NCBI RefSeq assembly: GCF_019668465.1
Contig: NZ_AP024828.1
Location: forward strand, 2,356,001-2,420,000
Source: Mycobacterium senriense
Lineage (GTDB): Bacteria; Actinomycetota; Actinomycetes; Mycobacteriales; Mycobacteriaceae
DNA length: 64,000 bases
Direction: 5' to 3'
A model generated the notes under the pieces. The model was not told where the DNA came from, did no database searches, and saw nothing but the letters and a program-made list of their open reading frames with translations. The position numbers were made by a program, and so were the translations under genes. Positions 1 to 64,000 of the stretch are shown here, piece by piece. Numbering within the stretch: position 1 is the first letter of the stretch; each line of letters opens with the position of its first letter.

Positions 1-156
1 GACAATCGGCTCGCGCAACCGTACGGCGGCTACATTTCGCCCGGCTCCACGCTGGATGAGCTGCGAATTTTCGTGAGCCAGTGGGACACTCGCGCGCGGG
101 TGGCCGCGCCGTACCGGGTGATCCAGTTCGCGGTCAACCCGTTCCGGCCCGAGTAG
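1..156 (+). CDS. DUF4185-family protein, C-terminal end only
   Basis: The window opens inside this gene; the last 51 residues are readable and end at TAG. The tail has the run YGGYISPGSTLDELRIFVSQW, which resembles the conserved C-terminal strand region of actinobacterial DUF4185 proteins. By position it matches M. tuberculosis Rv3707c, which also lies beside small proline-rich proteins and the egt operon. Function is unknown. The domain assignment rests on a short fragment and the neighbouring gene order. Confidence 0.6.
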   Translation, partial: DNRLAQPYGGYISPGSTLDELRIFVSQWDTRARVAAPYRVIQFAVNPFRPE

Positions 157-316
157 GGCCCGTCGTTCCGATGCCCGTTCCGGGGCGGCTGACCGTTCGG
201 GTGATCGCCGGGGCTTTCCCGGTCCGATATGCCCGCTGAGCGGGGGCTTTAGTTCACAGCTGCTACATAAGTAGCGCATAGCCGCCACTACTGTTAACGG
301 CTTCATCATTTGTCTC

Positions 317-769
317 ATGAGTGAAACATCTGAAACCCCCACTGTGCGGCACTCCACCGCCACTGCACCGGTCGCCGCGGAAGCGGCGGCGGCCTACCGG
401 GCCCCGCGGGTCTTCCAACTCGCCGCGTGGGTCGCCATCGTCGCCGGGATCGTGTTCATCGTCGCGGTCATCTTCTTCACCGGCTTCATCCTCGGCCACC
501 GCGGCGGCCATCACGGCCACCACCACAAGCACCACCACGCGATGGTTCACCACCGCGGTCCTGGCGGACCCGGCAACTTCGGCGGCCCGGGCGCACCGGG
601 TGGCCAGGGCGGTCAGGGCGGACAGAACGGTCCGGGAGCCACCACCACTGCACCGGCTCCGTCGGGCGTGCGTCCCAGCGGCATGGCCCCCGGCCAGCTC
701 CCGCCGTCGGTCTTCCACTCCGCGGCCGCGACGGGTCAGGTCCCGAGCATCATCGTGCTGACCAACTGA
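317..769 (+). CDS. Small membrane protein with His-rich and Gly/Pro-rich tail
   Basis: The 150-residue protein has a cytosolic N-terminus (about 1-30), one membrane segment (about 35-58, AAWVAIVAGIVFIVAVIFF), then a cluster of histidines (GGHHGHHHKHHH) followed by a Gly/Pro/Gln-rich tail. Low-complexity tails like this are usually disordered. The histidines could bind metal, but that is inference. The gene at 924-1454 is a paralogue with the same layout and the same MSET start. A strong intrinsic terminator follows 18 bases after the stop, so it is probably transcribed alone. It sits where M. tuberculosis has proline-rich Rv3706c. The start ATG fits the alignment of the two paralogues. Confidence 0.7.
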   Translation: MSETSETPTVRHSTATAPVAAEAAAAYRAPRVFQLAAWVAIVAGIVFIVAVIFFTGFILGHRGGHHGHHHKHHHAMVHHRGPGGPGNFGGPGAPGGQGGQGGQNGPGATTTAPAPSGVRPSGMAPGQLPPSVFHSAAATGQVPSIIVLTN

Positions 770-787
770 AAAACCGTTGTCAACCAG

Positions 788-828
788 TGGCCCGGCGCTC
801 CTTGCGAGCGCCGGGCCACCTGTCTTTT
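788..828 (+). terminator. Strong intrinsic terminator
   Basis: A perfect 13-bp stem (arms 788-800 and 806-818, TGGCCCGGCGCTC and its complement) closes a 5-base loop CTTGC and is followed by CCTGTCTTTT. Perfect stems with a T-run are uncommon in mycobacteria, so this stands out. It lies just after the stop of the His-rich membrane protein and separates it from its paralogue. Confidence 0.85.
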
Positions 829-923
829 GCGGTCACCGGCGTCTAACCGCCGCATCTCGATTCACAACAATTTTGTCGCCGAGACCTGTTGGGTATCCCG
901 CGCGCGGGGCAATATGGCAAGGC

Positions 924-1454
924 ATGAGCGAGACACCCGAACCACACACCGAGTCGACCCCAGCCGCACCCGTCACCGCGCCGCCGCCAGCACCCACGCA
1001 CCGGGTGAATCCGCCGCGGCTCTACACGGCGGCCGCCTGGGTGGTGATCGTCGCCGGCGTCGTCTTCATCCTTACGTCGTTGTTCTTTGTCGGCGCCTCC
1101 ATCTGGATGCACCAACACCACTGCCACCATCACCACGGCATGTTCCACCCGGGCGGCCCCGGCGGTCCCGGGCCGGGCAATGGGCCCTGGGGACCCGCTG
1201 GCCCCGGGCCGGGCAACGGGCCTGGGCAGTACGGCGCCCCCGGCGGCTACGGACCGTGGTACGGCGGTCCTGGTGGTCCGGGACCCGACAACGGGCCATG
1301 GGGATATGGGCCTGGGCCCGGCGGTCCTGGCTTGATCGTTCCCATGCCCCCCGGCGGACCCGGTGGTCCCGGCGGACCGGGTGGCCCGGGCGTCAGCGGC
1401 CCCGGCCAGCCGCCTGTCAGCCCGCCGCCCGGCGCGCCCGCGCCGCGGCCCTGA
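924..1454 (+). CDS. Membrane protein with His-rich and long Gly/Pro-rich tail
   Basis: This 176-residue paralogue of the preceding gene has a Pro/Thr-rich N-terminus, one membrane span (about 39-60), a HQHHCHHHHG cluster directly after it and about 100 residues of Gly/Pro-rich repeats (GGPGGPG, GPGNGPWG). The ATG at 924 follows AAGG; an ATG ten bases upstream is out of frame. A GGGTAT matching a SigF -10 element lies at 891-896, but the matching -35 is poor. By position it corresponds to the Rv3705A/Rv3706c region. Function is not known; cell-envelope or metal association would be a guess. Confidence 0.7.
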   Translation: MSETPEPHTESTPAAPVTAPPPAPTHRVNPPRLYTAAAWVVIVAGVVFILTSLFFVGASIWMHQHHCHHHHGMFHPGGPGGPGPGNGPWGPAGPGPGNGPGQYGAPGGYGPWYGGPGGPGPDNGPWGYGPGPGGPGLIVPMPPGGPGGPGGPGGPGVSGPGQPPVSPPPGAPAPRP

Positions 1455-1540
1455 CGGCGCCCGCTCAGGTCACGCCTTAAATCGTGCCCGGAATGGGTAT
1501 CAACCCGTAGTGGGCGAACGACCGGAAGCCGCCCGCATTT

Positions 1541-1570
1541 TCTTGACCTGGTCAAGATGAGGGGAATACT
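1541..1570 (+). promoter_or_regulatory. Palindromic operator over the katA promoter
   Basis: TCTTGACCTGGTCAAGA (1541-1557) is a perfect inverted repeat with 8-bp arms around one central T. It contains TTGACC, a good -35, and 16 bases further on lies AATACT (1565-1570), an acceptable -10. That gives a start near 1577 and a leader of about 58 bases before the catalase ATG. A repressor bound here would cover the -35 box. The bound regulator cannot be named from the sequence. Confidence 0.55.
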
Positions 1571-1634
1571 TGATTGCAGGCCGGAAGGTCCTCGGGCACC
1601 GCGGCCTTCAGCCCGGTGACGAGGAGAGAGCGAA

Positions 1635-3083
1635 ATGACTGAGCGGTTCACGACCAATGACGCCGGCATCGCTGCGCCGAGCGACGACCAGTCGCTGACG
1701 ATCGGCCCAGACGGCCCGATTCTGTTGCAGGACCACTACCTGATCGAACAGATGGCGATGTTCAATCGGGAGCGTATCCCGGAGCGCCAGCCACACGCCA
1801 AAGGTGGTGGCGCATATGGCCATTTCGAAGTGACCAATGACGTCAGCCAATACACCCGGGCAGCAGTGTTCCAGCCCGGCACCAAAACCGACATGCTGGC
1901 CAGGTTTTCCACCGTCGCCGGCGAGCGGGGCAGTCCAGACACCTGGCGCGACCCGCGGGGCTTCGCGCTGAAGTTCTACACGAGCGAGGGCAATTTCGAC
2001 CTGGTCGGCAACAACACGCCGGTCTTCTTCATGCGCGACCCGCTGAAATTCCAGCACTTCATCCGGTCCCAGAAGCGCTTGCAGGCAAGCAATGTGCGCG
2101 ACCACAACATGCAGTGGGACTTCTGGAGCCTGTCCCCGGAATCGGCGCACCAGGTGACCTGGCTGATGGGCGACCGGGGAATCCCCAAGACCTGGCGGAA
2201 CATGAACGGCTACAGCAGCCACACCTACAGCTGGATCAACGCGGCGGGCGAGATCTTCTGGGTGAAGTACCACTTCATCACCGATCAGGGCATCGAGTTC
2301 CTGACCCAGGAGGACGCCGACCGGTTGGCCGGCGAGGACGGCGACTACCACCAGCGCGACCTGTTCGAGTCGATCGAACGCGGCGATCACCCGAGCTGGA
2401 CGCTGAAAATGCAGATCATGCCGTACGAGGAAGCCAAGAACTACCGCTTCAACCCGTTCGACCTGACCAAGGTGTGGCCGCACGGCGACTACCCGTTGAT
2501 CGACGTCGGCAGGATGACGCTGAACCGCAACGTCACCGACTACCACGCCGAGATCGAGCAGGCAGCCTTCGAGCCGAACAACACCGTGCCCGGCACCGGC
2601 CTGAGCCCGGACAAGATGCTGCAGGCGCGCGGCTTCTCGTACTCCGACGCCCATCGCGCCCGGCTGGGGACCAACTACCGGCAGATCCCGGTCAACACCC
2701 CCAGAGTCGAGGTGAACAGCTACTCCAAAGACGGCGCCATGCGGATGAACAACGTGTCCGACCCGGTCTATGCGCCCAATTCCTACGGCGGGCCGCAGGC
2801 CGACCCGGCACGGGCCGCCGAGATCCGCTGGCACGCCGACGGGGACATGGTCCGCTCGGCCTACACGCTGCACGCCGAGGACGACGACTGGGGGCAGGCC
2901 GGCACCATGGTCCGCGAGGTCCTCGACGATGCGGCCAGGGAACGCCTGGCGCACAACATCATTGGCCACGTCTCTCAGGGTGTTAAGGAGCCGGTGCTGT
3001 CGCGGGTGTTCGAGTACTGGCGCAACGTCGATCCCGACCTCGCCAAGTTGGTCGAGGAAGGCGTGCGGGGCAACGGGGGCTGA
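1635..3083 (+). CDS. katA: Monofunctional heme catalase (small subunit)
   Basis: It breaks hydrogen peroxide down to water and oxygen in the cytosol. At 482 residues it has the size of clade 3 small-subunit catalases, with no C-terminal flavodoxin-like domain. Landmarks are the distal His54 in RQPHAKG, the Asn in GNNTPVFF, and the proximal heme ligand Tyr336 in [20 protein letters not shown] gives a good ribosome site before the ATG. It sits alone, between the Pro-rich gene and the Rv3705c orthologue, where M. tuberculosis has no catalase gene, so it is an insertion or a loss in tuberculosis. The palindrome at 1541-1557 suggests repression. The family assignment is firm; whether it is called katA or katE is convention. 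Confidence 0.93.
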
Positions 3084-3115
3084 CCGCGCGTCGGTGCGCC
3101 TGGCATGATCGCTGC

Positions 3116-3787
3116 ATGACCATGCGGGTTACGCAGGTTGCCCGGCTGCTCGGGGGCGCGATGGCCATCGGTTTGGTCCTGGCGGGCACGGCCGCAACGC
3201 CGGTCGCGGCCGCGCACCCGTCGGAGCCGGGCGTGGTGAACTACGCCGTGCTGGGCAAGGGGTCGGTCGGCAACATCGTCGGCGGGCCCATGGGGTGGGA
3301 ATCGGTGTCCACCCAGCCCGGGCAAGGTGACTGGGTGGACCTGCCGGACTGCAACAACTGGGCCGACATCGGCTTGCCCGAGGTGTACAACGATCCCGAC
3401 CTGGCGTCGTTCAACGGAGCCCTCACCCAGACTTCGGCCACCGACCAGACCCATCTGGTCAAACAGGCCGTGGGGGTGTTCGCCACCAACGATGCCGCCG
3501 GTCGGGCTTTCCATCGGGTGGTTGATCGAACGGTCGGTTGTTCGGGACAAACGACCGCGCTCCACCTGGACAACGGCAGCACGCAGGTGTGGTCGTTCGA
3601 TGGCGGGCCGGCCGGCCCGGCCGACGAGAACTGGACGAAGCAGGAGGCGGGCACCGACCGCCGGTGCTTCAATCAAACCAGGCTGCGCGAAAACGTGTTG
3701 CTGCAGGCGAAAGTGTGCCAATCCGGCAACGCCGGACCTGCGGTGAACGTGCTAGCAGGGGCGATGCAGAACGCGCTGGGTCAATAA
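3116..3787 (+). CDS. Secreted sensor-domain protein (PknH-extracellular type)
   Basis: The 223-residue protein starts with a signal peptide (about 1-32, hydrophobic core LLGGAMAIGLVLAGTAATPV, likely cut after VAAAH). The rest resembles the extracellular sensor domain found in mycobacterial PknH and related lipoproteins: CNNW near residue 80, then GCSGQ and a late Cys pair (RRCFNQT and KVCQSG) that probably forms disulfides. No lipobox cysteine follows the signal peptide, so it is more likely secreted than lipidated. It is the positional counterpart of Rv3705c. Ligand and role are unknown. Confidence 0.7.
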   Translation: MTMRVTQVARLLGGAMAIGLVLAGTAATPVAAAHPSEPGVVNYAVLGKGSVGNIVGGPMGWESVSTQPGQGDWVDLPDCNNWADIGLPEVYNDPDLASFNGALTQTSATDQTHLVKQAVGVFATNDAAGRAFHRVVDRTVGCSGQTTALHLDNGSTQVWSFDGGPAGPADENWTKQEAGTDRRCFNQTRLRENVLLQAKVCQSGNAGPAVNVLAGAMQNALGQ

Positions 3788-3967
3788 TCGAGCGATTGGG
3801 TAACCGTCTGTCCCGGGCACCTCGAAGTGCGGAGAAGGGAATATGTCGGGGGCATCTGGTAGATGAAGCACTAGACGAAGTGGTGCCGATTAACGTTCGA
3901 TTAGCTGCGCAGGGAAGCGGTCCGCAGGAGCATGTTTGCGCTTGCCCGGGCCCGAAGGGATCGTGAT

Positions 3968-5281
3968 ATGACGTTCGCGCCGATCACTGCCGCGGCTTCG
4001 CAGTCGGAGTCGAGCGTGCCTGGTGTCGGACCCGCGCCCGAGGTCAACTTGGCCGAGCTGGCCGACTCCGCGGCCGTCGCGCAATACATCGCCGAGGGAT
4101 GTCTGGTGGACGCCCCGCTGGGCCGTGTCGGCCTGGAGTTGGAGGCCCATTGCCACGACCCGGCCGACCCGCACCGCAGACCGAGCTGGAGCGAGATCGC
4201 CGATGTGCTCGACGCGCTGCCCGCGCTGCCGGGCGGCAGCAGGATCACCGTGGAACCGGGCGGCGCCGTCGAACTGTCCGGGCCGCCGGCCGACGGCGTG
4301 GTGCCGGCCATCGATGCTATGCGCCGCGATCAGGCCGTGCTGCAGCCGGCGTTTGCTGCGGCCGGGCTGGGCCTGGTCTTCCTCGGCGCCGACCCGCTGC
4401 GCCCGCCGAAGCGCATCAACCCAGGCGCCAGGTACCGCGCCATGGAACAGTTCTTCGCTACCAGCCACTCCGGGGAGGCCGGTGCGGCGATGATGACGTC
4501 CACCGCATCGATTCAGGTCAACCTGGACGCCGGGCCGCGCGACGGCTGGGCGGCGCGGGTGCGCCTAGCACATGCGTTGGGGCCCACCATGATCGCGATC
4601 ACCGCCAACTCGCCGATGCTGGACGGTGACTTCACCGGCTGGGTGTCGAGCCGGCAGCGGGTGTGGGGCCGGATGGACTCGGCGCGCTGCGGACCCATCC
4701 TGGGCGCCAGCGGCGACGACCCGGGCACCGACTGGGCGCGGTATGCACTCAAGGCCCCGGTGATGCTGGTGCACAACCCCGACGCCGAGGCCGTCATGCA
4801 TTGGGTGCCCTTTGCCGACTGGGTGGACGGCCGCGAGTTGCTCGGGGACCGTCGCCCCAGCGTCGCCGACCTGGAATACCACCTGACCACGCTGTTCCCG
4901 CCGGTGCGGCCCAGGCAGTGGCTGGAGATCCGTTATCTGGACAGCGTGCCCGATGCGCTGTGGCCCGCCGTCGCATTCACCCTGACGGTCCTGCTCGACG
5001 ACCCGGCCGCCGCCGACATCGCGGCCGAGGCCGTCGAACCGGTGGCCACCGCCTGGGACGCCGCGGCCCGGGTGGGGCTGCGGGACCGGCGGCTGTACGC
5101 GGCGGCCAACGCGTGCATGGCCATCGCCGCCGCGAAGGCACCCGCCGAACTCGGCGATTCGATGCAGCGGCTGGTCCGCCTGGTCGACCAGGGGCGCTGC
5201 CCCGGCGACGATTTCTCCGACCAGGTGGTCGAGCACGGCCTGGCCCCCACGGTGGCGCGACTCGCGCAAGGGGTGCCGTGA
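3968..5281 (+). CDS. egtA: Ergothioneine biosynthesis glutamate-cysteine ligase EgtA
   Basis: It joins glutamate to cysteine to make gamma-glutamylcysteine, the sulfur donor used by EgtB. The 437-residue protein carries GCS2-type ligase motifs: GLELEAHC near residue 55, the glycine-rich [10 protein letters not shown] near 98 and [12 protein letters not shown] near 177. The ATG at 3968 is preferred over an upstream in-frame ATG at 3932 because [12 protein letters not shown] lines up with the M. tuberculosis start MTLAAMTAAASQ (recalled). It is the first gene of the egtABCDE operon; the egtB GTG overlaps its stop by four bases. Confidence 0.95.
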
Positions 5282-6666
5282 CGTCTCCTGATGATTCCGA
5301 CCCGCTGCGCCCGGTCCCCCGCAAGCGGGAGGTGCCCCCAGCGCCGCGCTTGCGGTCGTCGTGCCGGCAGGGCATCGCCGACGATCTGGCGCGGACGCGG
5401 GCGCGGACGCTGCGTCTGGTCGAGTTCGACGACGCGGAACTCTATCGCCAGTACGACCCGCTGATGAGCCCGCTGGTGTGGGACCTGGCGCACATCGGTC
5501 AGCAGGAGGAGCTGTGGCTGTTGCGCGGTGGTGACATTGCGCGCCCCGGGATGCTGCCACCGGCGGTCGAGGGGCTCTACGACGCCTTCGTGCATTCGCG
5601 CGCCAGCCGGGTCGATCTGCCGCTCCTGTCGCCGGGCCAGGCGCGGGCCTACTGCCGGACCGTGCGCTCGGCCGTGCTCGACGCGCTCGACGCGTTACCC
5701 GACGATCCCGCCGGCGACGACGCCGCGTTCGTGTACGCGATGGTGGTCAGCCACGAAAACCAGCACGACGAAACCATGCTGCAGGCGCTGAATTTACGCA
5801 GTGGCGCACCGCTTTTGCGGGACGCGTCCGTGCTGCCGGCCGGTCGAGCAGGATTGGCCGGTACGTCGGTGCTGGTGCCCGGCGGCGAATTCGTACTCGG
5901 CGTGGACGCCGCCGCCGAACCGTATTCGTTGGACAACGAGCGCCCCGCCCACGTCGTCGACCTGCCCGCGTTCCGGATCGGACGGGTCCCGGTCACCAAC
6001 GGCGAATGGCGCCGGTTCGTCGACGACGTCGGCTACGACCAGCCGCGCTGGTGGTCGGAGCGCGGCTGGCAGCACCGCCAGGCCGCGGGCCTGACCGCGC
6101 CGCAGTTCTGGAGCTCCGACGGCACGACCCGCACCCGGTTCGGCCACGTCGAGGACATCCCGGCCGACGAACCCGTCCAGCACGTCAGCTATTTCGAGGC
6201 CGAGGCCTACGCGGCCTGGGCCGGTGCCCGGCTGCCCACCGAGGTGGAATGGGAGAAGGCCTGCACCTGGGATCCGTCCACCAACACGCGGCGCCGGTAT
6301 CCCTGGGGCGAGCGCAAACCGGACGAGGCGCTGGCCAACCTCGGCGGCACCGCGTTGCGGCCGGCGCCCGTCGGCGCCTACCCGGGCGGCGCTTCGCCGT
6401 GCGGGGCCGAGCAGATGCTCGGCGAGGTCTGGGAATGGACCACTTCCCCGCTGCGGCCCTGGCCGGGGTTCGTCCCGATGCTCTACGAGCGCTATTCGCA
6501 GCCCTTCTTCGACGGCGATTACCGGGTACTGCGCGGTGGCTCGTGGGCCGTGGAGCCCGGCATCATGCGCCCGAGTTTCCGCAACTGGGACCACCCCTAC
6601 CGGCGCCAGATCTTCTCCGGGGTCCGGCTGGCGTGGGACGTCCCCGACGGCGGGGATCGCGCCTGA
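5278..6666 (+). CDS. egtB: Hercynine oxygenase (sulfoxide synthase) EgtB
   Basis: It uses non-heme iron and oxygen to couple gamma-glutamylcysteine to hercynine. The N-terminal DinB_2 domain carries the iron histidines (HIGQQEE, then HENQHDE, an HX3HXE motif), and the C-terminal formylglycine-generating-enzyme-type domain ends in RGGSW...[20 protein letters not shown]. The GTG start overlaps the egtA stop (GTGA). The first 35 residues are unusual: residues about 13-22 (VPRKREVPP) are encoded by a 25-bp interspersed repeat that also occurs at 48071-48095, so the start of the protein has probably been extended by a repeat insertion. The catalytic part is intact. At 462 residues it is slightly longer than usual. 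Confidence 0.95.
5315..5339 (+). repeat. 25-bp interspersed repeat inside the egtB start
   Basis: The segment TCCCCCGCAAGCGGGAGGT followed by GCCCCC is found again, inverted and with one difference (G to A), at 48071-48095 between two unrelated genes. It contains the inverted pair CCCGC/GCGGG around AA. Here it is read through in the egtB frame and adds residues to the protein. Confidence 0.7.
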
Positions 6667-7385
6667 TGTGTCGGCACCTGGGCTGGCTCGGGACTGACGT
6701 CACGGTCTCCTCGCTGGTGCTCGACCCGCCGTTCGGCCTGCGGGTGCAGTCCTACGCGCCGCGCAGGCAAAAGCATTGCCTGCTCAACGCCGACGGTTGG
6801 GGCGTGGGATTTTTCGACACCTCGTCCGGCTCCCCGCAGGACGGGCTGCCCCGCCGCTGGCGCAGCCAGGCGCCGCTGTGGGGCGACGTGTCGTTCGACT
6901 CGATCGCGCCCGCGCTGCGCAGCCACTGCGTGGTGGCCGCGGTACGCTCGGCCACCGTCGGCATGCCGATCGAGGCCAGCGCGTGCGCGCCGTTCACCGA
7001 CGGGCAGTGGTTGTTGTCGCACAACGGAATCGTCGACCGCGCCGTGTTGCCGGCGGCGGCGCGTGCCGAATCGGTCTGTGACAGCGCGATACTGGCGGCC
7101 ACGATCTTCGAGCGCGGTCTCGACGCGCTGGGTGAGACCATCGAAGAGGTCGCCGCGGCCGATCCAAACGCCAGGCTGAACATATTGGCCGCCAACGGCT
7201 CTCGCATGCTGGCCACGGCATGGGGTGACACGCTGTCCATCCTGCGCCGGCCGGACGGAGTGGTCCTGGCCAGCGAACCCTACGACAACGACTCCGACTG
7301 GGAGGACGTGCCGGACCGCCACCTTGTCGAAGTCACCGCGAACGGTGTCACGATGACACCGCTGAATCAGTCGAGAGGATCTTGA
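6666..7385 (+). CDS. egtC: Gamma-glutamyl-hercynylcysteine sulfoxide hydrolase EgtC
   Basis: This class II glutamine-amidotransferase-like Ntn hydrolase removes the glutamate from the EgtB product. The chain begins MCRHLGW: Cys2 becomes the N-terminal nucleophile after Met removal, which also fixes the start. [10 protein letters not shown] and LSHNGIVD are typical of the fold. The start codon shares one base with the egtB stop, and the stop shares one base with the egtD ATG. Length is 239 residues. Confidence 0.95.
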
Positions 7386-8350
7386 TGACGCTGTCGCTGT
7401 CGAACCACCTGGCCGCCGACTCGGCGTACCACGCGTTGCGCCGCGACGTGCTGAACGGCCTGCAGAGGACGCCAAAGGAATTGCCGCCCAAATGGTTTTA
7501 CGACTCGGTGGGCAGTGATCTGTTCGACCAGATCACCCGGCTGCCGGAGTACTACCCGACGCGCGCCGAGGCCGAGATCTTGCGGGCGCGCGCCGCCGAA
7601 GTGGCGTCGGCCAGCGAGGCGGACACCCTGGTGGAATTGGGCAGCGGGACATCGGAGAAGACTCGGGTGTTGCTCGACGCGCTGCGCGCGCTGGGTTCGC
7701 TGCGCAGGTTCGTCCCGTTCGACGTCGACGCCAGCATCCTGTCGACCGCCGCCGCGGCCATCCAGCAGGAATACGAGGGCGTCGAAATCAAGGCCGTCTG
7801 CGGCGATTTCGAAGAGCACCTCACTGAGATCCCCGTTGGGGGGCGGCGGCTGTTCGTGTTCCTGGGGTCGACGATCGGCAACCTCACGCCCGGACCGCGC
7901 GCCGAATTCCTTGCGGCACTGTCCGCGCAGATGCGGCCCGGCGACAGCCTGCTGCTGGGTACGGACCTGATCAAGGACACCGAGCGGCTGGTGCGCGCCT
8001 ATGACGACGCCGCCGGGGTGACGGCGGCGTTCAACCGCAATGTGCTCACGGTGGTGAACCGGGAGCTCGACGCCGACTTCGACGTCGACGCCTACCGGCA
8101 TGTGGCCCGGTGGAACGCGGCGGAGGAACGCATCGAGATGTGGCTGCGGTCCGACCGCCGCCAGCGGGTGCGGGTCGGTGCGCTCGAGCTGACCGTCGAC
8201 TTCGATGCCGGCGAGGAAATGCTCACCGAAGTGTCGTGTAAGTTCCACTCCGACAAGGTGACTGGTGAATTGGCCACCGCGGGGTTGCGCCGCACCCGGT
8301 GGTGGACCGACGAGGCGGGCGACTTCGGGTTGTCGTTGGCCGTGAAGTGA
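7385..8350 (+). CDS. egtD: L-histidine N-alpha-methyltransferase EgtD
   Basis: It adds three methyl groups from S-adenosylmethionine to histidine, making hercynine, the first committed step to ergothioneine. The 321 residues hold the SAM-binding [10 protein letters not shown] near 80, VPFDVDAS near 110 and FLGSTIGNL near 160, all typical of the DUF2260/EgtD family. A TTG one codon upstream is possible, but ATG 7385 gives exactly the length of the characterised mycobacterial enzyme as I recall it. It overlaps both neighbours. Confidence 0.95.
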
Positions 8351-9504
8351 CCGGCGCCACCGAGCTGGCCGATCAATGGCGGTCGGCCCGCCCGCCGATG
8401 GCCGGGCTGCACCTGGACAACGCGGCCTGTTCGCGGCAGAGCCTGGCGGTGCTCGAGGCCGCCGCGCAGCACGCCCGCAACGAGTCCGAGCTCGGCGGCT
8501 ATGTCGCGGCGGAGGCGGCCACGCCCGTGCTCGACGCCGGTCGAGTCGCGTTCGCCGCGCTGACCGGAATGGGCGATGCCGAGGTGGTTTTCACCACTGG
8601 CTCGCTGAACGCCCTGGACCTGCTGCTGGGCAGCTGGCCGGCCGAGCGCCGAACGGTGGCTTGCCTGCCCGGCGAATACGGGCCCAACCTGGCGATGCTG
8701 GCCGCGCACGGATTCGACCGTCAGCTGCTTCCGACCCGGGAAGACGGCCGTGTCACGCTGGACGACGCGGCGCTGGCCCTGCAGACCGATCCGCCCGACC
8801 TGGTGCATCTGACCGCGGTGGCCAGCCATTGCGGTGTGGTGCAACCGGTTTCGATGGTCGCCCGACTCTGCCGGGAGTTGGGGCTGCCGCTCGTCGTCGA
8901 CGCGGCCCAGGCGCTGGGCCAGGTGGACTGCGCGGTGGGCGCCGACGTGACGTATTCCTCGTCGCGCAAGTGGATCGCCGGTCCGCGCGGTGTGGGGATG
9001 CTCGGGGTGCGCCGCGAGCTGATGGAAAGCCTGCGCCCACGGCTGGCCACGCCGGACTGGGCCCGCAATGACGGCTCGCCGACGGTGGCCGAACAGCTGG
9101 AGTTCGGCGAGGCCAATGTCGCCGCGCGGGTGGGTTTTTCGCTGGCATTGGGCGAGCATCTGGCGTACGGACCGCAGGCGGTGTGTGCGCGGCTGGCCGA
9201 GGTGGGCAGCATGAGCCGCACGGTGCTGGCCGATGTGACCGGCTGGACGGTGGTCGAAGAGGTCGAAGAACCCAGTGCCATCACCACTTTGGCGCCGAAC
9301 GACGGCGGCGACCCGCAAATGGTGCGCGACTGGCTGCTGGCCGAGCGGCGGATCCTGACCACGTTTGCCGGCCTGCAGCGGGCGCCGCTGGAGCTCACCG
9401 AACCCGTGCTGCGGATCTCGCCGCACGTGGACACCACGGCCGAAGACCTGGAGACGTTCGCTGAGGCGCTCATCGCCGCCGCCGCGGCGACCGCGACCGG
9501 CTAG
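8347..9504 (+). CDS. egtE: PLP-dependent ergothioneine C-S lyase EgtE
   Basis: It cleaves the C-S bond of hercynylcysteine sulfoxide to give ergothioneine. It is a class V aminotransferase fold of 385 residues: [15 protein letters not shown] holds the aspartate that pairs with the PLP nitrogen, and [16 protein letters not shown] holds the PLP lysine. The GTG start overlaps the egtD stop (GTGA). Its TAG overlaps, on the palindrome CTAG, the TAG of the gene on the opposite strand. This closes a complete five-gene egt operon. Confidence 0.94.
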
Positions 9505-10169
9505 CCGGCTTTGTGCGCCGTTAACAGGTAGGCCGGCATCTTCATCCGGCCCTTCTCGTCGCGGTCGTGCTGCGGGCCGTCGGGGGTCGGCGGAATGTTG
9601 GCGTGGATGAAGGCCGGCCGGATCTCGTCGATCTCCCAGTACTTGCTCACCGCGTCGCGCAACTCGTCCTCGTCGACTTCGTTGGGCTTGGTCTCCCATT
9701 CGTCGGGAAAAGCACCCTTGGCGAAGACCAGCACGAAGTAGCTGGCTCCCGGAGCAGCCGCGCGGTGTACCGAGCTGAGGTACCCCTCGCGGCCCTCGAT
9801 CGGCAACGAGTGGAACAGCGTGCTGTCGGCCACGGTGGAGAACCGTCCGTCGTAGCCGGTGAACGACGTGATGTCCGCCTGCACGAAGGTGACCGTGGTC
9901 AGGCCGCGGTCGGCCGCGGCCTTGGTGGCCGCCGCGACGGCCGTGGGGGTGAGGTCGATGCCGACCACGGTGTAGCCCTGGGCGGCCAGGGTCAACGACA
10001 GCTCGGCGACTCCGCAGCCGGCGTCCAGCACGTCGCTGCGGAACTTCCCGGCCGCGATCAGGGCGGCCAGTTCGGGCTGCGGCTCACCGATGTTCCACGG
10101 CGGCGGGCCCTCGAACTCGCCCTGCTCGCGATATACGTTGTCCCAGTCGACAATTTGATCAGGCGCCAC
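9501..10169 (-). CDS. SAM-dependent class I methyltransferase
   Basis: The 222-residue Rossmann methyltransferase has motif [12 protein letters not shown] near residue 48 and VVGIDLTP near 70. It resembles thiopurine/thiol methyltransferase-like proteins (WDNVY...[13 protein letters not shown] at the start). The GTG start is chosen because [12 protein letters not shown] begins the family's conserved region; upstream sequence overlaps the gene behind it. It matches Rv3699 in position. The substrate is not known. It converges on egtE with a 4-bp stop-stop overlap. Confidence 0.85.
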
Positions 10170-10189
10170 GGTGTCCAACCTACCCGCGG

Positions 10190-11665
10190 TCAGGATTCCC
10201 AGGTGTGCACCGGCTCGTTGGCGTGCATGTGCTCGCAGTATCGCCGCAGCATCTGGGCCAATGCCGCCGGCCGACTCATGCCGCCGTCCTGCAGGGCCCG
10301 CACGGTGGACACCTGCCAGCTGGCGCCGTTGCGACCGGTTCGCGCGCGGCCCTCGATGACCCCCAGGAACCGGTCGCGGACCTCGGCGTCGACGCCCCAC
10401 CGCTGCAACCCCTCGTCGGCGATCGGCAGCAGTGTGTCGAGCACCAGTTCGCGTGCCGTCACCTCGCCCAGCCCGGGCCAGCGCAGCCGGGCGTCGATGC
10501 CGTCCAGCGCGGCCGCCAGGAAATTGGCTTCCGCCACACCGAAATCCATGGCGGTCCATAACGGGTTGTCGGCTTCGGACATGCTGCGCAGCATGCCGTA
10601 GAAGAAGGCCGAATTCGCCAGCATGTCGATGACGGTCGGCCCGGCCGGCAATACCCGGTTCTCCAGCCGTAGATGGGGGCGGCCGTCGACCACGTCGTAC
10701 ACCGGACGGTTCCACCGGTAGACGGTGCCGTTGTGCAGCCGCAATTCGGCGAGGTGTGGGATGCGCCCGGCACTCAGCTCGGCGACCGGGTCTTCGTCGG
10801 ACACCTCGGGCAGCAGGAATTCGAAGTAGCGGATGTTCTCTTGATACAAGTCGAGGACGGAGCTGATCCACTGTTCGCCGAACCACACCCGCGGCCGCAC
10901 GCCTTGGGATTTCAGCTCATCGGATCTGGTGTCGGTGGACTGCGCGAACAGCTCGATACGGGTTTCCGCCCACAGCCGGTGCCCGAACAAGAACGGCGAG
11001 TTGGCCCCCAGTGCCAACTGTGGGCCGGCCACGATCTGCGCCGCATTCCAGTTGGCGGCGAACGTCTCCGGATCCAGCTGCAGATGCAATTGCATGCTGG
11101 TGCACGCGGATTCGGGTGCGATCGTCGAGGTGTGCCAGCTCAGCGGCTCGGGTCCGGAAATGCTGATGGGGATGTCTTCGCCGCGAGCGTTGAAGATCGA
11201 TTCGTTGAGGGCGGCGTATCGCTTCGATTCGCTCATCCAGCCGTGGTCCAGGTGTTGGGACATCAGGGTGGGCAGGATGCCGATCATGACGATGTGGGCA
11301 CCGCCTGCGGCGACGGCCTTGTTCTCGGCCTCGTTCAGGCTGGCCCGCACCTCGGCCTCGAGATCCAGGCCGGTGTGCCCGGGCAGCGCGTGCGGCGGAA
11401 CGTTGAATTCAATGTTGTAGGCGCCCAATTCGACCTGGTACGCCGGATCGCCGATGGCGTCCAGCACGTGGCGATTGGACATGGCCGGCTGGTAGTCGGC
11501 GTCGACCAGGTTGCACTCGATCTCCATGCCGGTGAGCGGTTGCTCGGAATCGAAGCTTGACTGGGCAAGCATCGTCTCGAAGGCGTCCAGACACAGCTGT
11601 ATCTTGCGCCGGTATTCCTGCCGGTGTGCGCTGTCGTACGTGGTGCGCCTGACCTCTTCGCCCAC
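10190..11665 (-). CDS. GCS2-type carboxylate-amine ligase (Rv3698-like)
   Basis: This 491-residue protein belongs to the glutamate-cysteine ligase 2 superfamily: GMEIECNLVD near residue 46 is the nucleotide/metal-binding glutamate region, and ELGAYNIEFNVPP, MQLHLQL and LGANSPFLFG follow in the expected order. It is distinct from EgtA and is not an egt gene as far as is known. The bond it forms is unknown. The GTG start leaves 105 bp to the divergent glpK. It lies 20 bp upstream of the methyltransferase on the same strand, so the two are probably co-transcribed. Confidence 0.8.
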   Translation of the reverse strand: MGEEVRRTTYDSAHRQEYRRKIQLCLDAFETMLAQSSFDSEQPLTGMEIECNLVDADYQPAMSNRHVLDAIGDPAYQVELGAYNIEFNVPPHALPGHTGLDLEAEVRASLNEAENKAVAAGGAHIVMIGILPTLMSQHLDHGWMSESKRYAALNESIFNARGEDIPISISGPEPLSWHTSTIAPESACTSMQLHLQLDPETFAANWNAAQIVAGPQLALGANSPFLFGHRLWAETRIELFAQSTDTRSDELKSQGVRPRVWFGEQWISSVLDLYQENIRYFEFLLPEVSDEDPVAELSAGRIPHLAELRLHNGTVYRWNRPVYDVVDGRPHLRLENRVLPAGPTVIDMLANSAFFYGMLRSMSEADNPLWTAMDFGVAEANFLAAALDGIDARLRWPGLGEVTARELVLDTLLPIADEGLQRWGVDAEVRDRFLGVIEGRARTGRNGASWQVSTVRALQDGGMSRPAALAQMLRRYCEHMHANEPVHTWES

Positions 11666-11770
11666 ACCGCAGATGCAACAGGGTTACCGCCCGTAACGCA
11701 AGCTCTCGCGAGTCGCAGTTGCGGCCTCGTGCGCCTGGTGGGTAGACCATGATGGACTTTTGCCGTAAAC

Positions 11771-13327
11771 GTGTCCGAGCTCACGGGTGGAGGAGAGCAG
11801 TTGGCCGAGTTCGCCGAATTCGTCGCCGCGATCGACCAGGGGACCACCAGCACTCGCTGCATGATCTTCGATCACGAGGGTGCCGAAGTGGCCCGCCATC
11901 AACTCGAGCACGAACAGATCCTGCCCCGGGCCGGCTGGGTGGAGCACGACCCGGTCGAAATCTGGGAGCGCACCTCCTCGGTGCTGACGTCGGTGCTGAA
12001 TCGGGCCAACCTGAGTACGAAAGACATTGCCGCGCTGGGGATCACGAATCAGCGCGAGACGACTCTGGTGTGGAACCGCAAGACCGGGCGGCCCTATTAC
12101 AACGCGATCGTCTGGCAGGACACCCGCACCGACCGGATCGCGTCGGCGCTCGAACGCGACGGTCGCGGCGACGTGATCCGGCGCAAGGCCGGCCTGCCCC
12201 CGGCCACCTATTTTTCCGGTGCCAAGCTGCAGTGGATCCTGGAGAACGTCGATGGGGTGCGCGCGGCCGCCGAAAACGGTGACGCCCTGTTCGGCACCGC
12301 CGACACCTGGGTGTTGTGGAACCTGACCGGGGGGCCGCGCGGCGGCGTACACGCCACCGACGTGACCAATGCCAGCCGGACCATGCTGATGGACCTGGAG
12401 ACCCTGGACTGGGACGACGAGCTCTTGTCGATCTTCGCCATCCCTCGTGCGATGCTGCCGAAGATCGGGCCGTCGTCGTCGCCGCAGCCCTACGGCGTGA
12501 CGTCGGAGACCGGACCGGCCGGCGGCGAGGTACCGATCACCGGGATGCTCGGCGATCAGCACGCGGCGATGGTGGGTCAGGTGTGCCTGTCCGAGGGCGA
12601 AGCCAAAAACACCTACGGCACCGGAAACTTCCTGCTGCTCAACACCGGCGAGACCATCGTGCGGTCAGACAACGGGCTGCTGACCACCGTCTGCTATCAG
12701 TTCGGGGACGCCAAACCCGTGTACGCGCTCGAGGGTTCGATCGCGGTGACCGGCGCGGCCGTGCAGTGGCTGCGCGATCAGCTGGGCATCATCAGCGGTG
12801 CCGCGCAAAGCGAATCGCTGGCACGCCAGGTCGACGACAACGGCGGAGTCTATTTCGTTCCCGCGTTTTCCGGATTGTTCGCGCCCTACTGGCGATCCGA
12901 TGCGCGCGGCGCGATCGTCGGCCTGTCCCGCTTCAACACCAACGCGCATCTGGCGCGCGCAACACTGGAGGCGATCTGCTACCAGAGCCGCGACGTGGTG
13001 GACGCCATGGCGGCGGATTCTGGTGTGCACCTTGAGGTTTTGAAGGTCGACGGCGGTATCACCGGAAACGACCTGTGCATGCAGATCCAGGCCGACGTGC
13101 TGGGCGTGGACGTGGTGCGCCCGGTGGTCGCCGAGACGACCGCGCTGGGCGCCGCCTACGCGGCCGGTCTGGCTGTGGGGTTCTGGGCCGATCCGGCCGA
13201 CCTGCGCGCCAATTGGCAAGAGGGTAGGCGCTGGGCGCCGGCCTGGAACGACGAGCAGCGCGCCGCGGGTTACGCGGGCTGGCGCAAAGCCGTGCGGCGG
13301 ACCCTGGATTGGGTCGACGTCACGTGA
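11771..13327 (+). CDS. glpK: Glycerol kinase
   Basis: It phosphorylates glycerol with ATP to glycerol 3-phosphate. The 518-residue FGGY-family protein has the phosphate-binding start [16 protein letters not shown], the [14 protein letters not shown] strand, [12 protein letters not shown], the ATP-binding [13 protein letters not shown] and the late [16 protein letters not shown]. The GTG at 11771 fits the M. tuberculosis N-terminus. It stands alone and is divergent from the ligase gene. Confidence 0.95.
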
Positions 13328-13358
13328 CGCCGCCCGATCCAGGGCCCGCCAAAGGCAC

Positions 13359-14075
13359 TCAGTCTTCGCCGAGAATGCCGTAGATCTCGCGCCGCGCATT
13401 GTTGAGGATGTCCACGATGCGCTGCTGCTGCTCGGCCGAAGCGGTGTGGGCGGACTGCCCGACCGCGCCGAACAATTGGCCAACGGCCGCCCGCAGATTC
13501 ATGTGACCCGGGTCGGCACCTTCGGTGATCTCGTCCCACGGCGGGGTCTCGATCTTCTCGGCCACCGCGCGGCCCTGTTCGGTCAGCTCGAAACGCTTCT
13601 TGCTGCCTTCGGTTTCACTCGCGGTGATCAGGCCTTCGTCGTCGAGCAACTGAAGTGTCGGGTACACCGAACCGGGGCTCGGCTTCCACAGTCCATTGCT
13701 GCGCTCGGCGATCTGGTGGATCATTTCGTAGCCGTGCATCGGCTGCTCGGCCAGCAGCGTCAGGATGGCCGCTCGTACGTCGCCGCGCTTGCCGCGACCC
13801 GGGCCGCCACGGCGCCATCCGCCGCGCCGGCCACCGGGGCCGAAGCCGAAGCCCGGGCCAAAGCCGGGGCCGAAGCCCGGACCGAAACCGGGGCCGAAGC
13901 CGAGCGGACCGTCGTGGCCACCGGCGTGATCGCGCAGATGCTCGCGGAAGTCCCGTCGGGCGTGGCGCCGTGCCTCGTGCAGGGCGCGCCGGTCAACCGG
14001 GCCGGAGCCGAAGCCGAATCCGAAACCGGGCCGGCCGGCGAATGGTCCTTCGGGGGGAGTGAATGGGTTGCTCAT
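13359..14075 (-). CDS. PadR-family repressor with Gly-rich linker
   Basis: The winged-helix PadR domain occupies about residues 95-175 (ILTLLAEQPMHGYEMIHQI, PSPGSVYPTLQLLDDEGLI). Ahead of it lies an odd low-complexity stretch with repeated FGPG units and an Arg/Gly-rich patch, probably disordered and possibly nucleic-acid binding. A C-terminal helical region (QLFGAVGQ...QQRIVDILNNARREIYGIL) should dimerise. Upstream lie two inverted repeats (14101-14154) that are good self-operator candidates. The effector is not known. Related Gly-rich PadR proteins are common in mycobacteria. Confidence 0.88.
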   Translation of the reverse strand: MSNPFTPPEGPFAGRPGFGFGFGSGPVDRRALHEARRHARRDFREHLRDHAGGHDGPLGFGPGFGPGFGPGFGPGFGFGPGGRRGGWRRGGPGRGKRGDVRAAILTLLAEQPMHGYEMIHQIAERSNGLWKPSPGSVYPTLQLLDDEGLITASETEGSKKRFELTEQGRAVAEKIETPPWDEITEGADPGHMNLRAAVGQLFGAVGQSAHTASAEQQQRIVDILNNARREIYGILGED

Positions 14076-14100
14076 TTTTCTGTCCTTACGTTTGTGGGTC

Positions 14101-14154
14101 GCGCACCGATCGTGCGCTTCGAAACATCACGATATATCGGAAACTATCGCGATG
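14101..14154 (-). promoter_or_regulatory. Candidate PadR operators
   Basis: Two inverted repeats sit 25-80 bp upstream of the padR start. GCGCAC (14101-14106) pairs with GTGCGC (14112-14117). CATCACGATA (14125-14134) pairs with TATCGCGATG (14145-14154) with one mismatch and ten bases between; inside it CGATATATCG is a 10-bp perfect palindrome. This AT-rich patch is unlike its GC-rich surroundings. PadR repressors usually control their own promoter. Confidence 0.5.
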
Positions 14155-14229
14155 CAACTAAATATATTGAAGTCTTTTCGCTGAATTGCCGCTGAGCTGC
14201 GGAGATGTGACAACGACCGCCCGTGGGCC

Positions 14230-14255
14230 GGTTTGCATGCACCACGCGACGGGTA
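14230..14255 (+). promoter_or_regulatory. SigF-type promoter, perfect match
   Basis: GGTTT (14230-14234), 16 bases, GGGTA (14251-14255) matches the mycobacterial SigF consensus GGTTT-N15-17-GGGTA. The ATG of the next gene is at 14268, so transcription would begin only a few bases before the start codon, giving an almost leaderless message. The GGGTAGGAAG also looks like a ribosome site, so the -10 match could be coincidental. Confidence 0.5.
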
Positions 14256-14267
14256 GGAAGTAGTGAG

Positions 14268-14657
14268 ATGAACGCTGACAACAACCTGCAGGTCGATAGC
14301 GGCAGCGCAGGCGCGGCCGGATTGGGGCGGCCCGACGGTGCCCGGCGGCGCAATCGCCGGACGTGGATCAACTGGGGGCTGGCGCTGGCGACGGTGCCCG
14401 CGGCCGCGATCGTGATGCTCTTCGCGCTCGGTGCCGTGATGAGCACCGACGGCTGCAGCGACCGCAGTTGTCCCAACCTGGGCCACGGCGGGATCGATTT
14501 CGGCGTCGCGTTCTACGGTGCGCCCGCGGTCGCCGTGGTCGTCATCATCATCTCGTTTTTCACCGCGAAACGACGCGCCGGCATCGCGGTTCCGTTGTGC
14601 GGGTGGGCACTGCTGATCATCGACGTCGCCCTCATGGCGGCGAGTGTGGCCGGCTAG
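14268..14657 (+). CDS. Small membrane protein, unknown function
   Basis: The 129-residue protein has an Arg-rich cytosolic stretch (about 20-35) and three predicted membrane segments (about 37-58, 76-97 and 103-125). A short loop with two cysteines, CSDRSC, lies between the first two and would face outside if the N-terminus is inside. GGTAGGAAG precedes the ATG. A SigF-type promoter lies immediately upstream. The stop overlaps the stop of the opposite-strand RDD gene on CTAG. I do not recognise a named family. Confidence 0.65.
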   Translation: MNADNNLQVDSGSAGAAGLGRPDGARRRNRRTWINWGLALATVPAAAIVMLFALGAVMSTDGCSDRSCPNLGHGGIDFGVAFYGAPAVAVVVIIISFFTAKRRAGIAVPLCGWALLIIDVALMAASVAG

Positions 14658-15586
14658 TGCGGCACTGAGAAACCGTCCGGCCCGCCGGGGTCTCCCGGGC
14701 CGGGACCTCCCGATCGCGGGTCAGGCCATCCGACGGATCGTTGCGGCGCCGCGCCCGGCGGCGGGGCGGGCCAGCCTGGCGGGCCCTGGTATGCACGGCC
14801 GGGCGGTGGCCATGGCGCCGGCCCCATCGGTCCCGGCGCGGGCATGACCGGGCGCAGCCGGGCCAGTTCGCGGCGGTGCCGCTCGGCGAGGACGGCCGCG
14901 AGCACCAGTTCCGGTGGGGCGCCGGGTGGTGGTGGCGGCGCGATGCGGGCCACCACGTCAGCGGCGATCCGGTATCCCATCTGCAGGCGCAGCTGACGGT
15001 CGAGCTGCGTTGCCCTGGAAAGGAATTGGCGGGCCACCTCGGCCTGACCGGCCGACAGGCCGGACAGCTGCAACGAGGATGCCCACCATGCCAGGGAGGG
15101 CGGCATCATGGGCGGGGGCCCGAGCCGGGGTCCGCGTTCGTTGACCACCACCGTACCGGCGAAGATGTCGCCGATCCGTTTGGCCTTCGGAGACAAGATG
15201 CTGCAGATGACGGCCGGGCTCCCGAACAGCATCCAGATCTCCACCAGCGACGCCAGGGCCCGAAACAGCGCCTGGCGGAAGCGTTCTGGGCCGCCATCGT
15301 CGGACACCACACGCAGGCCCATCGCGATCTTGCCGACCGAGCGTCCCCGCGTTGCCGTTTCGAGGACCAAGGGATAGCCGACAATTACCAGCACCGTAAA
15401 TATCAGCAGGATCGCGTTGCTCAGTGCGGTATCGAATTGCGCCAGGGTGGCTGCCCACAACATCAGCCCGAGCAGGTAGCCGATGACCATGACCACGATA
15501 TCGATCAGCGCGCTGAGCGTCCGCACCGGCAGCTGGGCGATCTGCACATCGAGCACCACGGCGTCCCCGGTCACCACCTCCGACAT
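14654..15586 (-). CDS. RDD-family membrane protein
   Basis: The N-terminal part (about 1-145) is an RDD domain with membrane spans (LIDIVVMVIGYLLGLMLWAA, AILLIFTVLVIVGYPLVL) and the motif TRGRSVGKIAMGLRVV. The C-terminal half is soluble and ends in a Pro-rich tail. It is the counterpart of Rv3695 and is divergent from the SpoIIM-like gene with 77 bp between starts, so one promoter region serves both arms of the MoxR-type cluster. RDD proteins have been linked to ion exchange in other bacteria; the role here is unknown. Confidence 0.85.
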   Translation of the reverse strand: MSEVVTGDAVVLDVQIAQLPVRTLSALIDIVVMVIGYLLGLMLWAATLAQFDTALSNAILLIFTVLVIVGYPLVLETATRGRSVGKIAMGLRVVSDDGGPERFRQALFRALASLVEIWMLFGSPAVICSILSPKAKRIGDIFAGTVVVNERGPRLGPPPMMPPSLAWWASSLQLSGLSAGQAEVARQFLSRATQLDRQLRLQMGYRIAADVVARIAPPPPPGAPPELVLAAVLAERHRRELARLRPVMPAPGPMGPAPWPPPGRAYQGPPGWPAPPPGAAPQRSVGWPDPRSGGPGPGDPGGPDGFSVPH

Positions 15587-15663
15587 AACTTCGAACGGTA
15601 CAGGCTGGGTGCGGGTGGCCGGCCGCGCTTTGTCCTGGCGGCGGTGCGATTAGGCTGCCGAGG

Positions 15664-16656
15664 GTGGATGTCGATGCATTCGTGCTGGCCCATCGCCCGA
15701 CCTGGGACCGCCTCGACCGATTGATCGGGCGGCGCCGGTCGCTGTCCGGCGCGGAAATCGACGAACTCGTCGAGCTTTACCAGCGGGTCTCCACCCACTT
15801 GTCGATGCTGCGCTCGGCGTCGTCGGATTCCGTGTTGATCGGCCGGCTCTCGAGCCTGGTCGCGCGGGCCCGTTCGGCGGTGACGGGTGCCCACGCGCCA
15901 CTGAGCAGTGCGTTCACCCGGTTCTGGACCGTGTCGTTCCCGGTGGTGGCCTACCGCACCTGGCGGTGGTGGCTGGCCACCGCGGCGGCGTTCTTCGCCG
16001 TGGTCGTGATCGTCGCGCTCTGGGTCGCCGGCAGCCCGGATGTGCAGTCCTCGCTCGGAACCCCCAGCGACATCCAGCAATTGGTCAACCACGACGTGGA
16101 GTCGTACTACAGCGAGCATCCCGCCGCGGCGTTCGCGCTGCAAATCTGGGTGAACAACTCCTGGGTTTCCGCGCAGTGCATCGCGCTGTCCGTGGTGCTG
16201 GGCGTGCCGATTCCCTTTGTGCTGTTTCAGAACGCCGCCAACCTGGGTGTCATCGCCGGCCTGATGTTCCCGGCCGGCAAGGGCGCCCTGCTGCTGGGTT
16301 TGCTTGTCCCGCACGGGCTGCTGGAGCTCACGGCGGTATTCCTCTCCGGCGCAACGGGAATGCGGCTGGGCTGGTCGGTGATCTCGCCCGGAGACCGGCC
16401 CCGGGGCCAGGTGCTGGCCGAACAGGGCCGCGCCGTCGTCTCGGTCGCCGTGGGTCTGGTTGCGGTGCTGCTGGTCTCGGGGTTGATCGAAGCGCTGGTG
16501 ACCCCGTCGCCGTTGCCGACGTTCGTGCGGGTCGGCGTCGGCGTCATCGCCGAGGTGGCGTTCTTGTCCTACATCGTGTACTTCGGCCGCCGTGGGGTGA
16601 AGGCCGGGGAAAGCGGCGACATGGCCGAGGCGCCGGACTTCGTTCCGACGCGCTGA
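15664..16656 (+). CDS. SpoIIM-like (stage II sporulation M) membrane protein
   Basis: The 330-residue protein has a cytosolic N-terminal helical part (VDAFVLAHRPTWDRLDRLI) and then five or so membrane segments with the loop NNSWVSAQCIALSVVLGVPIP and HGLLELTAVFLSGATGMRLG, characteristic of the SpoIIM/DUF95 family. Mycobacteria do not sporulate; in actinobacteria this protein travels with RDD, MoxR and DUF58 proteins, as here. It corresponds to Rv3694c. The GTG start is the first of the frame after the divergent promoter. Confidence 0.85.
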   Translation: MDVDAFVLAHRPTWDRLDRLIGRRRSLSGAEIDELVELYQRVSTHLSMLRSASSDSVLIGRLSSLVARARSAVTGAHAPLSSAFTRFWTVSFPVVAYRTWRWWLATAAAFFAVVVIVALWVAGSPDVQSSLGTPSDIQQLVNHDVESYYSEHPAAAFALQIWVNNSWVSAQCIALSVVLGVPIPFVLFQNAANLGVIAGLMFPAGKGALLLGLLVPHGLLELTAVFLSGATGMRLGWSVISPGDRPRGQVLAEQGRAVVSVAVGLVAVLLVSGLIEALVTPSPLPTFVRVGVGVIAEVAFLSYIVYFGRRGVKAGESGDMAEAPDFVPTR

Positions 16657-16674
16657 GTAGGGGTCGCCGGCGGG

Positions 16675-17996
16675 CTACAGGCGCCCGGTCGCCTTCATCG
16701 CCAGGTAGTGATCGGCAAGGGCGGGCGCGAGTTCGGTGGGCGGGGCGTCGACGACTTCCACCCCGCTGCGGCGCAGCCGGGTGGCGATCGCGCCGCGGTC
16801 GTTGCGGGATCGTTCGGCGGCCGCCGCGTCGTACACCGCCGCGGCATCCGAACGCCCCGCGGCCATTTGGTCGACGCGCGGATCGGAGACCGCGGCCAGC
16901 AGCAGGTGATGTTTGGCCGACAGCTGCGGCAGCACGGGCAGCAGGCCCTCGTCGAGCGCGGCCGCGTTGAGGTCGGTCAGCAGCACCACCAGGGAACGTC
17001 GGCGGGCGCGCAGCGCGATGGCGGAAGCCATTGCGCGCCAATCCGATTCGACAAGAGTAGGTTGTAAGGCCGCCATCGAGTCGACCAGCTGGGCGAGCAG
17101 TTCGGTGCGCGAGGCGCCGAACACGCCGGCGCGGCTCACCCGGTCGTGGGCGAGGAAGTCGACGTGATCGCCGGCCCGCGACGCCAGGGCCGCCAGCAGC
17201 AGCGCGGCGTCCATCGACCAATCCAGCCGCGGCCAGCCCGCGGGATCGGCCGCGGTCGGGTCGACACCGACCCGGCCCGCCGCCGTGCGGCCCGTGTCAA
17301 GCACGATCACCACCCGCCGGTCGCGTTCGGGCCGCCAGGTGCGCACCACCACGTCGGCGCGACGCGCGGTGGCGCGCCAGTCGATCGAGCGCACGTCGTC
17401 ACCGACGACATACTCGCGCAGCGAGTCGAATTCGGTGCCCTGGCCGCGTACCAGCGTGGGTAGCAGGCCGTCGATCTCGCGGAGCTTGGCCAGCCGCGAC
17501 GGCAGGTGCTTGCGGGCCAGGAACGGGGGCAGCACCCGCAGCTGCCCGGGCACCGGTCGCGATCGCTGCCGTCCCGCCAGCCCGAGCGGGCCGATCGATC
17601 GGGCGGTCACCACGGTCGCGCGCTGGTCACCGCGACGAACGGGCTGCAGCTGGGTCTGGACGTGCTGGTCTTGCCCGGCGGGGATGTCGATGGGATGGAT
17701 GCGCGGCCGCGCCTGCGCGCTGGGCGGCCAGGCGTCGCGGATCTGGCCGCGGAACCGGCGCGCGCCGTCGTTGTGGATCAACAGGCCGCACTCCACCTGC
17801 TGCCCGAGCCGCGCCGAGCGATCCGGGGAACGCACGTAGCGCAGTTGGCTCGTGCTGGCCGCCAGGACGATGTCGAGGACCACCGCGGTTGCCAGCGCTA
17901 TCAGCAGGGCCGCGAAAGTGATTGCCGGCCAAGGAGACAGCGCGATAGGCAGGACGCAGATCAGCGCGACCAGCCCGGCGCGTCCGGTCAGCACCA

Positions 17997-17997
<1 letters not shown>
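16675..17997 (-). CDS. DUF58 protein with N-terminal membrane hairpin
   Basis: Two membrane segments at the N-terminus (about 5-45) are followed by the DUF58 core: GQGTEFDSLREYVVGDDVRSIDWRATARR, then a von Willebrand A-like part (VVIVLDTGRT, LDWSMDAALLLAALA). Length is 440 residues. The GTG at 17997 shares one base with the moxR stop. DUF58 proteins are partners of MoxR AAA+ ATPases; the vWA part probably binds the ATPase or a metal ion. It matches Rv3693. The client protein is unknown. Confidence 0.87.
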
Positions 17998-18970
<973 letters not shown>

Positions 18971-18974
<4 letters not shown>

Positions 18975-20113
18975 GGGTGTGCGACCTGCCTTTCGATTTC
19001 GTCGAGCGCACGGGCGAGTTGTAACAGGTCGTTGTCGGTCGTCGGGGGCGGACCGAACAGATGGTAGGAGACGAACGCCGGATCCGAGCCGGTGCGCTGG
19101 GCCGCGGTGGTCACCACCGCCGCCGGCGACGCGCCCGCAGCCAGGCCGAGCCGCGGCAGCAGCCGCGCCACCGTGGCGGCACGCAAAGCCGCGGCCGCGC
19201 GATCGCGCGCCCGTCGGGACCGGTACAGCCGCCCGCGACCCTCGACGGTCTCCGACGCGCGCACCACCACCGGCAACTCCTCGGCCACCAGCGGTCCGGG
19301 CCGGCGGCCCTTCCACATGGCGACCAGCAGCACCACCAGCACCAGTTGCCCGACAATCCAGATCACGTTGGGCGGAATCAGCTGGAAAAGCGTTGCGTTG
19401 GGCGAGGATTCACCCTCGATGTGATGGGGTGCGTACCAGATGAGCCGGGGCCGGTCGCCCGCGAGGTTCATCGCCAGCGCGGCGTTGCCCGCCTGCAGCA
19501 GGCTGCCGTTGGTCATGAAGTCGGTGCTGCCGACGGCGGTGATGGTGCGTCCGTCATTGCGGAAGCGGATCAGCGCGCCGTCGTAGCAGCGGGTCATCAC
19601 GCGGCCGTCTTTGGACTCGTAGGTGTTGGTGGCCCCGAATCGGACGGACCCGGCGCGAACAGCCTCGCGCAGAGTGCAATTCGGGTCGAGGTCAAAGCCG
19701 TTGGCGCCGGCGACCTTCACGCCCGGCAGCAGCGCCTCGCGGGTCCGGGTGGTCGGTTCCACCAGCAGCAGGTCCGAATGCACGTTGTCCAGCCGGTCCA
19801 GCAGCGTGTCGCTGAGATATTGGCTCTGGGCCACCAGGATCAGCGCGTCCGGGCGGGCAGCGTGTTCGACGTCGGCGATGTTGTTGGCCACGACGACGTC
19901 GACTCCGGCCCCGCGCAGCAACTCCACCAGCGCATGGGCACCGTCGGAGCCGGTCGACGCGGCGTCCATGCGGGCCCCGGGTCGCGGCGCGCTCAGGTAC
20001 GCGTCGACGCCGGCGATGACGGCGAGCACGAGCAGGGTGACGAACACCCAGCGCCAGGTGCGCCGACGCCGCGGCGTGGTCTCAGCACCGGCATCGGTGA
20101 TCGTCGCCATCAC
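18971..20113 (-). CDS. DUF4350 membrane protein
   Basis: A first membrane segment (WVFVTLLVLAVIAGVDAYLSAP) precedes an extracytoplasmic DUF4350 domain (GAHALVELLRGAGVDVVV, LILVAQSQYLSD), and a second segment near residue 265 (VIWIVGQLVLVVLLVAMW) returns to a cytosolic Arg-rich tail. Length is about 380 residues. The GTG start overlaps the stop of the previous gene; an ATG one codon later is an alternative. It corresponds to Rv3691 and belongs to the MoxR cluster. Role unknown. Confidence 0.85.
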
Positions 20114-20763
20114 CGCACCTGCGCCCATGACTCGGGTGCTTGCGCCCGGCCGGGCTCGAGCGGGCCGCCCTGCCAGCGGAACCGAAGGTGGTCGTCCAAG
20201 TCGGTGATCATCCGGTAGGCGTCCTGGGTCCCGGGCTGTTCGCCATAGGTGACGTCGTTGAAAGCCGTTGCCGCTTGCGTTAATTCGCCGGCCAGATGGG
20301 GCAACGCGGCACCCGCGTCGCGGGCAAGCTCGTTGGCCGTGCGGCCGGGGGCGGGTGTCCGCACCCCGGTCTCCTCGAGCTGGCGGGCGACGGCACGCAG
20401 CCGGTGACGAATCGCGGCGGCCCAATCACTCTCGGCCGCATAGTTTTCCGCGGTCGCGCGATGCTGGGCGGCGGTCAGTTGGGCGGCTTCGAACAACGAG
20501 TAGTCGCCACCGCGGCGGGTGCGCATGCTGCGTCGCAGAATGTAGATGCCGACGATCACCGCGATGGCGAGCAGGATGAAAAGCACCGTGGCGGTGAGCC
20601 ATCCGCCCGGAACCGAGGAAGTCTTCTGCAGCAGCCGGTAGATCAGGTCGTTGATCCAGTCGACGAAATGTTCTCGCGCGGAGCCCTTGGAATAGATCGG
20701 TTGGTTGAGCTCGTCCTGCGCGGCGCGGTGTGCGGCATCGCGGTCGATGTCGATGGAAGGCAT
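20110..20763 (-). CDS. DUF4129 membrane protein
   Basis: The 217-residue protein has an N-terminal extracytoplasmic stretch, one membrane span (about 55-75, TATVLFILLAIAVIVGIYIL) and a C-terminal DUF4129 region (AIRHRLRAVARQLEETGV...RTANELARDAG). DUF4129 is found beside MoxR and transglutaminase-like proteins. It is the counterpart of Rv3690 and heads the four-gene MoxR operon, 24 bp after the next upstream gene. Confidence 0.85.
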   Translation of the reverse strand: MPSIDIDRDAAHRAAQDELNQPIYSKGSAREHFVDWINDLIYRLLQKTSSVPGGWLTATVLFILLAIAVIVGIYILRRSMRTRRGGDYSLFEAAQLTAAQHRATAENYAAESDWAAAIRHRLRAVARQLEETGVRTPAPGRTANELARDAGAALPHLAGELTQAATAFNDVTYGEQPGTQDAYRMITDLDDHLRFRWQGGPLEPGRAQAPESWAQVR

Positions 20764-20787
20764 CCTTGGGCTAGTCCTCGCTCGGCC

Positions 20788-22038
20788 TTACAGGGGCCGG
20801 GTCAGCCAGAGGTTGTCGGTGGACGCGGCCGCATACGGCCCTTGGGCGGCTCCGCTCTGCAGCACCAGGTCGAATGCCTCGGCGCGCATCCGGCGGTCGG
20901 TGTACAGCAGCACGATGACCCCCGCGTTGAACGGCGCGGTGATGATCTCGCCGATGGCCGCCCCGACCGACAGAACCGCCGTGCTGACCAGGAACGCCGT
21001 GCCGGACGAGGTGATCTGGAAAAACTGGCCGGCGATGCTGAACGGCACCGCGACGGCGTTGGCGACGACGGACGTCACCAGGAACGCGAGCACCCGGATA
21101 CCCAGCACCCGCCAGAAACCGTTGCGCACCAGCTTGAACGACCGGGTGATGGCGTCCATGACCGGCAGCCGCTCCAGCACGATCAGCACCGGGGCGAACA
21201 GCACCACGGTGTACAGGAACACCAGCAGCGCGAGGACGACCAGTACCAGCGGAATGCCCAGCACCACGGCCGACGCGGCGCTGCCGATCGCCGCCAGTAC
21301 CCCGATGATCACCGCGACCAGCCCGGCGAGGGCCGCGACCACGACGGCTTCCAGCAGGGCCAGGCCGAGCAGGGCCGGCAGTCGCCCGCGGATCTTGGAC
21401 CAGGTTTCGCCGATGGTGATGGGTGAACCGAAGACGGCCCGCCCGACGATGACGGTGAGCATCCCGGACAGCATCATGCCGCCCAGCCAGCCGACCAGGA
21501 TGCCGCCGCCCACCGACACGGACCAGGCCCCCAGGACCCCCGAGCTCAGTTGGCCGGGCTGATCGCTGGCGAGCCTGTCGGCCGCGGCCAGCGGCCCGAA
21601 GAAGGCGATCTTGGTGACGATCTGCATGATCACCACGACGATGGCGGTCAGGCCCAACGTCGCTTTCGGGTTCGCCCGGACGTAGCCGACCGCGCCGTTG
21701 AAGATGTCGCCGAGGGTCAGCGGCCGCAGCGGGATGATCCCGGGTTTGACGGCCGCGTAGCCCGGCGGTGTGCCGAAGGGTGGCGGCGATCCGTAGCCCG
21801 GCGCGGGCCCATATCCGGGTGGTGGCCCATAGCCGGGCGGCGGCCCGTAGCCCGGCGGGGCCCCGTAGCCGGGCGGGGGTTGATACCCCGGCGGCGGGCC
21901 GTACGCCGGGGGCGCGCCGTACGCCGGGGGCGCGCCGTACGCCGGTGGCGGGCCGTAGCCCGGAGGCGGACCGTATTCAGGTTGTGGGCCGAATGCCGGT
22001 GGCGGACCAACCGGATAACCAGGCGGCGGCGCGCTCAC
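20788..22038 (-). CDS. Pro/Tyr/Gly-rich multi-span membrane protein (Rv3689-like)
   Basis: Residues about 1-95 are tandem repeats built from GPPPGYGPP and GAPPAYGAP units. Then PLTLGDIFNGAVGYVRANPKATLG introduces a domain with six or so membrane segments resembling the membrane domain of glycerophosphoryl diester phosphodiesterases. The frame runs open well upstream, but GTG 22038 (VSAPPPGYPVGPP) is preferred because upstream residues look like random frame and would run into the yqeY promoter. Function is unknown; a scaffold or transport role in the envelope is possible. Confidence 0.78.
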   Translation of the reverse strand: MSAPPPGYPVGPPPAFGPQPEYGPPPGYGPPPAYGAPPAYGAPPAYGPPPGYQPPPGYGAPPGYGPPPGYGPPPGYGPAPGYGSPPPFGTPPGYAAVKPGIIPLRPLTLGDIFNGAVGYVRANPKATLGLTAIVVVIMQIVTKIAFFGPLAAADRLASDQPGQLSSGVLGAWSVSVGGGILVGWLGGMMLSGMLTVIVGRAVFGSPITIGETWSKIRGRLPALLGLALLEAVVVAALAGLVAVIIGVLAAIGSAASAVVLGIPLVLVVLALLVFLYTVVLFAPVLIVLERLPVMDAITRSFKLVRNGFWRVLGIRVLAFLVTSVVANAVAVPFSIAGQFFQITSSGTAFLVSTAVLSVGAAIGEIITAPFNAGVIVLLYTDRRMRAEAFDLVLQSGAAQGPYAAASTDNLWLTRPL

Positions 22039-22150
22039 CGAACCCCGCGGCCTTTGCAGCCGGGCGCGTCGTTCGTCATGGGCTCCATCCTGTCGGCGAC
22101 CGGGGCATTTCACAACGTTGACCCCCCGCCCGGCGCGTAGCGTCTCAGAC

Positions 22151-22615
22151 ATGGCGGAACTCAAATCCCGGATCCGGACCGACCTGACCGCGGCGATGAA
22201 GGCCCAGGACAAGTTGCGAACGGCCACCCTGCGCATGCTGTTGGCCGCGATCCAAACCGAGGAGGTTTCCGGTAAGGAGGCCAAGGACCTCACCGACGAG
22301 GAAGTCCTCAAGGTGCTGGCCAAGGAAGCCCGCAAGCGGAGCGAATCCGCGGAGATCTACACCCAGAACGGGCGCGGTGAGCTCGCCGCCAACGAGCACG
22401 CCGAGGGGCGGATCATCGACGAATACCTGCCCACCCCGCTCACCGAGGCCGAGGTGGCCGACGTCGCCGACACCGCGATCGCGCAGGTCGCCGAGGAAAT
22501 CGGCGAGCGGCCGGGGATGAAACAAATGGGCATGGTGATGAAGGCCGCCACCGCGATCGCCGCCGGCAAGGCCGACGGCGCCCGCCTCTCGGCCGCCGTC
22601 AAAGAGCGGCTGTAA
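22151..22615 (+). CDS. GatB/YqeY domain protein
   Basis: The 154-residue protein matches the YqeY family along its length (SRIRTDLTAAMKAQDKLRTATLRMLLAAI; ERPGMKQMGMVMKAA), which resembles the tRNA-binding tail domain of the amidotransferase subunit GatB. Its exact role is not established. It is the counterpart of Rv3688c. Its 3' end overlaps the 3' end of selB by 17 bp. In M. tuberculosis the next gene is rsfB; here 18.5 kb of other genes follow. Confidence 0.9.
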   Translation: MAELKSRIRTDLTAAMKAQDKLRTATLRMLLAAIQTEEVSGKEAKDLTDEEVLKVLAKEARKRSESAEIYTQNGRGELAANEHAEGRIIDEYLPTPLTEAEVADVADTAIAQVAEEIGERPGMKQMGMVMKAATAIAAGKADGARLSAAVKERL

Positions 22616-24302
22616 CCACCCGGGTCCCGTCGTCACCGCGGCGCGTCACGCGCCGGGCATCGAGCTGCTCCAGCAACGGCACCGCCACCCGCCGGGTGGT
22701 GCCCAGCGCGCGGCGCGCCTCGCTGACGGTGAACGGTTGCGGCAGCGCCGCCAGCACGCCGGCGGCGCGATCCAGGGCATCGGGTCCCAGCACCACCCCG
22801 TCGGCGATCCGCGTCAGCCGCCCGGCCCGCACCGCCGCGGCCAGCTCGCGCGGGCCCAGCTTCAGCTCGGCCAGCTCATCGGCCTCGGGCGCCCGGAACG
22901 GCTCGGCGGCCAGCCACTCCTCGACCGCGGACACGGCCTTCTCCACCCGGGCCGGCAGGCCCGCCCCCGGCGGACGGACCAACCCGTCGGCCACCTCGAG
23001 GCCCGTGCCGTCCAGCAACTTGGGCATGAGGTCGGCGGCGGGCAGCCCGACCTGTTGTCGCAACGTCTCCAGCGGCATGCCCGCCGCGATGTCATGATCA
23101 CCCGCCCAGCGCCGCACCGCCGCGGCCGCGTCCTCGCGCCGCGCCGTCCACCACCGCGGATCCACCACCCAGTCGCCTACCGGCTGCCCGCGTGCCGGCA
23201 GGCCCATGGCGCGCAGGTCCGCCGCCCGCGCGACGTCGGGCGCGGCGACCTCGCCGGTGGCCAGTTCTTCGGCGCGCGCCCGCGCCGCGCCGCGCCGCCG
23301 CAACCCGGGCGGGCGGACGTCGAGCACCTCGACGCCCGCCGCGATCCGGTGCTCGCCGGGGTCGCGGAGCAACCCGATGTCCCCCACGCGCAGCGGCAGG
23401 GGCCTGGCCAGCCGCAGCCGCGCCCCGGCGGGCCCCAGCCGGCGCACCAGCACCGGCACCGCCGCCGATCCGATGTGCAGCACCAGCTGGCGGTGCAGCG
23501 TGTCCGCCGACCGCAGGGCGACGTCGATCTCCGCGGTGTCCAGCCAGGCCCCCGGTGTGCGCACGGTGTCCCCGCGGCCGATGTCGTGCCGGTCAACGCC
23601 GCGCAGATTCAGCGCCACTCTGGAAACTGGGCCCACCGCGTCCGCGGCGCGGCCCAACGATTGCAGCCCGCGAACGGTGACGCGCCGTCCGGCGTGCTCG
23701 AGCTCGTCGCCCACCCGCACCGTGCCGGCGGCCAGCGTGCCGGTGACCACGGTGCCCGCGCCCCGCACGGTGAAGCTGCGGTCCACCCACAGCCGCACGT
23801 CGGCGCCGGGGTCCGGCGCCGGCAGCCGGTCGGTCAGCGCCACCAGTTCGGCGCGCACCCGGTCGAGATCGGTGCCGATGGCCACGGGAATGCCGGCAAG
23901 TGATGTGGCGGCAAGCCTTTCGGACGCCTGCGCGGCCGCCGGGCCCGGATCGGCGAGGTCGGCCTTGCTGATCACCAGCAGTCCGTGGCCGACCCCGAGC
24001 GCGTCCAGGGCAGCCAGATGTTCCTCCGACTGCGGCATCCAGCCCTCGGTGGCGGCGACGACGAACACCACAGCGGGGACCGCACCGACGCCGGCCAGCA
24101 TGTTGGCCACGAACCTTTCGTGGCCGGGCACGTCGACGAACGCGAGCTGACGGCCGTCGATCTCGGTCCACGCGTAGCCCAGATCGATCGTCAGGCCGCG
24201 GCGCCGCTCCTCGGCCAACCGATCCGGCCGCATGCCGGTAATCCGTTGCAGCAGAGTTGATTTGCCGTGATCGACGTGTCCGGCGGTGGCTAGGACGAAC
24301 AC
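22599..24302 (-). CDS. selB: Selenocysteine-specific elongation factor SelB
   Basis: It delivers selenocysteyl-tRNA to in-frame UGA codons marked by a SECIS hairpin. The GTPase domain starts at once (FVLATAGHVDHGKSTLL, G1 loop), followed by LTIDLGYAW, DVPGHERF (G3) and ISKADL (G4), then the EF-Tu-like domains and C-terminal winged helices (about 400-567) that bind the SECIS. The upstream frame is open to 24353, but the GTG at 24302 gives the usual MFVLATAGH start. It overlaps selA by 13 bp, so selA and selB are translationally coupled. Its target here is surely fdhA. Confidence 0.95.
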   Translation of the reverse strand: MFVLATAGHVDHGKSTLLQRITGMRPDRLAEERRRGLTIDLGYAWTEIDGRQLAFVDVPGHERFVANMLAGVGAVPAVVFVVAATEGWMPQSEEHLAALDALGVGHGLLVISKADLADPGPAAAQASERLAATSLAGIPVAIGTDLDRVRAELVALTDRLPAPDPGADVRLWVDRSFTVRGAGTVVTGTLAAGTVRVGDELEHAGRRVTVRGLQSLGRAADAVGPVSRVALNLRGVDRHDIGRGDTVRTPGAWLDTAEIDVALRSADTLHRQLVLHIGSAAVPVLVRRLGPAGARLRLARPLPLRVGDIGLLRDPGEHRIAAGVEVLDVRPPGLRRRGAARARAEELATGEVAAPDVARAADLRAMGLPARGQPVGDWVVDPRWWTARREDAAAAVRRWAGDHDIAAGMPLETLRQQVGLPAADLMPKLLDGTGLEVADGLVRPPGAGLPARVEKAVSAVEEWLAAEPFRAPEADELAELKLGPRELAAAVRAGRLTRIADGVVLGPDALDRAAGVLAALPQPFTVSEARRALGTTRRVAVPLLEQLDARRVTRRGDDGTRVVTAAL

Positions 24303-25582
24303 GCCCGTACCGCCGCGGCCAGCAGCTCGTCGTCCTCGGGCGACACCGTGCACAGGTCGAGCAGGCAGCGGCCGCCCTCGAGGCGGCCCACGACGGGTGG
24401 GCTGCCGAGGCGCAGCGCGGCGGCGTAGGACTCGGGCAGGCTCACCGCGGCGCTGCGCAATTCGACGCCGGGCGCCCCGCCGCCCCCGACGGCCGCGACG
24501 CAGTCCACCGCCATGGCCCCGGACAGCCCGGCGGCCAGCGACTCGGCCCGGGCGCGCAGCCGCTCGACGTCGGCGGCCAGCGCCTGCGCCACCGGCGGGG
24601 GCGGGCCCAGCAGCGTGGCCTCCAGCGCGGCCAGCGTCAGCTTGTCGACCCGTAGGGCACGCGCCGCGGGATGGCGGCGGATCTGCTCGATCAGCTCGGC
24701 GCGGCCGAAGAGCAACCCGGCCTGCGGCCCACCCAGCAGCTTGTCCCCGCTCGCGGTGACCAGGTCCGCGCCGTCGGCCAGCATCGACGTCGCGTCCGGC
24801 TCGTCGGGCAGCACCGGATGCGGCGACAGCAGGCCGGAGCCGATGTCGACCACCAGCGGTACGCCGAGCCTGCGCAGTTGCGGCGCCAGCGTGGCGACGC
24901 CGACGGCCGAGGTGAAGCCGCTGACGTGGAAGTTGGACGGATGCACCTTGAGCACGAAACCGGTCTGCGGCCCGAGCGCCTGGGTGTAGTCGCGCAAGCT
25001 GGTGCGGTTGGTGGTGCCGACTTCGCGCAGCCGTGATCCGGTGGATTCCAGCAGCTCGGGGATGCGGAACCCGTCACCGATTTCGACGAGTTCGCCGCGA
25101 CTGAGCACGATCTCCTTGCCGGGAGCCAGTGCCATGGCGGTCAACAGCAGCGCGGCCGCGTTGTTGTTGACGACGTGCACGCCGCCGGCGGTCGGGACCG
25201 CGCCCGCCAGCGCGGCCAGCGCACCCCGGCCGCGGCGCGCGCGCCGGCCCGTCGCCAGGTCGAACTCGACGTCGGTGGCCCCGCCCGCGGCGACCACCGC
25301 GTCCAGCGCGGCCCGCGACAGCGGGGCGCGGCCCAGATTGGTGTGCACCACCACCCCGGTGGCGTTGATGACCGGCCGCAGGCTCGAGGCGGTGGCGGGA
25401 AGGGCGGCCACGGCCTGCTCGGCGACCTGCTCGGGCGCGATCTCGCCGGCCCGCGCCCGCCGCTGGGCCGCCGTGATCACCGACTTGACCAGATCGCGGC
25501 CCAACACCCGCTGCGCCGCGACCAGCCGCGGATCGGCGAGCAGCGTGTCGGTGCCGGGCACCCGTCGGCGTGGATCGCTCAT
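24290..25582 (-). CDS. selA: L-seryl-tRNA(Sec) selenium transferase SelA
   Basis: This PLP enzyme turns seryl-tRNA(Sec) into selenocysteyl-tRNA(Sec) using selenophosphate. The 430 residues include the N-terminal tRNA-binding part (LLADPRLVAAQRVLGRDLVKSVI), NATGVVVHTNLGRAPLS, and the PLP lysine in SGDKLLGGPQAGLLFG. It follows tRNA-Sec by 18 bp on the same strand and overlaps selB. Family and role are certain from the motifs and context. Confidence 0.96.
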   Translation of the reverse strand: MSDPRRRVPGTDTLLADPRLVAAQRVLGRDLVKSVITAAQRRARAGEIAPEQVAEQAVAALPATASSLRPVINATGVVVHTNLGRAPLSRAALDAVVAAGGATDVEFDLATGRRARRGRGALAALAGAVPTAGGVHVVNNNAAALLLTAMALAPGKEIVLSRGELVEIGDGFRIPELLESTGSRLREVGTTNRTSLRDYTQALGPQTGFVLKVHPSNFHVSGFTSAVGVATLAPQLRRLGVPLVVDIGSGLLSPHPVLPDEPDATSMLADGADLVTASGDKLLGGPQAGLLFGRAELIEQIRRHPAARALRVDKLTLAALEATLLGPPPPVAQALAADVERLRARAESLAAGLSGAMAVDCVAAVGGGGAPGVELRSAAVSLPESYAAALRLGSPPVVGRLEGGRCLLDLCTVSPEDDELLAAAVRACSS

Positions 25583-25600
25583 ATCGGGCCCGAAAGAACA

Positions 25601-25695
25601 TGGCGGAGGCGGACGGGAATTGAACCCGCCAACGGCAGCGACTGCCGTTCGACGGTTTTGAAGACCGCGCCGGTCACCAGACCGGACACGCCTCC
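25601..25695 (-). tRNA. selC: tRNA-Sec (anticodon UCA)
   Basis: Read on the minus strand, the 95 bases run from GGAGGCGTG to GCCTCCGCCA. The long acceptor stem (GGAGGCG...GCCTCC), the long variable arm (a hairpin of AACGGCAG and CTGCCGTT), the T-loop GGTTCAATTCC and the anticodon loop CTTCAAA with anticodon TCA (complement of 25659-25661) identify a selenocysteine tRNA. CCA is encoded (25601-25603). It lies 18 bp upstream of selA on the same strand. Confidence 0.97.
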
Positions 25696-25740
25696 TTCAG
25701 CCATGGCGCCAATTGTCGCAGCCCCCGCGGCGCGGGCACC

Positions 25741-26742
25741 ATGGACGCCGTGACGTACCGACTGACTCAATACGCCCACGGCGGCGGCTGCGCCTGCAAG
25801 ATCCCGCCCGGTGAGCTCGAGGAGGTGGTCCGCGGGCTGAGATCCAACCCGCCGCGCCACGCGGTCGGTGAGCTGCTGGTGGGCCTGGACAACGGCGACG
25901 ACGCGGCGGTGGTCCGCGTCCAGGACGGTACGGCGCTGATCGCGACGACCGACTTCTTCACCCCGGTGGTGGACGACGCCTACGACTGGGGCCGGATCGC
26001 GGCCGCCAACGCGCTGTCCGACGTCTACGCGATGGGCGGGCGCCCGGTGGTCGCGGTGAACCTGCTGGGCTGGCCGCGCGAGGTGCTGCCGTTCGAGCTG
26101 GCCGCCGAGACGCTGCGCGGCGGGTTGGACGTGTGCGGCCTGGCCGGCTGCCACCTGGCCGGCGGACACAGCGTCGACGACCCCGAACCCAAGTACGGCC
26201 TGGCGGTCACCGGGATCGCCGATCCAAACCGCCTGCTGCGCAACGATTCCGGCAAGCCGGGAACACCGCTGTCGCTGACCAAGCCGCTCGGTGTCGGCGT
26301 CCTGAACACCAGGCACAAGGCCACCGGGGAGCGCTTCGAGGAGGCCGTCGCCGTGATGACCACGCTCAACGCCGAGGCGGCCGCCGCGGCTCTGGCGGCC
26401 GGCGCCGAATGTGCCACGGACGTCACTGGCTTCGGGCTGCTCGGACATCTGCACAAGCTGGCGCGGGCCAGCGGCGTGACGGCGGTGATCGACTCGGCCG
26501 CGGTGCCCTACCTGGACGGCGCGCGCGAGGCGCTGGCGGCCGGCTACCTGTCCGGCGGCACCCGGCGAAACCTCGGCTGGGTGGCGCCGCACGTCGACCT
26601 GTCGGCCGTGGGCCGGGACGACGCCCTGTTGCTCGCGGACGCCCAGACCTCCGGCGGGCTGCTGATCGCCGGGGAGATTCCGGGGGCGCCCGTCATCGGC
26701 GAGCTGGTGCCGCGCGGTGAGCACACCATCGTGGTGCGCTGA
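25741..26742 (+). CDS. selD: Selenide, water dikinase SelD
   Basis: It makes selenophosphate from selenide and ATP, the selenium donor for SelA. The 333-residue AIR-synthase-fold protein has the family start LTQYAHGGGCACKIPP, with the catalytic Cys/Lys pair; the catalytic position is Cys, not selenocysteine. LVGLDNGDDAAVV, TTDFFTPVVDD and NALSDVYAMGG are the ATP/metal loops. A GTG three codons downstream is an alternative start. Only 45 bp separate it from the divergent tRNA-Sec, and 27 bp from fdhA downstream. Confidence 0.95.
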   Translation: MDAVTYRLTQYAHGGGCACKIPPGELEEVVRGLRSNPPRHAVGELLVGLDNGDDAAVVRVQDGTALIATTDFFTPVVDDAYDWGRIAAANALSDVYAMGGRPVVAVNLLGWPREVLPFELAAETLRGGLDVCGLAGCHLAGGHSVDDPEPKYGLAVTGIADPNRLLRNDSGKPGTPLSLTKPLGVGVLNTRHKATGERFEEAVAVMTTLNAEAAAAALAAGAECATDVTGFGLLGHLHKLARASGVTAVIDSAAVPYLDGAREALAAGYLSGGTRRNLGWVAPHVDLSAVGRDDALLLADAQTSGGLLIAGEIPGAPVIGELVPRGEHTIVVR

Positions 26743-26769
26743 GCGGGCCGATCGCACTAGGGTGAGGAC

Positions 26770-29700
26770 ATGGCCCTGCGCAAAGTTTTTCTGGAATGGC
26801 CCGTCCTGCGCCAGTTGCGATCGACAGACAAACTCGGCCGCGGCTCGGCGGTGACGTCGAAACACACCCGTGCCCTCACGCCGCGCACCACCACCGCCGA
26901 CCGCGTCGTGCAAAGCGTGTGCCCGTATTGCGCGGTGGGCTGCGGGCAGCTGGTGTACGTCAAGGATGAGCGGGTCGTCCAGATCGAGGGCGATCCCGAT
27001 TCGCCGATCTCGCGAGGACGGTTGTGCCCCAAGGGTTCTGCGAGTGAGCAGCTGGTGAATTCACCCGGCCGGCAACTGCAGGTGCTTTACCGGCCGCCCC
27101 GGGCGACCGAATGGCAACCGCTGCAGCTGGACACCGCGATCGACATGATCGCCGACCGCTTCGTGGAATCACGCCGAAACAGTTGGCAGGACATCGACAA
27201 GAAGGGCAACCTGCTGCGCCGCACCATGGGTATCGCCGCGCTCGGCGGTGCGACCCTGGACAACGAGGAGAACTACCTCATCAAGAAACTCTTCACCGCC
27301 GCGGGCGCCATTCAGATCGAGAACCAAGCTCGCATTTGACACAGCGCAACGGTTCCCGGTCTGGGAGCCTCCTTCGGGCGCGGCGGCGCCACCCAATCAC
27401 TGCAAGACATGGCCAATGCGGACTGCATCGTCATCCAGGGTTCCAACATGGCCGAGTGCCACCCGGTCGGGTTCCAGTGGGTGGAAGAGGCCAGGGCCCG
27501 CGGCGCGCGGGTGATCCACGTCGACCCGCGCTTCACCCGCACCTCGGCGGTCTCCGACCGGCACATCCCGATCCGCGCCGGTTCGGACGTGGTGCTGCTC
27601 GGCGCGCTGATCAACCACATCCTGTCCAATGACCTGTGGTTCAAGGAGTACGTGGTGGCCTACACCAACGCCGCCACCCTGATCAACGAAAAGTTCAGGG
27701 ATACCGAGGATCTCGGCGGCCTGTTCTCCGGATTCGACCCCGAGACCGGGCAGTACGACACGTCGAGCTGGGCCTACGACGAGAACGGCCAGATCGAATC
27801 CCCCGGCGGCGGTCACACGCACGGCGCCACCGCCTCGGAAAGCGGCGCCGGTCATGAGCACGGCAGCGGCGGTCCACCGCTGGCGCATGCCCGGGTGCAG
27901 CGCGACGAGACCCTGCAGCACCCGCGGACGGTGTTCCAGATCCTCAAGCGCCACTACGCCCGCTACACCCCGGAGATGGTCAAGGACGTCTGCGGGATCA
28001 GCCGCGAGGATTTCGACTACCTTGCCCAATCCATCGTGGAGAACTCCGGGCGCGAGCGCACCACCTGCTTCGCGTACGCCGTCGGCTGGACCCAGCACAC
28101 GCTCGGCGCCCAATTCATCCGCACCGCAACGATTTTGCAGCTGCTGACGGGCAACGTGGGCCGTCCGGGTAGCGGCATCATGGCGCTGCGCGGTCACGCC
28201 ACCATCCAGGGCTCCACCGACATCCCCACGCTGTTCAACCTGCTGCCCGGCTACCTGCCGATGCCGAAGGCGGGCATGCACGACACCTTCGCCGACTACC
28301 TCGACGCGGTCGCATCCAAGAAGCAGAAAGGCTTCTGGGCCAACGCCGATGCCTACACCGTCAGCCTGCTCAAGGCGTGGTGGGGGGATGCGGCCACCGC
28401 GGACAACGACTGGGCCTACGACTACCTGCCGCGGCTGTCCGGTCCGCACGGCACCTATCAGACCGTGATGGGGATGCTGGACGACGAGGTCGAGGGCTAC
28501 TTCCTGCTCGGGCAGAATCCCGCGGTGGGTTCGGCCCACGGCCGGATGCAGCGCCTGGGCATGTCACATCTCAAGTGGCTGGTGGTCCGCGACCTCAACC
28601 TCATCGAGTCGGCCACCTGGTGGAAGGACGGACCGGAGATCGCGTCGGGCGAACTCAAGACCTCCGACATCGAGACCGAGGTGTTCTTCCTGCCCGCCGC
28701 AACGCATGTCGAGAAGGCGGGATCGTTCACCCAGACCCAGCGACTGTTGCAGTGGCGTCACAAGGCCGTCGAGCCGCCGGGCCAGTGCCAGAGCGAACTG
28801 CAGTTCTTCTACGAACTCGGCAAGCGGATCCGGCAACGGCTGGCGGGCTCGACCGACGAGCGGGACCGGCCGCTGCTGGACCTGACGTGGGACTACCCGA
28901 CCGACGAGCACGGCGAACCTGATGGGGAAGCGGTGCTGGCCGAGGTCAACGGGTACCGGATCGGCGGCGCCGACACCGGAAAACCGTTGACCTCCTACAC
29001 CGAGCTGCGCGCCGACGGGTCGACGGCCGCCGGCTGCTGGATCTACACCGGGGTGTACGCGAACGCCACCAACCAGGCAGCTCGCCGGGTGCCGCACGGC
29101 GGTGACTCCCCGAGCCAGTCCGAGTGGGGCTGGGCGTGGCCCGCCGACCGGCGGGTGCTCTACAACCGCGCCTCGGCCGACCCCGACGGCAAGCCGTGGA
29201 GCGAACGCAAGAAATACGTCTGGTGGGACTCGGACGAAAAGCGCTGGGTCGGTTACGACGTGCCGGACTTCGTGCCCGACCGGGCCCCCGGCAGCCGGCC
29301 CGACCCCGACCTCGGCGGTCCCGACGCGCTGGCCGGGGACGACCCGTTCATCATGCAGGCCGACGGCAAGGGCTGGCTCTTCGCGCCGAAGGGTGTGGTC
29401 GACGGGCCGCTGCCCACGCATTACGAGCCGCAGGAGTCACCGGTCGCCAACGCGCTCTACCCGCAGCAGCGCAATCCGGCGCGAATCATGTTCCCGCGCA
29501 AGGATAATCTGTTCGCACCGAGCGCCGGTGACCCCGGCGCCGAGGTCTACCCCTACGTCTTCACGACCTACCGGCTCACCGAGCACCACACCGCCGGCGG
29601 CATGAGCCGGTGGCTGCCCTACCTGTCGGAGCTGCAACCGGAGATGTTCTGCGAGGTGTCCCCGGAACTGGCCGCCGAACGCGGCCTCGAACCCTACGGG

Positions 29701-30105
29701 TGGGCCACCATCATCTCGCCGCGCGCCGCGATCGAAGCCCGGGTGCTGGTCACCAAACGGGTCAGCCCGCTGATCATCAACGGCCACACCGTGCATCAGA
29801 TCGGGCTGCCCTACCACTGGGGCGTGGGTAGCGACGCGGTGGTCAGCGGCGACGCGGCCAACGACCTGCTCGGCGTGACGCTCGATCCCAACGTGCAGAT
29901 CCAGGAGTCCAAGGCCGGCTCGTGTGACATCCGGCCGGGGCGTCGTCCGCAGGGTGAGGAGCTGCTGCGCCTGATCGCCGAATACCAGTCCCGGTCGGGC
30001 GCCACCACCGAGACGGACAATGTACGGATCGACGATGCGGTGTGGGACGTCATCGGGTTGCCGGACACGAGGAGGGCGGATGGGTCAGCTGATCGGACCG
30101 ACTGA
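26770..30105 (+). CDS. fdhA: Selenocysteine formate dehydrogenase, catalytic subunit
   Basis: It oxidises formate to CO2 at a molybdenum or tungsten bis-pterin site. The reading frame holds one internal TGA (27337-27339), codon 190, in the context NQARI-Sec-HSATV, which is where formate dehydrogenases place active-site Sec; a naive translation stops at 189 residues. The full product is 1111 residues. An N-terminal 4Fe-4S domain uses Cys51, 54, 58 and 86. I see no twin-arginine signal, so it should stay inside the cell. A Gly/His-rich insert (about 346-366) is unusual. It is cotranscribed with selD and the two following subunit genes, and GGTGAGG gives the ribosome site. Read as one selenoprotein, not a pseudogene. 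Confidence 0.95.
27337..27369 (+). promoter_or_regulatory. Bacterial SECIS hairpin after the Sec TGA
   Basis: Eleven bases after the TGA, GGTTCCC (27351-27357) pairs with GGGAGCC (27363-27369), with one G-T pair, around the loop GGTCT. The E. coli fdhF SECIS has the same loop GGUCU and the same 11-base distance from its UGA (from memory). SelB binds this loop, so it marks the TGA for selenocysteine. Confidence 0.93.
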
Positions 30106-31063
30106 CCCGGCCACCGACGCCGGTTGGTCGGATCGCAAGCCGCGCAAGGGGTTCTTCACCGACACCTCGATCTGCATCGGCTGCAAGGCCTGCGAGGTCG
30201 CCTGCAAGGAATGGAACCGCAACCCGCGCGACGGGGACCTCGAGCTGTTGGGGTCGTCGTACGACAACACCGGGGCGCTGGGCGCCAGCACCTGGCGGCA
30301 CGTCGCCTTCATCGAGCAGGACCGTGACCGCATCGAAGAGGCCCGCGAATCCGGTCGCGCACTGATCAATCTCGGCATGCCCGCCATTCCCGGCGCCGCG
30401 AAACCCGCGGAACCAGAGCCTGTTTCGCAGCCGCTGCACACGCCGGAATTTCGCTGGCTGATGTCGTCGGACGTGTGCAAGCACTGCACGCACGCCGGCT
30501 GCCTGGACGTCTGCCCGACGGGCGCGTTGTTCCGGACCGAATTCGGCACCGTGGTGGTGCAGCACGACGTGTGCAACGGCTGCGGAACCTGCGTGGCGGG
30601 ATGCCCGTTCGGCGTGGTCGAACGGCGCAGCGACGGCACGTACGCGACGCCGGTGGAGCGCCCGGGGAAGCCGAAAGAGGAATTCGTCACCGGCGTCGCC
30701 CAGAAGTGCACCCTCTGCTACGACCGCCTGGTCGAGGACCAGGTACCGGCGTGCGCCCAGACCTGCCCGACGACGTCGATCAAGTTCGGCAATCACGACG
30801 AGCTGGTGACCCAGGCGCGCGAGCGGGTCGCGCAGCTGCATGCCGAAGGCCGCACCGAGGCAAGGCTTTACGGCGCCAACGAGAACGACGGCGTCGGCGG
30901 GACCGGGTCGGTGTTCCTGCTGCTCGACGAGCCGGAGGTGTACGGACTGCCGCCCGATCCGCGGGTGTGCACGGCCGATCTGAAGACCATGTTCAAGCGG
31001 GCGAGCATGGCCGCGGCCGGCATGGTCGGCGCGGCCGCGTGGGCATTCTGGAGCAGCCGGTGA
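30080..31063 (+). CDS. fdhB: Formate dehydrogenase iron-sulfur subunit
   Basis: It passes electrons from FdhA through four 4Fe-4S clusters. Cysteine clusters CIGCKACEVACKEWN (about 31-45), CKHCTHAGCLDVCPTGA, CNGCGTCVAGCPFGV and CTLCYDRL...CAQTCPT give the usual 16 ligands. The C-terminus has a membrane segment (AAAGMVGAAAWAFW), as in membrane-bound formate dehydrogenases. The ATG at 30080 follows AGGAGGGCGG and lies inside the end of fdhA. Length is 327 residues. Confidence 0.94.
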   Translation: MGQLIGPTDPATDAGWSDRKPRKGFFTDTSICIGCKACEVACKEWNRNPRDGDLELLGSSYDNTGALGASTWRHVAFIEQDRDRIEEARESGRALINLGMPAIPGAAKPAEPEPVSQPLHTPEFRWLMSSDVCKHCTHAGCLDVCPTGALFRTEFGTVVVQHDVCNGCGTCVAGCPFGVVERRSDGTYATPVERPGKPKEEFVTGVAQKCTLCYDRLVEDQVPACAQTCPTTSIKFGNHDELVTQARERVAQLHAEGRTEARLYGANENDGVGGTGSVFLLLDEPEVYGLPPDPRVCTADLKTMFKRASMAAAGMVGAAAWAFWSSR

Positions 31064-32145
31064 GCACCTCGGAATTCGACAGCTTCCGCCCGCCGGAACC
31101 CAAGGGCGGCAGGCGCCGCAAAGGCAGGCGCGCGGGCCGTCGCGGCGGCGGCGACGGGTCACGCGAGATGCCGATGGTTCCCGACGCCGAATTCACCTCG
31201 TATTACGGACGTCCGGTGGTCAAGCCGGCGCCATGGGGACACGAGGTGGCGGCGTACCTCTTCCTGGGCGGCGTCGCCGGCGGATCCGGTCTGCTGGCGG
31301 CCGGCGCCCAGCTCACCGGGCGAAACACGTTGCGCCGCAACACCAGGCTGTCCGCCCTGATCGCGGTGTCGCTCGGCGCCGTCGCCCTGGTGAAGGACCT
31401 AGGCCGCCCCGAGCGTTTCGTCAACATGCTGCGGACGGTCAAGCTGACCTCGCCGATGAGCATCGGCTCCTGGATCCTCAGCTTCTTCTCCGCCGGCATC
31501 GGCGTCGCCGCGGCCGCCGAGGTGGACCGGATGACCGGCGAGCGAATCCCGTTGGGCCCGTTGCGGCCCGTCCTGCGCGCCGTGGAGGGACCGGCCGGAC
31601 TGGAAGCCGCCGTCTTCGCGGCACCGCTGGCCGTCTACACCGCGGTGCTGCTCACCGACACCGCGACCCCGACCTGGAACGCCGCGTATCGGGACCTGCC
31701 GTTCGTGTTCGTCAGCTCGGCGAGCCTGGCCGCGTCGGGGTTGGCCATGATCACCACCGGGGTCGCCGAGGCGGGGCCGGCCCGCAAGCTGGCGGTCATC
31801 GGCGCCGTCGGTGACCTGATCTCCGCCAGGTTCACCGAGTACCGGATGGACCCGGTGGCCCGGGAACCGCTGCATCACGGCACGCCCGGGCGGCTGCTGT
31901 CGCTCAGCGAATGGCTTGCCGCCGCAGGGGGTTTGGGCGCGCTGCTGGGCGGACGCCACCGCGGTGTCGCCGTCCTGTCCGGCGTGACGTTGCTGACGGC
32001 GTCGGCGCTGCTGCGGTTCGGCTTCTTCGAGGCGGGCAAGGAATCGGCCGGTGACCCCCGCTACACGATCGAGCCGCAGAAGCGCAGGCTCGCCGCCCGC
32101 CGGGCGGCCGGCGTCACCGGGGACTCCATCACCACCGCGGACTGA
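31060..32145 (+). CDS. NrfD/PsrC-type membrane subunit of formate dehydrogenase
   Basis: The 361-residue protein starts with a basic cytosolic tail (GGRRRKGRRAGRRGG), then EFTSYYGRPVVKPAPWG and about eight membrane segments typical of NrfD-type quinone-reactive subunits. It would anchor FdhAB and hand electrons to menaquinone. The GTG start overlaps the fdhB stop by four bases (GTGA). With FdhA lacking a Tat signal, formate would be oxidised on the cytosolic side. It replaces the cytochrome b subunit of the E. coli FdnI type. Confidence 0.88.
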   Translation: MSTSEFDSFRPPEPKGGRRRKGRRAGRRGGGDGSREMPMVPDAEFTSYYGRPVVKPAPWGHEVAAYLFLGGVAGGSGLLAAGAQLTGRNTLRRNTRLSALIAVSLGAVALVKDLGRPERFVNMLRTVKLTSPMSIGSWILSFFSAGIGVAAAAEVDRMTGERIPLGPLRPVLRAVEGPAGLEAAVFAAPLAVYTAVLLTDTATPTWNAAYRDLPFVFVSSASLAASGLAMITTGVAEAGPARKLAVIGAVGDLISARFTEYRMDPVAREPLHHGTPGRLLSLSEWLAAAGGLGALLGGRHRGVAVLSGVTLLTASALLRFGFFEAGKESAGDPRYTIEPQKRRLAARRAAGVTGDSITTAD

Positions 32146-32165
32146 ACGCCGGGGTCGTTTGCGCC

Positions 32166-32185
32166 CGGAGTAGCCGGGTACTCCG
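32166..32185 (+). promoter_or_regulatory. Hairpin just before the F420-type oxidoreductase start
   Basis: CGGAGTA (32166-32172) and TACTCCG (32179-32185) form a perfect 7-bp stem around GCCGGG, six bases before the ATG at 32192. No T-run follows, so it is a poor terminator. It occupies the place of a ribosome site; no Shine-Dalgarno sequence is visible. It could be an operator or block translation. Confidence 0.4.
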
Positions 32186-32191
32186 TCACGC

Positions 32192-33178
32192 ATGACGAAT
32201 TTTGGCTACACTTTGATGACCGAACAGAGTGGACCCAAAGACCTTGTCCGGTATGCGGTTTCGGCTGAAGAGCGCGGTTTCGACTTTCACGTGTGCAGCG
32301 ACCACTTCTCGCCGTGGCTCACTTCGCAGGGACACGCGCCGAATGCCTGGGCGGTGTTGGGTGCGGTGGCGCAGGCCACCGAGCGGGTCGACCTCTACAC
32401 CTATGTGACCTGCCCGACGATGCGGTATCACCCCGCGATCGTCGCCCAGCAGGCGGCTACCGTGCAGATCCTGTCCGACGGCCGGTTCACCCTGGGCCTG
32501 GGCAGCGGCGAAAACCTGAACGAACACGTCGTCGGCAAAGGCTGGCCGACCGTCACGCGCCGGCAGGACATGCTGCGCGAGGCCATCAAAATCATCCGCG
32601 AGCTGTTCGGCGGGCAACTGGTCGACTTCACCGGCGACTATTTCCACGTCGATTCGGCGCGGCTGTGGGACGTACCGGACGTTCCGGTCGGCATCGGGGT
32701 GGCCATCGGCGGCACCAGGGCCGTCGACAAGTTCGCCAAGCTGGCCGACCATCTGATCGCCACGGAACCCGAGAACGAACTCGTCGACGCCTGGCACGGC
32801 GCCCGCCAGGCCGCCAATCTCGCCGGGGGTGGGCGGGTGGTCGGCCAGATACCGGTGTCCTGGGACCCCGACCGTGACACCGCCGTCAAACGCGCGCACG
32901 ACCAGTTCCGCTGGTTTGCCGGCGGCTGGAAGGTCAACGCCGACCTGCCGACGCCGGCCGGCTTCGCCGGCGCGACCCAGTATGTGCGGCCCGAAGACGT
33001 CGCCGAGACCATTCCCTGCGGTCCTGACCTCGACGCGATCGTCGCGGGCGTCCGGCCCTACTGGGAAGCCGGGTTCACCGACATCGCCCTCGTGCAGATC
33101 GGCGGCGAAACCCAGGAACGCTTCCTCGACCAAGCTGCGGAGCCTTTGCTGGCGGCGCTGCGCGACGCAGCAAACTGA
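32192..33178 (+). CDS. F420-dependent LLM-class oxidoreductase
   Basis: The 328-residue luciferase-like TIM barrel belongs to the F420-dependent glucose-6-phosphate dehydrogenase-like group: FGYTLMTEQSGPKDLVRYAVSAEERGF at the start, HVCSDHFSPWL near residue 36, YVTCPTMRYHPAIVAQQAAT near 72 and FTLGLGSGENLNEHV near 100. The substrate is unknown; it need not act on glucose 6-phosphate. It follows nrfD by 46 bp with a hairpin between, so it may or may not share the formate dehydrogenase transcript. Confidence 0.85.
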   Translation: MTNFGYTLMTEQSGPKDLVRYAVSAEERGFDFHVCSDHFSPWLTSQGHAPNAWAVLGAVAQATERVDLYTYVTCPTMRYHPAIVAQQAATVQILSDGRFTLGLGSGENLNEHVVGKGWPTVTRRQDMLREAIKIIRELFGGQLVDFTGDYFHVDSARLWDVPDVPVGIGVAIGGTRAVDKFAKLADHLIATEPENELVDAWHGARQAANLAGGGRVVGQIPVSWDPDRDTAVKRAHDQFRWFAGGWKVNADLPTPAGFAGATQYVRPEDVAETIPCGPDLDAIVAGVRPYWEAGFTDIALVQIGGETQERFLDQAAEPLLAALRDAAN

Positions 33179-33183
33179 TCGCA

Positions 33184-33209
33184 GGTTTGACCGCCGCGCA
33201 CCCGGGTAT
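33184..33209 (+). promoter_or_regulatory. SigF-type promoter, perfect match
   Basis: GGTTT (33184-33188), 15 bases, GGGTAT (33204-33209) matches the SigF consensus at every position. It lies in the 190-bp gap before the small membrane protein gene at 33369 and would give a leader of about 150 bases. It is the clearest such promoter in the window. Confidence 0.7.
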
Positions 33210-33368
33210 CCGGCTCGCAGTCGTGCGCAGCCAGCCGACGCGCGTCGGACGCCGGTGGAGCTGGGACGTGAACCGGGCGTTCCGGCGTGCGTTGGCCTTA
33301 ACACGCTGCTGCCGACACAGCCGGCCTGCAGGCATCCGCGATCCGGCAAAAGCAGGGGGAGTGAACGT

Positions 33369-33776
33369 ATGAGCGATCAAAGCGGCGACACCACGACCAC
33401 ACTCGTCAAGGCGCTCAGCGGCGCCAGTTTCGGCCTGGGTGTGAGTGAAATGGTGGCCCCGGGGAAAGTCGCCGCCATCGCGGGCGTGGACGACACCGTC
33501 CGGTCGCGGCGGGTGATCCGCGCGCTCGGGGTGCGCGAATGCGGCCATGGCGCGGCGCTGCTGGCCGGGCCGCCCCAGCTGGTGTGGACCCGCGTGGCCG
33601 GTGACGTCCTGGACATGGCGCTGTTGATCGCGGGTGTGGTCGCCCGCGGGCCGGGGCGCCGGCGCCAGGGTGTCATTTCGGCCACGCTGCTCTCCGGCAT
33701 CGCCGGACTCGACCTCTACACGGCGTTGCGAACCAGCGGGGTTCGACACGGCGCTCCGCAGCTACGAGCTGTTTGA
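33369..33776 (+). CDS. Small membrane protein with GDVLDMALL motif
   Basis: The 135-residue protein resembles the small helical domain found alone or ahead of cyclase/dehydrase (SRPBCC) domains in actinobacteria: SFGLGVSEMVAPGKVAAIAGV, RALGVRECGHGAALL and RVAGDVLDMALLIAG, with two to four membrane helices. The ATG follows AGGGGGAGTG. It lies 31 bp before the DJ-1/PfpI gene and behind a SigF-type promoter, so both are probably general-stress genes. Biochemical role unknown. Confidence 0.65.
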   Translation: MSDQSGDTTTTLVKALSGASFGLGVSEMVAPGKVAAIAGVDDTVRSRRVIRALGVRECGHGAALLAGPPQLVWTRVAGDVLDMALLIAGVVARGPGRRRQGVISATLLSGIAGLDLYTALRTSGVRHGAPQLRAV

Positions 33777-33807
33777 TCCGACGGGTGATGCAGGAAAGGA
33801 TTCGACG

Positions 33808-34362
33808 ATGTCAAATGAATTGCAGGGCAAGACGATAGCGATTCTGGCGGCTGACGGCGTGGAAAAGGTGGAACTCGAAGAGCCGCGTGCGGCGCTGCAG
33901 GATGCCGGCGCCCGGGTGCAGCTGCTGTCCCTGAAGGACGGCGAAATCCAGGCACGCAACCACGATCTCGAACCGGCCGGAACGTTCGCCGTCGACCGAA
34001 AGGTATCCGAGGCGTCGGTGGACGAATATGACGGCCTGGTGCTGCCGGGCGGCACCGTCAACCCGGACAAGCTGCGGATGGACAGCTCCGCGGTGTCCTT
34101 CGTCCGTGATTTCGTCGGGTCGGGCAAGCCGGTGGCGGCTATCTGCCATGGGCCCTGGACACTGGTGGAAGCCGGTGTGGCAGTGGGCCGCACGCTGACG
34201 TCCTATCCCAGCATTCGCACCGATCTGCGCAATGCGGGTGCACGCGTCGTCGACGAGGAGGTCGCAGTCGACGGCAATCTGATCACGAGCCGCTCGCCGT
34301 CGGACCTCCCGGCGTTCTGCGCGACCATCCTCAAACAGTTCGCCCATGCGACGGCGGGTTAG
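33808..34362 (+). CDS. DJ-1/PfpI-family protein
   Basis: The 184-residue class I glutamine-amidotransferase-like protein has the nucleophile elbow AAICHGPWTL near residue 115 and the acid residue region VEKVELEEPRAAL. Members act as proteases, glyoxalases or protein deglycases; which applies is not decidable here. GGAAAGGA precedes the ATG. It shares a likely SigF-driven transcript with the gene before it. Homologues are often general-stress proteins. Confidence 0.85.
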   Translation: MSNELQGKTIAILAADGVEKVELEEPRAALQDAGARVQLLSLKDGEIQARNHDLEPAGTFAVDRKVSEASVDEYDGLVLPGGTVNPDKLRMDSSAVSFVRDFVGSGKPVAAICHGPWTLVEAGVAVGRTLTSYPSIRTDLRNAGARVVDEEVAVDGNLITSRSPSDLPAFCATILKQFAHATAG

Positions 34363-34468
34363 CCGCCAAGACTTTCCGGCTGGTCCGTTTGAATTCGCCG
34401 GTTTGCGGGCATTATCCCGCCAAGCCGTGATGAACGGCAATCTTTGTAGGGTTCTCGAAAGGCCAACA

Positions 34469-35158
34469 GTGACAACCACGTATCCCGAGCCCGCTATCTC
34501 GCCCGTTCCGAACGTGTATCAGCCGCAAGAGGACTCTCGACTGCTGGTCGACGTGATGCATGACACCGGCCTGATCCCGGGGCGGCGGGTCCTCGACCTG
34601 TGCACCGGCAGCGGCTTCGTCGCCATCGCGGCCGCCGCGATGGGATGCGCCGGTGCCACGGCGTTCGACATCTGCCCGCAAGCGGTGCGCTGCGCCCGGG
34701 AAAACGCGGCGGTGGCCGGTGTCGAGGTCGATGTGCGCGAAGGATCGTGGATCGCGGCGGTGGATTTAGCGCCGTTCGACGTGGTCGTGTCGAACCCGCC
34801 CTATGTGCCCACGCCGCCCGGTGCGGAGATGGAAGAGATCTGCCCGACCGCGGGCCCGTCCTGGGCGTGGAACGCCGGTGTGGACGGCCGGATGATCCTC
34901 GACCCGCTGTGTGAGTCGGCACCAAAGCTGCTGCGCGACGGCGGATCCCTGCTGCTGGTGCATTCCGCGCTCGCCGGCGTTCAGCAGTCCCTGGATTCGC
35001 TGAAGTGGGCCGGCATGGATGCGAAAGTGATTGCCTCCAAATGGATACCGTTCGGCCCGGTGATGTCTTCCCGGGCGGAGTGGCTGGAGGAGGTCGGCCT
35101 GATCCCGCGCGGGCGCCGGGAAGAAGAGCTGATCGTGATCCGCGCGGAGAAGCGATGA
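34469..35158 (+). CDS. PrmC/HemK-like methyltransferase
   Basis: It is a 229-residue class I SAM methyltransferase. VYQPQEDSRLLVDVM is the N-terminal part of the HemK2/Mtq2-like group, VLDLCTGSGFVAIAAA is motif I, and VVSNPPYVPTP is the NPPY motif that places a glutamine or similar amide side chain in the active site. It lacks the N-terminal helical domain of PrmC, so it is the short type. Its stop overlaps the start of the CDGSH gene (ATGA). The GTG at 34469 is the best start; the frame is open to 34346. A target other than release factor is likely. Confidence 0.82.
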   Translation: MTTTYPEPAISPVPNVYQPQEDSRLLVDVMHDTGLIPGRRVLDLCTGSGFVAIAAAAMGCAGATAFDICPQAVRCARENAAVAGVEVDVREGSWIAAVDLAPFDVVVSNPPYVPTPPGAEMEEICPTAGPSWAWNAGVDGRMILDPLCESAPKLLRDGGSLLLVHSALAGVQQSLDSLKWAGMDAKVIASKWIPFGPVMSSRAEWLEEVGLIPRGRREEELIVIRAEKR

Positions 35159-35409
35159 CCACCACCCGGGTGCAGGTGGTGCCCAACGGCCCGGTGCTGG
35201 TGTCGGGTCCGGTGCGCATCGAGATGCCCGGCGGCGTGGTCGTCGAATCCGACCGCTTCATGGTGGCCATCTGCACCTGCCGCCGCAGCGGCCGCTACCC
35301 GCTTTGCGACACCAGCCATCGCCGGTGCCGGCGCCTCAAGACGCCGGCAAGCCCGTCTGCTCCAGCGGCCTCCGCAGCGACGTCTGATTCCGCCCCCACG
35401 ACGTCATAA
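35155..35409 (+). CDS. CDGSH iron-sulfur (mitoNEET-type) protein
   Basis: The 84-residue protein carries Cys40, Cys42, Cys51 and His55 (CTCRRSGRYPLCDTSH), the three-Cys one-His ligand set of a CDGSH 2Fe-2S cluster, with GPVLVSGPVRIEMPGG upstream. The cluster should be redox-active and labile. The start overlaps the methyltransferase stop by four bases. Its last 25 codons (Ser/Ala/Pro-rich, probably disordered) overlap the end of the opposite-strand diiron gene by 74 bp. Confidence 0.88.
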   Translation: MTTTRVQVVPNGPVLVSGPVRIEMPGGVVVESDRFMVAICTCRRSGRYPLCDTSHRRCRRLKTPASPSAPAASAATSDSAPTTS

Positions 35410-36376
35410 TCCGTTCTGCCAAGCGGTCTTCGACTGCCGCATGGGCACGGATGCCGAAGATGACGTCGTGCTCGAGCCGTGGATCCTGGGCGACGAGATC
35501 GCCCACCACATCGTTGCGCACGACGTGTTCGTGCACCGCGTCGGCCTCGACGTGTTCGCTGTAGAACTCGATGCAGGCCGCCGGTGCCTGCAGGCGACGC
35601 AAGGCCTTCACCATGCGCTGCGATCCCGGCGGTGAGGTGATCTCCGTCGAGGCGAAGTGCCCGATCGCCGCGCCGCGCATAGAGCGGTGCAGACCGAACA
35701 GTGACATGAGGTTGACCACCGCCAAGGATTCGGCGGGCACCGAGTCGACGTAACCCCAATACGTGGCGTCCAGACCCGCCGCGCTCAGCAGGTCGGCGAA
35801 CAGCTGCTGGTGCAGCCGCGATCCCCGTCCGGCGCCGTATTCGTCGAATTCGATTGCCACAAACGCCGCTTTCGCCACGCCCGTCAGGCGCGGGATGGCA
35901 AAAGCATGCGGATCGCCCTCTTTGAGGTGGTACAGGGAGCGATGTACGAAGTATTCGCACATCTGCTCCCAGGTTCCGGTGTCACGCAGGTAATACGACG
36001 GACCGGTGCCGTCGACGGGTTCGACCGTGAGCGCTTCCATCTCGGCTGCCGCCGTCTGATCGGGATCGATGTGCCCGACGTCGCGGCGCACGCCGGCCAG
36101 GAACACCCGCTCCAGTTCGGCGCGCAGCCCCAGCAGCGCGGGATTCCACTCCCAGGCAGGGTCCACGCCGGCGAGACCGCGGTAGTGCAGCTCGTAGCAC
36201 ATCGACAGCGCCAGTTGCAGATCAAGGCCGTAGGGATCGGAATCGCGCACCGAGGAGCCGATACGCGCCAGGTGGTCGACCGACGGTGGACCGGCCAGCG
36301 CGCAGCGCACGGCTGTTGACAGGGGCCCGTGCGCCGCAGGCAGCATGGGTTCGGTCAGTGTCGATGCGTGGGTCAC
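35336..36376 (-). CDS. Heme-oxygenase-like diiron protein (iron-containing redox enzyme family)
   Basis: The 346-residue helical protein has a C-terminal half with the metal-ligand pattern of heme-oxygenase-like diiron oxidases: E176-F-D-E179 (AIEFDEYGAG), His189, then E274-H275-x3-D279-x2-H282 (FYSEHVEADAVHEH). Relatives include UndA, SznF and BesC, which perform varied oxidations. A longer start at 36442 would overlap the gene upstream; GTG 36376 is preferred because a SigF-type promoter ends ten bases before it. It is the last gene of the stressosome operon and converges on a CDGSH gene. Substrate unknown. Confidence 0.78.
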   Translation of the reverse strand: MTHASTLTEPMLPAAHGPLSTAVRCALAGPPSVDHLARIGSSVRDSDPYGLDLQLALSMCYELHYRGLAGVDPAWEWNPALLGLRAELERVFLAGVRRDVGHIDPDQTAAAEMEALTVEPVDGTGPSYYLRDTGTWEQMCEYFVHRSLYHLKEGDPHAFAIPRLTGVAKAAFVAIEFDEYGAGRGSRLHQQLFADLLSAAGLDATYWGYVDSVPAESLAVVNLMSLFGLHRSMRGAAIGHFASTEITSPPGSQRMVKALRRLQAPAACIEFYSEHVEADAVHEHVVRNDVVGDLVAQDPRLEHDVIFGIRAHAAVEDRLAERIMTSWGRNQTSLRRPLEQTGLPAS

Positions 36377-36385
36377 GTCGGTGTC

Positions 36386-36411
36386 TACCCGCTGCGCGGG
36401 TCGGGCAAACG
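36386..36411 (-). promoter_or_regulatory. SigF-type promoter before the diiron gene
   Basis: On the minus strand CGTTT (36411-36407), 16 bases, GGGTA (36390-36386): four of five and five of five matches to the SigF consensus. The GTG start of the diiron gene is ten bases further, so the message would be nearly leaderless. It would let SigF drive the last gene independently of the stressosome genes upstream. Confidence 0.5.
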
Positions 36412-36428
36412 GCGGGGCAGGCCGGCCG

Positions 36429-38663
36429 CTAACGGCCGTCACGCGCCTCAGACGGCCGTTGAGGCAGGCGGAAGGTGATGTCCGCGGTGGTGCCGCCGGC
36501 CGTTTTATCGAGCTCCATCGAGTCGCTGAGCATCTGCATCAGCGGTAGGCCGCGTCCGCCGTTGCCCGGGGGGATGGCCGGCGCCTTCCACGACCCGTAA
36601 TCGGTGATCCGGGTGCGCACTTCGCCGTCGGCGATACTTACCTCGAGCAGCATGGTTCCGGCGGCGAATCCACGGTAGGCGTGTTCGACACAATTGGTGC
36701 ACGCCTCGTTGACGACCAGCACGATGTCGGCGGCCCGGTCCTCCGTCACGCCACCGGCGTGCAGCCAGTCGGCCAGGCGATGCCGGATGAGGACCAATTG
36801 ATCCGCGGTGGCGCCGGTCTCGATCCGCAGGGGCGTGTGCTGGTGCCGGTAGATCACCATCGCGACGTCGTCGTCATACCCCGCCGCCGGGGAAAGTTCG
36901 CGAAGCACCACGTCGGCGACGGTATCCAGCGGCGACGTCATGGTCTGTGCCAGAACGTCTGCCGCACGGGCGATTCCGTCATCGATCGACTCATGCTTGC
37001 GTTCGACGAGCCCGTCCGTGAACAACATCAGCGTCGAGCCGGGCGGCAGCACCTGGGTGGTCTGCGGACGCGGCTCGGTGCGGCGGACCGCCAGCGGCAC
37101 CGACGCGGCATCGGTCAACATCGTCGTCGTGCCGGGCTCCGGGCCGGCCAGCACGGCCGGCATGTGGCCGGCGTTGCTGTACTGCAGCACCCCGGTCTCG
37201 GTGTCCAGGATCGCCAGGAACACGGTCGTGCAGTACGCGTTCGGGATGAGCGAGGCCGCCGAGTCCAGCTGATCGAGCAGCACGGCGGGCTCGGCGCCGT
37301 TGATCAGCAACGCCCGCGCGGAACTGCGCAGCTGACCCATGATCGCGGCGGCAGGCAGGCCGCGACCCACGCAGTCTCCGACGACGATGCCGATGTGGTG
37401 TTCACCGATCGGCAGCACGTCGTACCAGTCACCGCCAATCTCCAAGGGCGGCACCGCGGGTTCGTAGCGAACGGCGAAACCCGGCGGCGGCTGAACCGGC
37501 GGGAGCATGGCCCGTTGCAACGTCAGCGACGTCTCACGCGCGCTCTCGAACTGGCGCACGTGCTGCATGGCCAGGCTCAGGTGCCCGATGAGCACGGTGA
37601 CCAGCAGCCGATCCTCCCCGCTGACCCAGCGAGGGGTGCGCAGCTCCAGCCACAACGCCAGGTCTCCGGTACCGGAGAGCACCGCGATCAACCCCTGTGC
37701 CTTGCCGGGATGGTCAGGTTCCTCAATCGTTCTCGCCGTCAACGGCAGTTGGTGACGCGCATCTTGAAAAGTATTGCGCAACCATGGATCCAGCGTGCGC
37801 CACGATAAGGCCGAGGACTCGCCCGCCACTTGGACCGTCGGGTCGCCTTCGCCGTTCGGCCACGATACCGCGATCACCCGTTGCACATCGATTGCCGTTC
37901 TGCACTCCTCGAGGGTTATCGACAGCAGCTCGTCCACGCTCTTGGCGACCGCGACAGCGGTGGCCAGACGCAGCACCGCGCTTTCCCGGGCCGCGAAGGC
38001 GCGCTCGGCGGTGACGTCACGGATCGTTCCGACGTAGATGTCTCGATCGCTGCCGGATTCCTTGACCGCGTTGATGCTGAACTTCACCCACGCCAGATGC
38101 CCGTCGGCATGGCGGATCGGTGTTTCGTAATCGGCCCTGCCGTGGCGCAGAACCAGCGTTACCTGTTCGGCTGCCGTCTTCGTGTCGACCATCCAGGGGT
38201 GCGGCCACCGGTACGGCAGGCCCTCGTGGGGAAACCCGAGGATCTCGATGAAGGCGTTGTTTATCTCGACCACGGAGCCCTCGTGATCGGCGACGAAGAA
38301 GCCTTCCTGCAGCGAATTCACCAGTGCGGTGCGGAATTTGTCGCGGTCGGCCAGCCCCTCGGCGCGGGCCCGCTGCTCGGCGTAGCGTCTGTTGCCGTCG
38401 ATGAAGCCGCGCGTCGCGACGTCAAGGGGAACCAGTAGCTGCAGGAGGAACTCCAGCGCGATCGGAGCATCGATGCGCACGTCTTGCGAGATTTCGAATA
38501 CCAGGCGGACATGTTGCTCGACGATGTCGAGCAGGCTGATCTGCTCCTTTAGGGCCCTGCGCCCGAGCTCGTTGCCGACCGACAGGCTCGCCTCGTCGTG
38601 TGAGGCCAGATAGGCGCGCAGCGCGGCCTCGTAATGCTCGTGAAAGTCGGTGTCGTCACTCAA
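36429..38663 (-). CDS. Stressosome output protein: RsbU-like N-terminus, PAS, GAF, PP2C phosphatase, kinase
   Basis: Domains of this 744-residue protein: an RsbU-like helical N-terminus (about 1-95; expected RsbT docking site), PAS (about 105-220; FFVADHEGSVVEINNAF), GAF (about 235-385), SpoIIE-type PP2C (about 400-605; GGDWYDVLPI, VVGDCVGRGLPAA, LMLFTDGLVER, YDDDVAMVIY) and an RsbW-like HATPase (about 615-735; NEACTNCVEHAY, GGRGLPLM). It can thus both remove and, if the ATPase is a kinase, add phosphate on STAS-domain anti-anti-sigma factors, and sense signals through PAS and GAF. It overlaps rsbX by four bases. RsfB, encoded 2.5 kb away, is the obvious substrate, by inference. Confidence 0.9.
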   Translation of the reverse strand: MSDDTDFHEHYEAALRAYLASHDEASLSVGNELGRRALKEQISLLDIVEQHVRLVFEISQDVRIDAPIALEFLLQLLVPLDVATRGFIDGNRRYAEQRARAEGLADRDKFRTALVNSLQEGFFVADHEGSVVEINNAFIEILGFPHEGLPYRWPHPWMVDTKTAAEQVTLVLRHGRADYETPIRHADGHLAWVKFSINAVKESGSDRDIYVGTIRDVTAERAFAARESAVLRLATAVAVAKSVDELLSITLEECRTAIDVQRVIAVSWPNGEGDPTVQVAGESSALSWRTLDPWLRNTFQDARHQLPLTARTIEEPDHPGKAQGLIAVLSGTGDLALWLELRTPRWVSGEDRLLVTVLIGHLSLAMQHVRQFESARETSLTLQRAMLPPVQPPPGFAVRYEPAVPPLEIGGDWYDVLPIGEHHIGIVVGDCVGRGLPAAAIMGQLRSSARALLINGAEPAVLLDQLDSAASLIPNAYCTTVFLAILDTETGVLQYSNAGHMPAVLAGPEPGTTTMLTDAASVPLAVRRTEPRPQTTQVLPPGSTLMLFTDGLVERKHESIDDGIARAADVLAQTMTSPLDTVADVVLRELSPAAGYDDDVAMVIYRHQHTPLRIETGATADQLVLIRHRLADWLHAGGVTEDRAADIVLVVNEACTNCVEHAYRGFAAGTMLLEVSIADGEVRTRITDYGSWKAPAIPPGNGGRGLPLMQMLSDSMELDKTAGGTTADITFRLPQRPSEARDGR

Positions 38664-39286
38664 ATCGATACACCCCTGTGACGCGCCGCCAACACCATCG
38701 CATCGTCGGTCTCTTTCGCGTCCTTGCCGAGCAGCCCTTCGGCGATAGCGACAGCGGTGGCCGAGAAGTCGATGTGGTCCAGATAGTCTTCGGCGATTCC
38801 GTCGGTGCTCATCACGATCAAGTCGCCGGGGCGCATCGGAACCACTTGCGCCGGCCTGATTTCCGGTATGCGATAGCCGACGATGCCTCCGATAAGCCGT
38901 GCGCTGGAACGAATCTCGATACCCGTTGGCACCTTGGCCACCAGGTCGGCGGTGACATTGCCGACGCCGGTCCAGGTGATCGTGTTGGCGGCAAAATCCA
39001 CCCGCGCCAACGTCATTGCGACTCCGCGGGTGCCGACCAACACGCGGTGGCAGAGCTGGATCAGCACCTCGACCCGCTCGGAGCCGGCGCGGGTGACCAC
39101 GTCGACGGCGCGCAGCGCGGCTTCCGCGGCGGCCGGCCCATGGCCGAGGCCGTCCACCACCCCGAACAGCGCGGCCTCACCGCCGACATCGACTGCGATA
39201 CCCCGGTCACCGGAGGTGTATTCGCTGGGCAAAGGCCGCCCCGCCCTTGCCCATTCGATGGGTCCGAACCGACCGCTCTCATGCAC
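38660..39286 (-). CDS. rsbX: RsbX-like PP2C phosphatase
   Basis: The 208-residue minimal SpoIIE/PP2C phosphatase has FGVVDGLGHGPAAAEAA (metal-binding Asp-Gly), a middle GVGN and LIVMSTDGIAEDYL. In Bacillus, RsbX dephosphorylates RsbR and RsbS and resets the stressosome. The GTG overlaps the rsbT stop by eight bases, and its stop overlaps the next start. Gene order R-S-T-X matches the Bacillus module. Confidence 0.88.
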   Translation of the reverse strand: MHESGRFGPIEWARAGRPLPSEYTSGDRGIAVDVGGEAALFGVVDGLGHGPAAAEAALRAVDVVTRAGSERVEVLIQLCHRVLVGTRGVAMTLARVDFAANTITWTGVGNVTADLVAKVPTGIEIRSSARLIGGIVGYRIPEIRPAQVVPMRPGDLIVMSTDGIAEDYLDHIDFSATAVAIAEGLLGKDAKETDDAMVLAARHRGVSI

Positions 39287-39689
39287 GAGGGGGGACCCAT
39301 TTCCACATTTCGATGACGGTTCCCTGTCCCAGCGTGGACGCGACGACGAGCCGGTCCATCAGGCGGCGGGCGCCCGGCAAACCCAGGCCCAGCCCGCGTC
39401 CGGTTGTATAACCGTCTTCCATCGCCCGTTCGATGTCGGCGATGCCGGGCCCCTGATCCTCGGCGCGCACCACCAGGGCCTTGCGTCCCTCCCGGTCGGC
39501 GATGGCGACCCGGACAGCGCCGCGGCCGGCGTAGCTGGTGATATTCCGGGCGATCTCGGAGATCGCCGTGGCGATCATCGTGACGTCGGTCAGGGAGAAT
39601 CCCAAATCAAGGGCGAGCTCGTGTCCGGCTTTGCGGGCTTCGACGATGTCGTCGGGGTGGTCGATGGCGACGACGATATCAGCCGCCAC
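39279..39689 (-). CDS. rsbT: Stressosome kinase RsbT
   Basis: This 136-residue GHKL kinase phosphorylates RsbS and RsbR, then leaves the complex to activate an RsbU-type phosphatase. The N-box SEIARNI (Glu45, Asn49) and the G boxes EDQGPGI and TTGRGLGLGLPGA are complete. The N-terminus overlaps the end of rsbS by 11 bp. It lies directly upstream of its negative regulator and its likely partner phosphatase. Confidence 0.93.
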   Translation of the reverse strand: MAADIVVAIDHPDDIVEARKAGHELALDLGFSLTDVTMIATAISEIARNITSYAGRGAVRVAIADREGRKALVVRAEDQGPGIADIERAMEDGYTTGRGLGLGLPGARRLMDRLVVASTLGQGTVIEMWKWVPPRA

Positions 39690-40068
39690 CGTCGAGCCCG
39701 ATCGTTGACTTCCCCGCTCCGCCTCGGCGATTGAGCAGCGCGAGGCCCTCTTCGAGATCCAGTGCGGTGTTCATGTCGTCGAACTCCAGGCCAAGCTGGA
39801 CCATCGCGAAGGCAACCTCCGGCTGCAATCCGACGATCACGGTGTCCGCGCCGCGCAGCCGGGTCATGTGCGCAATCGTCCGCAGCGACCGGGCGGCGAA
39901 GGAATCCATCACGTCGATGGCGGTGACGTCGACGATGATGCCCTGCGCGCGGAACTGGCTGACCCGTTCCATCAGGTCGTAGCGGAGGCGTTCGGCGTCG
40001 GAGTCGGTGAGGGCGGCCTGTACCGACGCGATGAGGATCGAGCCCTGTTTCAGGATCGGTACTGGCAT
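39679..40068 (-). CDS. rsbS: Stressosome scaffold RsbS (single STAS domain)
   Basis: The 129-residue STAS protein has the phosphorylation loop VDVTAIDVMDSFAARS; Ser56 matches Ser59 of Bacillus RsbS. LQPEVAFAMVQLGLEF follows. It holds RsbT in the core of the stressosome until phosphorylated. It starts 22 bp after rsbR. Confidence 0.93.
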   Translation of the reverse strand: MPVPILKQGSILIASVQAALTDSDAERLRYDLMERVSQFRAQGIIVDVTAIDVMDSFAARSLRTIAHMTRLRGADTVIVGLQPEVAFAMVQLGLEFDDMNTALDLEEGLALLNRRGGAGKSTIGLDGGG

Positions 40069-40090
40069 GGGGTGCTCGCGTCGATGGTGG

Positions 40091-40993
40091 TTATCCGGTC
40101 TGCTCGCCCGTGCGGGTCACCTCATAACCCAGCAGGCGTTCGGCTTCCTCGATCCCGCCCTGCAGGTCACCGACGGCGTTCATCTTCGACAGGTCCAGCC
40201 CGATCGTCACCAGCGTCAGCGCGATCTCGGAGGACAGGCCGGTGATGATCACGCTGGCGCCCATCAGGCCGGATGCGTCGACCGTCTGCACCAGGTGGTT
40301 GGCCACCGTCGAGTCGATGGTCGGCACACCGGTGATGTCGATGACCACCACTTTGGCGCGGTTCGCGCGGATGGCCCGCAGCAGCTGTTCGGTGACCTGG
40401 CGGGCGCGCTGGCTGTCCAGCACCCCGATGATCGGCAGGATCAGCAGCTGTTCACGCACCTGCAGCACCGGCGTCGACAACTCGCGGATGGCCTCCTGCT
40501 GCTGGCGGATGATGCGCTCGCGTTCCTGCACGAAGCTGACGCCCACGGTGTTGGCGATGCGGTTGGCCGCCGGCTCGTAGGCGTCGAGGACGCGGTTGAG
40601 CATCTCGAACTCGGTCTGATACTTCTCGAATAGCGAGCGGGCGAGCACGTCACGCAGCAGCAGGACGATGCCGAGCACCTCGTCGGTCTCCACGCCTCGC
40701 GGAATGATGCGTTCGGACAGGTCACGCGCGTAGGCCTGCAGCGCCTCGACGCTACCGGTCTCAAGCACCTCGACGTAGTTGTCGTAAACGGCCGTGGCTT
40801 CGGAGAACAGCTCCTCCGGCGTCATGGCGGTGAGCAGCTCGGCCTCGGTGATCCGGCGGGCCCATTCCTCTCGCAGGACGGTTCGATTCTGCCGCAGATG
40901 CTGGACCAGCTGGGGAAGGAGCCCCTCACTGGAAATGCCGACGGTCTGTGCTGCAGTGCCGGTACTGTTGAAATCCGACGGCGAATCTGACAT
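40091..40993 (-). CDS. rsbR: Stressosome sensor RsbR
   Basis: The 300-residue protein has an all-helical N-terminal sensor half (about 20-165; LLLRDVLARSLFEKYQ, then the conserved linker ERERIIRQQQEAIRELSTPVLQV) and a C-terminal STAS domain with VVIDITGVPTIDSTVANHL. Ser228/Thr229 sit where Bacillus RsbR carries Thr171. The N-terminal half resembles non-heme globin-like RsbR sensors (RsbRD type); its ligand is unknown. It heads the six-gene operon and is divergent from rsfB with 160 bp between. Confidence 0.92.
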   Translation of the reverse strand: MSDSPSDFNSTGTAAQTVGISSEGLLPQLVQHLRQNRTVLREEWARRITEAELLTAMTPEELFSEATAVYDNYVEVLETGSVEALQAYARDLSERIIPRGVETDEVLGIVLLLRDVLARSLFEKYQTEFEMLNRVLDAYEPAANRIANTVGVSFVQERERIIRQQQEAIRELSTPVLQVREQLLILPIIGVLDSQRARQVTEQLLRAIRANRAKVVVIDITGVPTIDSTVANHLVQTVDASGLMGASVIITGLSSEIALTLVTIGLDLSKMNAVGDLQGGIEEAERLLGYEVTRTGEQTG

Positions 40994-41153
40994 CTGGCCT
41001 CCCGAGTGCCACGTCGCGCCCTGCGGTCTGCAGTTCCTGTTGCGAGACTAGCGTGGGTTGTCGCGGGGCACGTGTAGAGGGCATATTCTTCTCGCAGTTC
41101 GGTAACGCAGGCTAGGGTTGTAGCACGCCACGGCCCAGGACAAAGGATTGCCA

Positions 41154-41522
41154 TTGTCAGCTCCTGACTCGATTACCACGTTAGTTGAGGACCACGACGG
41201 CGTGTCCGTGGTCAGTGTCAGCGGCGAAATCGATTTGGTCACGGCCCCGGCCCTGGAACAAGCCATCAGCGCGGTCGTCGCGGACAGCCCCGCAGCACTG
41301 ATCATCGATCTCTCCGCGGTGGAGTTTCTCGGCTCGGTCGGCCTGAAGATCCTGGCGGCGACCTTCGAGAAGCTGGGCAACCAGACCGGGTTCGGCGTGG
41401 TCGCGCGCGGCCCGGCCACCCGCAGGCCGATCCATCTGACCGGCCTGGACAAGACCTTCCCGCTGTACCCGACGCTCGACGACGCGTTGACCGGGGTGCG
41501 CGACGGCAAGCTCAACGGCTAG
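41154..41522 (+). CDS. rsfB: Anti-anti-sigma factor RsfB
   Basis: Unphosphorylated RsfB binds the anti-sigma factor UsfX/RsbW and frees SigF. It is a 122-residue STAS protein with Ser61 in IIDLSAVEFLGSVG as the phosphorylation site. The TTG at 41154 is chosen because it gives MSAPDSIT, as I recall the M. tuberculosis start; another TTG lies two codons upstream. It is the counterpart of Rv3687c but here faces a stressosome operon instead of yqeY. No strong promoter is visible; a weak GGTTG...GGGCAT lies at 41056-41084 with an 18-base spacer. Confidence 0.92.
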   Translation: MSAPDSITTLVEDHDGVSVVSVSGEIDLVTAPALEQAISAVVADSPAALIIDLSAVEFLGSVGLKILAATFEKLGNQTGFGVVARGPATRRPIHLTGLDKTFPLYPTLDDALTGVRDGKLNG

Positions 41523-41741
41523 CTACCCACCCGTCGGCCTGGCGCCGTCCAAACGACCTGATTTCGGCGAGCCGAATCCCGACGGGTTCAGTTGCCTGCC
41601 AACATGTTTGGCGCAAATGCGGTGAGTCTGATGCCGCATTGCATCGATTTCGGGACTTATCCCCGAGTTTTTCGACCTCTATCGGCGGCGCATCCGTTCG
41701 AACCGATGTCGCCGCGCAGCCCAGGTGCGATGATCGGGACT

Positions 41742-42242
41742 ATGGACGTCGACCATCCGCAAGACGACCAGCGTTGGGATCGCGATGAGCGAGGCGAGAC
41801 CGAAGTTCAACGGCTGGACCGCAATTGGAACAGCCTGCTGCAGGAGCTGCGGGTGGTGCAGACCGGGGTGCAGCTGCTGACCGGCTTCCTGCTGACCCTG
41901 CCGTTTCAGCAGCGGTTCGACGTGCTGGGCCCGCACATGCGCGTCGTCTACCTGGCCACCGTGGTGTGCGCGGTGTGCGCGACCGTCTTGCTGATCGCCC
42001 CGGTCGCGATGCATCGCTTACTCTTCCGGCGTCATCGGCTTCAGGTCCTCGTATCGGCCGCGCACCGGTGCGCCTTCGCCGGGCTCGGCCTGCTCGGCCT
42101 GGCGGTGATCGGCCTCACCACGATCATTTTCGCCGCGGTGGCCGGGCGTAATGTCGGCCTGATAGCCGGAGCATGTGCGCTGCCGCTGTTCACCTTCTTC
42201 TGGTGGGTGCTGCCGCTGATGCTGCGGACGCGCGGCGACTGA
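41742..42242 (+). CDS. DUF6328 membrane protein
   Basis: The 166-residue protein begins with an acidic/charged helix (ETEVQRLDRNWNSLLQELRVVQTGVQ), then four membrane segments, with HMRVVYL and HRLLFRRHR between them, as in DUF6328. An ATG four codons upstream (41730) is possible. The open frame reaches back to 41592, but that part looks non-coding. About 220 bp of the gap after rsfB shows no other gene. Function unknown. Confidence 0.72.
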   Translation: MDVDHPQDDQRWDRDERGETEVQRLDRNWNSLLQELRVVQTGVQLLTGFLLTLPFQQRFDVLGPHMRVVYLATVVCAVCATVLLIAPVAMHRLLFRRHRLQVLVSAAHRCAFAGLGLLGLAVIGLTTIIFAAVAGRNVGLIAGACALPLFTFFWWVLPLMLRTRGD

Positions 42243-42257
42243 GGCGAAACTCGTCGG

Positions 42258-42941
42258 TCAGCGGCCCGGCGCGAGTGCCGCGATTCGGGTGGAGTCCAGG
42301 TGCTCGAGCAGGTCGCGTGGATCGGCGAAGACAGGTTCGGCGCCCGCCTCCTGCAGCTCCGCGCGGGCGATGCCGCCGCTCAGCAGCCCGATGCACGGCA
42401 ATCCCGCGCCGGCCGCGGCGTGCGCGTCCCATACGGCGTCCCCGACGAACACGGCGTGCTGGGCGTCCACGCCGGCGCGGTCCAGCGCCACTCGCACGAT
42501 GCCGGGTTCGGGCTTGGCGGTGTCGACGTCCCGCGACGATGTCGTCTCGGAGATCACGTCGTCGGAGTCGAGCACTTTGCGCAGAATCTCCAGCTCGTCT
42601 TCGGGCGCCGAGCTGGCCAGCACCACCTGTAAGCCCAGCTCGGCGACGCGGCGCAGCAGGTCACGGGCCCCGGGCAAAGGTTGCAGCAGCGGGGTGATCT
42701 CCCGGTAGTACTGGCTGTGCTTGTCGCTGAGCCGTTCCTGCACGTCGTCCGGGGCGTCATCGGAGAGCGTTCGGACCAGCCGGGATCCGTCCATGCCGAT
42801 GCACCGGTGGATTTGCCAGGACGCGACCCGCATGCCTTCGGCGTCGAACGCGCGCCGCCATGCGTGGACGTGCAGATAGTTGGAATCCACCAGCGTGCCG
42901 TCGACGTCGAACAGGACGGCGGGTGTGCCGCCACGCGCCAT
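42258..42941 (-). CDS. HAD-superfamily hydrolase
   Basis: The 227-residue HAD phosphatase has motif I LFDVDGTLVDSN, a helical cap with HAWRRAFDAEG, motif II LASSAPEDE, motif III KPEPGIV and motif IV FVGDAVWDAHAA. It resembles phosphoglycolate phosphatase and beta-phosphoglucomutase-like enzymes. The ATG at 42941 (MARGGTPAVLFDVDG) is the natural start; the upstream frame is open but shows no coding character. The substrate is not predictable. Confidence 0.88.
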   Translation of the reverse strand: MARGGTPAVLFDVDGTLVDSNYLHVHAWRRAFDAEGMRVASWQIHRCIGMDGSRLVRTLSDDAPDDVQERLSDKHSQYYREITPLLQPLPGARDLLRRVAELGLQVVLASSAPEDELEILRKVLDSDDVISETTSSRDVDTAKPEPGIVRVALDRAGVDAQHAVFVGDAVWDAHAAAGAGLPCIGLLSGGIARAELQEAGAEPVFADPRDLLEHLDSTRIAALAPGR

Positions 42942-43047
42942 CAGGGCAGGCTCCTGGGGTCGGTGTCGGCAAGCGTGCCTACGCGCGGTCGTGAAGTCAT
43001 GTGCGCGGCATACCCAGGCTGGGGGCGGCTGACACAGTGCATGGTCT

Positions 43048-43072
43048 CGTTTGGCCACCGACGCGACGGGTA
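43048..43072 (+). promoter_or_regulatory. SigF-type promoter before the usfY-like gene
   Basis: CGTTT (43048-43052), 15 bases, GGGTA (43068-43072). It lies about 110 bp upstream of the usfY-like ATG. In M. tuberculosis usfY is next to usfX-sigF and belongs to the SigF-dependent region, so the match makes sense. Confidence 0.5.
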
Positions 43073-43183
43073 CAGCTGCGGCGTGATCCGCGACAGCGGG
43101 GCGTCTTCGCCGTGCCGGACGGCGGATCGATCGTGACCGTACGCGCACGAATAATGCTGGCACACAATAATTCTCGACGAGCA

Positions 43184-43499
43184 ATGACGTTGGATTACCC
43201 CAAGAACCCCCGGTCGACCATGCCCGTACCACCCGTCAGCACGCCGGAGAACCCTTCAAGAACGGCGCCAACGCCCCCGGCCTCGCCGGTTCCGCCGTCG
43301 CGGTCCTCGCCTTGACCGTCGGCCTGTCCGCCGTGGCGGCCGGACATCTGGTGGGCGGCGCCGTCGCCCTGCTCGTGGCCGTTGCGCTGGGCGCGCTGAG
43401 CGCCGCGTGGCTGCTGCGCTCCCACCGCAACGTCCGCGACGGCGAACTACGCTGGCACGCCGCGCATTCGACCAACCGGCGCCACCGCCCAGCAGCTGA
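43184..43499 (+). pseudogene. usfY-like gene with an apparent frameshift
   Basis: The ATG at 43184 reads MTLDYPKNP. The continuation PVDHARTTRQHAGE...LLRSHRNVRDGELRWHAAHS, with two membrane helices, lies in the -1 frame and has no start codon of its own. Joining them at the five-C run (43207-43211) gives a normal UsfY-type protein, DPVDHxRTTRxHAGE in other mycobacteria as I recall. One missing C, a programmed slip on the C-run, or a sequencing error would each explain this. The second frame does not stop until 44061, running over the DUF4193 gene; a second -1 shift would reach TGA at 43497. The end given is tentative. Confidence 0.5.
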
Positions 43500-43605
43500 G
43501 GACGCGTGGTTTGCCGTCGGTGCGGCACCCCACCGCGGGGCGGCACCGGGCGGAGCATGCTCGCGGCCGATTTCCCGGTTGCCACAACTTTTTTCCGGCA
43601 GCGAC

Positions 43606-43631
43606 GGTGTAACGCGCCCACAAACGGGGTA
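43606..43631 (+). promoter_or_regulatory. SigF-type promoter before the DUF4193 gene
   Basis: GGTGT (43606-43610), 16 bases, GGGTA (43627-43631), with four of five and five of five matches. Start of transcription would be near 43638, giving a leader of about 60 bases. A second GGGTA at 43649-43653 has a poorer partner. Confidence 0.42.
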
Positions 43632-43696
43632 CAGCCTGCGCCACGGGTGGGTACAGGAAAGTGCGTCAACCCGTTCCATCGCAGGAAGGAACAGCA

Positions 43697-43996
43697 ATGG
43701 CGACCATCACCGACTACGACGCACGCCGTGTATCCGACGCCGACACCCACGAGAAATCCTCGCTTCGCGAACTCGCGCCGACCCTCCACGGGCCTGCCAC
43801 CGCCGTGGTCGACGAGGACCCCAACGAGGCGCCCTTCGAGCTGCCGGGCGCCGACCTGTCCGGAGAAGAGTTGTCGGTGACGGTGATTCCCCAGCGAGCC
43901 GACGAGTTCACCTGCTCGAGCTGCTTTCTGGTGCAGCACCGCAGCCGGATGCGGGTCTCCAGCGCCGGCGCGCCGGTGTGCGCCGACTGCGCCTGA
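43697..43996 (+). CDS. DUF4193-type small protein with zinc-ribbon-like tail
   Basis: The 99-residue protein is acidic (DEDPNEAPFELPGADLSGEEL) and ends with FTCSSCFLVQHRSRM and PVCADCA, two CxxC pairs that could bind zinc, like the DUF4193 family common in actinobacteria. GCAGGAAGGA precedes the ATG. Frame upstream is open for 12 codons but MATITDYDARR is the family start. Function unknown. Confidence 0.78.
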   Translation: MATITDYDARRVSDADTHEKSSLRELAPTLHGPATAVVDEDPNEAPFELPGADLSGEELSVTVIPQRADEFTCSSCFLVQHRSRMRVSSAGAPVCADCA

Positions 43997-44115
43997 CACC
44001 GCCCTGGCGGCACACCCCACGGCCCGGTGACGCACCTCGCCGGGCCATGGCGCGACGGTGAACCTGCGTGGATCGCCCTGGGTTGTCGGTGGCATCCACT
44101 AGGTTCATCGGACAA

Positions 44116-44763
44116 ATGGAGAAGGTACTCGGGTCGCTCCTGCTGCTGGGTTTAGCGCTCCCTTGGTATTTGACGCAGAAGGCCACCGGCAGCCTGCCGG
44201 CGGGATGCCTCGCCGGACTAGGCGGGCTCGCCGTCGCCGTGGCGATCTCGTGGTGGCTGTCGGTACAGCGGGACCGCTACCAGGCCGACGCGCACCGACG
44301 ACGGGACCTGAAACTGTCGAAATCCGGGCTGCGGGCGATCGACCGGATGTCGGGCACCGAGTTCGAGGAATTCGTTGCGGCGCAGCTTCGCGTCGCGGGT
44401 TACAGCGTCACCCCGACTGCCGGCACCGGTGACTACGGCGTGGATCTGATCGCCAAGAAAGACGGCGCCCGCATGGCCGTCCAATGCAAGAGGCTGGCGA
44501 AGGCGGTCGGCGTGGCCGCGGTCCAGCAGGTCGTGGCCGGGGCGCTGCACCACGGCTGTAGCGGGACGGTGGTCGTGACCAACCAGACCTTCACCAAGGC
44601 GGCCCGCCGGTTGGCGGGTACCCACCACTGCCGCCTGGTGGGCCGCTCCCAGGTGCAGAGCTGGACACGAATTCAGCCCGTCGTCGTGCGGGGTCCGCGG
44701 CGCACACACGCGGTCGCACCGCGGGCCAGACCGCAACGGCTCGAACCGGAGTGGGAAAGCTAG
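44116..44763 (+). CDS. Membrane-anchored Mrr-type restriction endonuclease-like protein
   Basis: Two membrane segments (about 3-20 and 30-50) precede a soluble Mrr_cat domain: MSGTEFEEFVAAQLRVAGYSV, the catalytic GDYGVDLIAKKDGARMAVQCKR (Asp and the Gln-x-Lys pair of a PD-(D/E)xK nuclease), and GCSGTVVVTNQTFTKAA. Such fusions are widespread and may act on modified DNA at the membrane or in phage defence; no partner methylase is nearby. A GTG at 44068 would extend the N-terminus by 16 residues. Length is 215 residues. Confidence 0.8.
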   Translation: MEKVLGSLLLLGLALPWYLTQKATGSLPAGCLAGLGGLAVAVAISWWLSVQRDRYQADAHRRRDLKLSKSGLRAIDRMSGTEFEEFVAAQLRVAGYSVTPTAGTGDYGVDLIAKKDGARMAVQCKRLAKAVGVAAVQQVVAGALHHGCSGTVVVTNQTFTKAARRLAGTHHCRLVGRSQVQSWTRIQPVVVRGPRRTHAVAPRARPQRLEPEWES

Positions 44764-44819
44764 CGAGATGTGCTGGGCCACGGCATGTTCGGCCCGGCCG
44801 CCGGTCACCCTCCGTGGCG

Positions 44820-45509
44820 TCAGCGCCCGGTTGCGTCCTCGATCACCCGGCGCGCGATGTCGCGAAGCGGGGTGTTCATGCTCTGCGACAGTTTGATCAG
44901 GGTATTGAAGGCGGTCTGGTCGTCGAGGTCGTAGCGCTCGATGAGGATGCCCTTGGCCTGTCCGATCATGTCGCGGGTGCTCAGGGCTTCCCGGAACTGC
45001 TGGGTGCGCACGACGTTGCTCCACGCCAGGGCGCCCAGCGTCGCGAAGATGGCGGCGATCCGGCGCGAGTCTTCGGCGAAGGACTGCGGGCGCTCGGTGT
45101 AGAAGTTGAGCGCGCCCATGCTCAGCTCGTCGGCGAACATGGGCAGCGAGAGCACGCTGCGAATCGGCGTGTGTTCGAGCGCGTCGGCCCGATACTTCGG
45201 CCAGCGCTCATCGGCTTCGAGGTCGTCGATGACGACGACCTTGCGAGTCCACGCGGCGTGGACGCAGGGTCCCTCGAGGTGGCGCTGCTGGAACTCGTCG
45301 AGCAGCCGGGCGCAGTCGTGCGTGACCGACGGCGTGCTGATCTCGTTCTGCCGGCTGGTGACGGTGATCCCCGCTTCCTGGGCGCCCGGCACCCAGTGCG
45401 CGGCCGCCCTGGTCAGGTCGTCCAGCACCTGGGGGAAGTCGCCGGAGTCCGCCGAATAGATGGCCCGCAGAACGTCGGTGAGCAGGCTGAGATCGTCAAG
45501 ATTGGTCAC
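44820..45509 (-). CDS. GAF-ANTAR transcription antiterminator
   Basis: The 229-residue protein has a GAF domain (about 20-160) followed by an ANTAR domain (about 165-225; [49 protein letters not shown]). ANTAR domains bind paired RNA hexaloop hairpins and prevent termination. The target RNA is not visible here. Mycobacteria have several such proteins. It stands alone. Confidence 0.9.
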
Positions 45510-45619
45510 TGAGTGTCGCCCTCATGCTTCGAGACCGGTGGCAGGCATAGACCCGTACCGTTCAGGAGCCTGCGGTCTCGCAGAGCGATCACTTGGAGTT
45601 TTTGACGGCGACGAATGTC

Positions 45620-45639
45620 AATGCTGTTTGCTCAGCATT
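45620..45639 (-). promoter_or_regulatory. Inverted repeat upstream of the GAF-ANTAR gene
   Basis: AATGCTG (45620-45626) and CAGCATT (45633-45639) are perfect arms around TTTGCT, 110 bp before the GAF-ANTAR start. No T-run follows on either strand, so an operator is more likely than a terminator. The remaining gap to the tRNA shows nothing else. Confidence 0.35.
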
Positions 45640-45774
45640 ACGGTGAGATCCACTATATCGGCCCGGTTTCGGGAGAGGGCGCCCGATACCGGTCCGGCAG
45701 AAACACGGCCCACGGCTGCGATGCTGTGCTCGGATGGCCGGCCCGCAGCGGCGAATGAGCGATCAATGTCGAAC

Positions 45775-45851
<77 letters not shown>

Positions 45852-45912
45852 CTTGAAGCTTCGACAGCCTATCGCACCGGCCCATCGGGAGGCCAAACCG
45901 CGGTGGGGCAGG

Positions 45913-47019
45913 TCACTTCCAGGAGCACGATCGCTCGAACTCCACCAGCGCCTCGGCCGGTCCCGCCGGGTCCAGCCCCTGCGCCGTCAGCCATTCGTCG
46001 CTGAAATAGGTGTCGCGGTAGCGGTCGCCGCTGTCGGCGAGCAGGGTGACCACCGAGCCGCTGCGGCCCTCGGCGACCATCTCGGCGAGCAGGCCGAACG
46101 CACCCCACAGGTTGGTGCCCGTCGACGGTCCGACGCGGCGGCCCAGCACGGCGCTGACGTGCCGCGCGGCCGCGATCGACGCCGCGTCCGGCACGGACAC
46201 CATCCGGTCGACCACGCCGGGCAGAAACGACGGCTCCACCCGCGGACGGCCGATGCCCTCGATGCGCGACGAGGTGGGCATCACGACGTCGTTGCGGTCC
46301 TCGGCGTAGGCGGGAAAGAACGCGGAGTTCTCCGGGTCCACGACGCACAGCCGGGTGGCGTGCCGTCGGTAGCGGATGTAGCGGCCGATCGTGGCGCTGG
46401 TTCCACCGGTGCCGGCCCCGACCACGATCCAATCCGGCACGGGGTAGCGCTCCTCGCGCATCTGCTCGAAGATCGACTCGGCGATGTTGTTGTTGCCCCG
46501 CCAGTCGGTGGCGCGCTCGGCGTTGGTGAACTGGTCCAGGTAGTGCCCGCCGGTCTCCCGCGCGACCCGCTCGGCCTCGGCGTAGACCTCGCTGGAGCTC
46601 TGCACGAAATGGCAACGGCCGCCGTGGGATTCGATCAATGCCACCTTCGAGGTGCTCGTCGCCGCGGGCATCACCGCGACGAACGGCAGACCCAGCAGCG
46701 CCGCGAAATAGGCCTCCGACACCGCCGTCGAACCCGACGACGCCTCGACCACCGTGGTGCCCTCGTCAATCCAGCCGTTGCACAGCGCGTAGAGGAACAA
46801 CGAGCGGGCCAGCCGGTGCTTGAGGCTGCCGGTGATGTGCGTCGTCTCGTCTTTGAGGTACAGCGCGACCTCAGCGCCCGCGCTCCACGCCGAGGGCAGC
46901 GGGTAGCGCAGCAGGTGGGTGTCGGCGCTGCGCCGGGCGTCGGCCTGGATCAGCCGGATCGCGTTGTCTGTCCAGCAGCGTGAGCGGCCGCGAGCCGCGA
47001 TCCGGGTCTGGTCGGTCAA
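45913..47019 (-). CDS. cds1: PLP-dependent cysteine desulfhydrase Cds1 / cysteine-synthase-fold lyase
   Basis: The 368-residue fold-type II PLP protein has the PLP lysine in [25 protein letters not shown] (the phosphate-binding region), [15 protein letters not shown] and the late [16 protein letters not shown]. It is the counterpart of Rv3684, reported as a cysteine desulfhydrase that releases hydrogen sulfide. Its start overlaps the end of the metallophosphoesterase gene by four bases. Confidence 0.9.
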
Positions 47020-47975
47020 CGCACCGATGCTGTTGGCTGCGAACGGCTCAGGTCACTGGCCGCGTCGCGGTCGCCCATCGGGGTGGCGATCAACGTCAGC
47101 AGGGTCGCCTCCGGCCGGCAGCAGAATCGCACCGGCGCGAACGGCGAGGTGCCCATCCCGGCGGAGACATGCAGTTGCATGTTGGCGCCCCAGCGGGACG
47201 GTCCCTTCGCGCGTGAGCGGTCCAGACCGCAGTTGGTCACCAGCGCGCCGTAGAACGGCAGGCACACCTGACCGCCGTGGGTGTGTCCGGCCATCACCAG
47301 CTGGTAGCCGTCCGCGGCGTAGCGGTCCAGTACCCGCGGCTCGGGCGAATGGGTGAGTCCCAGCCGCAGATTCGCGGCCGGACTGGCCGGGCCCGCGATG
47401 GTTTCGTAGCGGTCGCGGTCGATGTGCGGGTCGTCCACGCCCGCGGCGGCGATGTGCAGACCTGCCACCTCGAACTCGCGCCGGGTGTGGGTGAGGTCGA
47501 GCCAGCCGCGCTCGGTGAACGCCGCCCGCAGGTCCTGCCAGGGCAGCGGTTCACCGCGAACCCGGTGCGACGGGTTGGTCACGTAGTTCAGCGGGTTCTT
47601 CACCCGCGGGCCGAAGTAGTCGTTGCTGCCGAACACGAAGACCCCCGGCCGCGACAGCAGATCACCCAGGGCCTGGATGACCGCCGGGACCGCCTTGGGG
47701 TGGGCCAGGTTGTCGCCGGTGTTGACCACCAGATCCGGTTCCCAGCCGGCCAGTTCGCGCAGCCACGCCTGTTTGCGGCGCTGTCCGGGCGTCATGTGGA
47801 GGTCGCTGATATGCAGCACCCGCAGCGGGGTCGAGCCCGGGCTGAGCACGGGCATCGTGATCTCGCGCAGGACGAACGCGTTGCGCTCGATGAACGCGGC
47901 ATAGCCGAGGCCGGCGACGCTCGAAGCTACTGTGGCGGCGCCGGCACGTATCAGGACGGGCAAAACATCAGCCAT
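47016..47975 (-). CDS. Membrane-anchored metallophosphoesterase
   Basis: The 319-residue calcineurin-type phosphoesterase has [13 protein letters not shown] (D-x-H), [14 protein letters not shown] (GD), [11 protein letters not shown] (GN-D variant) and [17 protein letters not shown] (GHTH), all metal ligands. A hydrophobic N-terminus ([21 protein letters not shown]) may anchor it. It resembles YkuE-like enzymes. Substrate unknown. It matches Rv3683 and sits between ponA2 and cds1 as in M. tuberculosis. Confidence 0.88.
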
Positions 47976-48070
47976 GCTGGCAGCCTACTGCCGGTCGGGG
48001 ACTGGCAGCGTATCTCTTGGGTCACGACGCCCGGCCGTGCGACCACGCGGCCCGCGAAGCGGGGTGCGGT

Positions 48071-48095
48071 GGGGGTACCTCCCGCTTGCGGGGGA
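48071..48095 (-). repeat. Second copy of the 25-bp interspersed repeat
   Basis: This is the reverse complement of the segment at 5315-5339 with one difference. It lies in the 137-bp gap after ponA2, which holds no gene. The inverted arms CCCGC/GCGGG could form a small hairpin after ponA2, but no T-run follows. Confidence 0.7.
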
Positions 48096-48112
48096 GAGCG
48101 CGGCAATCGCGC

Positions 48113-50542
48113 CTACGGGGGCGGCTGAGCGGGTGCCGGTGGCGGCGGCGCCAGCAGCGGGATCGTGATCGGCGGCAGACCCGGAATCTCGACGACCTGC
48201 GAGCCGACCGGCGGCGGCGCGCCTTCCGGTGGCGGCGGCGGAGCCGGCGGGATGCCGTTGCTGACCTGGATGGTGACAATCGACCCCGGAATCGTTGCGC
48301 CGCTAGGGGTTGTCCCGACCACCTCGCCCTGCTTGGCGCTGCTGTTGACGAAGTTGTTCTGGTCGGCGACCTGGAAACCGGCCTCCTTGATGCGCTGGCG
48401 CGCCGCGTCGATATCCAGGCCGGCGACGCTGGGCACCCGGGAGCCCGGCGCCCCGTCGACGTAGCGAGGGTCGGTGGGCGGCAACTGCACCGGCCCGAAG
48501 TTGAGGGCGATCGGCTTCATCGCGGTGAACCACGTGCGCGCCGGCTCGTTACCGCCGTACAGGTCGCCCTCGCCGCAGTGGCGCAGCGGGGCGGAGCACA
48601 GATCGGTGGGGTTGGTGGAGTCGTCGTAGATGTAGTTGGCCGCCGCGTAGTGGTTGGTGAAGCCCACGAAGCCCGACGAGCGGTGGGCCTCGGTGGTGCC
48701 CGTCTTACCGGAGACCGGCAGGTCCCAGCCCGCGGCGCTGGCCGAGCCGGCCGCCGTCCCACCGCCCAGCGCGTCCTTGCTCATCGCGTTGGCCAGGGTG
48801 TTCGCCAGGCCCTCGGGCACCACCTGATCGCAGGTCTCGGTGGTCACCGCGACCTCGTTGCCCTTGCGGTCGACCAGCTTGTCGATCGGGTTGGGCGGGC
48901 ACCAGGTGCCGCCCGACGCGAGGGTGGCCGCGACGTTGGACAGCTCCAGCGCGTTCACCTCGATCGGGCCCAGGGTGAACGAGCCGATGTTCTGCCGTTT
49001 GACGAAGTCGGCCAGGCTCTCGTTGCTGTCCCGGTTGTAGTCACGAGCGGTGCCCGGATCGGCGTAGGACCGAAGCCCGAGTTTGATCGCCATGTCCACC
49101 GTTCGGGTCACGCCGACCTGCTGGATCAGCTTGGCGAACGCCGTGTTCGGGGAGGTGGCCAACGCGTCGGTGACGTTCATCGACCCGCGGTAGTTGCCGG
49201 CGTTGATCACGCACCAGTTGTCCTTCGGGCAGCCCTTGGCCCCACCGCTGCCCATGCCCTTGGCCTGGAAGCGGCCCGGCACCTCGAGGGTGGCGTTGGT
49301 GCCCATGCCCATGTCCAGCGCCGCGGCCGTGGTGAAGATCTTGAACACGGATCCCGCGCCGTCGCCGACCAGCGAGAAGGGCTGCGGGCGCATGGTTTGA
49401 CCCGCGTCGACGTCGAGCCCGTAGGTCCGGTTGCTGGCCATGGCCATCACCTTGTGCGACGTCTTGCCGGGCTGGATCACGCTCATCACGCTCGAAATGC
49501 CCGGCAGCGTCGGGCTGGCGAACTTGTCGATGGCCGACTTGACCGGGATCTGCACGTCCGGGTCCAGCGTCGTCTTGATCAGGTAACCACCCCGGGCGAC
49601 CTGTTCCTTGCTGATGCCGGCCCGGGACAGGTACTCCTGGACGTAGTCGCAGAAGAACGCGCGGTCGCCCGCCGCGATGCAACCGCGGGGCAACTCGTTG
49701 GGCTGCGGCAGGATGCCCAGCGGCGCCGCCTTGGCGGCGCGCAGTGCCTCCTCTTCCTGCGGAATGTTCTCGATCATGGTGTCCAGCACCAAGTTTCGCC
49801 GTGCCAGGGCGCCGTCGGGGTTGATGTACGGGTTGAGCGCGCTGGTCGACTGCACCATGCCCGCCAGCAGCGCCGCCTGCTGCCAGTTCAGGTCGGACGC
49901 GTTGATGCCGAAGTACGTCTGGGCGGCGTCCTGCACGCCGAACGATCCGTTGCCGAACGAGACCAGGTTCAGATACCGGGTCAGGATTTCGGGCTTGGTG
50001 AAGGTCTTGTCCAGCGTCAGCGCCATGCGGATCTCACGCAGCTTGCGGGCCGGGGTGGTTTCGACCGCCGCGCGCTTCTCGGCGTCGGTCTTCGCGGTGA
50101 CCAGCAGTTGGTAGTTCTTGATGTATTGCTGCTCGATCGTCGAACCGCCGCGGGTGTCGACGTCGCCGCGGGCATAGCCGGCCAGACCGGTCAGGGTGCC
50201 TTTCCAGTCCACCCCGTTGTGGTCGGCGAACCGCTTGTCCTCGATGGAGACGATCGCCAGCTTCATCGTGTTGGCGATCTTGTCGGTGGGCACCTCGAAC
50301 CGGCGCTGCGAATACAGCCAGGCGATGGTGTTGCCCTTGGCGTCGACCATCGTCGAGACGGCAGGCACTTCGCCCTCGAGAAGCTGAGCCGAGCCGTTGG
50401 CGACCACTTCCGATGCCCGATTGGACACCAGTCCTATTCCGCCGGCGAAGGGGAACAGGAGAGCCGTGGCGACGACGCTGGCCAACACACACAGCCCCGC
50501 GAGCTTGAGGATCGTGAGCGCGGCCGGGGGGCGGTCTGACAT
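48113..50542 (-). CDS. ponA2: Bifunctional class A penicillin-binding protein PonA2
   Basis: It builds and cross-links peptidoglycan outside the membrane. The 809 residues contain a membrane anchor (about 10-35), a glycosyltransferase 51 domain (SIEDKRFADHNGVDWKGTL, GGSTIEQQYIKNY), a transpeptidase (active Ser in VGDGAGSVFKIFTTAAALDMG, TSPNTAFAKL, and KTGTTEAHRSSGFVGF) and a PASTA repeat near residue 690 (VPSVAGLDIDAARQRIKEAGF). The tail is Pro-rich. The SVFK tetrad replaces the more usual STFK. It is the Rv3682 orthologue. Confidence 0.94.
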   Translation of the reverse strand: MSDRPPAALTILKLAGLCVLASVVATALLFPFAGGIGLVSNRASEVVANGSAQLLEGEVPAVSTMVDAKGNTIAWLYSQRRFEVPTDKIANTMKLAIVSIEDKRFADHNGVDWKGTLTGLAGYARGDVDTRGGSTIEQQYIKNYQLLVTAKTDAEKRAAVETTPARKLREIRMALTLDKTFTKPEILTRYLNLVSFGNGSFGVQDAAQTYFGINASDLNWQQAALLAGMVQSTSALNPYINPDGALARRNLVLDTMIENIPQEEEALRAAKAAPLGILPQPNELPRGCIAAGDRAFFCDYVQEYLSRAGISKEQVARGGYLIKTTLDPDVQIPVKSAIDKFASPTLPGISSVMSVIQPGKTSHKVMAMASNRTYGLDVDAGQTMRPQPFSLVGDGAGSVFKIFTTAAALDMGMGTNATLEVPGRFQAKGMGSGGAKGCPKDNWCVINAGNYRGSMNVTDALATSPNTAFAKLIQQVGVTRTVDMAIKLGLRSYADPGTARDYNRDSNESLADFVKRQNIGSFTLGPIEVNALELSNVAATLASGGTWCPPNPIDKLVDRKGNEVAVTTETCDQVVPEGLANTLANAMSKDALGGGTAAGSASAAGWDLPVSGKTGTTEAHRSSGFVGFTNHYAAANYIYDDSTNPTDLCSAPLRHCGEGDLYGGNEPARTWFTAMKPIALNFGPVQLPPTDPRYVDGAPGSRVPSVAGLDIDAARQRIKEAGFQVADQNNFVNSSAKQGEVVGTTPSGATIPGSIVTIQVSNGIPPAPPPPPEGAPPPVGSQVVEIPGLPPITIPLLAPPPPAPAQPPP

Positions 50543-50892
50543 GGGTACTACAGTAGCGGCCCCCAGTCACGCCGCCACGCTGCGCTTTCTCCAAAAAATT
50601 TCGTCATCTCAACACCGGCGGCGACGGGCGCGAATTGGAATTGCGGCACAGGTCAGACGGGCAACGGCGCGTCCAAGATCACTTCTTCGTCGGTCGTTTG
50701 GTACGAGGCTGGACGCTCGTCCCAAAAAAAGCGTTATCGGACTGTTGCGCAATTGCCACCTGACCACCTAACTTAGACACACGGTGAGATTCAGGTAACA
50801 CCGAAGTACACAGTGTGGCGTAGATCGCGAGACTGGATCTGCACCCCAGGAGGGCGGCCGTGACGGGCGGCCGGTAGGGAAGGGAACAGTTC
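50543..50892. other. Divergent intergenic region, ponA2 / whiB4
   Basis: These 350 bp carry the promoters of ponA2 (leftward) and whiB4 (rightward). They include two A-runs (CCAAAAAATTTC near 50593 and CCAAAAAAAGCG near 50724) that stand out in this GC-rich DNA. I see no open frame with coding character and no clear -35/-10 pair. Confidence 0.6.
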
Positions 50893-51243
50893 GTGTCACC
50901 AATACGGCCGGCGGCGCGTAGGACAAACATTGCAGCCGCACAAGGGGTACTCCGCAGTGTCGATGCCGAAGAACGGATCGCGTGGGTCTCGAGGGCGCTA
51001 TGCCGGACCACCGATCCCGACGAACTGTTTGTCCGCGGCGCGGCCCAGCGCAAGGCGGCAGTGATCTGCCGGCATTGCCCGGTGATGCAGGAGTGCGGGG
51101 CAGACGCGCTGGACAACAAGGTCGAGTTCGGGGTCTGGGGCGGCATGACCGAGCGGCAACGCCGCGCCCTGCTCAAGCAGCACCCCGATGTGGTTTCCTG
51201 GTCAGACTTCTTCGACAAGAGGCGGCCCCGCAGCGTCGGCTGA
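50893..51243 (+). CDS. whiB4: Iron-sulfur redox regulator WhiB4
   Basis: The 116-residue WhiB protein binds a 4Fe-4S cluster through Cys37, Cys59, Cys62 and Cys68 (CRHCPVMQEC) and has the family turn GVWGGMTERQRR. WhiB4 in M. tuberculosis senses oxygen and oxidative stress and condenses DNA when oxidised. The GTG follows GGGAAGGGAA. Nearly identical to Rv3681c through residue 110 as far as I recall. Confidence 0.95.
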   Translation: MSPIRPAARRTNIAAAQGVLRSVDAEERIAWVSRALCRTTDPDELFVRGAAQRKAAVICRHCPVMQECGADALDNKVEFGVWGGMTERQRRALLKQHPDVVSWSDFFDKRRPRSVG

Positions 51244-51345
51244 CGGTTCACCTGGCCAATTGCGGGGCCGTAGCCCTGAGCGGCCTGCCCGCTCCTCATT
51301 ACGTTTCTGTTACGACGGGCCCGGGGCCGCGGAGTTGCAATCGAG

Positions 51346-52497
51346 TCAGCCGGCCGTTGCGCGGCCGTCACCGACCGAAGTGATCTGATCGGCCAGCGCG
51401 CGCAGCGCCTCCAGGTCCGAGACATCGAAGGGCAGCGACGGAACGCCGATGACCGGCACGTGCGGATTGGCGCCGGTGAACCGGGAAAGCAATCTGATCT
51501 CCCGCTTGGCGGTCTGCGCCCGCTCGGCGTGAATCTTCAGCACCGCTGAGGCCAGCGACGCCGCCTCGGAGTCGGCGTCGTGGTCCAGCATTTCGCTGCC
51601 GTCGATCGCCCGCTCGGCCGGCAGGGAGCACAGCGGCGGGTGGGTGCGGTTGAGGACCAGCCCGGCGAGCGGCATCCCTTCCTGCGACAGCCGGTCGACG
51701 AAGAACGCCGCCTCGCGCAGCGCATCCGGCTCCGCCGCCGACACCACAACGAACTGCGTCCCACGCCTTTTCAGCAGCGCATAGGTGCGATCGGCCTTCT
51801 CGCGGAAGCCGCCGAAGGTGGCGTCCAGCGACTGGACGAATGCCGCGGCATCGCCGAGCATCTGTGAACCCAGGATCGTCGAAATCGCCTTCATCGCCAA
51901 ACCCATTGCGCCGGTAACCAACCGCCCGATGCCCCGGCCCGGCGCGAGTAGCAGCCGCCACAGCCGGCTGTCCATGAAGCTGCCCAGCCGTTTGGGCGCG
52001 TCCAGGAAGTCCAGCGCGTTGCGCGACGGTGGGGTGTCGACCACCACCAGGTCCCAGCGGTCCTCGGCCAGCAGCTGGCCCAGCTTCTCCATCGCCATGT
52101 ACTCCTGCGTGCCGGCGAGTGAACTGGCGACCGTTTGATAGAACTGGTTATCCAGAATCGCTTGTGCCCGACCGGGTCCGGAGTACTGGATCACCATCTC
52201 GTCGAAGGTGCGACGCATGTCGAGCATCATCGCGTGCAGCTCGCCGGGAACCTCCGCCACCAGCGGGACCCGCTGCGGCGTGTTGCCGAGGTCGCTGACC
52301 CCCAGCGCCTGGGCCAGCCGTCTGGCCGGATCGATCGTCAACACGCAGACGTTGCGGCCGTACTCGGCGGCGCGCAGCGCGATCGCGGCCGCGGTGGTGG
52401 TCTTGCCCACCCCACCCGCGCCGCAGCACACCACCACGCGGTTGGTGGTGTCGGCCAGGATGGCGGCCATATCAAGCTGTTTGGGTGTGGTACTCAT
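51346..52497 (-). CDS. ArsA/GET3-like ATPase (Rv3680-like)
   Basis: The 383-residue ATPase has the deviant Walker [19 protein letters not shown] near residue 25, [14 protein letters not shown] (switch), and [16 protein letters not shown]. With the gene before it, which it overlaps by four bases, it forms the paired ArsA-like complex reported for Rv3679/Rv3680. It is not an arsenite pump in the usual sense, since no arsB is present. Proposed roles concern glycerol and stress tolerance. Confidence 0.9.
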
Positions 52498-53513
52498 CGA
52501 ACCCCCTGCTGTGCAAGCGATTCCGACAGCTCGTAGAGGCTACCGAGGTCGACCCCGTCGGAAATGGCGGGCAATTCGAGTCGGGCCACCTTCAACGCAT
52601 CGAGCTGTTGCGCGATCTCGGCGCGCGTAGCGATGACGGTGGCATGCTCGATGGTCTCCGTTAGCAGGCCCGCGAAGTCCTTGTCGCTCAAGGTGATTCC
52701 GGACTTTTCCAATCCGGCCCGCACCGAATCCGCATCGACGTCCCCCTCGGCGGCCTTCGCCAGGTCGGCCGGCTGCAAGTACGAAGCGATGTTGCGGTTG
52801 ACGATGACGCTGCCGATCGGTAGCTGCATTGCGGCAAGCTCCTCGATGGCTTCCAGCGTCTCCTGGACCGGCAACGCCTCCAGCAGGGTGACTAAGTGAA
52901 TGGCCGTCTGCTCGGAATGCAAGAGCTTCACCACGCCGTCGGCCTGGGAATGCACGGGGCCGCCCTTGGCCAAATCGGACACCGCCTTGGTGACATCCAG
53001 GAAGCGCGCGATCCGTCCGGTCGGCGGGGCGTCGACGACGATCGCGTCATAAACCGGGAGCCGATTCTTGTCGACCCGGATCACCGTCTCCTTGATCTTG
53101 CCGGTCAACAGCACGTCACGCAGACCCGGCGCGATCGTCGTCGCGAACTCGATCGCGCCGATGCGGCGCATCGCGCGGCCGGCAATGCCCAGGTTGTAGA
53201 ACATGTCGAGGTATTCCAGGAACGCCGCCTCGATGTCGATCGCCAGGGCGTTAACCTGACCGCCGCGTTCGGCGGTCGCGATCTTCACCTCCTGATACGG
53301 CAGGGGCGGGACGTCGAAGAGTTGCGCAATCCCTTGGCGGCCCTCGACTTCCACGAGCAGCACCTTGCGGCCCCCGGCGGCCAGGGTCAGTGCCAGGGCG
53401 GCCGCGACGGTCGACTTGCCGGTGCCGCCCTTGCCGGTCACGAAATGTAAACGGGCCTTCGTCAAGCGCGACGGCCAGCCGATGGCAGCTCCGCCGCTCG
53501 ATGTGGTTGCCAC
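52494..53513 (-). CDS. ArsA/GET3-like ATPase (Rv3679-like)
   Basis: The 339-residue partner ATPase has Walker [20 protein letters not shown] near residue 28, [14 protein letters not shown] and [16 protein letters not shown]. It is the upstream gene of the pair and is divergent from the small Rv3678A-like gene, with 70 bp between. Confidence 0.9.
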
Positions 53514-53583
53514 CTTCGCATGCTAGCCCGACGGGCCGCTGGGCTGGCCGGAGCGGTTCACCGGCGACCGATAAGCTCGCGGC

Positions 53584-53745
53584 ATGAGCCAACCGACCGC
53601 ATGGGAGTACGTCACGGTTCCGCTGCTGACGCATGCCACCAAACAGATCCTCGACCAGTGGGGTGCCGACGGCTGGGAGTTGGTGTCGGTGCTGCAAGGG
53701 CCGACCGGCGAGCAGCACGTCGCGTATCTGAAGCGCCCCAAGTAA
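53584..53745 (+). CDS. Short DUF4177 protein
   Basis: This 53-residue protein starts MSQPTAWEYVTVPLL and contains QILDQWGADGWELVSVL, the DUF4177 pattern of a small beta-rich fold, ending YLKRPK. It is the counterpart of Rv3678A. It is followed after 13 bp by the RidA-family gene, so both and probably the beta-lactamase-fold gene form one transcript. Role unknown. Confidence 0.85.
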   Translation: MSQPTAWEYVTVPLLTHATKQILDQWGADGWELVSVLQGPTGEQHVAYLKRPK

Positions 53746-53758
53746 AGGGTCGGGTCCG

Positions 53759-54214
53759 ATGAGTGCTTCGGCCCGGCTTGAGGAGCTCGGCCTCGCGCTG
53801 CCGGAGGTGGTCGCGCCGCTGGCCTCCTACGTACCGGCGGTGCGCACCGGGAACCTGGTTTACACCGCGGGTCAGCTCCCGATGCAGGACGGCAAGCTGT
53901 TGGCCGCCGGTAAGGTCGGCGTCGGCATCAGCCCGGATGAGGGCAAGGCGATGGCGCGTATCTGTGCGCTCAACGCGCTGGCGGCCGTCAATTCGCTGGT
54001 GGGTATCGACGAGGTGGCCCGGGTGGTGAAGGTGGTCGGATTCGTCGCCTCGGCCCCGGGATTCAACGGCCAGCCCAGCGTCATTAATGGTGCCTCCGAG
54101 CTGCTCGCCGAGGTGTTCGGCGAGCAGGGCGCACATGCGCGCTCGGCGGTCGGCGTCTCCGAGCTGCCACTGGATGCGCCGGTGGAAGTGGAGCTGATCG
54201 TCGAGGTCGGCTGA
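53759..54214 (+). CDS. RidA/YjgF-family protein
   Basis: The 151-residue YjgF/YER057c-type protein (SYVPAVRTGNLVYTAGQLPMQDGKL; NALAAVNSLVGIDEVARVVKVVGFVASAPGF) resembles RidA enamine deaminases. The active-site arginine of RidA cannot be confirmed by eye, so activity is open. It matches Rv3678c. Confidence 0.88.
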   Translation: MSASARLEELGLALPEVVAPLASYVPAVRTGNLVYTAGQLPMQDGKLLAAGKVGVGISPDEGKAMARICALNALAAVNSLVGIDEVARVVKVVGFVASAPGFNGQPSVINGASELLAEVFGEQGAHARSAVGVSELPLDAPVEVELIVEVG

Positions 54215-54219
54215 ACGCC

Positions 54220-55023
54220 GTGACCCAGGCCTCCGGGTCGCTGACCCATCCCGCGTACGCCAAATTGCGGCCGGTCACCGAGACCGCGTCGGTCCTGCTG
54301 GCCGATAACCCCGGGCTGCTCACGCTCGAGGGCACCAACACCTGGGTGCTGCGCGGCCCGCGCAGCGACGAGCTGGTCATCGTGGACCCCGGACCCGACG
54401 ACGACGAGCACATCGCACGGGTGGCGGCGCTCGGCCGTATCGCCCTGGTCCTGATCAGCCATCGGCACGGCGATCACACCGACGGCATCGACAAGCTGGT
54501 CGAGCGGACCGGCGCGACCGTCCGCTCGGCGGGCAGCGGTTTTCTGCGCGGCCTCGGCGGCGAGCTGACCGACGGCGAGGTGATCGATGCTGCCGGCCTG
54601 AAGATCAAGGTCATGGCGACCCCCGGCCACACCGCCGATTCGCTGTCTTTCCTGCTAGACGACGCCGTGTTGACCGCCGATACCGTCCTGGGCCGCGGCA
54701 CGGCCGTCCTCGACAAGGAGGACGGCAGCCTGACGGACTACCTGGAATCGCTGCGGCGGCTGCGCGGCCTGGGCCGGCGGACGGTGCTGCCCGGCCACGG
54801 CCCGGACCTGACCGATCTGGAAAGCATCGCGCAGGGCTACCTCGAACATCGACGGGAGCGACTGGACCAGGTGCGATCGGCGGTGCGGGAGCTGGGGGAG
54901 GACGCCAGCGCCCGCCGGATCGTCGAACACGTCTATGTCGATGTCGACGAGAAGCTGTGGGACGCCGCCGAGTGGTCGGTGCAGGTGCAGCTCAATCACC
55001 TGCGCTCGGACCCGTCGGCGTAA
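54220..55023 (+). CDS. Metallo-beta-lactamase-fold hydrolase
   Basis: The 267-residue protein has the metal motif LISHRHGDHTDG near residue 84, ATPGHTADSLSFLL (third His) and LTADTVLGRG (Asp), then GHGPDLTD. It is of the LACTB2-like group; substrates there include RNA, but nothing here decides. GTG start six bases after the RidA stop. It matches Rv3677c. Confidence 0.88.
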   Translation: MTQASGSLTHPAYAKLRPVTETASVLLADNPGLLTLEGTNTWVLRGPRSDELVIVDPGPDDDEHIARVAALGRIALVLISHRHGDHTDGIDKLVERTGATVRSAGSGFLRGLGGELTDGEVIDAAGLKIKVMATPGHTADSLSFLLDDAVLTADTVLGRGTAVLDKEDGSLTDYLESLRRLRGLGRRTVLPGHGPDLTDLESIAQGYLEHRRERLDQVRSAVRELGEDASARRIVEHVYVDVDEKLWDAAEWSVQVQLNHLRSDPSA

Positions 55024-55093
55024 CCACGTTTCGCATAAGTCACTACCGCACCATGAGTCCCGGCTCTGGAGGGACACAGTGCTTCCGAAACGC

Positions 55094-55115
55094 GCTAGCG
55101 CCGGCGCTAGCACGT
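55094..55115. terminator. Palindromic terminator between convergent genes
   Basis: GCTAGCGCCGGCGCTAGC (55094-55111) is an 18-bp perfect palindrome that folds as a 7-bp stem with loop CCGG. ACGTTTTG follows on the plus strand. It sits between the convergent beta-lactamase-fold gene and crp, and could stop transcription from the left. Confidence 0.5.
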
Positions 55116-55179
55116 TTTGAACTTGCCTCACGGGTGACGGGGTGGTGCCCATGAGGCTGGTGTGGCAAAGGCCGGCCGA

Positions 55180-55257
55180 ACGCGCGCGCTTACCTCGCTC
55201 GGGGTCGGATGTCTCGCTCGGTTGCGCCCGCGCTACGCGCGCGCTTACCTCGCTCGG
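55180..55257. repeat. 23-bp direct repeat at the end of crp
   Basis: The 23 bases 55180-55202 (containing GCGCTTACCTCGCTCGG) recur exactly at 55235-55257, 55 bp apart. The second copy contains the stop codon and last codons of crp, so the first copy is a duplicated crp tail, also read on the minus strand. CGCTCGG occurs once more in between. Confidence 0.7.
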
Positions 55258-55919
55258 CGGGCCAGCCGCTCGGAGTCCGAGATCAGCACGCTCTTGCCCT
55301 CCAGGCGGATCCAGCCGCGGTGGGCGAAGTCGGCCAGCGCCTTGTTCACCGTTTCCCGGGACGCCCCGACCAGCTGCGCGATCTCTTCCTGCGTCAGGTC
55401 GTGGGTGACCCGCATGGCGCCGCCCTCCTGGGTGCCGAACCGCTGAGCGAGCTGCAGCAGCTGCTTGGCCACCCGGCCGGGGACGTCGGTGAAGATGAGG
55501 TCGGCCAGGTTGTTGTTGGTGCGACGCAGCCGTCGGGCCAGCACCCGCAACAACTGCTCGGCGATCTCGGGACGATCGGCGATCCACGCGCGCAGCGCGT
55601 CGCGGTCCATCGACACCGCGCGCACCTCGGTGATGGTGGTGGCGCTGGACGTCCGCGGACCCGGGTCGAAGATCGACAGCTCGCCGAACATGTCCGAGGG
55701 GCCCATGATGGTCAGCAGGTTCTCGCGTCCGTCGGGCGAGCGGCGACCGATCTTCACCTTCCCCGAGACGATGATGTACAGCCGATCGCCGGGTTCCCCC
55801 TCGGCGAAGACCGTGTGTCCGCGGGGGAAGTCGACGGGTTGCAGCTGCTTGGTCAGCGCTGTGACTGCGCCGGGTTCAACCCCTTGGAAGATTCCTGCCC
55901 TTGCCAGGATCTCGTCCAC
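55245..55919 (-). CDS. crp: cAMP receptor protein Crp
   Basis: The 224-residue regulator has an N-terminal cyclic-nucleotide-binding domain (about 10-120; [17 protein letters not shown] binds cAMP), a dimer helix and a winged helix (about 150-220; [29 protein letters not shown]). It is the Rv3676 orthologue, a global regulator of dormancy and carbon genes. 100-bp gap to the Rv3675-like gene. Confidence 0.95.
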
Positions 55920-56022
55920 GTTGCCTCTTCAACTTTCCCAAAAATTAATGTGATACGGGCAGGCTAACCCCTTGCTCGCGTGACGAGTCTAGAGGAACGC
56001 CGTTGTGTCTAACGTGCCAACG

Positions 56023-56418
56023 CTACACACGATTGGCGTGTCGAGGTGCCCTAAACTGCGGATTGACGTGCGTTTGGCCGTGGATCCGGGTCGGCAAGGT
56101 CATCTCATCGCGGTCGACGAAGCTGACGGAAAACGACGGCGCGGCGTGACGCGGTCCGCCGCCGCGCCCGTTAGCCGGGGCCTCGGACAGCTGCGCAAGC
56201 TCGCGCCGATGCAGGTATTCCAGCGCTTCGGGCATGCCCTCGGAGGCCAGCGTGTGCATGTCCACCCCGCCGGCACGCTCCAGGAATTCGTCGACGTCGG
56301 CCACCGCCACGGCGCCGGGCGCGAGCTCGGACTCGAGCCGCCCTAGTCCCAGCGCCGCCAGCATCAGCAGCGCCGGAATACCGGCCACCAGCAACCACGA
56401 CACACGAAGAGTAAACAT
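56023..56418 (-). CDS. Small membrane protein (Rv3675-like)
   Basis: The 131-residue protein has one N-terminal membrane segment (VSWLLVAGIPALLMLAALGLG), then an acidic helical stretch (VADVDEFLERAGGVDMHTL, MPEALEYLHRRELAQL). It could also be a signal peptide with the rest outside. Position between crp and nth matches Rv3675. Function unknown. Confidence 0.72.
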   Translation of the reverse strand: MFTLRVSWLLVAGIPALLMLAALGLGRLESELAPGAVAVADVDEFLERAGGVDMHTLASEGMPEALEYLHRRELAQLSEAPANGRGGGPRHAAPSFSVSFVDRDEMTLPTRIHGQTHVNPQFRAPRHANRV

Positions 56419-56474
56419 CGCCTGGAATCAACTCGGGGTCTCGGCAAGATCACGAAATCAGTACTCTGTCGTAG

Positions 56475-57272
56475 GTGACAGCGGCTAAGTCGTCCGGGCG
56501 TTCGAAATCGACTCCGGTCCCGGCCGGCGGCGGTGATGCCCGACGCTGGTCCGAGGAAACTCGAGTCGGCTTGGTGCGGCGGGCGCGACGCATGAATCGT
56601 GCTCTGGCACAAGCGTTTCCGGACGCTCACTGCGAGCTGGACTTCACCACGCCGCTCGAATTGACGGTGGCCACAATCCTTTCGGCGCAGAGCACCGATA
56701 AGCGGGTCAATCTGACGACGCCGGCACTGTTCAAGCGGTACCCATCGGCGCTGGACTACGCCCAGGCGGATCGCGCCGAGCTGGAAAACCTGATCCGGCC
56801 AACCGGATTTTTCCGCAACAAGGCGTCCTCGCTGATCGGCTTGGGGCAGGCCCTGGTCGAACGCTTCGACGGCGACGTGCCGTCGACCATGGCCGAACTG
56901 GTCACCCTGCCCGGGGTCGGACGCAAGACTGCCAACGTCATCCTGGGAAACGCCTTCGGCGTCCCCGGCATCACGGTTGACACCCATTTCACGCGGCTGG
57001 TGCACCGGTGGCGCTGGACCGAGGACAACGATGCGGTCAAGATCGAGCACTCCGTCGGTGAGCTCATCGAACGTGGCGAGTGGACCATGCTGAGCCACCG
57101 GGTGATCTTCCACGGCCGCCGGGTCTGCCACGCGCGCAAACCGGCGTGCGGCGTCTGCCTGATCGCCAAAGACTGCCCCTCCTTCGGCCTCGGCCCCACC
57201 GAACCGGCGTTGGCCGCGCCCCTGGTGAAGGGCCCGGAGACCGAGCACCTGCTCGCGCTGGCCGGGCTGTAA
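56475..57272 (+). CDS. nth: Endonuclease III
   Basis: It removes oxidised pyrimidines from DNA and cuts the strand. The 265-residue protein has the helix-hairpin-helix [18 protein letters not shown] with catalytic Lys, [11 protein letters not shown] with catalytic Asp, and the 4Fe-4S motif [17 protein letters not shown] (C-x6-C-x2-C-x5-C). A basic N-terminal extension (about 35 residues) precedes the fold. The GTG start is the first in frame. Rv3674c orthologue. Confidence 0.95.
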
Positions 57273-57303
57273 GCCCGCCCCGCGACCGACGCGCAGGGAC
57301 CGC

Positions 57304-57960
57304 ATGCCGACGCTGACCCGGAAGGCTCGCTGGCACATCGCGATTCTGGCGGTGGTCGCGGCGATGATCGTGGCGCTGGTCGCCCAGCTGCGCGACGAGT
57401 CCGCCTCGACGCCGACGCCCGCGAGCGACCAGCCGGTGGCCGACCGGGAACACCGCGACGCCGACACGCCGGCCGCGCTGGCGGGCCCGCGGCAGCGCGC
57501 CAACCTGTCGCCGTGCCCCGGCGCCGGAACCGGCGACGGTCCCGCCGCGCTGCGCGGGGTGACGGCCGACTGCGCCGCCGACGGTTCCCTGGTCGACGTC
57601 GCCCGCGCGCTGGCCGGTCGCCGGGTGGTCCTCAACCTGTGGGCATATTGGTGCGCGCCGTGCGCGGCCGAACTGCCCGCCATGGCCGAGTATCAACGTC
57701 GGGCCGGTTCGGACGTGACGGTGGTGACGGTGCATCAAGACGAGAACGAGACCGCGGCGCTGCTGCGGCTGGCCGAGCTCGGGGTGCGGTTGCCGACCCT
57801 GCAGGACGGTCGTCGCCGGGTTGCCGCCGCGCTGCGGGTGGTAAATGTGATGCCCGCGACGGTGGTCCTGCGGCCGGACGGTAGCGTTGCCCAAACGCTG
57901 CCACGAGCTTTCACCACTGCCGATGAGATCGCGGCCGCGATCGGTAACGACAGGGGATAA
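57304..57960 (+). CDS. Membrane-anchored TlpA-type thioredoxin-like protein
   Basis: An N-terminal membrane anchor (about 9-27) and a linker of 60 or so residues precede a thioredoxin fold with the redox motif WCAPC (about residues 117-121, NLWAYWCAPCAAELPAM) and VMPATVVL (cis-Pro). It faces outward and should reduce or exchange disulfides in the envelope. Rv3673c counterpart, 31 bp after nth. Confidence 0.9.
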   Translation: MPTLTRKARWHIAILAVVAAMIVALVAQLRDESASTPTPASDQPVADREHRDADTPAALAGPRQRANLSPCPGAGTGDGPAALRGVTADCAADGSLVDVARALAGRRVVLNLWAYWCAPCAAELPAMAEYQRRAGSDVTVVTVHQDENETAALLRLAELGVRLPTLQDGRRRVAAALRVVNVMPATVVLRPDGSVAQTLPRAFTTADEIAAAIGNDRG

Positions 57961-57989
57961 GCGGAAAAATTGAACCGACTGGAGGGGCC

Positions 57990-58805
57990 GTGAGTGCTGG
58001 GGGTTCGCCCCTGCGGAGTGGGGACCCCGCCCCCCCGCGCGGGTCCGTTCCGCTGAGGCCTGACGCCTGCCCGTCCTGGCTGCGTCCGCTGGTCGACCAC
58101 GTCGATGACGTGCCCGACGCGGCCCGGCGCCGCCTGCCGGCCGACGTGCTGGCGATGATCACCAGCAAGGCCGCCTCGGCGGTGGCGACGCTGCGCGGCG
58201 CGAGCCGCGAAGCCGCGGTGCTGGTGTTGTTCTCCGGTCCGGAATCCGGCGCACCCGACGGCGGTTTACCCGACGACGCCGACCTGCTGGTCACCGTGCG
58301 GGCGTCGACCCTGCGCCACCACGCCGGCCAGGCGGCGTTTCCCGGCGGTGCCGCCGATCCCACCGACGACGGCCCGATCGATACCGCGTTGCGCGAGGCC
58401 CGCGAGGAAACCGGCATCGACGTCAGCAGGCTCTACCCCTTGGCAACGATGGAAAAGATGTTCATCGCGCCGTCGCAGTTTCACGTCGTGCCGGTGCTGG
58501 CCTACTCGCCGGATCCCGGCCCGGTGGCCGTCGTCAACGAGGCGGAAACGGCGATCGTCGCGCGAGTTCCGGTGCGCGCCTTCATCAACCCGGACAACCG
58601 GCTGATGGTGTACCGCGGCGATCTCGGCCGCCGATGGGCCGGTCCGGCGTTCCTGCTCAACGAGATGCTGGTCTGGGGATTCACCGGCCAAGTGATTTCT
58701 GCGCTGCTCGACGTCGCCGGCTGGGCCCAGCCGTGGGACACCACCGACGAGCGGGAGTTGGACGCGGCGATGGCGCTGGTCGGCGACGGGAGCGGATCTC
58801 GATGA
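57990..58805 (+). CDS. NUDIX hydrolase (CoA pyrophosphatase-like)
   Basis: The 271-residue protein has HHAGQAAFPGG and the Nudix box GGAADPTDDGPIDTALREAR followed by EETGID, as in the NudL/CoA diphosphatase group. GGAGGGGCC precedes the GTG. The 25 codons after the start are GC-extreme and Pro/Gly-rich, outside the fold. Its stop overlaps the marP ATG (ATGA). Rv3672c counterpart. Confidence 0.88.
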   Translation: MSAGGSPLRSGDPAPPRGSVPLRPDACPSWLRPLVDHVDDVPDAARRRLPADVLAMITSKAASAVATLRGASREAAVLVLFSGPESGAPDGGLPDDADLLVTVRASTLRHHAGQAAFPGGAADPTDDGPIDTALREAREETGIDVSRLYPLATMEKMFIAPSQFHVVPVLAYSPDPGPVAVVNEAETAIVARVPVRAFINPDNRLMVYRGDLGRRWAGPAFLLNEMLVWGFTGQVISALLDVAGWAQPWDTTDERELDAAMALVGDGSGSR

Positions 58806-60004
58806 ATTCCATGACCCCGTCGCAGTGGCTGGACGTCGCCGTCCTGGCGGTCGCGTTCATCGCCGCGATCTCGGGCTGGAGGTCGGGCGCGCTGGGCTCG
58901 TTGTTGTCGTTCGTCGGCGTGTTGCTCGGCGCGATCGCGGGCGTGCTGCTGGCGCCCCACCTGGTCAGCCACATCGCGGCGCCGCGGGCGAAATTGTTTG
59001 CCGCACTGTTTTTGATCCTCGCGCTGGTCGTCATCGGCGAGGTCGCCGGTGTGGTGCTGGGACGTGCGGTGCGCGGCGCGATCCGTAGCCGTTCGATCCG
59101 AACGGTCGACTCGGTGATCGGGGTGGCGGTCCAGCTGGTCGTGGTGCTGACTGCGGCGTGGTTGTTGGCGACACCGCTGACCCAGTCCAAGGACCAGCCG
59201 GAACTGGCCGCCGCGGTCCGCGGTTCGCGAGTGTTGGCTCAGGTCAACGACGTTGCGCCGCCCTGGCTCAAGACGGTGCCCAAGCGACTGTCCGCGTTGC
59301 TGAACACCTCCGGTCTGCCCGCGGTGCTGGAGCCGTTCAGCCGCACCCCGGTCATTCCCGTCGCCTCACCCGATCCCGAGCTGGCCGGCAACCCGGTGGT
59401 GCAGGCCACCGCGCCCAGCGTGGTCAAGGTGCGCAGCCTGGCCCCCAGCTGCCAGAAAGTGTTGGAGGGCAGCGGATTCGTGATCGCGCCCGACCGGGTG
59501 ATGACTAATGCGCACGTGGTGGCCGGATCCAACAGCGTGCAGATCTATGCCAGCGGCAGTCCGCTGGACGCCACGGTGGTGTCCTACGATCCGGCGGTAG
59601 ACATCGCGATCCTGGCCGTCCCCGGTTTGCCCCCGCCCCCACTGGCTTTCGCGCAGGGCGACGCGAAAACCGGTGCCAGCGTGGTAGTCCTCGGTTATCC
59701 CGGTGGCGGTAACTTCACCGCCACCCCGGCCAGGATTCGCGAGCTGATCAAGCTGAGCGGGCCCGACATCTATCGGGATCCGGCCCCGGTCACCCGTGAC
59801 GTCTACACCATCAGAGCCAGTGTGGAGCAAGGCAATTCGGGTGGGCCGTTGATCGACCTCGACGGGCACGTGCTCGGTGTGGTGTTCGGCGCGGCGGTCG
59901 ACGATCCCGACACCGGATTCGTGTTGACGGCCGATGAGGTTGCCAGTCAGCTGTCCAGGATCGGTGACACCCAGCTGGTCGGCACCGGCTCCTGCGTCGG
60001 TTGA
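58802..60004 (+). CDS. marP: Acid-resistance serine protease MarP
   Basis: Four membrane segments (about 10-125) carry a periplasmic trypsin-like protease with the triad His238 (TNAHVVAGS), Asp267 (DPAVDIAIL) and Ser346 (QGNSGGPL). The 400-residue protein matches Rv3671c, which is needed at low pH and processes the peptidoglycan hydrolase RipA. Two cysteines (LAPSCQKVL and GTGSCVG) form the regulatory disulfide in the known structure. Confidence 0.95.
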   Translation: MNSMTPSQWLDVAVLAVAFIAAISGWRSGALGSLLSFVGVLLGAIAGVLLAPHLVSHIAAPRAKLFAALFLILALVVIGEVAGVVLGRAVRGAIRSRSIRTVDSVIGVAVQLVVVLTAAWLLATPLTQSKDQPELAAAVRGSRVLAQVNDVAPPWLKTVPKRLSALLNTSGLPAVLEPFSRTPVIPVASPDPELAGNPVVQATAPSVVKVRSLAPSCQKVLEGSGFVIAPDRVMTNAHVVAGSNSVQIYASGSPLDATVVSYDPAVDIAILAVPGLPPPPLAFAQGDAKTGASVVVLGYPGGGNFTATPARIRELIKLSGPDIYRDPAPVTRDVYTIRASVEQGNSGGPLIDLDGHVLGVVFGAAVDDPDTGFVLTADEVASQLSRIGDTQLVGTGSCVG

Positions 60005-60014
60005 GCGGGCGCGC

Positions 60015-60974
60015 TCAGCCGGCTCGGGTCAGGTGCACCTGTTCGAGGAATTTCGTCAGGTGCCGGTTGATTTCCTCGGGGGCCTCTTCGTGGCTGAAAT
60101 GCCCTGCGCCCGCGATGGATACGTAGCGGCCCTGCGGCGCGTAGCGCCGCGTACGCTCGACCGGGTCGGCCAGCACGTACGGATCCGCTTCGCCGCGCAG
60201 GTGTAACAGCGGCACGCTGAGCTGCTGGCTCATCGACTTCATGAAGCGCCGGCCCTCATCGCGCAGTTGGCTGCGCGCCGCCCAGCGCTGGTATTCGAGT
60301 GCGCTGTGCGCGGCCGCCGGGATCTGAATCGCCGTCCGCAGGTGGCCGATGGTTTCGGAGAAGTCTTCGGAGGCAAGCCATTTGCCGCTGCTGCGACTGC
60401 GGACCAGGCGCTCGATCTCGGCGCCGTCGTCCCGGGTCAACACGCGCTCGGGCCACAACGGTAGTTGGTATTGCAGCAGTGTGGGCAACAGCGCATAACG
60501 CTGGTCTCGTCGCGTCAACGTCGATCGCCGCACCGCGGCCGGGTGCGGTGCACTGATCAGCGCGATCGCCGACACCAGCCGCGGATGCAGCAAGGCGGTG
60601 GCCCAGCACGCCAGCCCGCCGTCGGCGTGGCCCACCAGGGTGGCCGAGGAATGCCCCAGCGCCCGAATGAGTCCGGCAGTGTCGCCGGCCATCGTCCAGC
60701 CGTCGTAGCCGCGGGGCGGCTTATCGCTGCCGCCGTAGCCGCGCCGGTCGACGGCGACCACTCGCGCGCCGCGTAATCCGCGCAGTTGATGACGCCAGGA
60801 CCACCAGAACGATCCGAAACCGTGCAGCAGCATCACCAGTGGGCGCGCCGTCGCGGGCGGGTCGCCGGCCTCGCTCAGCGCCTCGACGACGTGGAAGCGG
60901 ATGCCATTGGCGTGCACATCGAGATGGCGCCACGGCCCGTCGATGCGGGTTACCGACGGATCCGGCGGCGCCAT
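60015..60974 (-). CDS. ephE: Alpha/beta hydrolase, epoxide-hydrolase-like EphE
   Basis: The 319-residue alpha/beta hydrolase has the oxyanion region LLHGFGSFWWSW, GYGGSDKP, the nucleophile elbow LVGHADGG, where Asp is in the nucleophile place as in epoxide hydrolases, and the late catalytic His in GAGHFSHEEAPEEI. Rv3670 orthologue. The start abuts the stop of the gene upstream with no gap, so they are coupled. Confidence 0.9.
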   Translation of the reverse strand: MAPPDPSVTRIDGPWRHLDVHANGIRFHVVEALSEAGDPPATARPLVMLLHGFGSFWWSWRHQLRGLRGARVVAVDRRGYGGSDKPPRGYDGWTMAGDTAGLIRALGHSSATLVGHADGGLACWATALLHPRLVSAIALISAPHPAAVRRSTLTRRDQRYALLPTLLQYQLPLWPERVLTRDDGAEIERLVRSRSSGKWLASEDFSETIGHLRTAIQIPAAAHSALEYQRWAARSQLRDEGRRFMKSMSQQLSVPLLHLRGEADPYVLADPVERTRRYAPQGRYVSIAGAGHFSHEEAPEEINRHLTKFLEQVHLTRAG

Positions 60975-61517
60975 CTACCAACCCGATGGATCGCCGGCAG
61001 CGCCGTTACCGGGCTTCGCGTGCTTGCCGTGGGGCTCGGGGAGGGCCTTGGCACCGCCGGGGCCCTTGTCGTGGCCCGGCGTCAGCGCGCTGCGCGTCTC
61101 CTTGACCGATTCAATCGTCTCGCGCGGTCCCCGGATCCGGCGCACCTTGAGGAAGCCGAACAGGGCCAGCACGGCGCCGACCACCACCATGATCCCGAAC
61201 ACGATCAGGAACGAAACCCAGCGCCACAGCCAGGTGTCCAGCAACTCGGCGAGGAAGAAGAAGAAAAAGAAGGTGGAGTAGAACAGCACCACCAGCGCGG
61301 CGATGAAGAAGACGCTGCCGGTGAGACCCTTTTTGACGTCCCGGGTAATTTCGGCGCGGGCCAGTTCGACTTCGGCGCGCACGAGCGTGGAGACCTGGGT
61401 GGTCGCGTCTTTGATCAGATCACCGATCGACGGCTCGGCGGGTTTGGCATGCGGGTCGGTCAACGGGATCGTGGTCAGGGTGCTGGGCACACCGTTCTTG
61501 CCATCGGCTTTGCTCAC
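60975..61517 (-). CDS. Phage-holin-superfamily membrane protein
   Basis: The 180-residue protein has a soluble amphipathic start (SIGDLIKDATTQVSTLVRAEVELARAEITRDVKKG), two membrane segments with a remarkable FFFFFF run (SVFFIAALVVLFYSTFFF, and VSFLIVFGIMVVVGAVLAL), and a basic tail, like actinobacterial holin-superfamily (DUF1469) proteins. It is a house gene (Rv3669), not a prophage remnant. The GTG start is chosen for the family N-terminus. Confidence 0.85.
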   Translation of the reverse strand: MSKADGKNGVPSTLTTIPLTDPHAKPAEPSIGDLIKDATTQVSTLVRAEVELARAEITRDVKKGLTGSVFFIAALVVLFYSTFFFFFFLAELLDTWLWRWVSFLIVFGIMVVVGAVLALFGFLKVRRIRGPRETIESVKETRSALTPGHDKGPGGAKALPEPHGKHAKPGNGAAGDPSGW

Positions 61518-61768
61518 AGACGGTCCTCTTTCGTCGTCACCCGGCTCGGCGTCATCGCGGTTTATGTTGCCATGCGGCGCCCGGATAGACGAAGCCAGAC
61601 GAGTACCGCGCCGCAGGTTCGAGCGCCCGACGGCCAGTTCGGTTCGGCCAGAAGGCGGTCGGCGACGACGCGGGGCCAAGGCGCTTCCAGAGCGCGAACA
61701 TCACATCCTGGCCGATTACACTCGGCCAAGCCGGTCGCGATGTCCGGCCTACCGATAGGAGTGGGGCT

Positions 61769-62467
61769 GTGCGGAGGGCGCACCGATGCTTCCTGGTGGC
61801 GATGGTTACCCTGCTCGTGGCCGCGATGGGTTCGTTTGCGCGCGCCGCCGCCGCTGACGTCCGGATCCCGATGGGTGGTGGGGCGGGCATCGTCATCAAC
61901 GGCGACACGATGTGCACCCTGACCACAATCGGTGGCGATGCGGCCGGTGAGCTGATCGGCTTCACCTCCGCGCACTGCGGCGGCCCGGGAGCGCAGGTGT
62001 CGGCCGAGGGCGCCGAGAACGCGGGCGTATTGGGCACCATGGTTTCGGGCAACGACAACCTGGACTACGCGGTGATCAAGTTCGACCCGGCCAAGGTGAC
62101 ACCGGTGGCCAACTACAACGGCTTTGTGATCAACGGCATCGGACCGGACCCGGCCTTCGGCCAGATCGCCTGCAAACAGGGCCGAACCACGGGCAATTCG
62201 TGCGGCGTCACCTGGGGACCGGGGCAGGACCCGGGCACGATCGTCATGCAGGTGTGCGGCCAGCCGGGTGACTCCGGGGCGCCGGTCACCGTCAACAACC
62301 TGCTGGTCGGCATGATTCACGGCGCATTCAGCGACAACCTGCCGACGTGCATCATCAAGTACATCCCGCTGCACACCCCGGCGGTGGTGGTGTCATTCAA
62401 CGCCGCCCTCGCCGACATCAACGCAAAACATCGGCCGGGTGCGGGGTTCAGCCCGCTGCCGGGCTGA
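61769..62467 (+). CDS. Secreted trypsin-like serine protease (Rv3668c-like)
   Basis: A signal peptide (about 1-28, ending ARAAAA) precedes a chymotrypsin-fold domain with His (GFTSAHCGG), Asp (NDNLDYAVIKF) and Ser (GQPGDSGAPV). Cys pairs (TMCTL/AHCGG, IACKQG/NSCGV, QVCGQ/PTCIIK) suit disulfides outside the cell. Length is 232 residues. Substrate unknown. Confidence 0.88.
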   Translation: MRRAHRCFLVAMVTLLVAAMGSFARAAAADVRIPMGGGAGIVINGDTMCTLTTIGGDAAGELIGFTSAHCGGPGAQVSAEGAENAGVLGTMVSGNDNLDYAVIKFDPAKVTPVANYNGFVINGIGPDPAFGQIACKQGRTTGNSCGVTWGPGQDPGTIVMQVCGQPGDSGAPVTVNNLLVGMIHGAFSDNLPTCIIKYIPLHTPAVVVSFNAALADINAKHRPGAGFSPLPG

Positions 62468-62480
62468 CCGGCGGCAGCGA

Positions 62481-64000
62481 CTACTTCGCCGCCCTGATCG
62501 CGTCGAAGACGCCAGGATCCAGCAGCGTCGACGTGTCACCCAGTTCGCGGTTTTCGGCGATGTCGCGCAGCAGTCGGCGCATGATCTTGCCGCTGCGGGT
62601 CTTGGGTAGTTCGGGCACCACGTGCACCTCGCGCGGGCGGGCGATGGGTGAGATCTCCCGGGCCACCTCAACGCGCAACTCGTCGACGATCCCGTCGTGC
62701 ACTTGGTAATCCGCGCACAAGACGACGAACGCGCAGATGGCCTGGCCGGTGGTCGAATCGGTAGCCCCGACCACCGCCGCCTCGGCTACCGCGACGTGGC
62801 CGACCAGCGCCGACTCCACCTCGGCGGTGGACAGCCGGTGTCCCGAGACGTTCATGACGTCGTCGATGCGGCCCACCACCCAGATGTCACCGTCGCGGTC
62901 GTAATAAGCGCTGTCACCGGCGAAATACCAGCCCTGCTCGGCGAACCGGGACCAGTAGGTTTCGACGTATCGCTCGGGATCGCCCCAGATGCCGCGCAGC
63001 ATGGACGGCCACGGCTGGTCCAATACCAGGTAGCCGGTGACGTGCTCGCCCTTGTGGATGCCCGGCACCAGTTGCTCGCCGTGGTCGTCGACGATTTTGG
63101 CCGAGATGCCCGGCAGCGCCCTCATCGCCGAACCCGGTTTGGCCGCAGCGACTCCCGGCAGCGGGGAGATCATCGTGGCGCCCGTCTCGGTCTGCCACCA
63201 GGTGTCGACGACCGGGAGCTTGTCGGCGCCGATCACCTTGCGGTACCACCGCCAGGCCTCTGGGTTGATCGGTTCGCCCACCGAACCCAGCAGCCTCAGG
63301 CTGGACAGGTCGTGTGCGTCCGGGATCTCGCGTCCCCACTTCATGAACGTGCGAATCAGCGTGGGTGCGGTGTAATAGATTGTCACACCGTACTTTTCGA
63401 TGATCTCGAAATGCCGGTGCTGGCTGGGTGAGTCGGGCGTGCCCTCGTAGAGAACCTCGGTGACGCCGTTGGCCAGCGGACCGTACACGCCGTAGGTGTG
63501 TCCGGTGACCCAGCCGATGTCGGCGGTGCACCAGAACACATCGGTTTCGGCCTTGATGTCGAAGACGTAGTAGTGGGTGTAGGCGGCGTGGGTCAGATAG
63601 CCGCCGCTGGTGTGCACGATGCCCTTGGGCTTACCGGTGGTTCCTGAGGTGTACAGCAGGAACAGCGGCTGCTCCGCGTCGAAGGGCTCCGGGGTGTGTT
63701 CGGCGGAGGCGGCGTCGACGACGTCGTGCCACCACAGGTCGCGGTCGTCGTTCCAGGACACCTCAATTCCGGTGCGCCGCACCACAAGAACATGTTCGAC
63801 GGGGCTGTCGGCGCCTTTGACGGCCTCGTCGGCCGCGTCCTTCAGGGGCGCCGGCTTGCCGCGGCGGAACTGGCCGTCGCTGGTGATGAGCAACTTGGCC
63901 TGCGCGTCGGCGATTCGGGCCTGCAACGCCTTGGCAGTGAAGCCGGCGAACACCACGCTGTGCATCAGGCCCAGCCGCGCGCAGGCCAGCATCGCGATCA
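62481..64000 (-). CDS. acs: Acetyl-CoA synthetase, start cut off by the window edge
   Basis: It activates acetate to acetyl-CoA through acetyl-AMP. The frame is open from the right edge; the N-terminal portion is missing. Motifs are the AMP-binding YTSGTTGKPKGIVHTSGG, YEGTPDSP, WWQTETGATMISP, YYDRDGDIWVVGRIDDVMNVSGHRLSTAE and the regulatory lysine in PKTRSGKIMRRLL, whose acetylation turns the enzyme off. Rv3667 orthologue. Confidence 0.95.
   Translation of the reverse strand, partial: IAMLACARLGLMHSVVFAGFTAKALQARIADAQAKLLITSDGQFRRGKPAPLKDAADEAVKGADSPVEHVLVVRRTGIEVSWNDDRDLWWHDVVDAASAEHTPEPFDAEQPLFLLYTSGTTGKPKGIVHTSGGYLTHAAYTHYYVFDIKAETDVFWCTADIGWVTGHTYGVYGPLANGVTEVLYEGTPDSPSQHRHFEIIEKYGVTIYYTAPTLIRTFMKWGREIPDAHDLSSLRLLGSVGEPINPEAWRWYRKVIGADKLPVVDTWWQTETGATMISPLPGVAAAKPGSAMRALPGISAKIVDDHGEQLVPGIHKGEHVTGYLVLDQPWPSMLRGIWGDPERYVETYWSRFAEQGWYFAGDSAYYDRDGDIWVVGRIDDVMNVSGHRLSTAEVESALVGHVAVAEAAVVGATDSTTGQAICAFVVLCADYQVHDGIVDELRVEVAREISPIARPREVHVVPELPKTRSGKIMRRLLRDIAENRELGDTSTLLDPGVFDAIRAAK

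What the first reader, a model, noticed from the sequence alone, without database searches (positions are those of the whole stretch)
36429..41522. Complete stressosome operon divergent from the SigF regulator gene rsfB
rsbR, rsbS, rsbT and rsbX in the Bacillus order are followed by a single protein with RsbU-like N-terminus, PAS, GAF, PP2C and an RsbW-like ATPase. All junctions from rsbS on overlap. No sigma factor or separate anti-sigma gene is in the operon; the only partner-switch gene nearby is rsfB, 160 bp away and divergent. M. tuberculosis has rsfB in this place but no stressosome here. I infer that RsbT released by stress activates the phosphatase, which dephosphorylates RsfB at Ser61 and so frees SigF.
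Basis: partly seen in the sequence, partly recalled or inferred. Interest (0 to 1): 0.85.

Follow-up and report, generated by a model that had tools for sequence, protein, structure and literature searches.

The report
Mycobacterial stressosome operon beside rsfB
This is a real bacterial stress-sensing gene cluster of a kind already reported in most slow-growing mycobacteria; comparing it with relatives shows its genes being lost in the order in which the signal is thought to pass, which supports the proposed wiring and turns up species that keep the messenger gene without its sensor.

Summary
In detail: rsbR, rsbS, rsbT, rsbX and a fused RsbU_N-PAS-(GAF-like)-PP2C-HATPase protein ("RsbUW") lie 154 bp from, and divergent to, rsfB. 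It is not new: PMC8115616 (2021) reports rsbV/R/S/T/X/UW in most slow-growing mycobacteria. New here is comparative evidence for the wiring. In 127 distinct related loci only four gene contents occur, and they nest: R, S and X are all present or all absent; T occurs with them or alone (6 loci; no rsbR or rsbS elsewhere in those genomes); RsbU_N is present in all 99 loci with T; rsfB remains in 124 of 127. Without T, RsbU_N is deleted in one clade and clearly decayed in another, but near normal in three further loci. This supports RsbT -> RsbU_N -> PP2C -> RsfB. RsfB is the orthologue of M. tuberculosis RsfB, whose complex with anti-SigF UsfX is in the PDB. usfX-sigF lie 1.9 Mb away, and UsfX seems to lack the kinase Asn, so the fused HATPase domain is the likeliest RsfB kinase. 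No binding, kinase or phosphatase step was shown. Verdict: a known system; the stressosome-free rsbT loci are a new variant worth testing.

The parts
41148..41522 (+). rsfB, single-STAS anti-anti-sigma factor; presumed phospho-acceptor Ser63 in TTG-41148 numbering (= Ser61 of the 122-aa form)
   Evidence: Pfam STAS E 1.4e-20; M. tuberculosis RsfB 8ih8 E 1.3e-51; Ser in 125 of 125 aligned copies incl. own
40994..41147 (.). divergent intergenic region; a weak SigF-like box (GTTG-N18-GGGCAT, 2 mismatches) lies upstream of rsfB
   Evidence: shared among near relatives, not proven functional
40091..40993 (-). rsbR: N-terminal helical (globin-like) domain plus STAS; stressosome sensor/scaffold
   Evidence: Pfam STAS E 6.1e-15, RsbRD_N E 0.0023 (below its cut-off); Listeria RsbR E 2.1e-29 (7b0u), best PDB match E 5.4e-30 (9o3o); model matches Listeria stressosome (E 2.6e-11) and, weakly, globin sensor AfGcHK (E 5.7e-3)
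39679..40068 (-). rsbS: single STAS scaffold protein
   Evidence: Pfam STAS E 1.5e-14
39279..39689 (-). rsbT: HATPase kinase/switch protein
   Evidence: HATPase_c E 1.9e-10; N, G1 and G2 boxes by eye
38660..39286 (-). rsbX: small PP2C/SpoIIE phosphatase, presumed feedback phosphatase of RsbR/RsbS
   Evidence: SpoIIE E 1e-10; found in 93 of 93 loci with R and S and in 0 of 34 without
36429..38663 (-). rsbUW: RsbU_N (9-82), linker (83-109), PAS (119-218), GAF-like (about 242-344), helix (348-385), PP2C (about 395-606), RsbW-like HATPase (about 611-731)
35336..36442 (-). haem-oxygenase-like (PF14518) gene overlapping rsbUW by 14 bp; possible last gene of the operon, role unknown
   Evidence: found in 60 of 80 named loci, in a few of them not directly adjacent

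Best explanation
It is a complete stressosome operon of the known mycobacterial kind. RsbR (helical, globin-like sensor domain) and RsbS form the scaffold that holds RsbT; on stress RsbT phosphorylates them and leaves, and RsbX resets them (inferred from Bacillus/Listeria). Free RsbT binds the RsbU_N domain and linker of the fused RsbUW and switches its PP2C domain on. RsbUW is most likely a two-way enzyme for RsfB: its HATPase domain phosphorylates RsfB at Ser61 when RsbT is held, its PP2C domain removes the phosphate when RsbT is bound. Unphosphorylated RsfB then binds UsfX and frees SigF, encoded 1.9 Mb away. Shown here: gene content and order, domain make-up, orthology of RsfB, conservation of Ser61, and the co-occurrence of T with RsbU_N and of RsbUW with rsfB. 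Inferred: every binding and catalytic step, and SigF as the end point.
For: Domains. Linkage: rsfB-like gene in 77 of 80 named loci, divergent in 73 of 73 mycobacterial ones where seen, co-directional downstream of RsbUW in 4 of 6 Nocardia-group loci; in 124 of 127 distinct loci. Nested gene content in 127 loci: RSTX+RsbU_N 93, T only+RsbU_N 6, none+RsbU_N 12 (one a contig edge), none without RsbU_N 16, nothing else. No rsbR or rsbS in any of the six T-only genomes; T present. T-only needs 4 changes on the RsbUW tree, 4 forced by starred branches. Short rsbR-like relics beside two T-only copies. In 6 of 11 T-less loci RsbU_N is less like its nearest full-operon relative than any control pair. 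RsfB is orthologous to M. tuberculosis RsfB, with a UsfX-RsfB complex in the PDB. In M. smegmatis a kinase (RsbW2) and a PP2C (RsfR) act on RsfB (PMC7693655, PMC10950880, passages). In 5 of 5 Nocardia loci GTTT-N17-GGGTAT stands before rsbR, the only match in each locus; published mycobacterial SigF consensus GGWWT-N16-17-GGGTAY.
Against: No experiment. The six T-less loci below all controls belong to one rapid-grower clade and share one comparator (L095); of the others L063, L155 and L156 are within the control range (41%, 19% and 61% of control pairs as low or lower), L101 and L135 near its low end. Two T-only loci (L146, L153) are also low (2% and 6%). So RsbU_N decay without T is clear in one clade only. 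The N-less state is one event on the tree. Two of six Nocardia-group loci (L110, L112) have no rsfB-like gene above 40 bits nearby. B. subtilis RsbU contact residue Tyr28 is Ser here and Ala in most relatives. The M. smegmatis-layout RsfB falls in a different STAS branch (support 85), so that functional evidence does not transfer by simple orthology.
Confidence: 0.72

Rival explanations
1. RsbUW acts mainly on another STAS protein (for example the second RsfB-like protein with its RsbW2-like partner gene at G000:C1 about 1530 kb) and its neighbourhood with rsfB is historical.
For: Ten STAS_2 matches in the genome, own RsfB and RsbR among them; STAS2 is 48% identical to RsfB over 100 residues and sits with an RsbW2-like HATPase gene.
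Against: rsfB stays beside RsbUW in 124 of 127 loci through loss of R, S, T, X and of RsbU_N, and lies downstream in the same direction in four of the six Nocardia-group loci; STAS2 already has its own HATPase gene.
Confidence: 0.12
2. The HATPase domain of RsbUW is a second anti-sigma factor (binding SigF or the second SigB/F/G-type factor) rather than, or besides, the RsfB kinase.
For: Its fold matches B. subtilis RsbW (6m37, TMt 0.91) and Rv1364c (3ke6); Rv1364c is reported to bind SigF in vitro (PMC10950880, passage); two sigma genes pass the SigB/F/G cut-off.
Against: usfX-sigF is present elsewhere as a pair; E652, N656, D687, G689 and G702-G704 (numbering, from the second codon) are invariant in 24 copies, so the kinase boxes are kept, while own UsfX has Arg in place of the N-box Asn by eye, so a separate kinase is needed.
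Confidence: 0.2
3. The stressosome controls something other than SigF through RsbUW (for example the overlapping haem-oxygenase-like gene), with RsfB only a side branch.
For: The haem-oxygenase-like gene overlaps RsbUW and is found in 60 of 80 named loci; RsbT and RsbU_N are reported to control other outputs elsewhere (PMC12143880, passages).
Against: That gene was not found in any of the six Nocardia-group loci or in the named rapid-grower loci L092-L096, L098-L101 and L104, where rsfB is present except in L110 and L112; SigF-type promoter boxes precede rsbR in 5 of 5 Nocardia loci.
Confidence: 0.08

Closest known systems
Mycobacterial rsbV, rsbR, rsbS, rsbT, rsbX, rsbUW set (PMC8115616; M. 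marinum rsbR MMAR_5182, rsbS MMAR_5183)
   Same: Same gene set, in slow-growing mycobacteria; interactions among M. marinum RsbR, RsbS, RsbT and RsbUVW reported
   Different: No difference found for the window; the paper's figures and supplements were not read, so its gene map was not compared
Bacillus subtilis / Listeria RsbRST stressosome with RsbX and RsbU
   Same: Order R-S-T; RsbR matches Listeria RsbR over most of its length; RsbU_N matches B. subtilis RsbU
   Different: RsbX lies between RsbT and the phosphatase; the phosphatase carries PAS, a GAF-like domain and a C-terminal HATPase; sigma and anti-sigma genes are elsewhere (Bacillus layout recalled)
M. tuberculosis Rv1364c (PDB 3ke6)
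   Same: PP2C and HATPase domains fused (E 1.3e-43 by sequence; 31% identity in the structural match)
   Different: Rv1364c has its own STAS domain (PMC10950880, passage); here the STAS partner is the separate RsfB and RsbU_N is present. The window genome also has a PP2C-HATPase-STAS gene at C1 3882.9-3884.1 kb, Rv1364c-like by domain make-up
M. smegmatis rsfB-rsbW2 with rsfSR (PMC7693655, PMC10950880)
   Same: A kinase and a PP2C phosphatase for RsfB encoded beside rsfB
   Different: Separate proteins, two-component input instead of a stressosome; STAS proteins of that layout fall in a different branch

Membership tests
RsbRST stressosome | RsbR with a sensor domain plus STAS, homologous to solved stressosome RsbR | tested here: met
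RsbRST stressosome | RsbS single-STAS protein and RsbT HATPase encoded next to RsbR in R-S-T order | tested here: met
RsbRST stressosome | Assembly of R, S and T into the large complex; stress-driven phosphorylation and release of RsbT | not testable with these tools
   needs biochemistry; interactions of the M. marinum proteins are reported in PMC8115616 (abstract)
RsbU phosphatases | RsbU_N domain plus SpoIIE/PP2C domain | tested here: met
   PF08673 E 1.7e-20, PF07228 E 4.6e-40
RsbU phosphatases | Activation by RsbT | tested here: inconclusive
   co-occurrence of T with RsbU_N and partial decay without T support it; no binding test
RsfB (anti-SigF antagonist) | Orthology to M. tuberculosis RsfB and acceptor serine | tested here: met
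   8ih8 E 1.3e-51; Ser in 125 of 125
RsfB (anti-SigF antagonist) | Binds UsfX and frees SigF | not testable with these tools
   a UsfX-RsfB complex is in the PDB by title (8ih8)
Mycobacterial rsbRSTX-rsbUW set | Presence of all five genes plus adjacent rsfB/rsbV | tested here: met
Rv1364c (RsbUVW) family | C-terminal STAS domain in the same chain | tested here: not met
   no STAS match in RsbUW

The most novel reading that the evidence does not exclude
In several mycobacterial lineages RsbT has outlived the stressosome. Six genomes keep rsbT directly upstream of RsbUW and divergent from rsfB with rsbR, rsbS and rsbX gone from the locus and no rsbR or rsbS found in the genome. The RsbUW tree needs at least four changes for this state, and each spares the one gene between two lost ones; RsbT keeps its ATP-binding boxes and RsbU_N the sites fixed in full-operon loci. 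So RsbT works there as a stressosome-free activator or sensor of the fused phosphatase/kinase, with a signal of its own (for example ATP/ADP state or PAS/GAF input), and the pathway has been pruned from the sensor downwards.
Probability: 0.6. Interest if true: 0.7.

Novelty: new member of a known kind. Interest (0 to 1): 0.5.

Why it matters
SigF is a general stress sigma factor of mycobacteria, and how its antagonist RsfB is switched outside M. smegmatis is open. The gene-loss series gives a ready set of natural truncations (full; T+RsbUW; RsbUW with RsbU_N but no T; RsbUW without RsbU_N; rsfB alone) with which each link of the pathway can be tested. If RsbT without a stressosome is functional, RsbT can no longer be seen only as cargo released by RsbR/RsbS.

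Tried and rejected
RsbU_N loss as strict marker of T loss: rejected, because 11 T-less loci keep an RsbU_N, three of them near normal. Horizontal transfer as the sole reason for the near-invariant RsbR: rejected, because synonymous differences are high (pS 0.37-0.54 to L107, L109 and L111) while pN is 0.047-0.069; pS is somewhat lower than for the other genes, so it is not excluded as a part. The HATPase gene at L010/L188 as UsfX: rejected, no sigma gene next to it; the usfX-sigF pair is in L192. A SigF-type promoter before rsbR in the window: not found with up to 3 mismatches; the box before rsfB has two mismatches and an 18-base spacer; 31 of 91 full-operon loci have a best match with 2 mismatches before rsfB against 55 of 455 shuffles, partly through close kinship. 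Literature: the listings showed no title or abstract start on RsbT without RsbR/RsbS; most subscription papers are not held, and the 2013 M. marinum paper was not seen.
Full report
WHAT IS THERE. Reading leftwards from the divergent rsfB gene: rsbR, rsbS, rsbT, rsbX and one 744-residue protein here called RsbUW. Pfam gives RsbUW an RsbU_N domain (E 1.7e-20), PAS, SpoIIE-type PP2C (E 4.6e-40) and HATPase_c_2 (E 1.9e-26). The PDB sequence search matches the N-terminus to B. subtilis RsbU (1w53, E 0.0045) and PP2C+HATPase to Rv1364c (3ke6, E 1.3e-43). The AlphaFold2 model (24 sequences, mean pLDDT 79, pTM 0.48) shows a four-helix N-terminus, PAS, an alpha/beta domain at about 242-344 that I call GAF-like, a long helix, PP2C and HATPase; domain packing in it is not to be trusted. 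RsbR is homologous over most of its length to Listeria RsbR (7b0u, E 2.1e-29; best match 9o3o, E 5.4e-30); its model (22 sequences, mean pLDDT 75.5, pTM 0.48) matches the Listeria stressosome (E 2.6e-11) and, weakly, a globin sensor (E 5.7e-3).

ALREADY KNOWN. PMC8115616 (parts 1 and 3 of 7 and passages read; [quoted passage not shown] tuberculosis complex, M. leprae, M. lepromatosis, M. ulcerans and the M. terrae and M. triviale clades as exceptions, and that most rapid growers lack R, S, T, X and UW. The window locus is one more case: four M. colombiense loci have RsbUW at 90-93% identity.

RSFB. The window's RsfB matches M. tuberculosis RsfB in the PDB over its length (8ih8, E 1.3e-51, 177 bits; the species of 8ih8 is recalled); 8ih8 is titled a UsfX-RsfB complex. 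A homologue search lists an M. marinum protein named RsfB at 84% identity (P0036). The acceptor serine is Ser63 counted from the TTG at 41148 and Ser61 in the 122-residue form, and is Ser in 125 of 125 aligned copies, own included. STAS proteins of the M. smegmatis layout (STAS and HATPase genes in tandem, a PP2C gene convergent downstream; 10 loci, L173-L182, judged by layout) match 8ih8 less well (84 bits for L173) and fall in another branch together with a second RsfB-like protein of the window's own genome (support 85, quick tree). The name RsfB may thus cover two lineages, each with its own kinase.

A NESTED SERIES OF GENE LOSSES. I collected 80 named loci (the best 80 of 579) and 60 regions from unnamed genus genomes, most of them chosen because their RsbUW was diverged, partial or close to rsfB; this is not a random sample. 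Genes were called by phmmer against window proteins (UW above 300 bits, R 150, S, T and X 120, RsfB 85). Result: 93 with R, S, T, X and RsbU_N; 6 with T only and RsbU_N; 12 with none of the four but RsbU_N present (one, L069, is a contig edge, leaving 11); 16 with none and no RsbU_N. No other combination was seen. In L037 and L061 rsbR lies in two frames and is counted as present. rsfB was present in 124 of 127 (missing in L069, L110, L112). Whole-genome searches: T was absent from 29 of 45 handles (four genomes are in it twice, so 25 of 41) and from 8 of 11 (one of the eight, G199, is by contig number the genome of L063 already). R was found in 2 of 25 genomes (G000 and G319) and in none of the six T-only ones; S in 2 of 12, likewise. 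Five of the six T-only genomes are one-contig assemblies at 99-100% completeness. X was not searched genome-wide.

ORDER AND INDEPENDENCE. On a quick tree of 86 RsbUW sequences from PAS to HATPase, without RsbU_N (6 of the 16 N-less rows and 63 of the 94 full-operon rows, own included, were used), T-only needs four changes (four forced by starred branches), RsbUW-only five and N-less one; the N-less clade groups with a three-member T-only clade (support 81). One T-only row, L146, is a long branch whose place is unsure. Changes on the tree do not tell loss from gain; short relics point to loss: L153 has 21 residues like the rsbR tail (E 6e-4) and L142 23 residues like rsbR 245-267 (E 0.003) just before rsbT, and L171 (G324) has rsfB with fragments of RsbUW (residues 626-695, 717-734). 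Since T lies between S and X, keeping T means losses on both flanks.

RSBU_N AND RSBT. Against its nearest full-operon relative, the RsbU_N of the 11 T-less loci is 44-72% identical while PP2C-HATPase is 81-87% identical. Control pairs of full-operon loci give 72% (sd 9, min 57, n=101) at core identity 80-85% and 82% (sd 8, min 65, n=91) at 85-90%. Six of 11 lie below the minimum of their controls and none above the mean. But these six, L101 and L135 belong to one rapid-grower clade with the same comparator (L095); L063, L155 and L156, separate lineages, lie within range. The six T-only loci lie within range, two of them low (L146 2%, L153 6% of controls as low). The linker (83-109) is partly deleted in 5 of 11 T-less loci (L100, L101, L104, L129, L155) and in none of the T-only ones. 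Positions nearly fixed in full-operon loci (L45, L74, Q75, G90, A105) are kept in 6 of 6 T-only loci but in 3, 6, 3, 4 and 2 of 11 T-less ones. Position 74 corresponds to I74 of B. subtilis RsbU (alignment), named with E24, Y28 and I78 as lying in the RsbT interface (PMC12143880, passages); E24 is kept here, Y28 is Ser. T-only RsbT keeps N, G1 and G2 boxes in 6 of 6 by eye; pairwise dN/dS worked out was 0.09 (L142 against full-operon L136), 0.15 (L148-L151) and 0.18 (L151-L154).

THE KINASE. In M. smegmatis RsbW2 phosphorylates RsfB and RsfR dephosphorylates it (PMC7693655, PMC10950880; passages). In the window genome UsfX (L192) has Arg in place of the N-box Asn by eye, whereas RsbUW keeps E652, N656, D687, G689 and G702-G704 (counted from the second codon) invariant in 24 sequences. 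I infer that RsbUW is kinase and phosphatase of RsfB in one chain. It is not shown.

LINK TO A SIGF-TYPE FACTOR. The published mycobacterial consensus is GGWWT-N16-17-GGGTAY. All five Nocardia loci (two of them from one species) have GTTT-N17-GGGTAT upstream of rsbR, the only match in each locus on either strand; 55 matches in 3,282,708 strand-bases over the 80 loci give about 0.003 per 200 nt. Antrihabitans (L109) has none, and the window has none before rsbR.

RSBR. RsbR is 89-98% identical to the window's in the 21 relatives aligned, 90-93% in the five Nocardia-group ones among them, while RsbUW is 48-50% there. The sensor part is nearly as conserved as the STAS part, which I recall as unusual for a stressosome sensor; it suggests one fixed signal or partner.

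Noticed in passing
L142, L146, L148, L151, L153, L154 (genomes G125, G183, G232, G208, G261, G068): rsbT kept directly before RsbUW without rsbR, rsbS or rsbX in the locus; no rsbR or rsbS found in these genomes.
   Followed up: yes
L107, L108, L110, L111, L112 upstream of rsbR: Perfect SigF-type promoter boxes, with spacers that differ between species, before the Nocardia stressosome operon.
   Followed up: partly
window 40091-40993 and L107, L109-L112: RsbR, sensor domain included, is 90-93% identical between Mycobacterium and the Nocardia group while the other proteins of the operon range from about 47 to 81% in the loci compared.
   Followed up: partly
window 35336-36442: Haem-oxygenase-like gene overlapping the 3' end of rsbUW by 14 bp; also found in 60 of 80 named loci.
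   Followed up: partly
G000:C1 about 1530.0-1530.9 kb (L187 7045-7928): Second RsfB-like STAS gene directly followed by an RsbW2-like HATPase gene in the window's own genome.
   Followed up: partly
G000:C1 4665595-4666269 (L195): A second sigma factor over the SigB/F/G family cut-off; no STAS_2 or HATPase_c_2 match of the genome lists lies next to it.
   Followed up: no
L171 (G324) and L185 (G030): rsfB beside fragments of RsbUW (L171) and beside an RsbUW split over two overlapping reading frames (L185); described only.
   Followed up: no
L037 and L061: rsbR lies in two overlapping reading frames in these two loci; real break or sequencing error not decided.
   Followed up: no
L095, L096, L098, L100, L101, L104, L129, L135, L138, L141: Further genes matching the PP2C part of RsbUW lie next to the rsfB-RsbUW locus in these rapid-grower-type genomes, perhaps alternative inputs to RsfB.
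   Followed up: no
window 25601-25695: tRNA for selenocysteine predicted by ARAGORN (minus strand).
   Followed up: no
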